This document shows, piece after piece, positions 1 to 64,000 of a stretch of DNA of 64,000 nucleotides. Position numbers and translations under genes: made by a program. The notes beneath the pieces are model-generated. The model was not told the origin of the DNA. It worked only from the letters and a program-made list of their open reading frames with translations, and made no database searches. Source of the DNA: Pseudomonas lopnurensis (GTDB lineage: Bacteria; Pseudomonadota; Gammaproteobacteria; Pseudomonadales; Pseudomonadaceae); assembly GCF_015070855.1 (NCBI RefSeq), contig NZ_JADDIX010000014.1, positions 1-64,000 on the forward strand, read 5' to 3'. Each line of letters opens with the position of its first letter. Positions within the stretch are counted from its first letter, which is position 1.

Positions 1-723
1 GTGGTCGACTACAACGTCAAGGTTCGCGTCAAGGCGGACGAGTCCGGCGTCGATCTCGCCAACGTCAAGATGTCGATGAACCCCTTCTGCGAAATCGCCG
101 TGGAAGAAGCCGTGCGCCTGAAAGAGAAGGGCGTGGCGAGCGAAATCGTTGTCGTCTCCATCGGTCCGACCGCTGCCCAGGAGCAACTGCGCACCGCGCT
201 GGCACTGGGCGCCGACCGCGCCGTGCTGGTCGAGTCCAGCGAGGAACTGAATTCCCTGGCCGTGGCCAAGTTGCTCAAGGCGGTGGTCGACAAGGAGCAG
301 CCGCAACTGGTCATCCTCGGCAAGCAGGCGATCGACAGCGACAACAACCAGACCGGGCAGATGCTCGGCGCACTGACCGGTTACGCCCAGGGCACCTTCG
401 CCTCGAAGGTGGAAGTGGCGGGCGACAAGGTCAACGTCACTCGCGAAATCGACGGCGGCCTGCAGACCGTTGCGCTGAACCTGCCGGCGATCGTCACCAC
501 CGACCTGCGCCTGAACGAGCCGCGCTACGCCTCGCTGCCGAACATCATGAAGGCCAAGAAGAAGCCGCTGGAAGTGCTGACCCCCGATGCGCTGGGCGTC
601 ACCACCACTTCCACCGTGAAGACCCTGAAAGTCGAAGCGCCGGCCGGCCGCAGCGCCGGCATCAAGGTCAAGTCCGTGGCTGAACTGGTCGAGAAATTGA
701 AGAACGAGGCGAAGGTAATCTAA
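1..723 (+). CDS. etfB: Electron transfer flavoprotein beta subunit, 5' end cut by window
   Basis: This is the small subunit of the EtfAB heterodimer, which passes electrons from acyl-CoA and related flavin dehydrogenases to ETF-ubiquinone oxidoreductase. The visible part is 240 residues, opening with [11 protein letters not shown]. In pseudomonad EtfB these residues follow a short N-terminal stretch of about nine residues, so the true start lies just outside the window and the GTG at position 1 is an internal Val codon. The nucleotide-binding region ([37 protein letters not shown]) and the C-terminal lysine-rich end are complete. The stop codon abuts the etfA start, so the two are co-transcribed. 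Confidence 0.95.
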
Positions 724-1653
724 ATGGCTATCCTGGTTATCGCTGAACACAACAATGCCGTCCTCGCGGCCGCTACTCTGAACACCGTCGCTGCCGCTGC
801 CAAGATCGGCGGAGACATCCACGTGCTGGTGGCCGGTAGCGGCTGCGGCGCCATCGGCGAGGCGGCCGCGCAGATCGAAGGCGTGGCCAAGGTGCTGGTC
901 GCCGACGATGCCGCCTACGCCAACCAACTGCCGGAAAACGTCGCGCCGCTGATCGCCGGCCTGGCATCCAATTACAGCCACGTGCTGGCGGCTGCCACCA
1001 CCAACGGCAAGAACTTCCTGCCGCGCGTCGCCGCCCAGCTGGACGTCGACCAGATTTCCGAAATCATTTCGGTGGAAAGCCCGGACACCTTCAAGCGCCC
1101 GATCTACGCGGGTAACGCCATCGCGACCGTGCAGTCCAGCGCCGCGATCAAGGTCATCACCGTGCGTGCCACCGGCTTCGATGCCGTGAATGCCACCGGT
1201 GGTTCGGCTGTGGTCGAGCAGATCGCCGGCACTGGTGACGCCGGCAAGTCCGCCTTCGTCGGCGAAGAGCTGGCCAAGTCCGACCGTCCCGAACTGACCG
1301 CTGCCAAGATCGTCGTTTCCGGTGGTCGCGGCATGCAGAACGGCGAGAACTTCAAGCACCTGTACTCGCTGGCCGACAAGCTCGGCGCGGCAGTCGGCGC
1401 CTCGCGTGCCGCGGTCGATGCCGGTTTCGTGCCGAACGACATGCAGGTCGGCCAGACCGGCAAGATCGTCGCGCCGCAGCTGTACATCGCGGTCGGTATC
1501 TCCGGTGCCATCCAGCACCTGGCCGGCATGAAGGACTCCAAGGTGATCGTCGCGATCAACAAGGACGAGGAAGCGCCGATCTTCCAGGTGGCCGACTACG
1601 GCCTGGTGGGCGATCTGTTCGAGATCGTGCCGGAGCTGGAAAAAGTCATCTAA
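724..1653 (+). CDS. etfA: Electron transfer flavoprotein alpha subunit
   Basis: Large subunit of EtfAB, 309 residues, normal length for the family. The N-terminal half is the ETF alpha/beta fold. The C-terminal half carries the FAD-binding domain, with [11 protein letters not shown], the GQTGK loop and the family signature region [19 protein letters not shown] followed by [13 protein letters not shown]. The ATG follows the etfB stop without a gap, so translation is coupled. The next gene is convergent (stop at 1709), leaving only 55 bases in which no convincing terminator is visible. Confidence 0.97.
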
Positions 1654-1708
1654 GGGACGCAGCCGCCCCGCGTGGATATACGCGAGGGTGGCATTCAGCA
1701 TTAAAAGG

Positions 1709-3577
1709 TTAGTTGTGTGAACCTTTGCCCGGCATCTTGATGCCGTGCTGATTCACGCGGCGGTACAACGTAGCACGCGAAATCCCGAGCTCCTGGGCGG
1801 CAAGGACCGGCTTCCAGCGATTGCGTACCAGCGTGTCGATCAGCGCCTGACGCTCCGGGCTTCCCGATGTCGTTTCTTCCCCATTCACCGGGGCGCTGAT
1901 AGCGAGCGCCACCGGCAAATCTTCGACACCGATAACCTGGCTGGCGCACACCGCACAGGCATACCGCAGCGCGTGATGCAGCTGACGCATATTGCCCGGC
2001 CAGCTGTAGTTCAACAGCATCTCCAAGGCCGCCTCACTCAGCTCGAAGCGCTCTGCGGACCGCGTGCATTCTTCGTCCAGGAGCTTATTGATCAAGGCCA
2101 GTTTATCGGTGCGCTCGCGCAGTGGCGGAATGTCGAAGCGCGCTCCGCTCAAGCGGAAGTACAGGTCTTCGCGAAAGGTACCTTGCTCGACCAGCATCGC
2201 GAGATCGCGGTGGCTGGCGCACACGACCTGAATGTCGATGGTCTGGCGTCGGGCGGCACCTAACGGCGACACCTCACCTTCGCTCAAGGCCCGTAGCAGG
2301 CGGGTCTGCAGCGTCAGCGGCATGTCGCCGATTTCATCAAGGAATAGCGTGCCGCCATCGGCCTGTTGCAACAAACCCCGCATGCCTTTGCTGGACGCGC
2401 CGGTGAACGCACCGGCGGCATAACCGAAGAGTTCGCTCTCGATCAAAGTCTCCGGTATCGCCGCGCAATTGACGGCTACGAAAGGCTTGTCCTTGCGTTT
2501 GCTGGCGGCATGCAGTTGCAAGGCGAAATGCTCCTTGCCGGCTCCGGTTTCGCCGTGGATCAACACTGGCAGCCCGCGGTCCTTGACGCGCACGGCCAGT
2601 TCAAGGGCTCGGGCGACGGTAGGATCGAGCGCCTCGTTCACCTTGTCGGCCATGGCTACGCGGGCCGTGCGCCGCGGTGCTTTCAGGCGTACGTGCAAAC
2701 CCAGCGCGGGGAGGTAATGAACACTGTCATCGCCGTGAGCAGGAAGGCGTGCCGAGGCGAAGGCTTCCTGGAAGGTATCCGGGATCCGGCCGTGGCGCTG
2801 CAACATCAACCGGCGCGCAGCGGGATTGAGTGCCTGAATCACCCCATCGCCATCCCATGCGAACAGTAGCTGCGGTTGGCTATCGACATAGCCGGGCAGC
2901 GGATGCGCGCGCAAGACCCACAGATCCTGGGTGCTGTACATGAAGTATGCGTTTTCGATCTCGGCGGCGCTTTGGATGACCATCTGACGAATCAGATGCT
3001 GGCTGCGCCTGTCGTCCGGCGAACGAATGGCGGATACGTCCAGGACGGCGAAAAGCTCGCCGGAGGGGGAAAAGACCGGGGCGGCAGAGCAGGTGTTGCC
3101 GATGAACGCCGCGCGAAAGTGATCCTGCTTGTGCACGGTGATCGGCTGCTTATCGATCAGGACGGCACATACGGCGGTGGTGCCTTCTTCTCTCTCCGTC
3201 CAGCACGTGCCCAGATCGATGCCTGCACGGCGATACTCGCCGCGGATGGTTGAATCGATGCAGTAATCGACGGTACACCCCAAGGTGTCGGTGAGCATCA
3301 CGCAATAATCGGCGTCGCGCACCCGATGGTGTAGACGACCAATCTCATCGCCTGCCAGGCGCAGGAAATCATCGATCCGTTCGCGGTGTTCCTTGAGCTG
3401 ATGTGCTTCGAGGACTCGTGGGCCCTGCAGCGAGCCCGGGTCGAGTTGGTGGTGCTGCACCGAACGGCGCCAGGAGTCGAGGATGCTGCTCGGAACGGGA
3501 AGCGTCGGTGCGCTTTGGGCAGTGCGTAGCACTCTGCTCACGTGTTCCACATGAGCCTTCGAGTAACCAGAGGACAT
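1709..3577 (-). CDS. Sigma-54-dependent activator, AcoR-like (GAF, AAA+, Fis HTH)
   Basis: A 622-residue bacterial enhancer-binding protein. An N-terminal GAF-like sensory region (about residues 60-215) is followed by a PAS-like stretch (about 225-300) and the AAA+ domain, with Walker A GETGAGKE (342-349), the sigma-54 contact motif GAFTGA (389-394) and Walker B LFLDE (411-415). A Fis-type helix-turn-helix closes the protein (about 576-612, AAQELGISRATLYRRV). The architecture matches AcoR-type regulators of acetoin, alcohol and ketone catabolism. It is divergent from the SDR/monooxygenase genes. A good -24/-12 promoter and two palindromes lie in the shared intergenic region, so it very probably activates that cluster. 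The inducer is not predictable, although the BudC-like enzyme in the cluster makes a vicinal diol or ketone plausible. Confidence 0.93.
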   Translation of the reverse strand: MSSGYSKAHVEHVSRVLRTAQSAPTLPVPSSILDSWRRSVQHHQLDPGSLQGPRVLEAHQLKEHRERIDDFLRLAGDEIGRLHHRVRDADYCVMLTDTLGCTVDYCIDSTIRGEYRRAGIDLGTCWTEREEGTTAVCAVLIDKQPITVHKQDHFRAAFIGNTCSAAPVFSPSGELFAVLDVSAIRSPDDRRSQHLIRQMVIQSAAEIENAYFMYSTQDLWVLRAHPLPGYVDSQPQLLFAWDGDGVIQALNPAARRLMLQRHGRIPDTFQEAFASARLPAHGDDSVHYLPALGLHVRLKAPRRTARVAMADKVNEALDPTVARALELAVRVKDRGLPVLIHGETGAGKEHFALQLHAASKRKDKPFVAVNCAAIPETLIESELFGYAAGAFTGASSKGMRGLLQQADGGTLFLDEIGDMPLTLQTRLLRALSEGEVSPLGAARRQTIDIQVVCASHRDLAMLVEQGTFREDLYFRLSGARFDIPPLRERTDKLALINKLLDEECTRSAERFELSEAALEMLLNYSWPGNMRQLHHALRYACAVCASQVIGVEDLPVALAISAPVNGEETTSGSPERQALIDTLVRNRWKPVLAAQELGISRATLYRRVNQHGIKMPGKGSHN

Positions 3578-3668
3578 GGTACCTCCGCATGGTCAATTCT
3601 AATTTTTGTACGGCCATTTAATGCATGTTGCCCCCTGTCCACAAGCTGAATCGATTGGCGGGTGCGGT

Positions 3669-3687
3669 GTGAGACATAACGTCTCAC
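3669..3687. promoter_or_regulatory. Upstream activator palindrome 1
   Basis: Perfect 7-5-7 inverted repeat GTGAGACATAACGTCTCAC about 120 bases upstream of the -24/-12 promoter. A close copy follows 43 bases downstream, the spacing expected of paired enhancer sites for a sigma-54 activator. Its assignment to the regulator encoded at 1709-3577 is inferred from position. Confidence 0.7.
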
Positions 3688-3711
3688 GCGTCTCTCCGGG
3701 TCTCGCTCACA

Positions 3712-3730
3712 GGGAGACATAACGTCTTGA
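3712..3730. promoter_or_regulatory. Upstream activator palindrome 2
   Basis: Second, imperfect copy of the same palindrome, sharing the core GAGACATAACGTCTT and the same ATAAC spacer. Start-to-start distance from copy 1 is 43 bases, close to four helical turns, so both would face the same side of the DNA. It lies about 80 bases upstream of the sigma-54 promoter. Confidence 0.65.
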
Positions 3731-3807
3731 TCAGCTGCGCCGGAGCGCTACTGCTTTGTATCCATGAACCGCTCTGGTTCGGTGCTTTCAGCCGGTATTC
3801 CGGATAT

Positions 3808-3823
3808 TGGCATCAGGTTTGCT
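3808..3823 (+). promoter_or_regulatory. Sigma-54 (-24/-12) promoter
   Basis: TGGCATCAGGTTTGCT matches the consensus TGGCAC-N5-TTGCW in all but one informative position, with the required ten bases between the GG and GC elements. It ends 63 bases before the SDR start at 3887 and reads toward the catabolic cluster. Together with the divergent enhancer-binding protein and the paired palindromes, it forms a complete sigma-54 control region. Confidence 0.8.
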
Positions 3824-3886
3824 CCAGCCTGTCTCAGCGAACCGCCGCAAGCGGTCGCATTCAACAACAATAATTAGAGGCATCTC

Positions 3887-4687
3887 ATGAGCGAATCTAT
3901 TGCTGTCGATTTCTCCCTGGTCGGCAAGGTTGCCCTGGTCACTGGCGCTGGCCGCGGTATCGGACAAGGTATCGCCTTAAGCCTGGCCAAAGCCGGCACC
4001 GATCTGGTAGTCGCCGACTATGACCTCGGCATCGCTGAAGAAGCTGCCGCCAAGGTCCGTGCCCTGGGCCGCCGCGCCATTGCCTTGCAGGTGGACGTAA
4101 GCCAACCCGACAGCGTTGGGGCAATGGTCGAGCAGGTACGCGAGCACTACGGCCGCCTGGATGTCGCCGTCAACAACGCGGGCGTAGTGAGTTTGGGTAA
4201 GGTCGACGAGCTGCCAGTCAGCGAGTGGGACCGCATCATGAACATCAATGCGCGCGGCGTATTCCTCTGTTGCCAGGCTGAGCTGCGGCTGATGCGTGAG
4301 CACAGGTTCGGTCGCATCATCAATCTGGCCTCGATCGCCGGCAAGGTCGGCTTCCCGGACCTGTCGCACTACAGCGCATCCAAGTTCGCGGTCATCGGTT
4401 TTTCCAACGCTTTCGCCAAAGAAGTCGCCCGTGAAGGCATCACGGTCAACGCGCTGTGCCCCGGTGTCGTGGGTACCGGCATGTGGCGCGGTGACGAGGG
4501 GCTGTCCAGCCGTTGGGCTGAGCCGGGTGAAACCGAGGAGCAATCCTGGGAGCGGCATCAGGCGGCCCTGTTGCCGCAAGGCGAAGCGCAAACCGTCGAG
4601 GACATGGGCCAGTTGGCCGTTTACCTCGCCTGTGCACCTCATGTCACAGGCCAGGCAATCGCGGTAGATGGCGGCTTCTCGCTGTAA
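3887..4687 (+). CDS. SDR-family NAD(P)-dependent oxidoreductase
   Basis: A 266-residue classical short-chain dehydrogenase. The nucleotide-binding motif TGAGRGIG is at residues 19-26, NNAG at 96-99, and the catalytic Ser149, Tyr162 and Lys166 (YSASK) are all present. It is the first gene after the sigma-54 promoter and lies 161 bases before the Baeyer-Villiger monooxygenase. In ketone pathways such an enzyme oxidises a secondary alcohol to the ketone used by the monooxygenase. That role is inferred from context, because SDR sequence alone does not fix substrate. The ATG is preceded by AATTAGAGGC, an acceptable ribosome-binding site. Confidence 0.9.
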   Translation: MSESIAVDFSLVGKVALVTGAGRGIGQGIALSLAKAGTDLVVADYDLGIAEEAAAKVRALGRRAIALQVDVSQPDSVGAMVEQVREHYGRLDVAVNNAGVVSLGKVDELPVSEWDRIMNINARGVFLCCQAELRLMREHRFGRIINLASIAGKVGFPDLSHYSASKFAVIGFSNAFAKEVAREGITVNALCPGVVGTGMWRGDEGLSSRWAEPGETEEQSWERHQAALLPQGEAQTVEDMGQLAVYLACAPHVTGQAIAVDGGFSL

Positions 4688-4848
4688 GTACGAGCGGAGC
4701 GGGTCGGACTGATCCGCTCACTTCAACCATCGAGTTCCAAAGGTCCCCGGCCCAGTGTTCGGGGAGACGCTACCGGCTTGCCTGGATATTCCGTTAGCGA
4801 GCCCGCGTAGCAAGGATTTCAGGCGCACCGATCACTCAGGAGAACACA

Positions 4849-6519
4849 ATGACAACTACCGTTCTGGCTAAACGCTCCGTTGGCACCAGCGTGACCAATT
4901 TCGACGCGATCATCATTGGTGCCGGTTTCGGCGGCATCTACATGCTGAAGAAGCTGCGCGACGAACTGGGCCTGACGGTCCGGGCCTTCGACAAGGCTGG
5001 CGGCATAGGCGGCACCTGGTTCTGGAATCGTTACCCGGGCGCCTTGTCCGATAGCGAAACCTTCGTGTACTGCTTCTCGTGGGACCGCGAGCTTTGCCAG
5101 GAGTGGGACATCACCACGCGCTACGTCGACCAGCCGCAGATCCTGTCCTACCTGAACCACGCGGTTGATCGCCACGACCTGCGCAAGGATATCCAACTGG
5201 AAACGGCGATCACCTCGGCCGTGTTCGATGAACAAACCAACCGCTGGTCCGTCACCACCGACGATGGTCATCGGTACAGCGCCAAGTACCTGGTCACCGC
5301 GCTTGGCCTGCTGTCGGCCACCAACGTGCCGAAGATCAAGGGGATGGAGCAGTTCAAGGGCAAGATGTACCACACCGCCAATTGGCCGGCCGATGCCGTC
5401 CTGGAAGGCAAGCGCGTCGGCGTGATAGGCACGGGCTCGACCGGATGCCAGGTGATTACCGCCATTGCGCCAACCGTCGACCATCTCACCGTGTTCCAGC
5501 GCTCCGCGCAGTACACCGTCCCAGTGGGCAACGGTCCGGTGAGCCGCGAGTACGTCGATGACATCAAGCGTAATTACGATGCGATCTGGCAACAGGTCCG
5601 CTCGTCTCGCCTGGCGTTTGGTTTCGAAGAAAGCGATATCCCCACGATGAGCGTGTCGCCGGAAGAGCGTAAACAGATCTTCCAGCGTGCCTGGGACGGC
5701 GGCGGCGGATTCCGCTTCATGTTCCAGACCTTCAACGACATCGCCACCGACGAACAAGCCAATCGGGCCGCCCAGGATTTCATACGCGAGAAAATCGCTG
5801 AAATCGTCAAGGATCCGGAAACGGCGCGCAAGCTGATGCCGCGCGACCTCTATGCGAAACGTCCGCTGTGCGACAGTGGCTATTACGCCACCTTCAACCG
5901 TCCGAATGTCTCCCTGGTGGACGTCAAAGCCAACCCGATCAAGGAAATCACCGCAGCGGGCATTCGTACCGCCGACGGCGTGGAGCACGCGCTGGATGTA
6001 CTGATATTCGCCACCGGTTTCGACGCAGTGGACGGCAACTACAAACGCATCGATATCCGCGGCCGGAATGACGTCAGCATCAAGGATCACTGGAGCGAAG
6101 GGCCGTCCAGCTACCTGTCGGTGGCCACCGCCAACTTCCCCAACATGTTCATGATTCTGGGCCCGAACGGTCCGTTCACCAACCTGCCACCCACCATCGA
6201 AACAGAGGTGGAGTGGGTATCCGACATGATCGGTTTCATGGAAGCAAAGGAGCTGGCCTGCATGGAGCCCGACGCCGAAAGCGAACGCCAGTGGGGCGTG
6301 ACCTGCCGTGAGATCGCCGACCAGACGCTGTTCGCCAAGGCCGATTCCTGGATCTTCGGCGCCAACATTCCTGGCAAGACCAACTCCGTCTACTTCTACA
6401 TGGGCGGTTTGGGCCCGTTTAGAGACATTCTCGCGTCAGTCCAGAACGAAGGCTATCGAGGCTTCAAGTTCACGAGCCTGAGCCCGTCCGGTAGCTACGC
6501 CCAAAAAGCCCAGCATTGA
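4849..6519 (+). CDS. Baeyer-Villiger monooxygenase, cyclohexanone monooxygenase-like
   Basis: A 556-residue type I flavin-dependent Baeyer-Villiger monooxygenase, which inserts an oxygen next to a ketone carbonyl using FAD, NADPH and O2. It carries the FAD Rossmann motif GAGFGG (residues 24-29), the diagnostic fingerprint FKGKMYHTANWP (169-180, FxGxxxHxxxWP), a second Rossmann motif GTGSTG and the ATGFDAVDG segment. Many stretches closely follow Acinetobacter cyclohexanone monooxygenase from memory, for example KRPLCDSGYY, LGPNGPFTNLPP and SWIFGANIPGK. The true substrate could be a cyclic or short linear ketone. A strong AGGAG site precedes the ATG. No lactone hydrolase or esterase is encoded nearby, unlike the classical chn clusters. 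Confidence 0.94.
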   Translation: MTTTVLAKRSVGTSVTNFDAIIIGAGFGGIYMLKKLRDELGLTVRAFDKAGGIGGTWFWNRYPGALSDSETFVYCFSWDRELCQEWDITTRYVDQPQILSYLNHAVDRHDLRKDIQLETAITSAVFDEQTNRWSVTTDDGHRYSAKYLVTALGLLSATNVPKIKGMEQFKGKMYHTANWPADAVLEGKRVGVIGTGSTGCQVITAIAPTVDHLTVFQRSAQYTVPVGNGPVSREYVDDIKRNYDAIWQQVRSSRLAFGFEESDIPTMSVSPEERKQIFQRAWDGGGGFRFMFQTFNDIATDEQANRAAQDFIREKIAEIVKDPETARKLMPRDLYAKRPLCDSGYYATFNRPNVSLVDVKANPIKEITAAGIRTADGVEHALDVLIFATGFDAVDGNYKRIDIRGRNDVSIKDHWSEGPSSYLSVATANFPNMFMILGPNGPFTNLPPTIETEVEWVSDMIGFMEAKELACMEPDAESERQWGVTCREIADQTLFAKADSWIFGANIPGKTNSVYFYMGGLGPFRDILASVQNEGYRGFKFTSLSPSGSYAQKAQH

Positions 6520-6592
6520 CCGTAATGTTGTTCACTTTGCTGAGGGCAGCCCAGGAACCCTTTGGCTTTTTGCGGGGCTTGCAAGCCTGAAT

Positions 6593-6665
6593 TCGCCGCG
6601 AGGGCGCGCCTCCCACGGGGCTCGGTGGGCAACGTCGCTTTGTGGGAGGCCCGACCTCGGGGCGA
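6593..6665. repeat. REP-type inverted pair (REPIN/BIME-like)
   Basis: Two 24-base arms, at 6593-6616 and 6642-6665, are inverted copies with 21 of 24 positions matching. Each contains the CTCCCAC/GTGGGAG and CGAGG core typical of Pseudomonas REP elements. The pair occupies most of the 281-base gap between the monooxygenase and the aldehyde dehydrogenase. It could form a hairpin in the transcript and so affect expression of the downstream genes. Confidence 0.75.
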
Positions 6666-6800
6666 GCTTGCCTAAGTGAACAGCATTACAGCATTGACCG
6701 GAACATCAACGCGAAGAAAGCGCACTCGCTGCCGCCTCGCGAGGGCGAGTGCGTTCGTACGGCACCCGTGAGGCGCCGCATATCCGACGGAGAACATGCA

Positions 6801-8249
6801 GTGAACCTGAAAAAAACCGAACTGTTTCGTCAGCATGCCTATATCGACGGCAAGTGGATCGGTGCCGACAGTGCCGCCACCATCACTGTCGTCAACCCAT
6901 CGACCGGCGCAGTCATTGGCCATGTTCCGCGCATGGGCGGGGCGGAAACCCGTCGCGCCATTGAAGCCGCCGATCGTGCCCTGCCTGCCTGGCGCGCCCT
7001 CTCGGCAAAAGAGCGGGCCATCGCATTACGCCGCTGGTACGAGCTGATCATCGAAAACCAGGATGACCTGGCCCGCATCATGACCCTCGAACAGGGCAAG
7101 CCCCTTGCCGAAGCGCGTGGTGAAATCGTCTTTGCGGCTTCCTATATCGAGTGGTATGCGGAGGAGGGCAAGCGCATCTACGGCGATGTGATCCCCGGTT
7201 CGGCAGACAAGCGTTTGTTGGTACTCAAGCAACCCGTGGGTGTGTGCGCCGCTATTACGCCGTGGAACTTCCCCAGCGCGATGATTACCCGCAAGGCAGG
7301 CCCGGCGTTGGCCGCGGGTTGCACCATGGTAATCAAGCCGGCTTCGCAAACGCCCTTTTCGGCGCTGGCCTTGGTGGAGCTTGCCGAGCAAGCCGGTATT
7401 CCGAAAGGTGTGCTGTCGGTAGTGACCGGCTCGGCCGCCGAGATTGCCGAAGAGCTGAGCAGCAACCCGGTGGTCCGCAAGATCTCCTTCACCGGCTCTA
7501 CCGAGATTGGCCGCACGATCATGGAGAAGTGCGCCCATGACATCAAGAAAATATCCCTCGAGCTCGGTGGCAATGCGCCGTTCATCGTCTTCGAGGATGC
7601 CGATCTGGACGCCGCCGTAGAGGGTGCTCTTGCCTCTAAATTTCGCAACGCCGGCCAGACCTGCGTATGTGCGAATCGCCTGTACGTTCACGACAAGGTC
7701 TACGACGCGTTCGTCGACAAGCTGGCCGCAGCAGTGGGCAGTTTAAGACTCGGAGATGGCATGACCGAGGGCACCACCATTGGCCCGCTGATCGATGAGA
7801 AGGCGGTTGCCAAGGTTCGCGAGCATATCGAGGACGCCATCGAGAAGGGGGCCAAGGTGCTGGCGGGCGGTGCTGCGAATCATCTAGGAGGCAACTTTTT
7901 CCAGCCGACGATCCTGGTCGACGTGCCGGATAACGCTCGCGTATCGAAAGAGGAAACCTTCGGTCCCCTGGCCCCGGTGTTCCGCTTCTTCGATGACGCC
8001 GAAGTCATCCGCAAGGCCAACGATACCGAGTTCGGGCTGGCCGCCTACTTCTATGCGAGCGATCTGGGGCGCGTTTTCCGCGTCGGCGAGGCGTTGGAGT
8101 ACGGCATCGTCGGCGTGAATACCGGAATCATCAGCTCCGAGGCGGCGCCCTTTGGCGGCATCAAGGCGTCCGGCGTTGGGCGCGAGGGTTCCAAGTACGG
8201 GATCGAGGACTACCTCGAAATCAAATACCTGTGCCTGGCTGGAGTCTAG
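6801..8249 (+). CDS. NAD(P)-dependent aldehyde dehydrogenase, GabD-like
   Basis: A 482-residue aldehyde dehydrogenase of the succinate-semialdehyde dehydrogenase (GabD) type. Catalytic Glu254 (ELGGN) and Cys288 (GQTCVCANR) are present, as is the NAD(P)-binding region TPWNFP through the FTGST motif. The start is a GTG with GGAG eight bases upstream, giving the usual GabD length. A longer in-frame ATG at 6642 would run through the REP hairpin and add 53 unlikely residues. Within the cluster it would oxidise an aldehyde released after ester or lactone cleavage and alcohol oxidation, comparable to the adipate or semialdehyde step of the cyclohexanol route. The physiological aldehyde is unknown. 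Confidence 0.92.
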   Translation: MNLKKTELFRQHAYIDGKWIGADSAATITVVNPSTGAVIGHVPRMGGAETRRAIEAADRALPAWRALSAKERAIALRRWYELIIENQDDLARIMTLEQGKPLAEARGEIVFAASYIEWYAEEGKRIYGDVIPGSADKRLLVLKQPVGVCAAITPWNFPSAMITRKAGPALAAGCTMVIKPASQTPFSALALVELAEQAGIPKGVLSVVTGSAAEIAEELSSNPVVRKISFTGSTEIGRTIMEKCAHDIKKISLELGGNAPFIVFEDADLDAAVEGALASKFRNAGQTCVCANRLYVHDKVYDAFVDKLAAAVGSLRLGDGMTEGTTIGPLIDEKAVAKVREHIEDAIEKGAKVLAGGAANHLGGNFFQPTILVDVPDNARVSKEETFGPLAPVFRFFDDAEVIRKANDTEFGLAAYFYASDLGRVFRVGEALEYGIVGVNTGIISSEAAPFGGIKASGVGREGSKYGIEDYLEIKYLCLAGV

Positions 8250-8382
8250 CGGGCTTGGCTGGGCATCGAGGTCGGGCCACGCTCGACCGGTATTGATCGC
8301 TACTGCTTCCCGGCCCGCAACGGCGCTGCCCTGCGGGCTGGATAACGCTGTGTCGTGACCATAACAACAAGGACCAATCGAC

Positions 8383-9714
8383 ATGAACAACCTCTGGCGC
8401 CTGCCCATAGGGCTAAGCCTTTTTGCCTGCATCGCCTTTCCCGCTTCTGCTGCCGGCGAGTCGTCCCGATGGGGCTTGGGGGACTGGGGCGGCACTCGCA
8501 CTGAACTGCTCGAAAAAGGTGTGAACTTCACCATCGGCTACGTCGGTGAGGGTGCTGCCAATCTCAGGGGTGGTTATAACGATGACCGCACCGCCCGATA
8601 CACCTCCCAATGGGCCTTGGGCGCCAATCTGGACCTGCAGAAGCTGTTCGGCTGGAACGCCGCCGAGTTCCAGTTGCTGGTCACCGAGCGTAGCGGCAAC
8701 AACCTGTCCAACGAACGCATCGGCGATCCACGTACCGGGCAGCTCAGCTCCGTGCAGGAGGTATGGGGGCGCGGGCAAACCTGGCGCCTGACCCAAATGT
8801 GGTATCGGCAACGGTTTTTCGATGAGGCGCTGGGTCTCAAGATTGGGCGCATGGGCGTCAACGAGGACTTCAACAGCTTCCCTTGCGACTTCCAGAGCCT
8901 GGCGTTCTGTGCTGCCCCCATCGGCAACGTAGCGGGGGATGTCTGGTACAGCGGTCCCGTCAGCCAGTGGGCGCTGCGTGCCAAGTACAACCTGGATGAA
9001 CACTGGGCGGTGCAGATCGGGGTGTTCGAGCAGAACCCCTCGAACCTGGAAACCGGTAATGGCTTCAAGCTCAGTGGCAGCGGCACCCAGGGCGCGTTGG
9101 TCCCGGTAGAGGTGATCTGGAAGCCGACGGTGGGCGCCCATGCGCTTCCCGGCGAGTACCGGCTGGGCTATTACCACAGCAGCGCCAGTGCCAACGACGT
9201 GTATGAGGACGTGGACGGCCGCCCGCAGGGAGTGACCGGTATGACCGCGAAAAGCCGTAGCAGCAAAAGTGGTTGGTGGGTCATGGGCCGACAGCAGCTG
9301 ACGTCGCGAAACGGCGATGCGTCCCGTGGCTTGAGCGTTTTCGCCAGCTTCACCTTCCATGACCGGGAAACCAGCAGCATCGAGAGTTTTCAGAACTTAG
9401 GGCTGGTCTACAACGGTCCGTTCGATGCTCGCCCCAAGGACGATATCGGACTGGGGGTCGCTCGCATCCATGTCAACGACGACGTCACCAAGCGTCAGCG
9501 CCAGATCAATGCTGCCAGCGCCATCACCGACTATGACAACCCGCTGTACGTTCCCGTGCAGCACAGCGAATACAACATCGAACTCAACTACGGGGTGCAT
9601 GTCACCGACTGGCTGACCGTGCGCCCGAACCTGCAATACGTCCGCCACCCGGGCGGTGTTTATGAAGTCGATAACGCACTCGTCGCTGGCGTGAAGCTAC
9701 AGGCAAACTTCTAA
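8383..9714 (+). CDS. OprB-type carbohydrate-selective outer membrane porin
   Basis: A 443-residue outer membrane beta-barrel protein. Residues 1 to about 23 form a signal peptide ending in FPASA-AG. The mature protein starts with the OprB-type signature WGLGDWGGTRTELLEKGV and contains alternating aromatic beta-strand segments typical of OprB porins. It ends in Phe (VKLQANF), as expected for BAM-dependent insertion. It lies between the aldehyde dehydrogenase and the second SDR on the same strand and probably admits the substrate of the pathway. Regulation is most likely from the sigma-54 promoter, as no separate promoter is obvious. Confidence 0.87.
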   Translation: MNNLWRLPIGLSLFACIAFPASAAGESSRWGLGDWGGTRTELLEKGVNFTIGYVGEGAANLRGGYNDDRTARYTSQWALGANLDLQKLFGWNAAEFQLLVTERSGNNLSNERIGDPRTGQLSSVQEVWGRGQTWRLTQMWYRQRFFDEALGLKIGRMGVNEDFNSFPCDFQSLAFCAAPIGNVAGDVWYSGPVSQWALRAKYNLDEHWAVQIGVFEQNPSNLETGNGFKLSGSGTQGALVPVEVIWKPTVGAHALPGEYRLGYYHSSASANDVYEDVDGRPQGVTGMTAKSRSSKSGWWVMGRQQLTSRNGDASRGLSVFASFTFHDRETSSIESFQNLGLVYNGPFDARPKDDIGLGVARIHVNDDVTKRQRQINAASAITDYDNPLYVPVQHSEYNIELNYGVHVTDWLTVRPNLQYVRHPGGVYEVDNALVAGVKLQANF

Positions 9715-9763
9715 TCTCGCGAGATCCCGTGCGCAGCTGTAGCCGCTGTTTGATTTCCCATAA

Positions 9764-10567
<804 letters not shown>

Positions 10568-10662
10568 ACCGAGCCCAGATTGATTGAGCACCATATTGCC
10601 ACTGTGTTGAACGCTAACTTTTTTGAGCGTGCGTGCTGAAGTATCGGGCGCGTTGTGTTGTT

Positions 10663-10700
10663 CCGGCCCTCCTGAAAATCAGGACGGCCGGTTCTTTTTT
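10663..10700 (+). terminator. Intrinsic terminator of the catabolic cluster
   Basis: A 13-base stem with one mismatch (10663-10675 with 10679-10691, CCGGCC...GGCCGG) and a three-base loop is followed by TTCTTTTTT. It sits 95 bases after the last gene of the cluster and marks the likely operon end. Confidence 0.85.
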
Positions 10701-11010
10701 GGCAGATATTGGCTAGTGCGCTGTCTGGTTAGCTTGTTAACTCACCGGGCGTTATGTTGTAGGAGACGGCTTTCTGGCGATCATCGGCAATCATTCAGCT
10801 CCTCAAGGCCGGTTTCCTGATAGCGCTTGCGTAACCTGAAGATGTGAAGATGCACCGGGATCCCCGAGACCGTGGGATCACACGCCATGCAGCAGGATTC
10901 CTCGCTGGTCTGGGCGGCTCGTGGGCTGAGAAACACGGGTCTGCGCCGGCCCGTCGCCTCCTAAGGTCGCCGGTACGAGCACTCGCGAGAAAGAACCGCC
11001 GAGTCGGCGT
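10701..11010. other. Intergenic region without a recognisable gene
   Basis: No reading frame with family features was found between the cluster terminator and the response regulator control region. Read on the minus strand, 10800-10850 encodes a short helix-like peptide (RLRKRYQETGLEEL) reminiscent of the HTH region of IS630-type transposases. The similarity is too short to call. Confidence 0.4.
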
Positions 11011-11032
11011 CTTAAAAAGAAACTAAAGCGCT
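11011..11032 (+). promoter_or_regulatory. Putative response-regulator box before the two-component genes
   Basis: CTTAAAAAGAAACTAAAGCG contains two CTTAA/CTAAA half-sites about 11 bases apart, the geometry bound by OmpR/PmrA-type regulators, followed by GCGCT. The same arrangement recurs at 13252-13288. An autoregulatory site for the regulator starting at 11083 is the simplest reading. Confidence 0.5.
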
Positions 11033-11082
11033 TGCTTCATGATTCCTTGAAAACCCGATGTTCAGGTATGGATAGATGTGAC

Positions 11083-11748
11083 ATGAACCTTCTCCTTGTA
11101 GAAGACGACCAGATGCTGGGCGAGACCATTTGCGACGGAGCACGCCAGAGCGGATGGCACATCGATCACGTCGGCGATGCGAATTCCGCCCGCAGTGCTC
11201 TTGTGGATCACACCTATGCGGCAGTCCTGCTTGATATCGGGCTTCCTGGGGATTCCGGCCTGGGGGTTCTGCGCTCGATGCGTGCCCGCTACGACGCCAC
11301 GCCCGTTCTGATCCTGACCGCACGCGGTCAACTGAGCGAACGGATCGCAGGCCTTGATGCGGGCGCCGACGACTACTTGGTCAAACCGTTCCAGTTCGAC
11401 GAACTCTGGGCGCGCGTGCGCTCCGTCATCCGACGCAGCCAGGGGCATGTCATTCCGGTGTACATCCACGGGGATGTGCGGATCGACCGCAGCCGACGCG
11501 TCGTCACGAAGGCTGGGGTCGAGGTCGTCCTCAGTGCCCACGAGTACCGCACGCTGCTTGGGCTGGTGGAGCGTCCCGGCCATGTCGTGACGCGCGACCA
11601 CTTGCACGACATCGTGTACGGCATGGCCAGCAACGTGGAGAGCAACACCATCGCCGTCTTCATTCATCAGCTGCGCCGCAAGCTGGGCGACGATCTGATC
11701 CGGACCGTTCACGGACTCGGTTATGTCGTCGGACAGCCGAGCGCATGA
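11083..11748 (+). CDS. OmpR-family response regulator (QseB/PmrA-like)
   Basis: A 221-residue two-component response regulator. The receiver domain has the acidic pair EDD (7-9), phospho-acceptor Asp51 in LLDIGLPG and the conserved Lys in DDYLVKPF. The C-terminal winged-helix domain ends in the usual RRKLGDDLIRTVHGLGYV. The start was set at the ATG beginning MNLLLVEDD, where family members begin; upstream in-frame codons add 17 unsupported residues. It overlaps the kinase gene by four bases (ATGA), so regulator and kinase are coupled. The neighbouring MipA/OmpV gene is a likely target. Confidence 0.93.
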   Translation: MNLLLVEDDQMLGETICDGARQSGWHIDHVGDANSARSALVDHTYAAVLLDIGLPGDSGLGVLRSMRARYDATPVLILTARGQLSERIAGLDAGADDYLVKPFQFDELWARVRSVIRRSQGHVIPVYIHGDVRIDRSRRVVTKAGVEVVLSAHEYRTLLGLVERPGHVVTRDHLHDIVYGMASNVESNTIAVFIHQLRRKLGDDLIRTVHGLGYVVGQPSA

Positions 11749-13136
11749 AGTCACGATCCTTCAACGCGCAGTTGGTCCTGGTGATCGTCGGGGTGATCGC
11801 GCTGTGCTGGACTGTCGTGCTCGCTACCGTTCTCACACAGCTCTCGCTCAACCGCACCAGCACCTGGGACGAGAAGCTCGCGGGGGTTGCCACCCAACTG
11901 CTTGTCACCATCCCTGCCGATAGCCGCTTCGAAGGACGCGCCGGACCGGGGCTGAAACTGCGCGAGTTTCCTGATGCCGGATACGAGCCGTTGGCCTTTC
12001 AGATATGGGTCGATCGCAACAGACTGATCGCGAGTACCCCTGGAGCACCCGAATCCCCGCTTCAACCCGGTTTTGCCGATGGCGCTGCCTCGACCCTCGT
12101 CGAAGGGAGCCAGTGGCGCGTCTACTCCGCCTCGGACAGTAGCGGACGGGTAACCGTCCAGGTGGGCAACCTGCAAAGCGTCGTGGACGCGGACATGCGT
12201 CACGAGGCGGCACATGCGTTGATCCTGGCAACCGTGCTGCTGGTGATTGGGGGCTTCGTCATGTGGGCCGTGAGCCAAAGCACCCTCAAGCCCGTACGCG
12301 CGCTCGGGGCGGCCATGCGCCATCGCCGCAGCTTAGATTTCACGCCCTTGCCCCTGGACGGTTTGCCTTGGGAACTGCATCCACTGGTCGACTCTTTCAA
12401 CCATGTGCTCAGGCAACTCGACGAAGCCATCGAAGGCGAGCGCCGCTTCATCGGCGATGCGGCCCATGAGCTGCGCACGCCGCTGTCGGCCTTGCAGGCG
12501 CAGGCCGAGATCGCCCTGCGCGCGACCGATCCTCAGGACAAGGATGCCGCCCTCAGGAAACTGCTGGTGGTGGCCAGGCGCAGCACCCGGCTGTCCGAGC
12601 AATTGCTCGATCTGGCGCGTATCAATGCCGGCGCCAAGATTCCCAAGCACGCACAGGCCGACCTGAGCACGCTCGTGCAGCACGTCGCCCAAGAATTCGA
12701 GGTTTACGCCAGTCAGAATCAGCGCTCGCTCTTCCTGGATGTGCACGCCTGCACGATTCCGGGTGATGTCGATGAGATCGGCATTCTGCTGCGCAATTTG
12801 CTGCACAACGCCATGCGTTACACCGCCGAAGGCGGCAATGTGCTCGTGCGCTGCGGCTATGAACCCCCTGCGCCGACCGGGGCAGCGCCCACGGTCTATC
12901 TGGAAGTCGCCGACGACGGCCGGGGTGTTCCGGCCGCGGAGTGCGAGGCCATTTTCGAGCGCTTCCACCGCGCCGCGGGCACCCCTGTGCGTGGCAGTGG
13001 TATCGGCCTGTCACTGGTCGCCGGAATTGCCAAATCGCACAACGCCACCATCCAGACCGATACTGGCCTTGAGGGCCGTGGGCTCATGGTGCGCGTCGTG
13101 TTCCCTGGCATGGCTGCTTCGCCACGCGCGGACTGA
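11745..13136 (+). CDS. Sensor histidine kinase (QseC/PmrB-like)
   Basis: A 463-residue membrane kinase. Transmembrane segments lie at about residues 9-32 and 156-178 and enclose a periplasmic sensor of about 120 residues. A HAMP-like linker follows, then the H-box with phospho-acceptor His241 (AAHELRTPLSALQAQ), the N-box (LLRNLLHNAMRYT) and the G-boxes (DDGRGV, GSGIGLSLV). It phosphorylates the regulator encoded immediately upstream. The signal sensed cannot be read from the sequence. The stop is followed by a region with a second response-regulator box. Confidence 0.93.
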   Translation: MKSRSFNAQLVLVIVGVIALCWTVVLATVLTQLSLNRTSTWDEKLAGVATQLLVTIPADSRFEGRAGPGLKLREFPDAGYEPLAFQIWVDRNRLIASTPGAPESPLQPGFADGAASTLVEGSQWRVYSASDSSGRVTVQVGNLQSVVDADMRHEAAHALILATVLLVIGGFVMWAVSQSTLKPVRALGAAMRHRRSLDFTPLPLDGLPWELHPLVDSFNHVLRQLDEAIEGERRFIGDAAHELRTPLSALQAQAEIALRATDPQDKDAALRKLLVVARRSTRLSEQLLDLARINAGAKIPKHAQADLSTLVQHVAQEFEVYASQNQRSLFLDVHACTIPGDVDEIGILLRNLLHNAMRYTAEGGNVLVRCGYEPPAPTGAAPTVYLEVADDGRGVPAAECEAIFERFHRAAGTPVRGSGIGLSLVAGIAKSHNATIQTDTGLEGRGLMVRVVFPGMAASPRAD

Positions 13137-13251
13137 TCCGGTCCGGCTCCGACCTTGAAGCCAACCATCTTCACCGACTCGCTGCCATGCATGGTGTCCG
13201 GTACTTGGCATGCAGGTGCCTCTCACATCTTTTTTGCTTCGCAGCCGGTTT

Positions 13252-13288
13252 CTTAACGAAATCCTAAAAGCGCTAAAAAAGGGCTAAA
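13252..13288 (+). promoter_or_regulatory. Putative response-regulator box upstream of mipA
   Basis: Four CTTAA/CTAAA-like half-sites occur in tandem (CTTAAC, CCTAAA, GCTAAA, GCTAAA) with spacings of 10-11 bases. The first part closely resembles the box at 11011, including a following GCGCT. This is the phased direct-repeat layout of OmpR-family binding sites. The next gene is mipA, about 410 bases downstream. Confidence 0.5.
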
Positions 13289-13700
13289 TCCGCTTGGGCA
13301 GTATCCCGCCTCACCGGTGCGTCGTGTCGACGTGCCACGAGATCGGAAAGCTTCATGCTCCCTAGCACACCATGTCCGGGCATACGCCCCCAACTGTTCT
13401 GCATGCAGCGCATTCCGCGCAGGCAATCGCAGGCCGCACCGCGTTTATACCGCAAGGAATTGGTCATCCACGCGTCGCGGTATCGCTATGGGCATACGTT
13501 TCCGCCTGGCGTGGGCACGCCGGTGCTCCTGGCCGCAAGCCGGGCCTCCCCTGCGCCACGGCTCGGCGTCGAACGGCGGTGCATTGCGCCGGCTGCCCAA
13601 GCGCCCTGAGGTGCGACAAGGCTCCAGCCGTCCGGTACCCGCAGCTTGGCTGCAAAGGACAACGATTTTCCTCCCCGAAGCCTTACAGGAAGGGCACCCC
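13289..13700. other. Long gap before mipA, no gene recognised
   Basis: This stretch is open in one frame in continuity with mipA (from 13317), but the translated part shows no family features. A clear signal peptide and ribosome-binding site appear only at 13701. It probably contains the mipA promoter and a long leader. Confidence 0.4.
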
Positions 13701-14489
13701 ATGTATCAACGCAAACTCTCCCGCGCCTCGCTCGCTGCGAACAACCTGGGTCTCATCGCCGCCGTAGCGTTTTCCGCTGCGTGGATCCCCTCGGCATTCG
13801 CACAGGACAATGACAATAGCGGCCACTGGTCGCTGGGCATCGGTGCCGCGGTCATCGACAAGCCCTACCGCGACTTCGATCGCGAAGTGAAGCCCCTGCC
13901 GGTCGTTTCATACGAGAACAAATGGGTTAGCGCCTCCATCCCGACCTTCGACGTCAAGCTATACTCGACCGAATCCCTCTCGTTCCGTCTACGTGCCCGC
14001 TGGGCAGGCGATGGCTATGAAGCGGAGGACTCCCCGGTCCTGGTCGGTATGGATGAGCGCGAGGCCAGCATCTGGGCCGGCGGTGCAGTCATCTGGAAGG
14101 CGGATTTCGCGAATGTCTCTGGTGAAGTGCTAGCCGACGCCATGGGCAACAGCAAGGGAGCGCGCGCCAAGCTACTGATCGATCGGCGCTTTGCAGCGGG
14201 CAAGTTCGGCTTCACACCGCGCCTCGCCGCGGAATGGGTCGACGGCAAGTACGTCGACTACTACTACGGCGTGAGGCAGTCGGAAGCCCGGGCCGATCGC
14301 GCCTTCTATGAGGGCAAGGCCACCACGAACATGCAGTTCGGCCTGCGCATGGACTACACGCCGACGCGCCACCACAGGGTGTTCCTCGATGCCGGCGCCA
14401 CGCGCTTCGGCAGCACCGTCAAGGACAGCTCGCTGGTGGACAAGGCCAACCAGACTTCTTTCGCGCTCGGCTACGTCTATCGCTTCTGA
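13701..14489 (+). CDS. MipA/OmpV-family outer membrane protein
   Basis: A 262-residue protein with a signal peptide ending at about residue 34 (PSAFA-Q). The mature part begins WSLGIGAAVIDKPYRDFD and shows the alternating barrel strands of the MipA/OmpV family, ending in Phe (LGYVYRF). MipA was described as a scaffold for murein enzymes, while OmpV-like relatives respond to salt, metals or antibiotics. The start was chosen at the ATG with AGGAAGGG upstream. A 128-residue longer frame from 13317 has no support. Pairing with a QseBC/PmrAB-like system and repeated regulator boxes suggests it is controlled by that system. Confidence 0.87.
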   Translation: MYQRKLSRASLAANNLGLIAAVAFSAAWIPSAFAQDNDNSGHWSLGIGAAVIDKPYRDFDREVKPLPVVSYENKWVSASIPTFDVKLYSTESLSFRLRARWAGDGYEAEDSPVLVGMDEREASIWAGGAVIWKADFANVSGEVLADAMGNSKGARAKLLIDRRFAAGKFGFTPRLAAEWVDGKYVDYYYGVRQSEARADRAFYEGKATTNMQFGLRMDYTPTRHHRVFLDAGATRFGSTVKDSSLVDKANQTSFALGYVYRF

Positions 14490-14820
14490 CATTGCCAACC
14501 CCACCCGCCATAGGGACTTGTTGCCTATGGCGCAGGAGATCTGTCGGAATGGAGAACATCCAATCACACCTGTTGGCTGAGATCGTGTTGGCACCGGCGG
14601 CTGCCAGCAACACCGTCAAACAGCAGCCCGTGCCTGCCCTGACCGATTTGCCTTCCACCTCCAGCACACGTCGACTCTGCGACCGATGTGCCACAACCAT
14701 CGGCGTCCGCCGTACCCTTGACTCCGCGGGCAACACAGTACGTCGGCTCTAGCTCTCATTAAGGAGAGCAACGCCTATGCTATGTGGTGTCGACCCGAGT
14801 TGCGGCCCCGTCATGGCCGC
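14490..14820. other. Intergenic region, nothing recognised
   Basis: No reading frame here has a credible start, ribosome-binding site or family resemblance. It lies between mipA and a possible broken frame on the minus strand. Confidence 0.4.
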
Positions 14821-15165
14821 CTAAGCGTAGATGGCCGGCCTCAACTCGCCCGAAGCCGCCACACAGACGGAGCAGGCTCCGATGCTTCGTATACCAAGCC
14901 GCCCGCTCGGGATCTTTGACAAGATGCCAATGGCGCGATACACAGCGTCAACGATGTGTTCGACCGGTTGGTACTTCTTCCATGGCGGTCGCTGTAACAC
15001 GGATTCCCGACCCGTTTGCATCGGCTTGGGGAACGCTTCGTCTTAGACCTGCGCCTGCCGCCACCTTGCCAACAGGACCTGCCGGGCACGTCGCTTGGGC
15101 GGTTCGTCCTGACGGTCCTGACCGAGCGTTGTAGCTCCGATAACCAGTTGGCTGATGGTGGACAT
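14821..15165 (-). pseudogene. Possible broken small gene with one internal stop
   Basis: On the minus strand a frame of 115 codons starts at an ATG preceded by AGGTAG (MSTISQLVIGATTLGQ...) and ends at a TAG, interrupted only by a TAA at 15043-15045. The first part is Arg-rich (KRRARQVLLARWRQAQ). The second contains YQPVEHIVDAVYRAIGIL. No family was recognised, so it may be a decayed gene or a chance frame. Confidence 0.3.
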
Positions 15166-15284
15166 GGCTACCTACTTGCCCAGGCTGGCGATTGACACTG
15201 AAACTAACAAAGCTCTCTGCATTTGCCCTGCCAGCTTGGGGCGAGATATGGGCGAAGGCGGGGACGCTTAGGTCTTCTGAACGC

Positions 15285-15689
15285 TCAGTTACGGACCGAG
15301 CGCTTCAACGCAAACGCGCCGTCATCCAGCAGCGCCAAGGCCAGCGCGGTGAAGGCCAGAAACACCGGGTATTCCCAGCCGCCGTTGGCGTTGGTGAAGC
15401 TCCAGCCATTGCCGAAATGCACGCTTGCCGCGGCCAGCAATTGTACGGTGGCGATTGTGGCTACCCAGCGGGCAAACACGCCGAGAATCAGAAACAGGCC
15501 GCCGACGACTTCGAAGGCAATGACGGGATAGGCCAGAAAGCCAGGAAACCCAACGGACTCGAAGAAGCCTGCAGTGCCCGCTGGGGTGAATACCAGCAGT
15601 TTGGTCAGGCCATGGGCGAGAAACATGACGCCAAGGATCAAGCGCAGAACGAGGGGAGCGTAGGATTGGGTGCGGTCAGGAGTGGTCAT
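15285..15689 (-). CDS. DoxX-family membrane protein
   Basis: A 134-residue protein with about four transmembrane helices and the DoxX signature: an N-terminal LRLILGVMFLAHGLTKL helix, then FPGFLAYPVIAFEVVGGLFLILG. DoxX-like proteins are small integral membrane proteins linked to thiol and redox homeostasis, but most members lack a defined activity. It follows the NADP-binding reductase gene on the same strand after 75 bases and is probably co-transcribed with it. A perfect 10-bp hairpin lies in the gap. Confidence 0.9.
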   Translation of the reverse strand: MTTPDRTQSYAPLVLRLILGVMFLAHGLTKLLVFTPAGTAGFFESVGFPGFLAYPVIAFEVVGGLFLILGVFARWVATIATVQLLAAASVHFGNGWSFTNANGGWEYPVFLAFTALALALLDDGAFALKRSVRN

Positions 15690-15718
15690 TTGTTTTCCAA
15701 TGTGTGAGGGATGTCTAT

Positions 15719-15749
15719 CTGGCGCCGCAGCAATTCACAGCGGCGCCAG
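15719..15749 (-). other. Intercistronic hairpin
   Basis: A perfect 10-bp inverted repeat (CTGGCGCCGC with GCGGCGCCAG, 11-base loop) lies between the reductase and doxX genes. It is not followed by a T-run on the minus strand, so it is more likely an mRNA processing or stabilising element than a terminator. Confidence 0.5.
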
Positions 15750-15764
15750 GTTGGTTTGAGAGGG

Positions 15765-16394
15765 TTAACGGCTGAGCCAGGCCGGTGCGACTTGTGTGCC
15801 GAGTCCTGCGCCGTAGCCGAGGTAGATGTTCAGCCCGGCCAGCGCCTCGAGATAACGCGCGTTGACCAGGCCGCCGGCATCCACGGTCCGCCACCCCAGG
15901 CTTTCTGCCAGGGCGGCAGCGGTTTGCTTAGCCCTCGCGCTGTCGCTTGCCAGGAATACACTGCCCTGCTGGCCGTTGGCAAAGTTGGGGCCGGAGGCCA
16001 ATACCTGAGCGAACAGGGTGTTGAAACCTTTAACCAGTTCTACGCCGGGCAGCGCCTTGGCAATTTCCTCGGCGGCACTGGTGCTGTGGCCGATGGTTAG
16101 GCCCATGTAGTCGGCGGTCAGCGGGTTGGTGATATCGATCACCACTCTGCCGTCCAGCCTGCCCAGGCTACTCAGTGCGGCTACGGCGTCTTGGTAAGCG
16201 GTAGCGACGATCACTACTTCGTTCTGACCAAGGGCTTGGTCGGCGGCGAACGCTTCGACGTTTTCATGCTGTGCTGCGACGGCACGTGTCTTGTCCAGAT
16301 CACGGCCGGTGAGGCGAACCTGATGGCCTGCCTGGGACAACTGTTGAGCAAAAGCCGAGCCCATGTTGCCGGTACCGATAAGGGTAATGTTCAT
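15765..16394 (-). CDS. NADP-binding F420 reductase-like oxidoreductase
   Basis: A 209-residue Rossmann protein of the NADP oxidoreductase, coenzyme-F420-dependent family. It starts MNITLIGTGNMGSAFAQQL (GxGxxG at residues 7-12), followed by the second-strand residues RLTGRD expected for NADP, and ITNPL and KGFNTLFAQVL motifs. In pseudomonads such proteins are generally NADPH-dependent reductases of unknown substrate, as F420 is absent. It is divergent from a LysR regulator (103-base gap) and upstream of doxX, suggesting a LysR-controlled pair. CAGGAGATACCGC precedes the ATG. Confidence 0.87.
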   Translation of the reverse strand: MNITLIGTGNMGSAFAQQLSQAGHQVRLTGRDLDKTRAVAAQHENVEAFAADQALGQNEVVIVATAYQDAVAALSSLGRLDGRVVIDITNPLTADYMGLTIGHSTSAAEEIAKALPGVELVKGFNTLFAQVLASGPNFANGQQGSVFLASDSARAKQTAAALAESLGWRTVDAGGLVNARYLEALAGLNIYLGYGAGLGTQVAPAWLSR

Positions 16395-16438
16395 GCGGTA
16401 TCTCCTGGTGTGCGTTTTGATAGGCTCAGTTTAAAGAT

Positions 16439-16449
16439 TCGATATTCGA
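16439..16449. promoter_or_regulatory. Candidate LysR-type operator
   Basis: The palindrome TCGATATTCGA lies in the divergent promoter region between the reductase and the LysR gene. LysR-type regulators usually bind dyads in this position. Assignment is positional only. Confidence 0.35.
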
Positions 16450-16497
16450 GATAAAGCTGCTCTAATGTGACTTATAATTCCGTAAAGTGAGGCAATA

Positions 16498-17442
16498 ATG
16501 GATCGGGCACTGGAGATGCAAGTCTTTTGCGCGGTGGTCGACAAGGGCAGCTTCGTCGGCGCCGTTGAAGCATTGGAAATGTCCAAAGCCGCCGTTTCGA
16601 GACACGTTAACGCGCTGGAGGAACGTCTGGGCGTGCGCTTGTTGCAACGCACGACACGACGCTTATCGCTTACTGAAGAGGGGCGGGTTTTCTACCAACA
16701 AGCGCGGGAAGTGTTGGCGTTGATGGGGGAAGCGGAAAACGCGGTTTCGTCGGGCTCCCATGAGCCTGCTGGTGTCTTGAGAGTGAATGCGCCGGTGAGT
16801 TTTGGTGTGTTGCATTTGGGACCGCTCTGGACGGCTTTTCTGAATCAGCATCCCAAGCTCGAACTGGACATCAGTCTCAACGATCGTCAGGTCGACCTGG
16901 TGGAAGAGGGGTTTGACGTCGCGGTACGGATTGCGCGAATCGAGAGTTCGTCACTCGTGGGACGGCGTTTCGCGAGCACGCGGATGCGTCTGTGTGCGGC
17001 ACCGGACTATCTGACAAACCATCCTCCGCTCAAAAAACCAGAAGACCTGATTGATCACCGCGTGATTGCCTATAGCAACTTTTCGAGCGGTAACGAATGG
17101 CGCTTTACCGGGCCCGATGGTGAGCATAAGGTTGACACGCGCTCAATCATCCGTTGCAACAATGGTGATACCTGCCGAGCCATTGCGTTGAAGGCTGGCG
17201 GCATTTTGCTGCAGCCGAGCTTCATGGTGAGTGAGGATCTTCGTCGTGGCGAGCTGGTGGAGCTGCTGCCGACTTATCGTTCGATAGAGCTGGGCATATA
17301 CGCTGTGTATCCGACCCGCAAACATCTGCCATCCAAGGTGAGGGCATTCATCAATTTTCTGGTCGAGCAGTTCGAAAGCGTTGACTGGGAGTCAGGCTGC
17401 CCGGTTGAACGGACCGAAGCCTGGGCTACAAAGAAGGAGTAA
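16498..17442 (+). CDS. LysR-family transcriptional regulator
   Basis: A 314-residue LTTR. The N-terminal winged helix (about residues 1-60) reads MQVFCAVVDKGSFVGAVEALEMSKAAVSRH..LEERLGVRLLQRTTRRLSLTEEG, followed by a linker helix and a periplasmic-binding-protein-like effector domain. It resembles the CrgA/YafC-type subgroup that usually regulates divergent oxidoreductase genes. It is divergent from the NADP-binding reductase and doxX, its likely targets. TGAGGCAAT supplies the ribosome-binding site. Confidence 0.93.
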   Translation: MDRALEMQVFCAVVDKGSFVGAVEALEMSKAAVSRHVNALEERLGVRLLQRTTRRLSLTEEGRVFYQQAREVLALMGEAENAVSSGSHEPAGVLRVNAPVSFGVLHLGPLWTAFLNQHPKLELDISLNDRQVDLVEEGFDVAVRIARIESSSLVGRRFASTRMRLCAAPDYLTNHPPLKKPEDLIDHRVIAYSNFSSGNEWRFTGPDGEHKVDTRSIIRCNNGDTCRAIALKAGGILLQPSFMVSEDLRRGELVELLPTYRSIELGIYAVYPTRKHLPSKVRAFINFLVEQFESVDWESGCPVERTEAWATKKE

Positions 17443-17481
17443 GGTCCCCTTGCAGCCATTGGCTCTTAACGCCGAAGGACC

Positions 17482-17679
17482 TTAGCTCTTCTCAGGATCG
17501 CCGCCAAACAATTTGCCTGCGCCGGCCCAGTCCGATGGCGCCACGTCTTCAAAAATGACGTAGATATAGTTGGCATCGGTACCGGTGTTTTTCACGATGC
17601 TTTGGGTGATCTCGGCAGCGACAGCCTCCTTCGCAGCGTGGTCTTTCCCTTCGAACCAGCTAACTCGTACGACAGGCAT
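17482..17679 (-). CDS. 4-oxalocrotonate tautomerase-family protein
   Basis: A 65-residue protein in the size range of 4-OT enzymes, with the catalytic Pro right after the initiator Met (MPVVRVSWFEGKD). The helix region KEAVAAEITQSIVKNTG and the strand YIYVIFEDVAPSDW match the family beta-alpha-beta fold. These enzymes act as hexamers with the free amino-terminal proline as general base. The substrate is unknown. It is convergent with the LysR gene and is the last intact core-like gene before the decayed region. Confidence 0.85.
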   Translation of the reverse strand: MPVVRVSWFEGKDHAAKEAVAAEITQSIVKNTGTDANYIYVIFEDVAPSDWAGAGKLFGGDPEKS

Positions 17680-18140
17680 GGGGGAATCCTCTTTTCAGGT
17701 GGGCGCGAATTCATCATTAGGTCTAACCGCACGGTTATTCCGGGCTCAGCCGTATAAGCGCCGAGCGGCAAGAGAAGAATAGGAGAGATCCTGAGGGTGA
17801 TAAATGCGCTATAGATCGCCTATATGTAGAGATTATTTCTCCAATCAGGCGGAGCCCCCCGCAGTAAGCGCGATGAAGTTCGTCTCGATGAAGCGCGTGC
17901 TGATAAACGCAAGCGCAGCGGGCGGACACGGTATGCCGTTGGCGCTGGAGCTTTCGTGGCTGACGAACCAGCAGCTCGCCGAGCTGCTGGTTTCGATTCG
18001 TAGTGGCTGCGATAACCCACACGTTGAGCTTGTCGCGATGATTTGTCGGCGACCGGAGCGAGGTGGTCCGAGGCCGAGAAGCTGAGCCGGGTCCATCCGA
18101 AACGGCATCATCACATCAGCGGGACGAAGAGTGGGCAAGA
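17680..18140. other. Start of decayed region, no intact gene
   Basis: Only short unsupported frames are present. It begins the gene-poor accessory stretch that continues to the ssrA attachment repeat. The homology shared with 21372-21914 starts at about 18141. Confidence 0.4.
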
Positions 18141-18336
18141 TCAACGGATCGCGCCATGGACATATGCGTGAGCTGAGAACCCAGCACAACGGGCGCCCGA
18201 TACGGACACTGTACGCATTCGATCCCAGGCTCGGCGATCCTGTTGATCGGTGGTGACAAGACGGGCGACAACCGTTGGTACGAAGTCAATGTTCCGTTGG
18301 CGGGTCGTTTCTACGACGAACACTTGGAACAGCTTC
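18141..18336 (+). pseudogene. Truncated, frameshifted HigB/RelE-type toxin remnant (copy 1)
   Basis: This stretch aligns base by base with the C-terminal part of the toxin remnant at 21395-21583 (HMRELRTQH, DPR.., GGDKTGDNRWYE.NVPLA). It lacks the N-terminal half and has lost bases in the run encoding DPRRSA, so no continuous toxin can be made. It sits directly upstream of a matching antitoxin frame, preserving the toxin-antitoxin order of copy 2. Confidence 0.75.
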
Positions 18337-18678
18337 ATGAGGGCTGGTCGATGGCCAAAGTTCGCAGACTTGCGCGCAAAGATGGCGCCGGAGGCTCAGG
18401 CGCGCGTGGAGGTCAAGGCCCAGGAGCTGCTTGCTGAAATGCCGCTGAACGAGCTGCGTCAGGCGCGTGGCTTGTCGCAGAAGGTACTGGCCGAGCTGTT
18501 GCACATGCAGCAACCGCCGATCGCGAAAATGGAAAAGCGCACCGAGATGTATATCTCCACGCTGCGTAGCCACATCGAAGCGATGGGTGGGCAGCTCGAG
18601 GCCATTGCCTGCTTTCCGGATGGTTCGGTGAAGATCAGCAACTTTGCCGAGGTCGAAGCTGCCGCTCAGCAGGCGTAA
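18337..18678 (+). CDS. XRE-family antitoxin-like protein (copy 1, altered N-terminus)
   Basis: About 113 residues. The helix-turn-helix core MPLNELRQARGLSQKVLAELLHMQQPPIAKMEKRTEMYISTL is nearly identical to copy 2 (21585-21914). Two bases are missing in the region matching the normal start (ATGGCCAAAGTTCGC here, ATGGCCAAGAAATTCGC in copy 2). The usual ATG at 18351 therefore reads out of frame, and the frame is only open from an upstream ATG at 18337 that would otherwise lie in the toxin. It may still be translated, but its toxin partner is destroyed. Confidence 0.6.
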   Translation: MRAGRWPKFADLRAKMAPEAQARVEVKAQELLAEMPLNELRQARGLSQKVLAELLHMQQPPIAKMEKRTEMYISTLRSHIEAMGGQLEAIACFPDGSVKISNFAEVEAAAQQA

Positions 18679-18716
18679 GTTTTCGATACCGCTAAACAAG
18701 AAGCCCCGAAAATCTC

Positions 18717-19106
18717 TTATTGCACGTGCTTGATAGGGCCTGGGTACTTCGCGATGGCCAGGTTGCTCGTGACGAGGATAAATCCCTCCACACTGGCTTG
18801 GCCGATGAGCATCCGATCAAACGGGTCATTGTGGACTGGCGGGAGAGCAGCCGCGGCGATCCCGTGAGTGCCGGTCATTGCAAGCTCGTGATAGTCGGCG
18901 TCCAGCAAGGCTCTCCTGAGGACCGCGGGATCGAACTCGAAATTGGCCTTGCCCATGGCATTCTTGATTCCGACTTCCCAGATGCTAGCCGCGCTGAAAA
19001 AAAGTTCGTAGTTGCGATCTTCAATCAGCGCGGCTGCTGCGGACGGCAGTGAAGAAGGGGCTGCGCAGGCCCAAAGCAGTATGTGAGTATCGAGCAGCAG
19101 CTTCAT
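18717..19106 (-). CDS. VapC-like PIN-domain toxin
   Basis: A 129-residue PIN-domain ribonuclease. Acidic metal-binding residues are visible in MKLLLDTHILLWAC (Asp6), SAASIWEVGIK (Glu), and HNDPFDRMLIGQA (Asp). PIN toxins cleave RNA, often tRNA or rRNA, when the antitoxin is lost. It overlaps the upstream Phd-type antitoxin gene by four bases, the usual antitoxin-first operon arrangement. This pair looks intact, unlike the HigBA-type remnants on either side. Confidence 0.9.
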   Translation of the reverse strand: MKLLLDTHILLWACAAPSSLPSAAAALIEDRNYELFFSAASIWEVGIKNAMGKANFEFDPAVLRRALLDADYHELAMTGTHGIAAAALPPVHNDPFDRMLIGQASVEGFILVTSNLAIAKYPGPIKHVQ

Positions 19107-19363
19107 GACCCGAACATGGCCTCAATATCACTTTGGAAGGGCGTATCGATATCATCCGGAACGACAAACGAGCCCTTTAGCATACCTAATCGAGGCTTCG
19201 GCTCGTGATCAATCGCGACGACCTTTACCATCGGCTTGCCGGCTTTCGCGATGATGAACGGATGGCCCTGGCTGGCCTCAAGGACAAGCTTCGACAGGTG
19301 GGTTTTCGCATCGTGAACATTCACTGTTTTAGGGCTGGTATCGGGGCTGCTCTCTACCTTCAT
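19103..19363 (-). CDS. Phd/YefM-type antitoxin
   Basis: An 86-residue antitoxin with the Phd/YefM N-terminal fold: TVNVHDAKTHLSKLVLEASQGHPFIIAKAGKPMVKVVAID. The C-terminal tail (about residues 60-86) should wrap the VapC-like partner and is acidic near the end (PDDIDTPFQSDIEAMFGS). The start was taken at the ATG of MKVESSPD; an earlier in-frame ATG would add 19 basic residues with no support. It is probably autoregulated with the toxin as co-repressor. Confidence 0.85.
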   Translation of the reverse strand: MKVESSPDTSPKTVNVHDAKTHLSKLVLEASQGHPFIIAKAGKPMVKVVAIDHEPKPRLGMLKGSFVVPDDIDTPFQSDIEAMFGS

Positions 19364-19479
19364 GGCCGTGCTCCGGTTAGCTAACAAGGTTAGTCTATTT
19401 GCCCTGGGGCGTGATCGCAACGTCCGTCAGCACGCCCGATCGGCGGTCAGCTGGCGCGCATCAATCGGGATGGTGGTAT

Positions 19480-20097
19480 GTACTGAGGACGAGCCTCCGT
19501 CAGGGCAGACCACCCGCTGATACCCGAGGGTATTACAGCTGTCGTGGGAGGCTTGAGGACATCAGCGTGGTCGGCGAAGCTTCCAATGGCCTGGAGGCAA
19601 TTCGGCTATACCGGGCGACGCAACCCCATGTCACCCTCATGGACGTACAGATGCCGGAGTTCAACGGCATCGCTGCAATCAGCTCTATCATGGCGGAGTT
19701 TCCACAGCTGCGCGTCGCAGTACTTATGGCTTACCGAGGCGATGTCATAGCGTTGCAAGCAATCAAGGCGCGCGCGGCTATCTTTCGAAAAGCACACTGC
19801 GCCATGAACTCATTGAAACCATACGCGTGCTGGCGGCCGGTCAATTCCACTTCCCCCGGAGATCGCGTCGGAATTTTCGGTTCACATCGATCAGGACGGT
19901 TTCTCCAACAGAAAAGTTCAGGAGCTGCAACATGTCGCCAATGGGTTGTCCGCAAGGAGATGGCTGTTGCCCGGGCAATAGGTGAAGAGGCAGTCAAAGG
20001 GCATCTGAGAAAGATCATGGACAAGCTCGGATTCAATAGTCGGGAGCGCGCCGTGATACTGGGCACCGAACGAGGGCTCGTCGAGCTTTCGCAGTAA
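19480..20097 (+). pseudogene. Decayed NarL/LuxR-type response regulator gene
   Basis: Pieces of one response regulator are spread over frames. DHPLIPEGITAVV in one frame is continued in another by EDISVVGEASNGLEAIRLYRATQPHVTLMDVQMPEFNGIAAI (split here only for reference), which includes the phospho-acceptor LMDVQMP. Part of the receiver end continues in a third frame (GYLSKSTLRHELIETIRVLAAG). The C-terminal helix-turn-helix appears as VKGHLRKIMDKLGFNSRERAV. At least three frameshifts break it. No cognate kinase is adjacent. Confidence 0.75.
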
Positions 20098-20330
20098 CTG
20101 GATCTCCCCCATTTTAGTGTTGGTACAAGCTCCCCTGTTTGGGGCTGTGCCACGCTCGGCCACACTGCCATATTGTGATTTCATGTTGGCGAGTTTGGCG
20201 TGCCACCATGTTCTGACCCCGCGAGAAGCATGAGTCTGGAAGTCCGGCTTTCTCGATCGTTAATTATGTAACTTGGTCGCCCGAAACTTCTGTTCGGAAA
20301 AACGAACTCCAAAGAGAGCGGAGAAGGACC

Positions 20331-20455
20331 ATGGCTTTTGAATACAAGGGCGTTTGGATAAAGACAACGTGGCTCCGCTGATGGGCGACCATCAGGCTGG
20401 GCTAAATAAATTGGCGAGGCATTTCTCCCCTGCTGAATTCGAGGATAACGATTCT
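20331..20455 (+). pseudogene. N-terminal fragment of a YcaC/isochorismatase-type hydrolase
   Basis: The ATG at 20331, with GAGAAGGACC upstream, opens MAFEYKG. After a frameshift the reading continues LDKDNVAPLMGDHQAGLNKL and ARHFSPAEFEDN, which resembles the first 40 or so residues of YcaC-like hydrolases (LDKxNxAxLLVDHQAGL...RDFSPxEFKNN). The rest of the gene is absent and the next sequence is a different gene. Confidence 0.65.
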
Positions 20456-20488
20456 CCTGGGCTAGGGTTCTCTAAATGGAGAACGCTC

Positions 20489-21006
20489 ATGGTCACGATT
20501 GCTCAAAGCAAGTCGCTCGTTGCAGCAATTGCGCTCGTCGCGTCCATTACAACTATCACCCCTGTGGTCGCACAGTCGAATAGCGAAACGCAGTCTGCTG
20601 CCTCACTCTCGGTGGCCATGGACTTCTTGTCCAATACTGCGCCCGATAAAGTTGAAGCCGCCGCTGAGAGACTGGTCACTCCAGACGCAACCTACGTTTC
20701 GCTCAACTTCGAAAACCCGAAACTCAAGAAAATCCTACCTTGGACCGGCACATACAAAGGCCCGGAGGCCTACAGCTAAACATTTCTGCGGGTCGCGAAC
20801 TATTGGAAAATCGAAGACTTCACTGTCACTGATAAAATCGCTTCCGGAGAGAATGTCGCGATTTTTTGGTAAGTTCACCTACCGGTCCGTAACGGTTGGC
20901 CAAGTGTTCACATCACCGTTTCCCATTCTCGCCAAGGTCCATGATGGAAAGATCACTTATTTTCAGTTCATGGAGGATACCTATGCCTCTTCCAGCTCGT
21001 TTCGGC
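20489..21006 (+). pseudogene. Broken SnoaL-like (NTF2-fold) secreted protein
   Basis: The frame starting MVTIAQSKSLVAAIALVAS has a signal peptide (to about VVAQS) and a SnoaL/NTF2-like body (LSVAMDFLSN, ATYVSLNFENPKLKKILPWTGTYKGPEAY). An in-frame TAA at 20777 stops it. The reading continues TFLRVANYWKIEDFTVTDKIASGENVAIF and then shifts by one base in a T-run (about 20862-20867). After that FGKFTYRSVTVGQVFTSPF, KVHDGKITYFQFMEDTYA follow in another frame. At about 21006 it is joined to an unrelated integrase tail. Confidence 0.65.
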
Positions 21007-21182
21007 AGGCCGCTCATGCGCTGCGGCATACCTTCGCCAGTCACTTCATCCAGAACGGCGGCAACATCCTCACGCTACAGAAGATCCTGGGCCATTCGAG
21101 CTTGGCCATGACGATGCGGTATGCGCATCTGGCGCCAGATCACCTCCAGGATGCGGTACGGTTAGGGCCGGCTTTTTCCTAG
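21007..21182 (+). pseudogene. C-terminal fragment of a tyrosine recombinase (phage integrase)
   Basis: HALRHTFASHFIQNGG, ILTLQKILGHSSLAMTMRY and AHLAPDHLQDAV form the last 55-60 residues of a phage-type tyrosine integrase, including HxLRH, the LGH motif and the nucleophile Tyr in TMRYAHL. The N-terminal and core domains are missing. It is fused in frame to the tail of the SnoaL-like pseudogene, evidence of an old element that was deleted here next to ssrA. Confidence 0.8.
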
Positions 21183-21230
21183 AGCGTCATCATTCCATTG
21201 ATGGGATATTCCGTGAGAGCTATATTCCGC

Positions 21231-21583
21231 ATGACTTGGGACGTTGAGTACACCGAAGAGTTTGGTGGCTGGTGGGAATCGCTCACGGCTGAGGAGCAGG
21301 AGTCCATCGCGGTCTCCGTGCGTTTGCTGGAAGAGCGTGGGCCTCGCTTGGATTCCCGCATAGCAGCGCTATCAATGGCTCACGTCATGGGCATATGCGA
21401 GAGCTGAGAACCCAGCACAGCGGGCGCCCGATACGGATACTGTACGCATTTGATCCCAGGCGCTCGGCGAACCTGCTGATTGGCGGAGACAAGACGGGCG
21501 ACAACCGCTGGTACGAAATCAACGTTCCGTTGGCAGATCGTCTCCATGACGAGCACCTGGAACAGCTTGAGAAGGAGGACTGA
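21231..21583 (+). pseudogene. Frameshifted HigB/RelE-type toxin (copy 2)
   Basis: The first half reads MTWDVEYTEEFGGWWESLTA and EEQESIAVSVRLLEERGPRL in one frame. The second half reads GFPHSSAINGSRHGHMRELR through GGDKTGDNRWYEINVPLADR and EHLEQLEKED in the next. Together they match the full phage-type HigB/RelE toxin (Gp49-like). A single missing base at the CGCTTGGATTC junction (about 21350) separates them. Unless this is a sequencing error, no functional toxin is made. The antitoxin follows one base after the stop. Confidence 0.8.
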
Positions 21584-21584
21584 G

Positions 21585-21914
21585 ATGGCCAAGAAATTCG
21601 CAGACTTGCGCGCAAAGATGTCGCCAGAGGCTCAGGCTCGCGTGGAAGCCAAGGCCCAGGAGCTGCTTGCTGAAATGCCGCTGAACGAGCTGCGTCAGGC
21701 GCGTGGCTTGTCGCAGAAGATGCTGGCCGAGCTATTGCACGTACAGCAGCCGTCGATCGCGAAAATGGAAAAGCGCACCGACATGTATATCTCCACGCTG
21801 CGTAGCCACATCGAAGCAATGGGCGGGCAGCTCGAGGTCGTCGCCCGGTTTCCAGATGGTTCGGTGAAGATCAGCAACTTCGCCGAGATCGAAGCTGCCG
21901 CTCAGCAGGCGTGA
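21585..21914 (+). CDS. XRE-family antitoxin, HigA-like (copy 2)
   Basis: A 109-residue helix-turn-helix protein: MAKKFADLRAKMSPEAQARV, then LRQARGLSQKMLAELLHVQQ (HTH) and MEKRTDMYISTLRSHIEAMG. AAGGAGGACTGAG is a strong ribosome-binding site. The toxin-first order (higBA) is typical of the family. With its toxin frameshifted it may persist as a silent or trans-acting antitoxin. The 540-base segment carrying this gene and the toxin tail is repeated at 18141-18678. Confidence 0.88.
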   Translation: MAKKFADLRAKMSPEAQARVEAKAQELLAEMPLNELRQARGLSQKMLAELLHVQQPSIAKMEKRTDMYISTLRSHIEAMGGQLEVVARFPDGSVKISNFAEIEAAAQQA

Positions 21915-21955
21915 GTCTTCGACACTTCTTCGACACGCGCTACTCCAGAAAGCAA

Positions 21956-21989
21956 AAACCCCTGAAATTCTCTAGGAAATCAGGGGTTT
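21956..21989 (-). terminator. Ancestral ssrA terminator displaced by the island
   Basis: The 10-bp perfect stem AAACCCCTGA/TCAGGGGTTT reads as a terminator on the minus strand, followed by TTTGC. It lies 13 bases beyond the distal ssrA repeat, where the tmRNA terminator would stand in an unoccupied chromosome. The island brings a replacement terminator at 34743-34775. Confidence 0.7.
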
Positions 21990-22001
21990 AAGTGCTTCTA
22001 A

Positions 22002-22033
22002 TTGGTGGGGCCGGGGGGATTTGAACCCCCGTC
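22002..22033. repeat. Distal attachment repeat (ssrA 3'-end copy)
   Basis: This 32-base copy of the ssrA 3' end (TTGGTGGGGCCGGGGGGATT...) differs from the copy at 34792-34823 at one position. It is not followed by the rest of tmRNA. It marks the far end of the integrated island. Confidence 0.92.
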
Positions 22034-22086
22034 ATATAGCTATATTCCGGGGCCTGCGGCGCAATAGCTGCCATTCTGCTGTCATT

Positions 22087-23076
22087 CTATGCGTCGTGGA
22101 AAATGTCCTGAGCTTTTCCGGTAGCTACATAATCCGCGAGAGCTTGAAGCCGCCGATGATAAGCCAGCACCATCTTTATTCCCGACAGAGGATCACCACC
22201 GGCCAATTCTAGGATGTGCTCTGTGCTGTCCCCAATGCCGATAGCTTCACAGCTAGCCTCCAGAATTGCATTTAAATCTTCCACCTCTTGAGCAGACAGA
22301 TTTACATCGGATGCTGATTTGCCTAGCCACCCCATGTCCTGCAGGTGACGATGAGTTGTTTTATAGGCTTCAAGAGATGGACTGTTTTCTTCATTTATCA
22401 AGTTTACTAACTCCCTAATGGAGTCAGCGACATCGCCATTCATATAGAACTTAATCTCGCCTGGTGAGGCGTAGGCGATTTGTCTAATTCCTGCGCGATC
22501 CTCATTTGGGATGTTGTGATACAACTCTCTGAAGAAATTAACTGAGCTGAATCCACCTCGCCACGGATGTTTGTGGAATAGAGACGTTATTTTTTTTGTG
22601 GTGGCTTTACCAGCAGCACCTAACAATGCAAAGCCAAAGGAATAGCAGTCTTGAACTGAGTCAGAGAATGTTTTTAAATCACTTATCTCCCACTGCCCAT
22701 CTATATCAACGACTTTGAAGTCGCTGTTTAGGCTTTCAGGAGCGTGGCCAGGTATAAACATGCCTGGTTCTGGAAGCACGTCTGCAGGCAGTTCGGCAGA
22801 GCCTTTAGTTTTGAATTCTTCGCCAACAGTGCCCCAAACCTCACCTAGTTCGTATTTGCCGGTATGTAGTTTGGTTACGGCATAATGTACATCGATTTTT
22901 TCAGCGTACAAAGACTTCAAGTGTTCGATTTTTATTTTGGAGAAATAGAACTTAAATGCTTTTTCGCCGTCGTCATAATTTACGCCTAAATAGCGGTCAC
23001 CGTTTTTTTTCTTTGCTAATGCTATAAGTGGTACCTCATAGCTAAGCAAGATTTTTTCTATTATCAGATTAGCCAT
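22087..23076 (-). CDS. Unknown protein, second gene of a two-gene island module
   Basis: 329 residues, AT-rich compared with its surroundings. The N-terminal 100 or so residues form an apparent beta-rich domain (LLSYEVPLIALAKKKNGDRY..FYFSKIKIEHLKSLYAEKIDV) that recalls the DUF6575 type, from memory and weakly. The remainder is mixed helical with no catalytic motif I can name; no transmembrane segment or signal peptide is seen. It overlaps the end of the 133-residue gene upstream by eight bases, so the two are translationally coupled. It sits between the integrase and the distal att repeat, a common cargo position for defence or toxin-antitoxin genes. Function is unknown. Confidence 0.82.
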   Translation of the reverse strand: MANLIIEKILLSYEVPLIALAKKKNGDRYLGVNYDDGEKAFKFYFSKIKIEHLKSLYAEKIDVHYAVTKLHTGKYELGEVWGTVGEEFKTKGSAELPADVLPEPGMFIPGHAPESLNSDFKVVDIDGQWEISDLKTFSDSVQDCYSFGFALLGAAGKATTKKITSLFHKHPWRGGFSSVNFFRELYHNIPNEDRAGIRQIAYASPGEIKFYMNGDVADSIRELVNLINEENSPSLEAYKTTHRHLQDMGWLGKSASDVNLSAQEVEDLNAILEASCEAIGIGDSTEHILELAGGDPLSGIKMVLAYHRRLQALADYVATGKAQDIFHDA

Positions 23077-23470
23077 TTAGGTCTTCCACTCTACCGGCGA
23101 CACCCGTCGGGCTTACAGTAAGATAGGGCCACCAGTTCACATGAGTAGGTTGGTCTTTATGCCATACACCAAGTCCTGGATCGCAAGGAACCTCAACGGC
23201 GTGAGTGAACTTCATTTTCGCCATCCGAGGACTTTTAACTGCCGCCCTGCATGCGGCCAACGATGTCATCAAAGAAACTGAGCGCGCTAAGCATTCGTCC
23301 GGATACTTATGGCTAGATAGTCGTTTGCGTTGAGAGTCAAAATCCTCCGCGGTGTGCGCACTCGCTCTCAGAAGCCTCCAAAGTACTGGCTCAGTTGGAG
23401 TGACCACTTTTTCAGGGGGGCAACTGGTAGGTAGAGGCTCTAGAAAATCAAATCCATTTGTCGGTGACAT
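23069..23470 (-). CDS. Unknown protein, first gene of the two-gene island module
   Basis: 133 residues. After a Pro-rich N-terminus it has PVLWRLLRASAHTAEDFDSQ, CLARSVSLMTSLAACRAAVK and THVNWWPYLT, giving a compact fold with conserved-looking Arg, Cys and Trp residues. I cannot assign it to a characterised family. It overlaps the 329-residue gene downstream by eight bases. Its small size, coupling to a larger partner, low GC and location beside the integrase suggest a toxin-antitoxin-like or defence pair, which is speculation from context. The ribosome-binding site is weak. Confidence 0.75.
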   Translation of the reverse strand: MSPTNGFDFLEPLPTSCPPEKVVTPTEPVLWRLLRASAHTAEDFDSQRKRLSSHKYPDECLARSVSLMTSLAACRAAVKSPRMAKMKFTHAVEVPCDPGLGVWHKDQPTHVNWWPYLTVSPTGVAGRVEDLNG

Positions 23471-23564
23471 GAAGCGCGTCCGAATATAGTGGCAATGTGC
23501 TGGATGGAGGCATTTTGGGTGAGGTGCCGGACGCAGTCAAAACTTTAATTCCAGCCACGCGCTA

Positions 23565-24743
23565 TCAGTCTGAAATTGTTGGCTTTTTAAGGTTTTCCGG
23601 TTTGAAAAATACTTCTTCGGCCTTCTCGCCTGCGCTTGCATTGGCATGTGGCATCCACCTGCCGTATACCCTTGCGATCATGGTCCAATCGGTGTGGCCC
23701 ATCTGCTTGGCCACCCACATTGGATGCTCGCCGGCTGAAAGCATCATGGAGGCATAGGTATGCCGCGTTTGGTATGGCCGCCGATACCGAACACCTGCCT
23801 TCTTCATCGCCGGCACCCACATGGTTTTTCGGATCGGCCCGTCACCGGCCCAGCGGTCAAGAGTGCGCGGATTTTGGAAAACCTCGGCGTCCGCCAAGAA
23901 TGTGTGTGCCTTTTGCGCCGTCAATGCCTCCAACGCCGGTTTTAGGAGTTTTACGCTTCGGCGTCCGGCGGCAGTCTTAGTGGTTTCAGCCTTCCCTTTG
24001 CCTGCTTGAGTCATGGCTCTGCTCACCATCACCTCCTCACGCAGCCAGTCGATATCGCCCCAGTCCAACGCCACCAGTTCACTTGTGCGAAGGCCCGTCC
24101 ATAGCGCGAACTGCATCATGTTTCGTGCCTGGCCGGAGAGCGCACCCAGCACGGCCTGTTGCTCTTCCGGACTGAAGGGGTCGACGTCATCCTCTTTTGA
24201 TGGTGCCGCTCTGCGGGAGTAAGTCCAGCCCGCGAGCGGGTTCAGCTCAATCAGCTCTTCCTCGGCGGCATCATTGAGCGCAGATCGCAGGCAACTTTGG
24301 ATATTGCTGAGCGTCTTGTTGCTTACGTCAAGGGTGTCTAACCAGTCGCGCACGATCTTGCGCTTCAGGTCGACCACTAGAACGGTACCTAGTGCTGGCA
24401 CCAGACGCAGTTCGACAATCTTCCGATAACCATCGTAGGTGCTGCTGGAAACGTGCTTCTTCTTTCCGGTCAGCCAGCGAGTGAGGAAACCCATCACGTT
24501 TTCCCGGCAGACCTCTGGAGCGAACCGCGCCGCACGCGGGGAGTTCGGGAAAGTAGCTAAGTAATCAAAGACGCCTGTAGCAATGTCGTGCTCAATAACA
24601 TTCTTGTACCGCTCTGCGAGCTTTAAATTTGTGGTGGTAGGCTTGAGCGAGAAGCGCTCCCGGCACCTAACCCCGCGGTACATGAACGTGATTTCGATAC
24701 TCGAGTCCGAGACCGCCCGAACTCCCCGCCCATCTCTACCCAT
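23565..24743 (-). CDS. int: Tyrosine recombinase (island integrase)
   Basis: A 392-residue phage-type integrase. It has an N-terminal arm-binding domain of the DUF3596 kind (MGRDGRGVRAVSDSSIEITF, RCRERFSLKPTTTNLKLA) and a SAM-like core-binding domain (about residues 85-185). In the catalytic domain, Arg in LWTGLRTSELVALDW, the RPYQTRHTYASMML box, QMGHTDWTM and nucleophile Tyr in IARVYGRW are visible. It probably recombines the ssrA att repeats. It reads toward the distal repeat rather than lying next to ssrA itself. Its start overlaps the excisionase-like gene by 121 bases in another frame. Confidence 0.95.
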   Translation of the reverse strand: MGRDGRGVRAVSDSSIEITFMYRGVRCRERFSLKPTTTNLKLAERYKNVIEHDIATGVFDYLATFPNSPRAARFAPEVCRENVMGFLTRWLTGKKKHVSSSTYDGYRKIVELRLVPALGTVLVVDLKRKIVRDWLDTLDVSNKTLSNIQSCLRSALNDAAEEELIELNPLAGWTYSRRAAPSKEDDVDPFSPEEQQAVLGALSGQARNMMQFALWTGLRTSELVALDWGDIDWLREEVMVSRAMTQAGKGKAETTKTAAGRRSVKLLKPALEALTAQKAHTFLADAEVFQNPRTLDRWAGDGPIRKTMWVPAMKKAGVRYRRPYQTRHTYASMMLSAGEHPMWVAKQMGHTDWTMIARVYGRWMPHANASAGEKAEEVFFKPENLKKPTISD

Positions 24744-24898
24744 GTCTCATATCCTTCCACATCAATTAAAACCCGGCCATCTGGGGCCTTGATCCATATT
24801 TCTCCGAGTCGCCAAATCCCGTCGCGAAGCTTCGAGCGGATAGCGTCTTCGGAGTAGCCAGACTCGCTGGCGAATTTCCTGACGGTCACGTAGCGCAT
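24623..24898 (-). CDS. Excisionase-like small DNA-binding protein
   Basis: 91 residues. The N-terminal 55 residues (MRYVTVRKFASESGYSEDAI, then RDGIWRLGEIWIKAPDGRVL) form a small winged helix-turn-helix of the phage excisionase kind. The C-terminal 40 residues are basic and Ser-rich and are encoded by DNA that also encodes the integrase N-terminus. Xis proteins bend att DNA and bias integrase toward excision. The gene order xis-int with overlapping frames supports coupled expression. The precise end of the functional protein is uncertain because of the overlap. Confidence 0.8.
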   Translation of the reverse strand: MRYVTVRKFASESGYSEDAIRSKLRDGIWRLGEIWIKAPDGRVLIDVEGYETWVEMGGEFGRSRTRVSKSRSCTAGLGAGSASRSSLPPQI

Positions 24899-24904
24899 AT
24901 GTCG

Positions 24905-25048
24905 TTAGTCCTGACTCGTCAGGGTTTGCGACTGCGCGCAGGATGACGTATCTGTTAGTTGACTCCGGCTTGCTGGAAAAGCGTTGTCTTCCGACTTGTC
25001 GTTGACTTCGTGCATGTAAACGCAGCGGTTAACCTTGTATTGGTTCAT
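24905..25048 (-). CDS. Small orphan protein upstream of the excisionase gene
   Basis: A 47-codon frame starting MNQYKVNRCVYMHEVNDKSE, with AAAGGAACTCGGAAA before the ATG. It ends six bases before the excisionase start, so it would be translated from the same mRNA. No family is recognised. The coding evidence is the ribosome-binding site and tight spacing. Confidence 0.45.
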   Translation of the reverse strand: MNQYKVNRCVYMHEVNDKSEDNAFPASRSQLTDTSSCAQSQTLTSQD

Positions 25049-25225
25049 TTTCCGAGTTCCTTTGAGCTACCCGGATAGGCTACGGGCGGCTGCCCGGCGT
25101 GTGTTTCGCTTTCAGGCAACAAAAGCGACGGAATTTGAAATCAGGATTTCCCAGCCAGGGAAAGTGGGTGAGCCTGCGCGGAGTGACGTGACGTGAGTCA
25201 GGTTGCAGGTTGTCCTGTAAAACCC

Positions 25226-25591
25226 TCAGGTCTGCTGCAGCCTTTTCTGCTCGTATGCAATGCGGTTCATTACGCAAACTGGAATTGCGAACCCTTGGAT
25301 ATTTGTTTTGAGGGTTTCGCAACCGTCTTCGACGATTCCGCAGGGCACACCCCGACGGAAACGCATTCCCCTCCCGATGTAATTCCGCAGGATGATTTCC
25401 CAGGACTCGTCGTCGTAATAGAAGCCCGAGATCTCAGCCCAGTTCGCCGTAACGCCGCTTCCAACAATGCCTGCAGCTGTCAGACAGAAAATTTCTACTT
25501 GGTTTTCCTGTGTCACAGGTACGGCGTAAATCCGGCCGTTCGGTGCTACTGGAGGGAAAGTCTGTCCATTGCCTAAGTGGCGAAATTCCAT
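25226..25591 (-). CDS. Hypothetical protein
   Basis: 121 residues from the ATG of MEFRHLGNGQTFPPVAPNGR, which has CGGAG six bases upstream. Longer in-frame ATGs exist but run into the divergent lipoprotein gene. The central part (ISGFYYDDESWEIILRNYIG) is beta-strand-like and no known motif is seen. It is divergent from the lipoprotein gene at 25734. Function unknown. Confidence 0.6.
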   Translation of the reverse strand: MEFRHLGNGQTFPPVAPNGRIYAVPVTQENQVEIFCLTAAGIVGSGVTANWAEISGFYYDDESWEIILRNYIGRGMRFRRGVPCGIVEDGCETLKTNIQGFAIPVCVMNRIAYEQKRLQQT

Positions 25592-25733
25592 GGTGATGCT
25601 CCGCATGCATGAGGTTGCATGACACGCTATGCCAAGGTCTGGAAATCCCAAGCCTGCGGAGCTCATAGGTTTATGCCATTGGGTTTCCTGGAAGCCTTCG
25701 TAAGCTGTGGCAATCAAAACAGGGAGTGACGCC

Positions 25734-26570
25734 ATGGGTAACAAATCAACAACGATCCGAATGGGCGTGCTGGCCGCGACAGTAGCTCTTCTGGTTGGGT
25801 GCTCTGGCACCCAGGGTGCTAGGACTGTGCAGCTTCCTGAGCCGAAGGATGTACCGAGGGAAAAATGGTCGGATGCTATGCATGTTCTGACCGCCATGGG
25901 GATTTCCGGGCAGCGTGACGTTCCAATCGAGCTGGTAGGGGCAGTTGATGGGGTGAGCCGAGCCGGCGGCTCTGGAACAGTACTCGGGGATGCTGGATTA
26001 AGTGCGGTTAGCTTCGCGTCGCCACCTACAGGGCTGAGTGGTGGCGCAGCAGCGGGAATTGGCTTGGGTCTAATGCTATTGGGCGGATCAAGCGATCCGG
26101 CGCGCGCAACTCAGATTGTTGCGTGGGTGCCTTACGATCAGGTCAGTTCCCCAGAAGAGGCATCTGCTCTGGCCCTACAGAAGGTTGAGGAGGCTCGCAG
26201 AAAGAGCTTTTCAGGTGCGCTGTCAAAGTTGGGCATGCAGACAGGTCGATACCCTGATGGCCATTCGCGCGCTTATGCGTCTCCAGCAGATATTTATGCG
26301 GAGCGCCCGATCCCGTTCGGCGATGCGGCCGCTGTATCACCAAGTTTTTTGCAGTCGCCGGTTAGCTACGGGCCGATCTTTATCCGGCACAACCAGTTCA
26401 TGCTAGATGCCTACAAGAACGACATGACAACGTCGGAAGTCATGCTGCTTGCATCGCAACATCTGCCTGAGTGGATCTACATCTACCACCCTGGCCAGCG
26501 GCTGAGGAAAAACTCGATCCCTGCGGCAATCTTCAATCAGGGCAGAGCGTTCTACTTCGTAGGGAAATAA
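25734..26570 (+). CDS. Putative lipoprotein of the island
   Basis: 278 residues. The N-terminus is a lipoprotein signal peptide with lipobox LLVGC, giving Cys23 as the acylated residue. The chain contains a Gly-rich hydrophobic stretch (LSGGAAAGIGLGLMLLGG), then a soluble domain with QIVAWVPYDQVSSPEEASAL and a C-terminal LPEWIYIYHPGQRLRKN. The ATG at 25734 (GGGAGTGACGCC upstream) gives a standard signal peptide; the in-frame ATG at 25707 adds nine residues. Membrane-anchored and of unknown role. A terminator-like hairpin follows at 26584. Confidence 0.75.
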   Translation: MGNKSTTIRMGVLAATVALLVGCSGTQGARTVQLPEPKDVPREKWSDAMHVLTAMGISGQRDVPIELVGAVDGVSRAGGSGTVLGDAGLSAVSFASPPTGLSGGAAAGIGLGLMLLGGSSDPARATQIVAWVPYDQVSSPEEASALALQKVEEARRKSFSGALSKLGMQTGRYPDGHSRAYASPADIYAERPIPFGDAAAVSPSFLQSPVSYGPIFIRHNQFMLDAYKNDMTTSEVMLLASQHLPEWIYIYHPGQRLRKNSIPAAIFNQGRAFYFVGK

Positions 26571-26583
26571 TTCTGCTGGGCTG

Positions 26584-26622
26584 TATCGCCGTGGGTTTTC
26601 GCAAATCTGCGGCGATCCTTTT
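26584..26622 (+). terminator. Likely terminator after the lipoprotein gene
   Basis: ATCGCCG pairs with CGGCGAT across a loop and is followed by CCTTTT, 14 bases after the lipoprotein stop. The stem is imperfect in its upper part. Confidence 0.55.
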
Positions 26623-26743
26623 GGGTATGCCTGAGCTGATACGTTCAGGAGCAATGCTTTTCCTGGTATTTGATTTTATAAGTAACGGTCTAAGTGATAC
26701 GCCAGAAGAAAAACACCCAATCTGATACATCAAAGGAATTTCC

Positions 26744-27361
26744 ATGTTCGTTCGCGCCTACCTTCGTGCATCCACTGCGGAGCAAGACGCCAGTCGTGCC
26801 CGTAACGCTCTTCAGCTCTTCGCTGCTGACCATGGCAAGGCCATTGCCGCGCAGTATATCGAGAACGCCAGCGGGGCCAGGGCCGACCGGCCGGAGCTGT
26901 TGAGGCTGCTAGGTGATGCCCATAGAGGTGACGTGTTACTGCTTGAGAGTATTGACCGGCTCTCACGGCTGCCGGTGGCTGATTGGCAGGCGCTTAAGGC
27001 TGCGATTGACTCCAAGGGACTGCGCATCGTCGCCCTGGATTTGCCGACCAGCCACCAAGGCATGAGAGAAATGGTAGGTGATGAGTTCACTGACCGAATG
27101 CTGGCAGCTATCAACGGCATGATGATCGAGATGATGGCGGCTATTGCGCGCAAGGACTACGAGCAGCGTCGGGAGCGCCAGGCGCAGGGTATCCAGAGGG
27201 CAAAGGCTTCCGGCGCTTACAAAGGTCGGCCTGCTGACAAGGGGCTGCATCAGCGCGTTGGTGAGCTGCTCGGCGCTGGCCTGGGGATTCGGGCGACCGC
27301 TCGCCATGCAGGGTGCAGTACCACCACAGTGCTTAAAATCCGCAATCAAATTACCGAGTGA
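26744..27361 (+). CDS. Serine recombinase (resolvase/invertase family)
   Basis: A 205-residue small serine recombinase. The catalytic Ser10 is in AYLRASTAEQDASRA. The conserved Arg-rich segment RGDVLLLESIDRLSRLP and the E-helix region MLAAINGMMIEMMAAIARK follow. A C-terminal helix-turn-helix (GAGLGIRATARHAGCSTTTV) completes a resolvase/invertase of normal length. Such enzymes resolve dimers, invert segments or move small elements. Its site is not obvious here, although a tandem-repeat array lies 0.9 kb downstream. A second recombinase within a tyrosine-integrase island is not needed for integration and may be cargo. Confidence 0.92.
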   Translation: MFVRAYLRASTAEQDASRARNALQLFAADHGKAIAAQYIENASGARADRPELLRLLGDAHRGDVLLLESIDRLSRLPVADWQALKAAIDSKGLRIVALDLPTSHQGMREMVGDEFTDRMLAAINGMMIEMMAAIARKDYEQRRERQAQGIQRAKASGAYKGRPADKGLHQRVGELLGAGLGIRATARHAGCSTTTVLKIRNQITE

Positions 27362-27469
27362 CGACGCGACTTGACGTGGTGTTCGAGCAGCAGTGAGATT
27401 CGCATGAATTTTACCCAGATAGCAGGCCGCATCCGCAGCCTGGGTAGCATTCCGCTCGCCTGGAATAGA

Positions 27470-27823
27470 CTAGTCCGTCTTACGGCCCAGGCGACAGCGC
27501 AGCGCTCGTATCATCCTGGCGCGCATGACAACGGCTGTGACTGACACCGCAAGGGCTATACCGCCCGCCAGTTCCCCGAAGCGGACGAATGCAACAATGT
27601 TCACCAGGACGAGAACCATGATGCCGTAGAACTCGGCATTGGCCTTGCTGGCAGCCAGGGCCTGACGCTCGGTGAGCATCCAGTTCGGCGACAGGCAGAA
27701 GGGACATACGGACGACTCGGGATCACGGCCGCCTACTGGGATTCCGCTGATGTAGAACGGCGCGCTGGTGATCACCTTCGGAACCATCATCTTCTTGCAG
27801 CACTGGCATTCAACTTTGCTCAT
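27470..27823 (-). CDS. Zinc-ribbon membrane protein of unknown function
   Basis: 117 residues from the ATG of MSKVECQCCKKMMVPKV. Two Cys pairs, CQCC and CPFC about 40 residues apart, form a likely zinc ribbon. Two hydrophobic helices follow (FYGIMVLVLVNIVAFVRFG and GIALAVSVTAVVM), then a short basic tail. No family name is certain. It lies between the serine recombinase and a tiny membrane protein on the same strand. Confidence 0.65.
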   Translation of the reverse strand: MSKVECQCCKKMMVPKVITSAPFYISGIPVGGRDPESSVCPFCLSPNWMLTERQALAASKANAEFYGIMVLVLVNIVAFVRFGELAGGIALAVSVTAVVMRARMIRALRCRLGRKTD

Positions 27824-27920
27824 GACGTGAACCTGCTGTACTTGGCACATGCCAGAACCCTACCCAAGCCCTGGCGAATCCCAAGCGACCGTCATGCGGG
27901 TCTGCCGGTGTGTTGCAAAA

Positions 27921-28040
27921 TCACTCGGTGTGATTTTTCTTGTCGAGATGATCTGCGACCTTGTAGCCAATCACCGCCACCACTCCCAATGTGCCGACCA
28001 CGCCAATGACCGCGTAAACGAGTAGTTCAATCGAGTCCAT
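27921..28040 (-). CDS. Very small single-span membrane protein
   Basis: A 39-residue frame, MDSIELLVYAVIGVVGTLGV followed by VAVIGYKVADHLDKKNHTE, made of one long hydrophobic helix and a basic tail. AGAAGGTGC lies eight bases upstream of the ATG. The layout resembles small membrane proteins of accessory islands, including some type I toxins, but nothing specific identifies it. Confidence 0.5.
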   Translation of the reverse strand: MDSIELLVYAVIGVVGTLGVVAVIGYKVADHLDKKNHTE

Positions 28041-28288
28041 GTCTTGCACCTTCTGGGCTGATGATTTGCGCTGCATTCAGCTTCTCACCTGCTGTGCCAA
28101 TCCCAAGGATTTCTTCCTCCTGAGATCCCATTCAGCCGGCACTTGGCTGATTAAATTCCAGAGCAACCGGCGCACCGCTTATATTCGCTGCGCGACACGT
28201 GTTCAAAACATGCTCACACCACCTCTCTTGCTTATGGGAGTCTGACAGTTCACCTCACATAGAGGGAATCTGCCGATTTTTGCCGAAA
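28041..28288. other. Intergenic, nothing recognised
   Basis: No supported gene lies between the small membrane protein and the repeat array. Short frames here lack ribosome-binding sites and family features. Confidence 0.4.
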
Positions 28289-28566
28289 GGGTGTCGTGAA
28301 GGGGTGTTGCCGCTGTAACCCGCACGATTACTGGGTCTCAGGTTATTCAGAGCGTCTCGTACTGGTTAAGGGGTGTCGTAAAGGGGTGTTGTTGCCCAGG
28401 TAAGAGGTGTCGTGAAGAGGTGTTGCAGCTGCAAACCGCATGGTTGTTGGGTTTCAGGTTATTCGGGGCGTCTTGTACAGGTTAAGGGGTGTTGTCGTCG
28501 AGATAAGGGGTGTCGTGAAGAGGTGTCGTCGCAGCAGCCCCAATGGTTGCTAGGTGTTGCGCTGGA
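28289..28566. repeat. Tandem-repeat array with GGTGTCGTGAAG motif
   Basis: A long unit of about 116 bases (anchor CAGGTTATTC at 28339 and again at 28455) is followed by a diverged partial third copy about 103 bases on. Inside the units the short motif GGGGTGTCGTGAAGRGGTGTTG and its halves recur at 28289, 28370, 28404, 28484, 28506 and 28551. The layout resembles iterons or a recombinase or replication-protein binding array. No open reading frame with coding character covers it. Confidence 0.8.
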
Positions 28567-28920
28567 CTATCCCATGAGTCGTGCTGGCGACGGCAGATCG
28601 ACGGCAGATGACGACTGAGCGTCAGTGGGCATTTGTCAGGTGTACGCCGTGACAATAGATGATCGGCAAATGACGACGCTACGGGTTGAGCGAAAGAGCG
28701 CGTGCAATGAATGCACAACAGATGACGAGGGGGCCGCGTGAGTTTCGCTACTCAAATCGTAAAGCCGGCTGATCCATTACCTGCCGGACAATCACTGCAT
28801 AGGTCGCTAAAACCCGATTTCAAGAAAACGTTGCAGTAGACGTGTCGTTGCTGGCGACACGCTCAAGTGTTCGGCGACCCGCTATGAGGCCCAGAAAGAA
28901 ATGGCGCAATCTCACTTGTG

Positions 28921-28936
28921 CTGTATATTTGAACAG
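28921..28936. promoter_or_regulatory. LexA-like box
   Basis: CTGTATATTTGAACAG fits the gammaproteobacterial LexA consensus CTGT-N8-ACAG with an AT-rich centre. No gene starts directly beside it. The nearest starts are the small divergent gene (29166, minus) and the methyltransferase (29279, plus), so its target is unclear. Confidence 0.45.
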
Positions 28937-28980
28937 TGTTTTCAAGTGGATCTCGCTGATAGTGAGAGCGGGGGCACGGG

Positions 28981-29166
28981 TTATGCCTTGGCCTGTCCTT
29001 CAGTAGACGGCTTTGTGCTGTATGGGATCAGCTTTGTTGGGTGATACCAGTCGGTTTTACCCTCAACAAAGACTTGGCAGCCCAGTTGGGACGTGACTAC
29101 CAAACGCTCGCCGAAAACGCTGCGTACCATCTGACCTGGCTCGAACTGAGGGTAATTCGGTTGCAT
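28981..29166 (-). CDS. Small protein divergent from the restriction-modification genes
   Basis: 61 residues, MQPNYPQFEPGQMVRSVFGE, then LVVTSQLGCQVFVEGKTDWY. It looks like a small beta-barrel (SH3/KOW-like) domain. GCAGGAGCG before the ATG is a good ribosome-binding site. It starts 112 bases from the methyltransferase start, in the position often taken by a control gene, but it has no helix-turn-helix and is not a typical C protein. Role unknown. Confidence 0.6.
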   Translation of the reverse strand: MQPNYPQFEPGQMVRSVFGERLVVTSQLGCQVFVEGKTDWYHPTKLIPYSTKPSTEGQAKA

Positions 29167-29278
29167 AACTGGCGCTCCTGCGATTGTTGAGTATCACTTT
29201 ATCACGCAATATTGCGCAAAAGCGGTCGGCGGGATGCCGAATCCTGTAGAATCTCGGCCCGCGAAAAAAGGGGGAAAT

Positions 29279-31084
29279 ATGACTCACACGGCACAGGCAA
29301 AACAGGCACGGCAGGCAGGCCAAACGGCTGCGGAATCCCCGAGCCAGGTACTGGCCTCCGCCAGAGTCATGGCCCGCGCCCTGGCTACCACTTTTCCAGC
29401 GGATCACCAGCTGGCCCTGGCGCGTGCGTTCGGCGTTCGCCTGATCGAGGCTTGGTGGCGTGGCCTGACCAGCGTCGACATCGTTCCCCAGGAACTACGC
29501 TCACCACTCCAGCCGTTCCCTACCGAGCCGCTGACAGAGGCCGCCGCCGCTCTCGCGGAAACCATCGGTCGCACTGCCGCGAAATTCGATGCCGAGACCG
29601 CCGCCTATCAGATCGGCCTTACCTATACCGGTATGCTCCCAGCCGAACATCGCGGGGAGTACGGCATTTTCTACACGCCGCCTGTCTTGACCGCCCGTCT
29701 GATCGACCAAGTAACGGCCGCCAATGTTGACTGGGCGAAGTGCCGCGTGCTTGATCCAGCCTGCGGCGGCGGGGCCTTCCTGGCACCCATCGCCCAGCGG
29801 ATCATGGACGAGCAGAAGGATTGCAGCCCGAAGCTGCTGATGCAGAGCATCGGCAACCGCTTGCGCGGCTACGAGATTGATCCCTTCGGGGCCTGGCTCA
29901 GCCAGGTCACCCTGGATGCCGTGGTACTGCCGATTAGCCGGCTGGCTGGGCGCAAGCTACCCGTCATGGTTACGGTTTGCGACTCGCTGCGCCGCAGCCC
30001 GCCGAAAGACCGTTTCGACCTGGTGATTGGCAATCCTCCATATGGCCGGGCTAAGCTCGATGCCGAGACCCGCGAACGCTACAAGCGCTCGCTGTATGGC
30101 CATGCCAACCTGTATGGGCTGTTCACCGATCTGGCACTGCGCCACGCCAAGTTGGGCGGCGTGATTGCCTACGTCACCCCGACCTCATTCCTGGCCGGCG
30201 TCTACTTCAAGAATCTACGGGCTTTGCTGGGGCGCTCAGCGCCGCCACTGACCATCGATTTCGTCACCGCCCGTAAGGGCGTCTTTGATGACGTTCTGCA
30301 GGAAACGGCCCTGGCGACCTATCGTCGCGGCGGGGATAGCGCCCCGGTCGTCGTTGCCGAGGTTGCCCCTTCTAGGGACGGGCTGGAGGTTCAGCAGACG
30401 GGCGAGATCGCCCTCCCTGCTGATCCATCCCTACCCTGGCTCTTGCCCCGTACGACCGAGCAAAGCGCCTTGGTCGAGCGCCTGACACACATGCCCCATC
30501 GTCTGGCCGACTGGGGCTATGGTGTGAGCACCGGACCGCTGGTGTGGAACCGTTTCAAGAACCAGCTCGCGCACCGCCCAAGCGGCAAACGCCTGCCGCT
30601 GATCTGGGCCGAGGCAATCACTGCCGATGGCCGTTTCGTGTTCCGTGCAGACAAGAAGAACCACGCACCCTACTTCGAGCTGAAAGCCGGGGACAACTGG
30701 CTGGTGACTACTAAGCCCTGCGTTCTGCTGCAACGCACGACTGCCAAGGAACAGAGTCGCCGCCTGATTGCCGCAGCGTTACCCGCTGAGTTCCTAGAGA
30801 AGCATGGCGGCGTCGTCATCGAGAACCACATCAACATGATTCGGCCGACCACCGAAGCGCCCCAAGTTAGCGCCGAGGTGCTGGGTGCATTTATCAACAG
30901 CGCGGCCGCAGACCGCGCGTTTCGCTGCGTAAGTGGCTCTGTTGCGGTCTCTGCCTACGAGCTGGAGTCGCTGCCGCTGCCAGGACCCCAGGACCTCGTG
31001 GAGCTGACCTGGCTAGTCGATGCCGGTGCCGATCGCGAATCCATTGAGGCTGCATGCAGTCGATTGTTTGAAGGGGATATGTAG
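29279..31084 (+). CDS. Type II N6-adenine DNA methyltransferase (PstI/BsuBI-type partner)
   Basis: A 601-residue adenine methyltransferase. The SAM-binding motif I is VLDPACGGGAF (157-167) and the catalytic motif IV is GNPPYGR (251-257), in gamma-type order. The C-terminal half provides target recognition. It should protect the site cut by the endonuclease encoded next. The start was set at the ATG preceded by AAGGGGGAAAT; an upstream ATG at 29234 would add 15 residues. The stop TAG overlaps the GTG start of the endonuclease by one base, so the pair is coupled. Confidence 0.92.
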   Translation: MTHTAQAKQARQAGQTAAESPSQVLASARVMARALATTFPADHQLALARAFGVRLIEAWWRGLTSVDIVPQELRSPLQPFPTEPLTEAAAALAETIGRTAAKFDAETAAYQIGLTYTGMLPAEHRGEYGIFYTPPVLTARLIDQVTAANVDWAKCRVLDPACGGGAFLAPIAQRIMDEQKDCSPKLLMQSIGNRLRGYEIDPFGAWLSQVTLDAVVLPISRLAGRKLPVMVTVCDSLRRSPPKDRFDLVIGNPPYGRAKLDAETRERYKRSLYGHANLYGLFTDLALRHAKLGGVIAYVTPTSFLAGVYFKNLRALLGRSAPPLTIDFVTARKGVFDDVLQETALATYRRGGDSAPVVVAEVAPSRDGLEVQQTGEIALPADPSLPWLLPRTTEQSALVERLTHMPHRLADWGYGVSTGPLVWNRFKNQLAHRPSGKRLPLIWAEAITADGRFVFRADKKNHAPYFELKAGDNWLVTTKPCVLLQRTTAKEQSRRLIAAALPAEFLEKHGGVVIENHINMIRPTTEAPQVSAEVLGAFINSAAADRAFRCVSGSVAVSAYELESLPLPGPQDLVELTWLVDAGADRESIEAACSRLFEGDM

Positions 31085-32160
31085 TGCTGCCACCGTACGT
31101 ACCAAGGGAACTGGTCGCTGAAAGGCTCCCGCTGATCTTCCCGGAAGGAACTCCGAATCGGATCTACTGCACTCGCGAACTAGCAGCGAGCACTGTATTT
31201 GCCATGCTGTATATCGGGGCTATCGAGCACTCCAGCGTTCGGCTGGGGCCGGTGCATGTCTATCGCATGACCGACGTACAGGCGGCGAATGACAGCGACG
31301 AGGAGCGCCTCAGCTACAGGTCTAACTTGCGCAAGAAATCGTACGAGGTTCCCGGCAAGCGCTGGTACGCCGACAACACCCGCGAACCTATCCGCGACGA
31401 GACCCTCCGCGAAGGTCTTGTAGCAGTTGGTGCCGTCATGGAAGACAAGGACGTGCCCACTACGTCCGGTAAGCCGCGATACGCACTCAAGACTGATTTG
31501 GCTGCCTTGTTCGACCCTGCGCTCCAGGGCGAAGAGTTAGAGGGAGCTATTCTCAAGTGGCAAGATGAACACTTGAACAAAGGCGCGCTTGCGCGGATTT
31601 CGCTGATGCGTATGGGTGCTGCCGACCAGGAAGGCGTGCTTGTCCGCTTCCCCAACGGTGAAACGCGCACGCTCTCCCATGGCCCTAGCTCGCTGATTTC
31701 TCGGGCAGTCGTTGAGGTCTTCGCCAAGCAGTTCCTGGAGAAACCTGCTGTGCTTTGGCTCAGTGAGTCGAGTAACAAGGTCGCCATGCAGGACCTGCGC
31801 ATGGCTTCCACCATTGGACTCGACATCGAGGCGCAGAAGAACCTACCCGATCTGATCCTGGTGGATCTCGGACCGAGCAATCCCCTGATCGTCTTTATCG
31901 AGGTGGTGGCCACCGATGGGGCAATCACCGCGCGCCGCCAGGATGCCCTGTTCGACCTGACGGACAAAGGCGGCTTCAAGCGCTCGCAAGTCGCTTTTGT
32001 CACTGCGTATGCGGATCGGGAGTCGGCAGGCTTCAAGAAGACCGTCACAGGTTTGGCCTGGGGCTCGTTTGCCTGGTTTATGAGTGAGCCCGATAAAATT
32101 TTCATGCTCCGTGACGGAGTCAGTCCTCTGTCTAGCTTGAACCAGCTACTAGCTCCTTAA
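31084..32160 (+). CDS. Type II restriction endonuclease, BsuBI/PstI family
   Basis: 358 residues. The C-terminal domain holds the family signature LPDLILVDLGPSNPLIVFIE followed by VVATDGAITARR, with Asp256 and Glu273 as likely metal ligands of a PD-(D/E)xK-like site. An N-terminal helical domain precedes it. Founding members recognise CTGCAG; the specificity of this enzyme cannot be read from sequence. It uses a GTG start overlapping the methyltransferase stop, an arrangement that keeps endonuclease expression tied to and below that of the methylase. Confidence 0.92.
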   Translation: MLPPYVPRELVAERLPLIFPEGTPNRIYCTRELAASTVFAMLYIGAIEHSSVRLGPVHVYRMTDVQAANDSDEERLSYRSNLRKKSYEVPGKRWYADNTREPIRDETLREGLVAVGAVMEDKDVPTTSGKPRYALKTDLAALFDPALQGEELEGAILKWQDEHLNKGALARISLMRMGAADQEGVLVRFPNGETRTLSHGPSSLISRAVVEVFAKQFLEKPAVLWLSESSNKVAMQDLRMASTIGLDIEAQKNLPDLILVDLGPSNPLIVFIEVVATDGAITARRQDALFDLTDKGGFKRSQVAFVTAYADRESAGFKKTVTGLAWGSFAWFMSEPDKIFMLRDGVSPLSSLNQLLAP

Positions 32161-32364
32161 GGAACACGAGCAAGGCGCGAGGGGCAACTGGATAGGATCA
32201 AATCAGTTTTCAGTTCACTGGACCAGCTCAGTGCTCCGTTTAAGCAGAGCGTTGTTGGGCTGGAGTGATTTCCAGGGAAGGCATGCTGCGAAACCTTTCT
32301 AATGCCGACTACTTGACGAACGAACCGCGAACATTATCTCTGGAAAGGTATTTTAGGGGGCCAC

Positions 32365-32631
32365 ATGGCAGATAACGATTGGGCCGAATTGGCATACGCC
32401 GCAGTGCGTCAGGTTGCTGAGAGACAATCAGAATTCACGCCTGACGACATATGGGCAACTGGACTTCAGAAGCCAAGTGAAGCGCGCGCCCTCGGTGGGG
32501 TGATGCGTCGGGCTCACAGGGAAGGGCTGATCGAAAAAACAGGACGTGCGCAACCGACTACGCAACCAGAAAGCCATGGTACCGATGTAACTGTCTGGCG
32601 TTCACTAATATATGTCGCCCCAGGTGCATAG
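32365..32631 (+). CDS. Small winged-helix-like protein
   Basis: 88 residues. FTPDDIWATGLQKPSEARAL followed by GGVMRRAHREGLIEKTGRAQ looks like a small winged-helix domain of the sort found in phage replication or regulatory proteins. TTTTAGGGGGCCAC precedes the ATG. It lies 204 bases after the endonuclease and is convergent with the DUF3987 gene, with a strong hairpin between them. Function unknown. Confidence 0.7.
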   Translation: MADNDWAELAYAAVRQVAERQSEFTPDDIWATGLQKPSEARALGGVMRRAHREGLIEKTGRAQPTTQPESHGTDVTVWRSLIYVAPGA

Positions 32632-32709
32632 ACGCGTGCTCGTTCAGCACAGTAGGCATGAGGTCGGATATCGCTGTTGGGCCAGCAGTTTTGTATCCCA
32701 GCCAGGGGT

Positions 32710-32764
32710 AGGGCTACCTACAAAACCTACAGAACTAGATTTCGTAGGTTTTGTAGGTAGCCCT
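32710..32764. terminator. Perfect 21-bp inverted repeat between convergent genes
   Basis: The arms 32710-32730 and 32744-32764 are exact reverse complements with a 13-base loop. Each arm contains two nearly identical CTACCTAC/ACCTAC units. A run of CTTTT follows on the plus strand. A bidirectional terminator is the simplest role, but the length and internal repetition would also suit a protein-binding or replication site. Confidence 0.65.
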
Positions 32765-32796
32765 GCCGGCCTTTTGAGTAAACAGCTGGGTCGAGG

Positions 32797-34302
32797 CTAC
32801 GTTTTTCGCCAGACATAGCGTGTCGATGGGCGGCCACCTTTCTCACCGGCAACCTCGTAGCCAACGATGAAGTCGTGTTCAACCAGAATTGCGAGCGCAT
32901 TATTCACAGCGTCCTGCGAGCCCAATCCCGTCCAGTCCTTCTGGCGCACCTCTCGTGCGGTAAACGGCTCGGGTAATTTCTGCTGACGCTCCAGGAGCAA
33001 CCGTGCCCCCAGTAGTGGCGCGTTGATTGCCGCGCCATACAGCCGCTGGGCATGGCTCATCAGGTAGTTCGCCCAGTCAATGGCGCGGTCAGTGGACTCT
33101 GGGCCCACAGCTTCGCGCCCACCTTCAATCAGCTCAAATAGCAGGGCCAAGCCCGCAATGGTTTTTGGCATTTTCAGATAATGGGATTGCAATGCCGGGT
33201 GAAGATGTTCGCTCCGGCTTTGTTGCATGTGATCGGTATACCAGACGTTAAATTTTTCCTGTGCTTTTGGGCTGAACCTGAGTGCAATACGAGGCTCGGA
33301 GGGCTGCCGGTCGAGGTGGTCCATAAGCTTTTCCACGCGCTCAGCGGCGACTGTATTCGGCCAGCGGTCGACCAGACGCCATTCACGCACATCGTCGGGA
33401 TATACGGCCAGTTGCAGGCGCTGAGTCAGGCCGTCATCCAGTTCGCCGCTGACGGCGGCGTTTACAAGAGATGCGATTCGTGAGGGTTGAATACCGCCGA
33501 TTAATGACAAACAACATGACTCGATGAAAATGGTTCCTCGGCCGATACGGTCATAGGTGAATGAGCCGTTGCCATCGAAACACTCCAGATAGAAGGCTCT
33601 CGCAACTGAGCCGTCTTCGCTCTGCATCGTTGCCAGCCAGCCCCCCAGCTCGTCACGCTCAAGCACTAGGCCGTTTGGATTCTCGTTGAGCAACTCGCCG
33701 AGTTTTTCGACGGTTGAGTCGTTGACGATATACCGTCGCAGGACTGGAGCCTGCATGTCGCTGGAAAGTCTGTTCAGTTCCGCCAAAGCAGCGTCCTCGT
33801 CACCACCATCGAGAAGTTTTTTGGCTTTGGCCCTGGCTGCGTTGCGCTTCATGTCGAGCAGCTCGCTGCCGGCCTTGTGCTCGGCTTGAGCCTGGCCATA
33901 GCGTTCTCGCTCTCTGGACTCTAAGTTTCGTAGTGGGAGCATTGCCTGTTTGAGTGCTGGCGTTTTCATCGCAGACGGCCGCCCGATGATGACTCCCCAC
34001 TGGTTGGGAACGACCATCCAGTCGTCGTGCTGTTTCGGGTGGATGGTGAATTTGCGCCCGACTACGGTGCTGACAGCCACTACAAGCGCGACTCCAACAA
34101 AATCAGGCGGGCACTGGGTGCGCTCAGCGATATCCCGCACGTATTCCTGAAGAGCAGTAGGCAGTAGTTCGTCACGCCAGGGCATGACCCTGGCCATCCC
34201 ACTCGGGAGTGGTTTTGGCATGATGCCTGGGTTCAGGTATGAGGCAAGTGCCCGCTCGGGCATCTCTGCCAAGAACGACGGTATCTGCTCGTGCGTGCTC
34301 AT
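32797..34302 (-). CDS. DUF3987 (YfjI-like) protein, putative replication ATPase
   Basis: 501 residues of the DUF3987 family. The Walker A-like loop GVIIGRPSAMKTPALKQAM is followed by a long coiled-coil-prone segment (about residues 125-180), then the conserved VLERDELGGWLATM (Walker B-like) and a C-terminal winged-helix region. Family members are found in prophages, satellites and islands and are thought to act in replication initiation, often next to AlpA-type regulators, as here. The start ATG overlaps the AlpA-type stop by four bases. Confidence 0.88.
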   Translation of the reverse strand: MSTHEQIPSFLAEMPERALASYLNPGIMPKPLPSGMARVMPWRDELLPTALQEYVRDIAERTQCPPDFVGVALVVAVSTVVGRKFTIHPKQHDDWMVVPNQWGVIIGRPSAMKTPALKQAMLPLRNLESRERERYGQAQAEHKAGSELLDMKRNAARAKAKKLLDGGDEDAALAELNRLSSDMQAPVLRRYIVNDSTVEKLGELLNENPNGLVLERDELGGWLATMQSEDGSVARAFYLECFDGNGSFTYDRIGRGTIFIESCCLSLIGGIQPSRIASLVNAAVSGELDDGLTQRLQLAVYPDDVREWRLVDRWPNTVAAERVEKLMDHLDRQPSEPRIALRFSPKAQEKFNVWYTDHMQQSRSEHLHPALQSHYLKMPKTIAGLALLFELIEGGREAVGPESTDRAIDWANYLMSHAQRLYGAAINAPLLGARLLLERQQKLPEPFTAREVRQKDWTGLGSQDAVNNALAILVEHDFIVGYEVAGEKGGRPSTRYVWRKT

Positions 34303-34547
34303 TGGTGTTCTCGCTCAGCGAGATCCAGAGGGGCTCCATCACGCTCGCTGATCTTTCTCTCTAACCAGGCCTCCACCTCCGCGACGACGAAGTAAACGCC
34401 AGCCTGTTTGCTCGACCCAAATTTGATGGGACGAGGGAAGCTGGGATCGGCTTCGCGCAGCTTTTCGAGGCCGGAGCGGCTCTTGTCAAAGCAGCGCTGC
34501 AGAGAGGTGTGGCTGATCAGGTATTTTTTGGGGGCGTGTGTCGGCAT
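34299..34547 (-). CDS. AlpA-family regulator / excisionase-type HTH protein
   Basis: 82 residues from the ATG of MPTHAPKKYLISHTSLQR. LREADPSFPRPIKFGSSKQA then VYFVVAEVEAWLERKISERD fits the AlpA/MerR-like small helix-turn-helix, which in P4-like satellites activates integrase or excision functions. A longer in-frame start (105 residues) is possible but less typical. It is the first island gene beside ssrA and is translationally coupled to the DUF3987 gene. Confidence 0.85.
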   Translation of the reverse strand: MPTHAPKKYLISHTSLQRCFDKSRSGLEKLREADPSFPRPIKFGSSKQAGVYFVVAEVEAWLERKISERDGAPLDLAEREHQ

Positions 34548-34742
34548 ATGTGGGGCTCTGTGTGTAAGTCGACACAGATTTAATACCCCTGACTGACCAC
34601 TGTGGCGCGATTTCAAACCGGAAAAGCGTCGGAAAACGTTTTGCCGGATGTGAGGTAAAGACGACAGCCGCGGATGGGCTTCGCGGGTAGGGACGCTGTC
34701 ATAAAGCTGGCATTACCCAGCCAAAACAGCCCCAAAAGACAC

Positions 34743-34775
34743 AAAAAAGGCACTGTAGCTATTCGCTAAGTGCCT
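34743..34775 (-). terminator. Terminator of ssrA supplied by the island
   Basis: On the minus strand, beyond the tmRNA CCA end, AGGCACT pairs with AGTGCCT, extended by TAGC/GCTA with one bulged base, and is followed by six T. It lies inside the island next to the right att repeat, so integration replaces the original terminator at 21956-21989. Confidence 0.8.
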
Positions 34776-34791
34776 GATTTATAAAGCTAAT

Positions 34792-34823
34792 TTGGTGGAG
34801 CCGGGGGGATTTGAACCCCCGTC
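34792..34823. repeat. Proximal attachment repeat within ssrA
   Basis: This 32-base segment at the ssrA 3' end matches 22002-22033 with one difference (A for G at the ninth base). It forms the T-arm and acceptor end of the intact tmRNA gene, so integration restores a functional gene here. Confidence 0.92.
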
Positions 34824-35171
34824 CGCCAGCTCTCCGCTATCGGTTCTACATGCTTAGCCAGATCTATTGAGTTAACTCCGCGCCGCCCGATTGGCAGGGT
34901 GCTTGGAGCGAGCTGTATGAGATTTAGCCGTTACGTCTACAGCGAACTTGGCGGCGATCCTGTTCTATCTGACGGTCATTTCGGGTTTACAGGCATCCCC
35001 TAGTGACCGCTGGCGCCGAAGCGACCAGATGAAGGTTAGGCGGCTAGCGCGTACCCTTCGTAGTTGTCGTCGTTGGCAACTATAGGTTTGCAACAGTTTA
35101 TTTACGAGTTCTGTTACCAACTCGGCATGCCCCTCAAGTTTCGTTACCGGCGTCGAATCCTAATCGGCCCC
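34793..35171 (-). ncRNA. ssrA: tmRNA (SsrA)
   Basis: tmRNA rescues stalled ribosomes by acting as both tRNA-Ala and mRNA. The 5' end GGGGCCGATTAGGATTCGAC and the 3' end CCCCCGGCTCCACCA form a 7-bp acceptor stem with one G-U pair. The T-arm GGGGGTTCAAATCCCCC is present and CCA is encoded. The tag reading frame at 35036-35077 encodes ANDDNYEGYALAA plus stop, ending in the ALAA degron read by ClpXP. Its partner SmpB is encoded at 44487. The 3' end is the attachment site of the island. Confidence 0.97.
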
Positions 35172-35267
35172 TGGTGTCGCTTGTGGTGCTGGGCGCGAGT
35201 GTACGGCTATCTGCAATCCGTGTCGATCAGTTTTTAGCCATGCTGGTTGCAAAATGTACAGCTGGCA

Positions 35268-35297
35268 GCGGCAGGATCGCGCGAACGATCCTGCCGC
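35268..35297 (-). terminator. Hairpin after the small secreted protein gene
   Basis: A perfect 12-bp stem (GCGGCAGGATCG/CGATCCTGCCGC, six-base loop) lies seven bases beyond the stop of the minus-strand gene. A T-run is lacking, so termination may be weak or Rho-aided. Confidence 0.5.
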
Positions 35298-35303
35298 GAT
35301 GGC

Positions 35304-35609
35304 TCAGTTGCCTGCGCCGGAGCCGGAGCCGCTGCTGCCGCCGCTGCCGGTGCTACCAGGGCCCTTGAGTTCCTGCAGGGCCTTGGTGGAATGGGCGATG
35401 CAAGCCTCGGTATCGCCGGCCTGCTGTGCCTGTCGGGCCTGCTGGACGTATTCCTCGACTTGGCTCTTGGCCGGCTCGCCGAGGGTCGCCGTGGTGGTGG
35501 CCATGTTGTCGTCGATTTCCTGCAGATTGGTTTGGCACAGGTCCTGTTGCGCAAAGACGGCGGGGCTGACGAGTAGTACCGCGGATGCGAGCAGTGCGTG
35601 AATTTTCAT
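35304..35609 (-). CDS. Small secreted protein with Gly/Ser-rich tail
   Basis: 101 residues from the ATG of MKIHALLASAVLLVSPAVFA, which has CTGGAGGACC upstream. The signal peptide ends at AVFA-QQ. The mature part has one helical hairpin with two Cys (LCQTNLQEIDDNM, QQAGDTEACIAHSTKALQEL) and ends in a low-complexity GSTGSGGSSGSGSGAGN tail. Periplasmic and of unknown function. It lies between the lactate operon and ssrA. Confidence 0.75.
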   Translation of the reverse strand: MKIHALLASAVLLVSPAVFAQQDLCQTNLQEIDDNMATTTATLGEPAKSQVEEYVQQARQAQQAGDTEACIAHSTKALQELKGPGSTGSGGSSGSGSGAGN

Positions 35610-35791
35610 GGTGGGTCCTCCAGTCTTGTGGACTTCCCGGGCCTGCCTGGCGGACAGCTGAAGCGGCGGCACCGAGTCGAAGTGAACCCGTCACGGGCTC
35701 TAAAATTCGGACTGCGATTGCGCTTGAGCGTTCATCGAAACGACATGAACGGGGCGGCCCCGACACCGCTGTCGGGGCCGTATGTGGCGGG

Positions 35792-38637
<2,846 letters not shown>

Positions 38638-38641
<4 letters not shown>

Positions 38642-39309
38642 GCATCCTCCAGGATCAGCACGATCAGATCCTTAGGCCCGTGGGCACCGTAGGCCAGCAC
38701 CTGCTCGATGTCGGCGGTCTTCGACGGGCCGGAAACCAGCAGCGCGTTGGTCGGCATGCCGGCGGCCCACTGGAACTTCTGCTGGATCTCGTAGAAGTTG
38801 TCGTGGATCTCGCTGGCCTTGAGGAGGGCGAAATGCACCGGCGGCACCAGGCTCATCAGGCGCGGCTCCTCGCGGGTCGGCCACATGATCAGGCTGCCGG
38901 TGGAGGCGATGGCGCCGAGGGTGCCGGTGAGGCTCGCCGGGGTGTCGTCGAACAGCTCGGCCTTCCACTCCTCGACGGGACGGTCGTAGGCCTTGAGCGT
39001 CGGCAGGCCTTCACGGCCGGCGCAATGCTCGGCAAAGCGCCGGCCGTATGGCGTGGTCGGGGCGATCAGCAGACTGGGCAGCTGGCGGTCGTGCAGCAGC
39101 TGTTCCAGCAGCCCCGGCCAGGCGGCGTCCGTGGTCAGGTGGATCTCGGTATGCACCGCTTCCATCAGCTGGCGCAGGCGGGCGATGCGCTGCTCCGGTG
39201 GATAGCTCCACGGCTGGGTCACCAGCGACTCGTCGTAGTCATCCGCGACCGGCGTGGTGCCTTCCAGGCTCTTCTTCAGCTTGGCGAGGATATTGGCCTT
39301 GGCGCTCAT
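38638..39309 (-). CDS. lutC: L-lactate utilisation protein LutC/LldG
   Basis: A 223-residue LUD-domain protein, third subunit of the LutABC (LldEFG) complex that oxidises L-lactate. Typical segments are LLIAPTTPYGRRFAEH, GTLGAIASTGSLIMWPTREE and NALLVSGPSKTADIEQVLAY. It overlaps lutB at its start and the D-lactate dehydrogenase at its end, each by four bases, indicating tight co-translation. Confidence 0.93.
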
Positions 39310-40748
39310 CGCTTGCCCTCCAGGTGCTCACGGGCCAGCTCGTGCAGCGAGCGGGCGGCAGGTTTCGGTGCGCTGTGGTTCTGCGTCCAGGGGCCGACGT
39401 TCGACGGCGTCAGGGCGCGCAGGCGGGTGGCGAAGAAGCCGAACAGGCGGTACAGCGTGGGGCTGGTATTGAGCAGGCGCCAGCCGGCCCAGATCATCCG
39501 TTCCTTCTGCGAATACTTGCTGCCCTGGCCGCGCATGACCTTGTGCGGGTCGTCCGGCGCCTTGACGTTCTCCTCGCGCAGGCGACGCAGGATGGACGGA
39601 ATCGGGATCTTCACCGGGCAGACTTCGCCGCAGGCGCCGCACAGCGAGGAGGCGCTGGGATGGTCCGGGACCTTGTCCAGGCCGACCATGTGCGGGGTGA
39701 TGATCTTGCCGATCGGGCCGGGATAGACCTCACCGTAGGTGTGGCCGCCGACGCGGGTGTAGACCGGGCAGTGGTTCATGCAGGCGCCGCAGCGGATGCA
39801 GTTGAGCGTCTGGCGCAGCTCGCTGTCGGCGAAGGCCTGGCTGCGGCCGTTGTCCAGCAGGATCAGGTGCACTTCCTGCGGGCCGTCCAGCTCGTGCGCC
39901 TTGCGCGGGCTGGAGATCATATTGACGTAGGTGGTGATCGGCTGGCCCAGCGCCGAGCGGGTCAGCAGCGAGAGCAGCGGCACCACGTCACGCAGGTTCT
40001 CTACCACCTTCTCGATGCCGGTGACGGCGATGTGCACCGGCGGCACCGTGGTCGACATGCGGCCGTTGCCCTCGTTCTCGACGAGTAGCAGGGTGCCGGT
40101 CTCGGCCACCGCGAAGTTGACGCCGGAGACGCCGATGTCGGCCTCGAAGAACTTCTGCCGCAGCGTGCGGCGGCCGATCTGGATGAGCTGGTCGACGTCC
40201 TTGGTGTACTCCACGCCGAGCTTGTCGTGGAACAGCGAGGCGACCTGGCCGGCGTTCTTGTGGATCGCCGGCATGATGATGTGCGATGGTTTCTCGTGGT
40301 CGAGCTGGACGATGTACTCGCCCATGTCCGACTCCAGGCTCTCGATGCCGTGGCCTTCGAGGAAATGGTTCATTTCCATCTCTTCGCTGACCATCGATTT
40401 GCCCTTGATCACCTGGCGCGCCTCGTGGGCGCGGGCGATCTCGAGGACGATCCCGTTGGCCTCCTCGATGGTTTCGGCCCAGTGCACCTGCACCCCGTTG
40501 CGGGTCAGGTTGGCTTCCAGCCGCTCGAGCAGTTCGGGCAACCTGGACAGCGCGCGGGCGCGGATATGGTTGCCCATCTCGCGCAGGCGCTCGCGTTCGT
40601 CGGCATCGCTGAAAGCGGTGGCGCGCTTGGTCATCAGCGAGTCCATGGCGGTGCGGAAATTGCGCCGCAACTGATCGTCACCCAGGGCGTTGTGGGCACG
40701 GCCCTTGAAATCCAGCTCGACGGCCGGGATGCGCTGTTCGGCGTTCAT
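39306..40748 (-). CDS. lutB: L-lactate oxidation iron-sulfur protein LutB/LldF
   Basis: 480 residues. An N-terminal LUD domain (residues about 60-300, with VNFAVAETGTLLLVENEGNG) is followed by ferredoxin-like Cys clusters (CIRCGACMNHCPVYTRVGG and CGACGEVCPVKIP), the electron-transfer part of LutABC. The start is at MNAEQRIPAVELDFKGRAH, whose ATG overlaps the lutA stop (ATGA). A much longer open frame upstream lies over lutA and is not coding. Confidence 0.95.
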   Translation of the reverse strand: MNAEQRIPAVELDFKGRAHNALGDDQLRRNFRTAMDSLMTKRATAFSDADERERLREMGNHIRARALSRLPELLERLEANLTRNGVQVHWAETIEEANGIVLEIARAHEARQVIKGKSMVSEEMEMNHFLEGHGIESLESDMGEYIVQLDHEKPSHIIMPAIHKNAGQVASLFHDKLGVEYTKDVDQLIQIGRRTLRQKFFEADIGVSGVNFAVAETGTLLLVENEGNGRMSTTVPPVHIAVTGIEKVVENLRDVVPLLSLLTRSALGQPITTYVNMISSPRKAHELDGPQEVHLILLDNGRSQAFADSELRQTLNCIRCGACMNHCPVYTRVGGHTYGEVYPGPIGKIITPHMVGLDKVPDHPSASSLCGACGEVCPVKIPIPSILRRLREENVKAPDDPHKVMRGQGSKYSQKERMIWAGWRLLNTSPTLYRLFGFFATRLRALTPSNVGPWTQNHSAPKPAARSLHELAREHLEGKR

Positions 40749-41566
40749 CGGGCACCTCCGGTGCGCTGCCAGAGGAAGGAGGCCAGGTGCTGGCCGCGCA
40801 GGGCTTCGCGCTGTTTTTCCAGCGCGCCGTTGATGTTCATCAAGCAGCCGCAATCGGCGCTGACCACTTGGTGCGCGCCGGATTCCTTCAGCGCGCGGGT
40901 CTTGTCCGCCACCATGGCACCGGAGATGTCGGGCATGCGCACCGAGAAGGTACCGCCGAAGCCGCAGCACTCGCTCTCGTGGTCATGCTCGACGCGCTCG
41001 ACCTGGCCCAGTTGGGCGAGCAGGGCGCGGCCGTGCAGGTGGGTGTTCATCTCGCGACGGGCCGAGCAGGAGGTATGCAGGGCGACCCTGGTTGGCGATC
41101 CCGCGTCCTGGTATTCGACCTTGCAGACGTTGAGCAGGAACTCAGCCAGTTCGAAGGTGCGCGCGGCCAGTGCCTCGGCCTTGCGCAGGGTTTCCGGCTC
41201 GTCCTTGAACAGCTCCAGATAATGGTGGCGCAGCATGCCGGCGCAGGAGCCCGAGGGCACCACCACCGGCCAGTCATTGGCGAACAATGCCAGCTGCGCC
41301 CGCGCGACCCGGCGTGCCTCGTCGGTGTAGCCGGTGGTGTAGGCCGGCTGGCCGCAGCAGGTCTGGCCCTGGGGGAAATGCACCCGCAGCCCCTCGCGTT
41401 CCAGCAGGCGGATGGCGTCGAGCCCCGCCTCGGGGTAGAACAGGTCCACCACGCAGGTGCCGAACAGGTAGACCTGGCTCGGTTTGGCCGGGTACTGGCG
41501 TGGCTGTGGCAGGGGGGGCGCAACGCGGGTGGCGTTCGGCGCGGCGTCGTAGAAAAGTTCGCTCAT
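40745..41566 (-). CDS. lutA: L-lactate oxidation CCG-domain protein LutA/LldE
   Basis: 273 residues with two CCG domains typical of heterodisulfide reductase-like subunits: QTCCGQPAYTTGYTDEARRV with PSGSCAGMLRHHY, and HTSCSARREM with SECCGFGGTFSVRMPDIS. First subunit of LutABC. The ATG of MSELFYDAAPN was chosen because GGAG lies nine bases upstream; an earlier in-frame start would add 15 residues. It follows the permease gene after 117 bases. Confidence 0.93.
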   Translation of the reverse strand: MSELFYDAAPNATRVAPPLPQPRQYPAKPSQVYLFGTCVVDLFYPEAGLDAIRLLEREGLRVHFPQGQTCCGQPAYTTGYTDEARRVARAQLALFANDWPVVVPSGSCAGMLRHHYLELFKDEPETLRKAEALAARTFELAEFLLNVCKVEYQDAGSPTRVALHTSCSARREMNTHLHGRALLAQLGQVERVEHDHESECCGFGGTFSVRMPDISGAMVADKTRALKESGAHQVVSADCGCLMNINGALEKQREALRGQHLASFLWQRTGGAR

Positions 41567-41683
41567 CGGCTCAGGCTCCGGGTGGTCCCGGTTATACGCC
41601 TCGCGCGGCAATGGCGCGGGCGACGGGTCACAGTTGAAACGGCTTCGCCCCGGCTTGGCCGGGGCGAGCGTGTCATGGGGTGA

Positions 41684-43378
41684 TCAGACACCGACCAGCG
41701 GATCGGTCACGCCCAACAGGTAGATCGCGATCAGGCCGATCGCCCCAGTGAACAGCACATAGTACAGCGTAGGCCATACGGTCTTGCGCAGCGTCTGGCC
41801 TTCGCGGCCGAGCAGGCCGACCGTGGCCGAGGCGGCAACCACGTTGTGGATCGCGACCATGTTGCCGGCGGCGGCGCCAACGGCCTGGGTGGCGACGATC
41901 ATCGCGCCGGAGATGCCGAGGTTGTGTGCCACGCCATACTGGAACTGGCTGAACATCATGTTGCTGACGGTATTCGAGCCGGCAAGGAATGCGCCCAGCG
42001 CGCCGACGGTTGGCGCCAGCAGCGGGTAGATGCCGCCAACGCTATCGGCCACGTAGCGGGCCATGGCGATCGGCATGCTCGGCAGGTCGCCGGCGTTGAT
42101 ACCGGAGTTGATCAGGATGCGTACCATCGGCACGGTGAACAGCAGGACGAAGCCGGCGCTCAGCAGCACGCTGCTGGACTCCTTCACCGCCGCCTTCAGT
42201 TCGGCTGCGCGCATGCCGTGGAGAACGAAGGTGATCAGGACCACGGCAACGAGGATGCCGCCCGGCAGGTAGAGTGGTTCGATGCTGGCGTTGATGCCGG
42301 CCTCGCCGAGAATATTGGCGAAGGCGATGGTCACCGACTTCAGTGCCGCGCCGACCTGCGGGAAGACGCGGCTGATGACCAGCAGCAGACCGACCAGCAC
42401 GTAGGGCAGCCAGGCGCGCAGCGCGCTCATCGGGCGGGCGGTCATCTCGTCCAGCTTCATCTCGATGCTGCCCATCCAGTCGCTCGGCCAGTCCTTGCTG
42501 TCAGCGAAGTCCCAGGGTGTCTTCGGCACCAGGAAGTTGAAGCGGGCCGCGGTGGTGACGATGGCCAGGCCGATCAGGCCGCCCAGCAGCGACGGGAACT
42601 CGGGGCCGAGGAACACGCCGGTGGCGACGTAGGGCAGGGTGAAGGCCAGGCCGGCGAAGATCGCGAACGGCAGCACTTCCAGGCCGGCTTTCCAGCTTTT
42701 TTCCTTGCCGAAGAAACGGGTCAGCATCATCGCCATGACCAGTGGCATCACGGTGCCGACGATGGCGTGGGTGATGGCCACGCTGCTGGTGATCTGCTGC
42801 AGAAAGATGTCCCAGCTCGAACCCTGTGCCGCCAGCTGGGCGCCGAGGGTGGCCGTGTCGAGGCCGCTGTTGATGCCGACCACGATGGGGGTGCCGACCG
42901 CGCCGAAGGACACCGGGGTGCTTTGTACGAGCATGCCCACCAGCACCGCGGCCATGGCCGGGAAGCCGACCGCGACCAGCAGCGGGGCGGCGATGGCCGC
43001 CGGCGTGCCGAAGCCGGACGCGCCTTCGATGAAGCAGCCGAACAGCCAGCCGATGATGATCGCCTGGATACGGCGGTCGACGCTGATGGTGGTGAAGCCG
43101 GCGCGGATCGCAGTGATGCCGCCGGAATGTTTAAGGGTATTGAGCAGCAGGATCGCGCCGAAGATGATCCACAGCAGACCGAGGGTGATGACCAGGCCCT
43201 GCAGGGTCGAGGCGATGATCCGGTTGAAGCTCATGTCCCAGACGAACAGCGCGATGGCGCCGGTGACCAGGTACACCAGCGGCATGGCGCGGCTGGCGGG
43301 CCAGCGCAGGCCGATCAGCAGGACGGCGGCGAGCAGAATCGGGGAGAAGGCGAACAGGGCGAGCATTCCACTGGACAT
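41684..43378 (-). CDS. lldP: L-lactate permease
   Basis: A 564-residue polytopic membrane protein of the LctP family, which imports L-lactate, D-lactate and glycolate with protons. Conserved segments include [56 protein letters not shown] and [21 protein letters not shown]. First gene of the lactate operon, divergent from lldR. A perfect operator palindrome lies 111 bases upstream. Confidence 0.95.
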
Positions 43379-43488
43379 GTCAGACCTCCGCCGTCACGTT
43401 GCACTGGTAATGACCCGGCAGGCCCGTGGGATGACAGCTGAACAGAAACGGCATGGATGATCCTCTTCTTGTTGGATGCTCATCTTGT

Positions 43489-43507
43489 AAATTGGTAATA
43501 CCAATTT
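43489..43507. promoter_or_regulatory. LldR operator O1
   Basis: The perfect 9-1-9 palindrome AAATTGGTAATACCAATTT has the TTGGT-N3-ACCAA core bound by FadR-subfamily regulators such as LldR and PdhR. It lies in the lldP/lldR divergent region, 111 bases before lldP. Confidence 0.85.
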
Positions 43508-43633
43508 GCGGTAGAGAGAGGCCAGCGTAAGAGTTCGCTTGTCAATACGTCAATGCGACTTCCATAGACTTTGGTCGCAAAGGTGTGCCTTGCGGGGCAC
43601 CGGGGCTCTCGCTAGTCTGAGGTTTTTATGTAG

Positions 43634-43644
43634 TGGTCAAACCA
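43634..43644. promoter_or_regulatory. LldR operator O2 (candidate)
   Basis: TGGTCAAACCA keeps the TGGT-N3-ACCA core of O1 and lies 13 bases before the lldR start, in position to autoregulate. Two separated operators would allow looping, as described for E. coli LldR. Confidence 0.6.
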
Positions 43645-43656
43645 ATCGAGGCGGAA

Positions 43657-44439
43657 ATGGAAGTGGGAATGGTGCGCCAGCGGCGGCTGGCCGACGGCAT
43701 TGTCGCGCAACTGGAAACGATGATTCTCGAAGGTACGCTCAAGGCGGGCGAGCGCCTGCCGGCCGAGCGCGTGCTGGCCGAGCAGTTCGGCGTATCGCGC
43801 CCATCGCTGCGCGAAGCGATCCAGAAGCTGGCGGCCAAGGGGCTGCTGATCAGCCGGCATGGTGGCGGCACCTTCGTCGCCGAGTCGCTGGGTTCGACCT
43901 TCAGCGATCCGCTGCTGCACCTCTTGGAGAACAACAGCGATGCCCAGCGCGACCTGCTCGAGTTCCGTCATACCCTGGAAGGCAGCTGCGCCTATTACGC
44001 GGCGTTGCGCGCCACCGAGGTGGATCGTCAGCGCCTGACCGAAGCCTTCGAAGTGCTACAGGACTGCTATGCCCGCGAGGGCAAGGTCACCCGCGCAGAG
44101 GAGGGCGCAGCCGATGCGCAGTTCCACCTGGCCATCGCCGAAGCCAGCCACAATGCCGTATTGCTGCACACCATCCGCGGTCTGTTCGACCTGCTCAAGC
44201 GCAACGTGGTGACCAATATCGGCGGGATGTACGCCTTGCGCGACGAAACCCGCGACATGCTCATGAGCCAGCACCGGGAGCTTTACGAGACGATCATGGC
44301 GCGCCGCGCGGCCGAGGCCCGCGACGTGATCCATCGGCACATCAATTACGTGCAGGAAGTGCTGGCCGAGGGGCAGCAGGAAGCCCGACGCCTGGCGCGC
44401 GCGCAGCGCAGGCACGGCGACAAGGCGAAGGGGGGATAG
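43657..44439 (+). CDS. lldR: GntR/FadR-family lactate regulator LldR
   Basis: About 260 residues. An N-terminal GntR winged helix (RLADGIVAQLETMILEGTLK, LPAERVLAEQFGVSRPSLRE) and a C-terminal FCD domain (LLEFRHTLEGSCAYYAALRA, AQFHLAIAEASHN, MSQHRELYETIMARRAAEAR) give a typical FadR-type lactate-responsive repressor. The ATG at 43657, preceded by GAGGCGGAA, is preferred over a GTG at 43633 that would sit inside operator O2. It is divergent from lldP and should repress the lactate operon until lactate binds. Confidence 0.92.
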   Translation: MEVGMVRQRRLADGIVAQLETMILEGTLKAGERLPAERVLAEQFGVSRPSLREAIQKLAAKGLLISRHGGGTFVAESLGSTFSDPLLHLLENNSDAQRDLLEFRHTLEGSCAYYAALRATEVDRQRLTEAFEVLQDCYAREGKVTRAEEGAADAQFHLAIAEASHNAVLLHTIRGLFDLLKRNVVTNIGGMYALRDETRDMLMSQHRELYETIMARRAAEARDVIHRHINYVQEVLAEGQQEARRLARAQRRHGDKAKGG

Positions 44440-44486
44440 GAGGTTCCTGGCTGAAAGGGCAGGCTATCGCTTGAAGCCGCCTCGCC

Positions 44487-44969
44487 TCAGTCGTCCTTGC
44501 CCTTGCTGCGCATGGCGCGCTGGATCTCGCGGGCCGAATCGCGCTCCTTCTCGGTGTGGCGCTTGTCGAACTCCTTCTTGCCCTTGCCCAGGGCGATCTC
44601 GCACTTGACCATGTGCTTCTTCCAGTACAGCGACAGCGCGACGCAGGCGTAGCCCTTCTGCTGCACGGCACCGAACAGCTTGCCCAGCTCGCGCTTGTTC
44701 AGCAGCAGCTTGCGAGTGCGCGTCGGGTCGGCGATGACATGGGTGCTGGCGGTAGTCAGCGGGGTGATGTGGCAGCCCATCAGCCAGGCTTCGCCATCCT
44801 TGAGTAGCACGTAGCTGTCCACCAGTTGCGCCTTTCCGGCGCGCAGGCTTTTCACTTCCCAGCCAGCCAGGACGAGGCCAGCCTCGAACTTCTGCTCGAT
44901 GAAGTAATCGTGTAGCGCTTTCTTGTTCAGCGCGATGGTCCCGGGGGACTGTTTCTTCTGTTTGGCCAT
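44487..44969 (-). CDS. smpB: SsrA-binding protein SmpB
   Basis: A 160-residue OB-fold RNA-binding protein that carries tmRNA into stalled ribosomes. It starts [20 protein letters not shown] and contains [20 protein letters not shown] and the conserved GCHITP. The basic C-terminal tail ([20 protein letters not shown]) binds the mRNA channel. A longer frame upstream of the ATG at 44969 is unsupported. Its RNA partner ssrA is about 9.3 kb away on the same strand. Confidence 0.97.
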
Positions 44970-45187
44970 AGGGGGCGCATTATAGGGAGTCCCGCTGCGG
45001 CTGGCGACAGCCTGCGCAGGAGGGATGGCAGAAACTTGAGGGGGCGGCACATATCCCGGACAATATGCCGGCCTTTGCGCCGAACCGGCGTCTGTCGGTG
45101 CCCGGATGGGTGTGGCCGGCGGTGCCGGCTGCGCCGGGGTCGTTCAGGATGGCGCCCAACGAAATGACGAAGAAGTAGAAGGTCTGC

Positions 45188-45622
45188 ATGACGACGCACA
45201 TTCAACGCTCGGCGCTGCTGCCATATCCGGCGCAGGCACTGTTCGACATGGTCAACGACGTAGCCAGTTATCCACAGTTCCTGCCCTGGTGTTCGGCGAC
45301 CGAGGTGCTGTCCAGCAGCGACACCGAGATGCATGCCAGCATGACGGTGGCCAAGGCGGGGTTGAGTCAGCGCTTCATGACGCGCAATGCCCTGCAGGGG
45401 GGCAAGCGGATCGAGATGACGCTCGAGGAAGGGCCGTTCAGTCATCTTCACGGCATCTGGGAATTCAGGGCACTGGGCGAGAAGGCCTGCAAGATCAGCC
45501 TCGACCTGACTTTCGATTACGCCGGGCCGCTGGTCAAGGCCACGCTCGGGCCGTTGTTCAACCAGGCTGCCAATACCCTGGTGGATGCGTTCTGCGAACG
45601 GGCGAAACAACTCTATGGATAA
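45188..45622 (+). CDS. ratA: RatA/COQ10-like START-domain protein
   Basis: 144 residues with the polyketide-cyclase/START-like fold: RSALLPYPAQALFDMVNDVA, YPQFLPWCSATEVLSSSDTE and a C-terminal GPLFNQAANTLVDAFCERAK. RatA was reported in E. coli as a ribosome-association inhibitor; relatives are COQ10-type ubiquinone-binding proteins. It overlaps ratB by eight bases and is divergent from smpB, a conserved gammaproteobacterial order. Confidence 0.92.
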   Translation: MTTHIQRSALLPYPAQALFDMVNDVASYPQFLPWCSATEVLSSSDTEMHASMTVAKAGLSQRFMTRNALQGGKRIEMTLEEGPFSHLHGIWEFRALGEKACKISLDLTFDYAGPLVKATLGPLFNQAANTLVDAFCERAKQLYG

Positions 45623-45929
45623 GCAACCGATTGCCGTCGAAGTCGTCTATGCCCTGGCTGACAGGCAGAAGCTGCTGCGCTTGACCGTGCCCGCGGGCAC
45701 GACCGTGCGCGAGGCGGCGTTGCGCTCGGGAATGGATGCGCATTTCCCCGGCCTGGAGCTGGCCAGCGCGCCGCTGGGCATCTTCGGCAAGGCGGTGCCC
45801 AAGCCGGACGAGCGCGTCCTGGCGGAGGGCGAGCGCGTGGAGATCTACCGCCCGCTGATCGCCGATCCGAAGGAGGTGCGCAAGCAGCGGGCTGCGCGTG
45901 CGGTCAAGAACAAGGCGGAAGACTCCTGA
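45615..45929 (+). CDS. ratB: RatB/RnfH-family ubiquitin-like protein
   Basis: 104 residues with a beta-grasp fold: [60 protein letters not shown]. RnfH/RatB proteins are small ubiquitin-like proteins of unclear role. The start at MDKQPIAVEV was chosen within the ratA stop region; an earlier ATG at 45585 would overlap ratA further. A bidirectional terminator follows. Confidence 0.9.
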   Translation: MDKQPIAVEVVYALADRQKLLRLTVPAGTTVREAALRSGMDAHFPGLELASAPLGIFGKAVPKPDERVLAEGERVEIYRPLIADPKEVRKQRAARAVKNKAEDS

Positions 45930-45945
45930 GGCGTAAGCTGTTGGC

Positions 45946-45972
45946 AAAACGCCCGGACTAGCCGGGCGTTTT
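45946..45972. terminator. Bidirectional terminator between ratB and bamE
   Basis: AAAACGCCCGG pairs exactly with CCGGGCGTTTT across a five-base loop, with T-runs on both strands, between the convergent ratB and bamE genes. Confidence 0.88.
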
Positions 45973-45973
45973 C

Positions 45974-46480
45974 TCATTCGGTCTCCAGCGGCTCGGGGAT
46001 CGGCACCGGGACGGCTTCGACCTCGTCGACTTCGCGCTGGATCTGTTCCTCCAGCGAGCCCGGGGCGGGGCGCTCCTGCGGTGCTGCGCTCGGGGCGGTG
46101 ACCGCGCCCGGTTGCTGGCGACCAAGGATTTGCTCGTCGCGGCTGACGCCGGGCATGAAATCACCGGCCAGGCCGACGAGCTGGTCGGCCTCGTTGAAGA
46201 CCAGGCTCACGCGCTCCTGCTGGCGCTGGCTGCCGCCGGGCTGAATGCTGTACAGGTAATCCCAGCGGTTGGCGTGGAAGGTATCGGTAATCAGCGGGTT
46301 GCCCATGATAAACCGCACCTGCTGATGGGTCATTCCAGGGCGCAACTGGTCTATCATGTCCTGCGTGACGACATTGCCCTGTTGAATGTCGACCTTGTAA
46401 ACCCCGGGAAATGAACAACCGGCGAGTGCGAACAGGCCCACGAATGTGAGGCTGGCCAGCATGAGCTTGGTGTTTTGCAT
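45974..46480 (-). CDS. bamE: Outer membrane assembly lipoprotein BamE
   Basis: A 168-residue lipoprotein subunit of the BAM complex. The signal peptide ends in lipobox ALAGC ([22 protein letters not shown]). The SmpA/OmlA fold follows: [50 protein letters not shown]. The C-terminal extension rich in Pro, Glu and Ala is common in pseudomonad OmlA. It is divergent from fur, with which OmlA is classically paired. Confidence 0.95.
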
Positions 46481-46575
46481 CGGTGGGTGACTTCCACTAT
46501 CTTGGCTGGGCAAAGAACCCGGATCATACCCGTATTGAAGGAGGCTGCGAAACAGCAGCAGCGAGAAAGCCAACC

Positions 46576-46980
46576 ATGGTTGAAAATAACGAGCTACGTA
46601 AAGCTGGTCTGAAAGTAACCCTGCCGCGGGTCAAGATCCTGCAGATGCTGGACACGACCGACCGTCGTCACATGAGTGCCGAAGATGTCTACAAGGCGTT
46701 GATGGAGGCGGGCGAAGATGTCGGGCTGGCTACGGTCTATCGTGTGCTGACGCAGTTCGAGGCGGCCGGCCTGGTAGTTCGGCACAACTTCGACGGCGGG
46801 CATGCGGTATTCGAACTGGCCGACAGCGGCCACCACGATCATATGGTCTGCGTCGATACCGGTGACGTCATCGAGTTCTTCGATTCCGAAATCGAAAAGC
46901 TGCAGAAAGAGATCGTCAAGCGGCATGGCTATGAGCTGGTGGATCACAATCTGGTGCTCTACGTGCGCAAGAAGGGCTGA
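46576..46980 (+). CDS. fur: Ferric uptake regulator Fur
   Basis: A 134-residue iron-responsive repressor. The N-terminal winged helix ([40 protein letters not shown]) is followed by the metal-binding dimerisation domain with [18 protein letters not shown]. Length and sequence match pseudomonad Fur. It is divergent from bamE with a 95-base gap; no convincing Fur box was found in it. The longer frame from 46483 is not supported. Confidence 0.97.
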
Positions 46981-47006
46981 TCCGGCGGCATAAAAGAAAA
47001 GGCTGT

Positions 47007-47163
47007 CCCCCCCCCCCGATACGTGTGCACGGGCTTGTTGGGGGTGTTTGCGCTGCTTGGGCGATCGGGCGCGCATGGGTAGGTTGGTGCTGAGCGCAGC
47101 GAAGCCCAACTGGGGGCGGCACGAACGTGTGGGGCTTCATCGCTTCGTTCTTCAACCCAACCT
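47007..47163. repeat. C11 homopolymer and inverted-repeat element after fur
   Basis: A run of eleven C (47007-47017) is followed by an inverted pair: AGGTTGG...CAGCGAAGCCCAAC at about 47080-47111, and GTGGGGCTTCATCGCTTCGT...CCAACCT at about 47129-47163. The pair resembles dispersed intergenic elements of pseudomonads. The 303-base gap between fur and recN holds no gene. Confidence 0.6.
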
Positions 47164-47283
47164 GCGCGTCGATCGTCCGCAAGCGGGCTCCTGCAAAAAG
47201 CGTCCTCTGCCATAACACGTAGGGGATGGAGCGCATTACCTGATCAGCATTAACCCCACGGTCGCCTTTTTTATGTCGGCTGG

Positions 47284-48957
47284 TCAGGCCTGTGCCGAGC
47301 CGACCATCTGCCGGGCATGCGCCAGCGACTGTTCGGTCAGGTCGACGCCGCCGAGCATGCGGGCGATTTCCTCGACGCGGCCGCCGTGATCCAGTTCGGC
47401 GACCGCGGTGCGGGTTTCGTCGCTGCCGCGGGCCTTGTGCACGAAGAGGTGGTGATGGCCCTGGGCGGCGACCTGCGGCAGGTGGGTGACGGTCAGTACC
47501 TGGCCGCGTTCGCCGAGCCGGCGCAGCAACTGGCCGACGATCTCTGCGGTGGGGCCGCCGATACCGACGTCCACTTCGTCGAATACCAGCGTCGGCACGC
47601 GGGAGGTCTGCGCGGTGATCACCTGGATCGCCAGGCTGATGCGCGACAGTTCGCCGCCGGACGCGACCTTGGCCAGCGGGCGTAGCGGTTGCCCGGGGTT
47701 GGCGCTGACCAGGAACTCCACCTGTTCCAGGCCAAAGGGCTGGTACTCGCCCTCGGCGGCGGGCTTGAGCTGCACGCTGAATCTGCCGCCCGGCATGCCC
47801 AGGCGCTGGATCTCGACTTCCACGGCTGCGGCCAACTGGTCGGCCGCAGCCTGGCGGATGCGACTCAGTTCACCGGCCTTCTCCTCGTAGTGGCGCGCAT
47901 AGGCGGCCAGCTCTTCGCCGAGGCGCTCGACGGCCTCGTCGTCGGCGTTGAGGTTCTCCAGTTCGTCGAGCAGTTGCTGATGCAGTGCCGGCAGTTCGGT
48001 CGGTTGCACGCGATGCTTGCGTGCCAGGGTGTAAATGGTGTCCAGCCGATCTTCCAGCGTTTGCTGGCGCTGCGGGTCGGCATCGAAGTGATCGACGAAG
48101 CGGTTCAGTTCGCCCATGGCCTCTTCGACCTGGATCTGGGCGCTGGCCAGCAGATTGACCGCCTCGGCCAGCGCGCCGGGCTGGTTCTGGAAGGCGTTCA
48201 GGCGTTGCAGGCTGCCGGTCAGTGCGGACAGCACGTTGCCGGCATCGCTCTCGCTGCACATGTCCATGACCTGGCGGCAGGCGCCGAGCAGCTGTTCGGC
48301 GCTGGCCAGGTTCTTGTGTTCGTGTTCCAGTTGCTCCAGTTCGTGCTCGCCGAGCGCCAGGTTTTCCAGTTCCTCCAGCTGATAGCTGAGCAGTTGGTGA
48401 CGTGCGCGCTGTTCATCGCTGCTGTTGCTCAGGCGCTCCAGGGTCTGGCGGGTCTGGCGCCAGCGTTGCGCGGCCAGCTGCACCTGGCGGGCCAGCTCCT
48501 GGCTGCCGCTGTATTCGTCGAGCAGGCGCCGGTGGGTGTCGGCCTTGAGCAGGGACTGATGCTCGTGCTGGCTGTGAATGTCGATCAGCAGTTCGCCCAG
48601 CGCCTTGAGATCGCCCTGTGGGCAGGGCGTGCCGTTGATGTAGCCGCGCGAGCGGCCTTCGGCGGTGATCACCCGGCGCAGAATGCAGGGGCCGTCGTTG
48701 TCCAGGTCGCGCTCGGTGAGCCAGGCGCGCGCATCGGGAATGTCGTCCAGGTCGAAGCTGGCGAGGATGTCGGCCTTGTCCGCGCCGATGCGCACCACGC
48801 TGCTGTCGGCGCGATCGCCCAGGGCCAGACCGAGGGCGTCGAGCATGATTGACTTGCCCGCGCCGGTCTCGCCGCTGATGACGCTCATGCCGCGTTTGAG
48901 CTCGAGATCCAGGTGTTCGACGATGGCGTAGTTGTGAACCGACAGATGAACCAGCAT
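47284..48957 (-). CDS. recN: DNA repair ATPase RecN
   Basis: A 557-residue SMC-like protein for double-strand break repair. Walker A GETGAGKSIMLDAL is near residue 32 after the typical start MLVHLSVHNYAIVEHLDLEL. Two central coiled coils enclose the body, and the C-terminal ABC signature and Walker B are at KVASGGELSRISLAIQ and TLVFDEVDVGIGG. It is usually SOS-regulated, but no clear LexA box is visible in the upstream region, which is filled by short tandem repeats. Divergent from grpE. Confidence 0.96.
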   Translation of the reverse strand: MLVHLSVHNYAIVEHLDLELKRGMSVISGETGAGKSIMLDALGLALGDRADSSVVRIGADKADILASFDLDDIPDARAWLTERDLDNDGPCILRRVITAEGRSRGYINGTPCPQGDLKALGELLIDIHSQHEHQSLLKADTHRRLLDEYSGSQELARQVQLAAQRWRQTRQTLERLSNSSDEQRARHQLLSYQLEELENLALGEHELEQLEHEHKNLASAEQLLGACRQVMDMCSESDAGNVLSALTGSLQRLNAFQNQPGALAEAVNLLASAQIQVEEAMGELNRFVDHFDADPQRQQTLEDRLDTIYTLARKHRVQPTELPALHQQLLDELENLNADDEAVERLGEELAAYARHYEEKAGELSRIRQAAADQLAAAVEVEIQRLGMPGGRFSVQLKPAAEGEYQPFGLEQVEFLVSANPGQPLRPLAKVASGGELSRISLAIQVITAQTSRVPTLVFDEVDVGIGGPTAEIVGQLLRRLGERGQVLTVTHLPQVAAQGHHHLFVHKARGSDETRTAVAELDHGGRVEEIARMLGGVDLTEQSLAHARQMVGSAQA

Positions 48958-49120
48958 GGCGAGGCTCCCAGGGTGCGTGGCTGGCTATTTATACAGTAGT
49001 TTTTCGGGCCGCTACAAGCCTCAAGTAAAAGCGAGAAAAGCAGCCTGAAGCTGGAAGCCTGAAGCTGGAAGAAGAAAGCGGAAAGCGCTTGACGAAACTT
49101 TGGTGTCGGTCCGCACGCTG

Positions 49121-49148
49121 GCTTCCAGCTTCCAGCTTCCAGCTTCCA
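49121..49148. repeat. GCTTCCA heptamer tandem repeat (4 copies)
   Basis: Four uninterrupted copies of GCTTCCA. An inverted counterpart (CTGAAGCTGGAAGC) lies about 60 bases upstream, so the transcript could fold into a long imperfect hairpin. It is part of the recN-grpE intergenic repeat cluster (about 49020-49280). Confidence 0.9.
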
Positions 49149-49194
49149 GCTCGTAGTTCGGGGCACGCTTCATCGACCCGACGAGCGGAGCCAC

Positions 49195-49220
49195 GGTGGA
49201 TGTAAAAAGCGACATCCACC
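49195..49220. repeat. Short intergenic hairpin (GGTGGATGT/ACATCCACC)
   Basis: A perfect 9-bp inverted repeat with an eight-base loop lies between the two heptamer arrays. Similar hairpins are scattered in pseudomonad intergenic DNA. Confidence 0.65.
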
Positions 49221-49228
49221 CTACGCTG

Positions 49229-49277
49229 GCTTGCAGCTTGCAGCTTGCAGCTTGCAGCTTGCAGCTTGCAGCTTGCA
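49229..49277. repeat. GCTTGCA heptamer tandem repeat (7 copies)
   Basis: Seven perfect copies of GCTTGCA end 12 bases before the sigma-32 promoter of grpE. Perfect short tandem repeats are prone to slippage, so copy number may differ among strains and shift spacing upstream of the promoter. Confidence 0.93.
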
Positions 49278-49288
49278 GCTGCTCCCCC

Positions 49289-49317
49289 CTTGAACCACGA
49301 TTGCGCGCCCCCATATA
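49289..49317 (+). promoter_or_regulatory. Sigma-32 heat-shock promoter of grpE
   Basis: CTTGAAC, 13 bases, CCCCATATA: both elements match the RpoH consensus (CTTGAAA and CCCCATNTA), with one mismatch in the -35 element. It lies 53 bases before grpE and should drive heat-shock expression of the chaperone genes. Confidence 0.88.
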
Positions 49318-49369
49318 GCCGCACAAGCGCGGGTTCGCCGCCCGCTGAACGTATGAAGAGGAGGAGCGC

Positions 49370-49939
49370 ATGGCCGACGAGCAGAACCTGGATAACCAGA
49401 CCCCGGAAACGCCCGAGAACGTAGAGGCGGACGTAGCCGAGGATCTGGCGGCTCGCGTGCAGTCGCTGGAAGAGCAGTTGGCTGCTGCGCAGGATCAGTC
49501 CTTGCGGGTGGCGGCGGAGTTGCAGAACATCCGCCGTCGTGCCGAGCAGGACGTGGAGAAGGCGCACAAGTTCGCGCTGGAAAAGTTCGCCGGCGACCTG
49601 CTGGCGGTGGCCGACAGCCTGGAGCGCGGTCTCGAACTGTCGAGCCCGGACGACGAGGCGGTCAAGCCGATGCGCGAGGGCGTCGAACTGACCCTCAAGC
49701 TGCTGCTCGATACCCTGGCGCGTCACCAGCTGGAACAGCTGGATCCCCATGGCGAGCCGTTCAACCCTGAGCATCACCAGGCCATGGCCATGGAAGAAAG
49801 TACCCATGCCGAGCCGGGCAGTGTGCTCAAGGTGTTCCAGAAGGGCTATCTGCTCAACGGGCGCCTGCTGCGCCCGGCCATGGTCGTGGTCAGCAAGGCG
49901 CCGGCGGAAGCGCCGCCTTCGATCGACGAGAAGGCTTGA
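49370..49939 (+). CDS. grpE: Nucleotide exchange factor GrpE
   Basis: 189 residues. The N-terminal acidic segment and long coiled coil ([40 protein letters not shown]) lead into the C-terminal beta domain ([35 protein letters not shown]). It releases ADP from DnaK. GAGGAGGAGCGC is a very strong ribosome-binding site. First gene of grpE-dnaK-dnaJ. Confidence 0.97.
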
Positions 49940-50037
49940 ATTCCGGCGGCCGACCCCCATCTGGTAGCCAAGCGTTTTTGTGTTACCCGCAGCCGGTAAA
50001 ACAGGCGCGGATCAATCGAAATTTTGGAGAGATTTAA

Positions 50038-51951
<1,914 letters not shown>

Positions 51952-52010
51952 GCCCCGGCTTGCTTCCGCTCCAGCCCGTCCCGGCTTCGTTCGGGCGGGC
52001 ATGACCGCTG

Positions 52011-52030
52011 CGCGGGGGCTTGCTCCCGCG
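52011..52030. repeat. REP-like hairpin between dnaK and dnaJ
   Basis: CGCGGGGGCTTGCTCCCGCG has 6-bp inverted ends and the GGGGCTTGCTCCC core of Pseudomonas REP sequences. It lies in the 122-base dnaK-dnaJ gap and may affect mRNA processing between the two genes. Confidence 0.6.
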
Positions 52031-52073
52031 TCGGCGTGTCTGGAGGGCACGAATTTGAGGGTTCAGGACAGTT

Positions 52074-53204
52074 ATGGCCAAACGTGATTTTTACGAGGTG
52101 CTGGGCGTCGAGCGCGGCGCCAGCGAAGCGGAGCTGAAAAAGGCCTACCGCCGTCTCGCAATGAAGCATCATCCGGACCGCAATCCGGGCGACAAGGCGG
52201 CTGAGGACGCGTTCAAGGAGGCCAACGAGGCCTACGAAGTGCTGTCCGATCCGAACAAGCGGGCCGCCTACGATCAATACGGGCATGCCGGTGTCGATCC
52301 GCAGATGGGCGCGGGTGCGGCGGGTGCCGGTTATGGCAGTGCCAACTTCTCCGACATCTTCGGCGACGTCTTCAGCGACTTCTTCAATGGCGGCCGCGGC
52401 GGTGCGCGTGGCGGCGCCCAGCGCGGCAGCGACCTGCGCTATACCCTGGAGCTGGACCTCGAAGAAGCGGTGCGCGGCACCACGGTCACCATCCGCGTGC
52501 CGACCCTGGTCGAATGCAAGACCTGCGATGGCTCCGGCGCCAAGAAGGGCACCAGTCCGGTGACCTGCACCACCTGTGGTGGCATCGGCCAGGTGCGCAT
52601 GCAGCAGGGTTTCTTCTCGGTACAACAGACCTGCCCGCGTTGCCATGGCAGCGGCAAGATGATCTCCGATCCCTGCGGCAGCTGCCATGGCCAGGGGCGC
52701 GTGGAGGAGCAGAAGACGCTGTCGGTCAAGGTGCCGCCGGGCGTGGATACCGGCGATCGCATCCGTCTGTCCGGTGAAGGCGAGGCGGGCACCCAGGGTG
52801 GTCCGGCTGGCGACCTGTATGTAGTGGTCAATGTCCGCGAGCACGCGATCTTCCAGCGTGACGGCAAGCACCTGTACTGCGAGGTGCCGATCAGCTTCGC
52901 CGATGCGGCGCTGGGCGGCGAGTTGGAGGTGCCGACGCTGGACGGCCGGGTCAAGCTGAAGATCCCGGAAGGCACCCAGACCGGCAAGCAGTTCCGTCTG
53001 CGTGGCAAGGGCGTTGCGCCCGTGCGTGGCGGGGCGGCGGGCGATCTGATGTGCCGGGTCGTGGTGGAAACGCCGGTCAACCTGAGCAAGCGCCAGCGCG
53101 ACCTGCTCGACGAGTTCCGTGGCACGCTGCAGGGCGACACCTCCCATTCGCCCAGGGCCAGTGGCTGGTTCGAGGGTGTGAAGCGCTTTTTCGGCGATGT
53201 TTGA
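52074..53204 (+). CDS. dnaJ: Co-chaperone DnaJ (Hsp40)
   Basis: A 376-residue type I Hsp40. The J domain (residues 1-70) carries HPD at 33-35. A Gly/Phe-rich linker follows ([14 protein letters not shown]). The zinc-binding domain has four CxxCxGxG-type motifs ([44 protein letters not shown]). The C-terminal substrate-binding and dimerisation domain completes it. It stimulates DnaK ATP hydrolysis and delivers substrates. Confidence 0.98.
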
Positions 53205-54098
<894 letters not shown>

Positions 54099-54222
54099 GT
54101 TTCGTGACGGCGGGCGCCGGCGTGCCCGCTCCTGGTGCGTCTGCAGCCCATTTTGGCTGGACCGGAAATGGGATTTTCTGTAAGCTGCTCGCTTTAGTGT
54201 GTCCACTAAAAGTTGCGCAGAA

Positions 54223-54318
54223 ATGAATCAAACAAAAAAGCGGGATGACCTTCACACGTCATCCCGCTTTTTTACAATCTGCGTCTGCTCCAGCCTTGAT
54301 CTACGGGAGGTCTCTTGA
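54223..54318 (+). CDS. Candidate carA leader peptide
   Basis: A 31-codon frame ([16 protein letters not shown]...) starts just before a strong hairpin, runs through it, and ends with TGA at 54316-54318. That stop overlaps the TTG start of carA (54315-54317). The ribosome-binding site is weak. The geometry suits a leader whose translation affects the hairpin and couples to carA. It may be a chance frame. Confidence 0.4.
54234..54273 (+). terminator. Strong hairpin: dapB terminator or carA attenuator
   Basis: A perfect 16-bp stem (54234-54249 with 54258-54273, AAAAAAGCGGGATGAC arm) has an eight-base loop and six T. It stands 42 bases before carA. If the carA promoter is upstream, it acts as an attenuator. 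If not, it simply ends dapB transcription. Confidence 0.85.
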
Positions 54319-55463
54319 CTAAGCCAGCCCTTACGCCAGCCATCCTGGCCCTTGCCGATGGCAGCATCTTTCGCGGCGAATCCATCGGCGCCGATGGCCA
54401 GACCATCGGCGAGGTGGTGTTCAACACCGCCATGACCGGCTATCAGGAAATCCTTACCGATCCCTCCTACGCCAAGCAGATCGTAACACTGACCTATCCG
54501 CATGTCGGCAACACCGGCACGACGCCGGAAGACGCCGAGTCCTGGAAGGTCTGGGCCGCCGGTCTGGTCATCCGCGACCTGCCGCTACTGGCCAGCAACT
54601 GGCGCAACAAGCAATCGCTGCCCGATTATCTGAAGGCTAACGGTACTGTCGCCATTGCGGGTATCGATACCCGCCGTCTGACGCGCATCCTGCGTGAGAA
54701 GGGCGCGCAGAACGGCTGCATCCTGGCTGGGAAGGACGCTACCGAAGAAAAGGCGCTGGCGCTGGCGCGCAGCTTTGCGGGCCTCAAGGGCATGGATCTG
54801 GCCAAGGAAGTCAGCGTCAAGGAGCGCTACGAATGGCGCTCCAGCGTCTGGTGTCTGAAGGACGACGGCCATGCCGAGATCCCTGCCAGCGAGCTGCCGT
54901 ACCACGTCGTCGCTTTTGACTATGGTGTGAAGTACAACATCCTGCGCATGCTGGTCGCGCGTGGCTGCCGCGTGACCGTGCTGCCGGCCCAGACGCCCGC
55001 CAGCGAAGCGCTGGCGCTGAACCCGGACGGCGTGTTTCTGGCCAACGGCCCCGGCGACCCCGAGCCGTGCGACTACGCGATCAAGGCGATCCAGGACGTG
55101 CTGGAAACCGAGATTCCGGTATTCGGTATCTGCCTCGGCCATCAGTTGCTGGCACTGGCCTCCGGCGCCACGACGGTGAAGATGCCCAACGGCCACCACG
55201 GGGCGAACCATCCGGTTCAAGACCTCAAGACGGGCGTTGTGATGATCACCAGCCAGAACCACGGTTTCGCCGTGGACGAGGCGAGCCTGCCGGCCAACCT
55301 GCGCGCCACCCACAAGTCGCTGTTCGACGGTACCCTGCAGGGCATCGAGCGTACCGACAAGGTCGCCTTCAGCTTCCAGGGCCACCCGGAAGCCAGCCCG
55401 GGACCGCACGACGTGGCGCCGCTGTTCGATCGCTTCATCGCGGCGATGGCCGAGCGGCGCTGA
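54315..55463 (+). CDS. carA: Carbamoyl-phosphate synthase small subunit
   Basis: A 382-residue glutaminase subunit that supplies ammonia to CarB for arginine and pyrimidine synthesis. The N-terminal domain starts [20 protein letters not shown]. The class I glutamine amidotransferase has its nucleophile Cys in [16 protein letters not shown] and the His-Glu pair in [11 protein letters not shown]. The start is TTG with GGGAGG four bases upstream. First gene of the carA-lysE type-carB-greA operon. Confidence 0.97.
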
Positions 55464-55474
55464 GGAGAGGAGCC

Positions 55475-56125
55475 ATGCCGACCCTGGGGATAACCGATTT
55501 CTGGGCCTACGTACTAGGCGTGGTCTTCGTGGTCCTGTTGCCCGGCCCGAACTCGCTGTTCGTCCTGGCGACCTCGGCCCAGCGTGGCGTGGCGACCGGT
55601 TACCGTGCCGCCTGTGGCGTGTTTCTCGGGGATGCCGTGCTGATGCTGCTGTCGGCGCTCGGTGTGGCGTCGCTGCTGAAGGCCGAGCCGATGCTGTTCA
55701 TCGGCCTCAAATACCTCGGCGCGGCCTACCTGTTCTATCTCGGCGTCGGCATGCTGTGGGGCGCCTGGCATCGATTGCGCCATCCCGAGGCGACGGCGGC
55801 GCAAACCGAGCGGGTGGACGTCCACCAGCCGTTTCGCAAGGCGCTGTTGCTCAGCCTGTCGAACCCGAAGGCGATCCTGTTCTTCATTTCCTTCTTCATC
55901 CAGTTCGTCGATCCCGGCTATGCCTATCCGGGGGTGTCGTTCCTGGTGTTGGGGGTGGTCCTGGAGCTGGTCAGCGCCCTTTATCTGAGTTTCCTGATTT
56001 TCACCGGTGTGCGGCTGGCGGCCTGGTTCCGTCGGCGGCAACGGTTGGCTGCCGGCGCCACTTCGGGCGTCGGTGCCCTGTTCGTCGGCTTTGGTGTGAA
56101 GCTGGCCACCGCAACCCTGTCCTGA
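55475..56125 (+). CDS. LysE/LeuE-family amino acid exporter
   Basis: A 216-residue membrane protein with about six helices and the LysE-family motif [20 protein letters not shown], followed by [20 protein letters not shown] and the conserved [14 protein letters not shown]. It resembles LeuE, a leucine exporter. It is inserted between carA and carB as in other pseudomonads, 12 bases after carA with GAGGAGAGGAGCC upstream. Confidence 0.93.
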
Positions 56126-56144
56126 TTATTGCAACGAGAGTCCC

Positions 56145-59362
<3,218 letters not shown>

Positions 59363-59366
<4 letters not shown>

Positions 59367-59839
59367 CAAAATTCCCAATGACCGTCCAGGGCGCCCGCGC
59401 CCTGGAAGAAGAACTCAAGCATCTGAAAACCGTGCTGCGCCCGCAGATCACCCAGGCCATTGCCGAGGCGCGCGAGCTGGGCGATCTCAAGGAGAACGCC
59501 GAGTACCATGCCGCCCGTGAACAGCAGGGGATGGTCGAGGCGCGCATCCGCGATATCGAGGGCCGCCTGCAGAACGCCCAGGTCATCGATATCGCCAACA
59601 TCCCGCATAGCGGCAAGGTGATCTTCGGCGCCACCGTGGACATCGCCAACGTCGAGACCGACGAGCAGGTGACCTACCAGATCGTCGGCGACGACGAAGC
59701 CGACATCAAGCGGGGCAAGCTGTCGGTGAGCTCGCCCATCGCCCGCGCCCTGGTGGGCAAGGAAGAAGGCGACGTGGTGACGGTCAAGACGCCCAGTGGC
59801 CTGATCGAGTACGAGATTGTCGAGGTCCGTCATATCTGA
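59363..59839 (+). CDS. greA: Transcript cleavage factor GreA
   Basis: A 158-residue transcription elongation factor. The N-terminal coiled coil ([40 protein letters not shown]) carries the acidic tip residues that enter the RNA polymerase channel. The C-terminal FKBP-like domain is at [20 protein letters not shown]. The ATG overlaps the carB stop. A small perfect hairpin (59842-59861) follows the stop. Confidence 0.97.
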
Positions 59840-60248
59840 GCGCCAGCCCCCGCGGGCTGGCACCATAAGCTGGCAGCTGGCTCAGACCTTCTGGGTCGGC
59901 GGGCTCTGGCTGCTGCACTTCGTCGTCCTGCCGGCGCTGGGCAAGATCGGTCTGGCGCCCTTGCTGGTCGAGGAGATCGGCAGCAGTCTGCGCCCACTGC
60001 TGGTGGGCTTCGCCGCCTTCTGCGCGGTGCTGCAACTGGTCGTGCTGATGCTGGCCGAGGGGTTTCGCAGCCTCTGGCGGGATATGCGCGGCCAGTTGCT
60101 GATCGCGGTTGTGCTATTGGGCGTCAGCCATGGGGTGGCGGGCGCAGATGGCGGGGCGCTCTACTGGTCCAGCTTCAGCTATCTGGCCATGGCCCTGTGC
60201 GGCCTGGTCCTGGTGTTGCAACCGTTGCCGGGACACGCACGCCGATAG
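59817..60248 (+). CDS. DUF4149-type small membrane protein, start uncertain
   Basis: About 127-143 residues with four hydrophobic helices ([80 protein letters not shown]), as in DUF4149 proteins that follow greA in pseudomonads. No ATG, GTG or TTG exists between the greA stop and the conserved SWQLAQ. Translation must begin at the TTG 59817 inside greA, at ATA 59865, or at CTG 59874. The start is therefore provisional. Confidence 0.78.
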
Positions 60249-60276
60249 GTGCCGGTGGGCCGCGGCCCACCGGATG

Positions 60277-60588
60277 TCAGGCCTGGAAGCGGTGGATGTT
60301 GGAGAGCTGCTTGTTGGCCTTCGGGTTGCGGCGGTAGACCAGGGCCATCTTGCCGATCGTCTGGACCAGTTCGCATTTGCCGATCGCGCAGAGTTCTTCC
60401 ATCAGGGCGCGGCGATCCTCGCGCTCGGTGATGCGGAACTGGATCTTGATCAGTTCGTGATCGTTCAATGCGCGCTCGAGTTCGGCCTGGACCCCATCGG
60501 TCAACCCGTTTTCGGCTACGATGAGTACCGGTTTCAGGTGGTGGCCGATGGACTTGTACTGTTTCTTCTGCTCGTTGGTGAGCGGCAT
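60277..60588 (-). CDS. yhbY: Ribosome assembly RNA-binding protein YhbY
   Basis: A 103-residue CRM-domain protein: MPLTNEQKKQYKSIGHHLKP, VLIVAENGLTDGVQAELERA, FRITEREDRRALMEELCAIG. It binds pre-50S particles. It is divergent from rlmE, whose product also acts on the large subunit; this pairing is conserved in gammaproteobacteria. Confidence 0.95.
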   Translation of the reverse strand: MPLTNEQKKQYKSIGHHLKPVLIVAENGLTDGVQAELERALNDHELIKIQFRITEREDRRALMEELCAIGKCELVQTIGKMALVYRRNPKANKQLSNIHRFQA

Positions 60589-60671
60589 ATTTCGACCCTT
60601 GCGTCAGAACCCTTGAAAAACGGCCGCTAGTGTAACCGAGAGGTACCGGGCCGCACAGATGAGGTATCAGC

Positions 60672-61304
60672 TTGGCACGCTCCAAGACCAGCCCGCGTTG
60701 GCTGAAAGAACATTTCGATGACCCCTACGTGAAGATGGCGCAGCGCGACGGCTATCGCTCGCGTGCCAGCTACAAGCTGCTGGAGATCCAGGAGAAGGAC
60801 CGCATCCTGCGGCCGGGCATGACCGTGGTCGATCTGGGCGCCGCCCCGGGCGGCTGGTCGCAGGTCACCAGCCGGGTCATCGGTGACAAGGGCCGGCTGA
60901 TCGCCTCCGATATCCTGTCGATGGACAGCATCGCCGATGTGACCTTCATCCAGGGCGATTTCACCGAAGACGAAGTGTTCGGCCAGATACTGCAGGCGAT
61001 CGGCGACAATCCGGTCGACCTTGTGATTTCCGACATGGCCCCCAATATGAGTGGAGTGCGGGCCGCGGATCAGCCGCGGGCGATGTTTCTCTGTGAACTG
61101 GCATTGGATCTGGCCTCGCGCGTGCTGCGTCCGGGCGGGGATTTCTTGATCAAGATATTTCAGGGCGAGGGCTTCGACGCCTACCTGAAAGAGGTGCGGC
61201 AGAACTTCGAGAAGGTGCAGATGCGCAAGCCGCTGTCTTCTCGCGACCGCTCCCGGGAGCAATATCTGCTGGCGCGCGGCTTCAAGGACGAGCAGGCCGA
61301 GTAG
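60672..61304 (+). CDS. rlmE: 23S rRNA 2'-O-ribose methyltransferase RlmE (FtsJ/RrmJ)
   Basis: A 210-residue SAM-dependent enzyme that methylates U2552 (E. coli numbering) of 23S rRNA. Motif [15 protein letters not shown] binds SAM. The catalytic K-D-K-E set is represented by the [10 protein letters not shown] Lys, [10 protein letters not shown] Asp, [10 protein letters not shown] Lys and a C-terminal Glu. It uses a TTG start with GAGG seven bases upstream. It precedes ftsH, the usual rlmE-ftsH order. Confidence 0.95.
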
Positions 61305-61518
61305 GCCGTGGTGTCGAATGCCGGCCTTTGTGGTCCTATTGGCAAGGCATAGGTCGGATGGCCCCTTCGGCGATACAGGGGCTAGACTGTTTCATAGGGT
61401 TACAGACCGGCTGCCAGTTCCAGTGCGTTGTGTAGTAAGTTAGGCCGAGCAAGCAATCGGCCGTCATGCGGGCCCGCGGATAACGGGCTTGCTCCAGAGG
61501 GTAGTTAATTTGAACGAC

Positions 61519-63429
<1,911 letters not shown>

Positions 63430-63478
63430 CAGCCGCGGCGCCGAGGGTTCTGCCGGTTGCATCAAAAAAGGGCTGTAT

Positions 63479-63508
63479 CCAGAAGGGGCGCATGGGCGCC
63501 CCTTCTGG
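63479..63508 (+). terminator. Hairpin after ftsH
   Basis: A perfect 13-bp stem (CCAGAAGGGGCGC with GCGCCCCTTCTGG) and four-base loop lie 50 bases after ftsH. The following TGTAAATTG is a poor T-run, so read-through into folP is possible. Confidence 0.6.
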
Positions 63509-63599
63509 TGTAAATTGTCCTCCCGATTCGCCCATGGTGGCGCGGCTGGCGTGAATCGCCTGCGCAGGGCGTCTGGCCGGAAAGCTCAAGGCTCACAAA

Positions 63600-64000
63600 A
63601 TGACTGATTCGTTTCCCCCAGCTCGGCTGTCCTGCGGCAGTCGGGTCCTCGATCTATCCCGTCCGCACGTGATGGGTATTCTCAATGTCACGCCCGATTC
63701 CTTTTCCGATGGCGGCCGCTTCGCCGAGCGCGACGCCGCCCTGCGCCATGCCGGGGCGATGGTCGCTGCCGGTGCGACGCTGGTCGATGTGGGCGGCGAG
63801 TCCACTCGGCCCGGGGCCCGCTCGGTGTCGCCCACCGAGGAACTGGAGCGGGTCGCGCCGATCGTCGAGGCGATCGCGCGCGAGCTGGATGTGGTCATCT
63901 CGGTCGACACCTCGACGCCTGCGGTCATTCGTGAGTGCGCCCGGCTCGGGGCGGGGCTGATCAATGACGTCCGTTCGCTGCAGCGCGACGGTGCGCTGGA
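63600..64000 (+). CDS. folP: Dihydropteroate synthase FolP, 3' end cut by window
   Basis: The first 133 codons of the folate enzyme that joins p-aminobenzoate to the pterin pyrophosphate, the target of sulfonamides. The TIM-barrel motifs VMGILNVTPDSFSDGG, VDVGGESTRPGA and ISVDTSTPAVIRE are present. The frame runs off the window end. The ftsH-folP order is conserved in gammaproteobacteria. Confidence 0.95.
   Translation, partial: MTDSFPPARLSCGSRVLDLSRPHVMGILNVTPDSFSDGGRFAERDAALRHAGAMVAAGATLVDVGGESTRPGARSVSPTEELERVAPIVEAIARELDVVISVDTSTPAVIRECARLGAGLINDVRSLQRDGAL

Follow-up and report, generated by a model that had tools for sequence, protein, structure and literature searches.

We analysed a window of 64,000 nucleotides of Pseudomonas lopnurensis DNA and find that it carries a variant of the known defence system PD-T4-10, encoded by two overlapping genes, here called A and B. 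In our preferred reading, to which we give a probability of roughly three in four, A-B is a diverged toxin-antitoxin operon of the PD-T4-10 type that would act by abortive infection and is cargo of an island at the tmRNA gene; A would restrain B through its N-terminal domain (N-domain), and the C-terminal domain (C-domain) would do the harm. Both proteins are homologous to those of PD-T4-10, the gene order and overlap are shared, and A co-occurs with two-domain B. By analogy, this copy would behave like the E. coli system in toxicity, neutralisation and phage defence. The earlier note on this DNA had called the pair undescribed and a candidate for a new system. This was too strong, since PD-T4-10_B recognises B over its whole length and PD-T4-10 is published. 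What is new is the proposed cassette, in which one antitoxin family and one N-domain serve mutually dissimilar effectors.

The genes and their surroundings are laid out as follows.

22002-22033 (+), att repeat, a copy of the tmRNA 3' end (repeat match)
22087-23076 (-), gene B, 329 aa, ATG start, PD-T4-10_B family, presumed toxin
22090-22737 (-), B residues 114-329, PD-T4-10 C-terminal toxin domain, which also occurs alone in prophages
22738-23076 (-), B residues 1-113, DUF6575-like, beta-rich N-terminal domain, presumed dock for A (profile-profile comparison, structure match, secondary structure)
23069-23076 (-), overlap of the end of A with the start of B, 8 nt, presumed translational coupling
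23069-23470 (-), gene A, 133 aa, ATG start, diverged PD-T4-10_A family, presumed antitoxin
23512-23540 (-), A-B operon promoter, sigma-70-type, TTGACT-17-CAAAAT, conserved upstream
23565-24743 (-), tyrosine integrase of the island (Pfam), context outside the A-B pair
29234-31084 (+), Eco57I/N6-type methylase
31084-32160 (+), BsuBI/PstI-family endonuclease
34792-34823 (+), att repeat at the 3' end of the tmRNA gene (repeat match)
34793-35171 (-), tmRNA gene

The reading frames bear out the two genes of 133 and 329 residues and the eight-base overlap that had been described, and their placing as cargo between an integrase and an att repeat holds as well, the two att copies being identical at 31 of 32 bases. 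Because this repeat duplicates the tmRNA 3' end, the island is taken to span ~22.0-34.8 kb. The tmRNA gene looks like a recurrent island site, as the first 26-27 bases of the tmRNA end have a second copy elsewhere in several genomes of the genus (in G024, G029, G033 and G036 this copy shares a contig with the tmRNA and lies ~55-73 kb away). Both genes had been described as clearly AT-rich, which is right for B (43.9% GC) and only moderately so for A (51.0%); the integrase has 56.7%, the island 55.7% and the whole window 61.1%. Inside the island, the methylase and endonuclease genes form a Type II restriction-modification (R-M) pair (29234-32160, + strand). At 18717-19420 (-), a PIN-domain gene is preceded by a gene for a Phd/YefM-type antitoxin, an order like that of VapBC.

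A and B are real genes under purifying selection and no chance reading frames. The copy in L012/L015 is 92% identical, and comparison with it gives a dN/dS of 0.083 for A and of 0.043 for B; dS was saturated in many other pairs. The promoter pattern (TTGAC, 17 bases, or 18 in L002, then nAnAAT) is present in 8/8 aligned upstream regions, and by eye it is absent from a ninth locus, L020, which lies outside that alignment. The A-B promoter copy is the sole sigma-70-type site found within 21900-23700; since shuffled sequences average 2.1 sites, a single site means little, and the evidence for the promoter is its conservation. The low dN/dS and the conserved promoter together make A and B look like working genes. 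The overlap is 8 nt in 7/8 same-clade relatives and 1 nt in L020.

B identifies the system. It matches the PADLOC PD-T4-10_B model PDLC04024 at E 5.9e-40 over residues 3-322, and its C-terminal part matches further PD-T4-10_B models at E 3.7e-22 and 2.9e-16; at E<=1, the only PADLOC models to match this protein were those of PD-T4-10_B, with none of PDC-M63B. As canonical PD-T4-10 we took those members that PADLOC scores strongly, the original E. coli sequence not being among those compared. L052 and L053, which stem from two further genomes in the family of the window's genome, score 5.7e-131 and 1.4e-131 for B and 2.5e-52 and 1.4e-50 for A. Window B aligns with the canonical L052 B at a BLASTP E of 3e-14 and 23% identity. 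PD-T4-10 came to light when E. coli DNA was selected for protection against T4 (Vassallo et al. 2022, PMC9519451). In that work, B is toxic in E. coli and is neutralised by A, no deletion of A could be obtained, T4 resistance was lost when B was deleted, and protection against T-even phages in E. coli is by abortive infection. Together with the match of B, this experimental record supports the suggestion, already made in the earlier note, of a toxin-antitoxin or defence function.

Other resources gave neither gene a name. Pfam, NCBIfam and PHROGs had none for A or B (for B only a weak Tudor_5 match, E 0.18, far below cut-off), and a metabolic or structural family, considered as a competing assignment, was matched by neither protein in the libraries searched. 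The structure model of B (mean pLDDT 86.6, pTM 0.65) had nothing at E<=0.001 against the PDB with Foldseek, a second structure comparison that covered mostly residues 113-329 gave no Z >= 5, and B matched the PDB by sequence twice at chance level (E 0.48); we therefore assign B no fold, and no solved structure accounts for the toxin. Its best match among viral models (BFVD) is a DUF6575 protein (E 5.2e-8, 307 columns), with TM-scores of 0.32/0.29 that are too low to prove a shared C-terminal fold.

The DUF6575-like N-terminus that had been proposed for B is upheld by this viral structure match and by profile-profile comparison, in which B residues 2-110 reach a probability of 93 and the N-domain alone 96.5, the latter against a DUF6575 set of L043, L009, L044, L045 and the B of L031. 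The Pfam model itself (PF20215) does not match window B at E<=1, and the gathering cut-off is not reached; we therefore call B DUF6575-like only. The B proteins of L052 and L053 fall just below that cut-off (25.9 and 24.3 against 26.6 bits).

The smaller protein had been described as lacking a known name; profile comparison places it, in a diverged form, in the PD-T4-10_A family. The PADLOC PD-T4-10_A model does not match window A even at E<=1, while the A of L002, 80% identical to it, matches PDLC04023 (PD-T4-10_A) at E 1.4e-4. No match was obtained for the A of L003, L018, L020 and L044, for those of L054 and L055 at E<=0.1, or for that of L031 at E<=0.001; the A proteins of L012, L013, L014 and L019 were left out of these runs. 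The model thus misses at least four A genes of the window clade (window, L003, L018 and L020). We collected nine A proteins of the window clade, three of canonical PD-T4-10, four of DUF6575/PDC-M63-like operons and two of M78-peptidase operons, and built leave-group-out profiles, each of which was scanned against 2247 ORFs. With the whole window clade omitted, the profile of canonical, DUF6575-type and M78-type A found window A at E 1.1e-12; the canonical profile alone found it only at 0.017. Left-out DUF6575-type A were recovered at 7.7e-17 to 8.8e-4, M78-type A at 6.6e-17 and 5.7e-15, and canonical A at 8.5e-8 to 4.5e-4. At E<0.05 these profiles retrieved the known A genes and a single new one, L031:2663-3127, which lies directly upstream of another, divergent DUF6575-like B. 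Comparison of profiles between A groups gave a probability of 94. Six residues of A (R, S, C, S, G and H) are invariant in 8/8 aligned sequences. A has no Pfam match at E<=1, hence no DUF4065, and no PDB match by sequence at E<=1. Its structure model was too poor for a fold search (mean pLDDT 41.3), so that no fold backs the antitoxin role.

The co-occurrence of the two genes, which the earlier note had suggested checking, is found in other islands and genomes, and its pattern is specific to the form of B. A lies directly upstream of 17/17 two-domain B genes, or 16/16 without the window, whose two genes were known as a pair from the outset. Counted were genes for an N-domain plus an effector that had been located without recourse to A as a query and whose upstream sequence was available (window, L002, L003, L012/15, L013/16, L014/17, L018, L019, L020, L009, L043, L044, L045, L052, L053, L055 and L054/56); L021, whose contig starts at B, and the B genes of L040 and L031, which were found through A, were left out. 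The spacing from A to B is -8 to +15 nt where measured, the start codon being unsure in L056. By contrast, A is upstream of 0/11 solo toxin-domain genes having upstream sequence. There are 12 solo genes in total (L005, L006, L007, L008, L022, L023, L024, L029, L030, L031, L050 and L051), L030 having no useful upstream sequence, and L025-L028 are counted once with L005, in the case of L026-L028 by identical match values only. An A gene near the L031 solo gene belongs to that contig's own divergent DUF6575-like B. Fisher's test on the 17 against 11 gives 4.7e-8, a value that ignores relatedness, with 9/17 genes in one clade. The A-profile scan listed no A for L011 (DUF6575 E 6.9e-4) or for L042 (PD-T4-10_A E 1.9e-4, with stops). 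L041 (PD-T4-10_A 6.5e-5, with stops) looked like chance when read and was rejected. The viral contig L031 holds, within 5 kb (L031:1350-6335), A with its DUF6575-like B, a Drt8-type reverse transcriptase and a gene for the PD-T4-10 toxin domain in its solo form.

Since A accompanies two-domain B and is absent from the solo copies, action of A through the N-domain is the simplest reading. The C-terminal toxin domain, for its part, is not always paired, as the solo prophage copies have no adjacent A. Two viral contigs (L046:3131-3613 and L047:1355-1750) encode a DUF6575 N-domain without A or an effector domain; these were excluded from the 17 for want of an effector and argue against a strict rule that the N-domain always comes with A. 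They are possibly decoys or anti-defence proteins. The N-domain protein of L046 ends in a hydrophobic tail.

The solo proteins also differ in a hydrophobic stretch after the SPG motif, with Kyte-Doolittle values of 1.35-2.03 in 10/10 measured against -0.09 to 0.75 in 11/11 two-domain proteins, which do not have it (L050-L053 not included). This stretch points to a membrane-leaning solo branch. In L007, a hydrophobic 169-aa protein is encoded directly upstream of the solo toxin-domain gene (L007:2164-2673, - strand) and may be an alternative partner of the solo toxin domain. A tree of the toxin domain (25 rows) has two changes between fused and solo forms; long branches meet in it, and a single origin of these forms may be compatible with it.

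We compared the parts of B by profile-profile alignment across operon types. Between N-domains the probabilities were 97.8 for canonical and DUF6575, 95.5 for canonical and M78, 98.4 for DUF6575 and M78, and 52.3 for window and M78. The direct comparison of window and canonical N-domains is weak (probability 22.9, E 9e-4), although collinear (residues 10-108 on 25-122), so that the two are linked mainly via the DUF6575 group. Window, canonical and solo C-domains form one family (probability 99.8 to 100), whereas PD-T4-10 C-domains compared with DUF6575-type or M78-type C-terminal regions reached 0.6 or less. The M78-type operons are L055/L057 and L054/L056; L055 carries Peptidase_M78 (PF06114, E 2.1e-9), HExxH is present in L055 and L056, and the capP and RmrA peptidase models match both. 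In L009 and L044, and weakly in L045, the C-terminal part is matched by PDC-M63B models; L043 B and L031 B have no such match, so the term PDC-M63-like rests on the first three. The N-part of the L031 DUF6575-like B matches PD-T4-10_B at 1.5e-4. Judged by these sequence comparisons, an N-domain with an A gene directly upstream is common to PD-T4-10, PDC-M63/DUF6575-like and M78/IrrE operons. DUF6575-type operons with A lie on plasmids of Oscillatoria, Arthrobacter and Rhodococcus, which indicates that the A/N-domain cassette crosses phyla.

On balance, we consider it more likely than not that A and the DUF6575-like N-domain form a general antitoxin-plus-dock cassette, found in at least three phyla and with at least three unrelated effectors (the PD-T4-10 toxin, a PDC-M63B-like domain and an M78/IrrE metallopeptidase). 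On this view, a single combinatorial family of toxin-antitoxin defences would have PD-T4-10 and the unproven PDC-M63 as two outlets, with the solo prophage genes as its unmuzzled, membrane-leaning branch. We found no paper linking A, DUF6575 and exchanged effectors in a limited literature search. If the cassette reading is true, any newly met DUF6575 protein whose gene follows an A gene could be predicted to be a muzzled effector.

The pair can be placed among its closest known systems. With PD-T4-10 it shares two overlapping genes with A first, a full-length PADLOC match of B, an A of the same family by profile, and the same N-terminal and C-terminal make-up of B; it differs in the low identity of B to the canonical L052 protein, in an A that the PADLOC model misses, and in an overlap of 8 nt against 1-4 nt in the canonical L052, L053 and L040. 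DUF6575 (PF20215)/PDC-M63 operons likewise combine a homologous A, encoded immediately before B, with a B whose N-terminal domain is homologous, but their C-terminal domains have no detectable sequence similarity to that of window B (probability under 1%). PADLOC's candidate PDC-M63AB, tried in the E. coli strain that natively carries it, did not protect against the phages used (PMC12409345), which weighs against a broad claim. M78/IrrE operons (L055/L057, L054/L056) have A upstream and a related N-domain, and differ in their HExxH Peptidase_M78 C-terminal domain. The solo prophage proteins have a homologous C-domain (probability 100) and, unlike window B, no N-domain, no A directly upstream and the hydrophobic stretch noted above. 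In its working, the cassette resembles Panacea (PanA, DUF4065), in which one antitoxin family is combined with many unrelated toxin domains (PMC8832971). Unlike Panacea, window A has no DUF4065, and the toxins here also have a common N-terminal domain, with which A could keep one binding site.

We propose that the antitoxin is A, whose gene comes first and is presumably coupled to B in translation, and that B is a two-domain toxin whose DUF6575-like N-domain would be the site gripped by A and whose C-domain would be the harmful part. A would dock on the N-domain and thereby restrain a swappable effector. On phage infection, A would be lost or pulled away and B freed; growth would then stop and the phage would not spread. 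An unnamed pair thereby becomes a testable system, and DUF6575 gains a proposed role as the part of a toxin that an antitoxin grips. If this is right, several unrelated effectors are served by one antitoxin-dock pair, unannotated DUF6575 genes of plasmids and islands gain a predicted function, and the mechanism of the PDC-M63 candidate becomes directly testable by domain swaps in laboratory strains.

The pair might instead be an addiction module only, which keeps the island in the chromosome and has no anti-phage role. A place between int and att fits such a stabiliser, and the window carries another toxin-antitoxin-like pair (the PIN/Phd genes at 18717-19420). We nevertheless regard this as unlikely: the tested relative came from a selection for phage resistance (PMC9519451), and the island carries the BsuBI/PstI-type R-M pair. 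Moreover, neighbour genes picked by eye were of defence type by PADLOC in 3/4 relatives (a Drt8-type reverse transcriptase in L031, a retron-type reverse transcriptase in L003 and a type III methyltransferase in L059, which is L053), the fourth, L058, having no match, and no relative of the window's integrase was found in the 6.5-11 kb stretches of L003, L012, L014 and L020.

There is a smaller chance that A is a sensor or activator that B needs, the two forming a two-component defence switch whose trigger A recognises. Residues that stay invariant across very diverged A groups look like more than a disordered clamp, and the N-domains without A in L046 and L047 also suit this idea; set against it is the published behaviour of PD-T4-10, in which B is toxic alone and A both neutralises it and could not be deleted (PMC9519451). 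A decayed, non-functional remnant of cargo, for which the rarity of A-B in the genus (1/56 genomes) might speak, is already disfavoured and hardly credible, as both frames are intact, dN/dS is 0.04-0.08 against the closest relative, and promoter and overlap are kept.

The distribution of the genes is sparse. That single B-like gene in the genus is the window's own, and the family has seven in 398 genomes, three of the window clade (the window's own included), two canonical and two solo. We take this family to be Pseudomonadaceae, because the A and B proteins of two of its genomes recur in named Pseudomonas records. PDLC04024 was found in 4/369 genomes of the class (the window's own, two solo and one by its N-part only) and PD-T4-10_A in 3/299 of the phylum, one of them strong. 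Window B had no match in 50,697 phage records and matched two plasmid records, both of the solo form. A DNA search for PD-T4-10 of the L040 type in E. coli genomes found nothing, a gene-order search around L040 gave no second copy (1/78), and viral sequences scanned with DUF6575-type A yielded no relative. A solo toxin gene of a Salmonella prophage, which adjoins ogrK and tail genes, is present in 159/5426 E. coli genomes at >=99% identity.

Two repeats were observed in the window. A helix-turn-helix gene with the tail of its upstream gene is present as two diverged copies to the left of the att repeat (18140-18657 and 21371-21893), ~3.2 kb apart and with pieces 84-92% identical, the Pfam helix-turn-helix match being in the second copy. 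Two to three diverged tandem copies, with a spacing of 103-116 nt, occupy 28262-28555.
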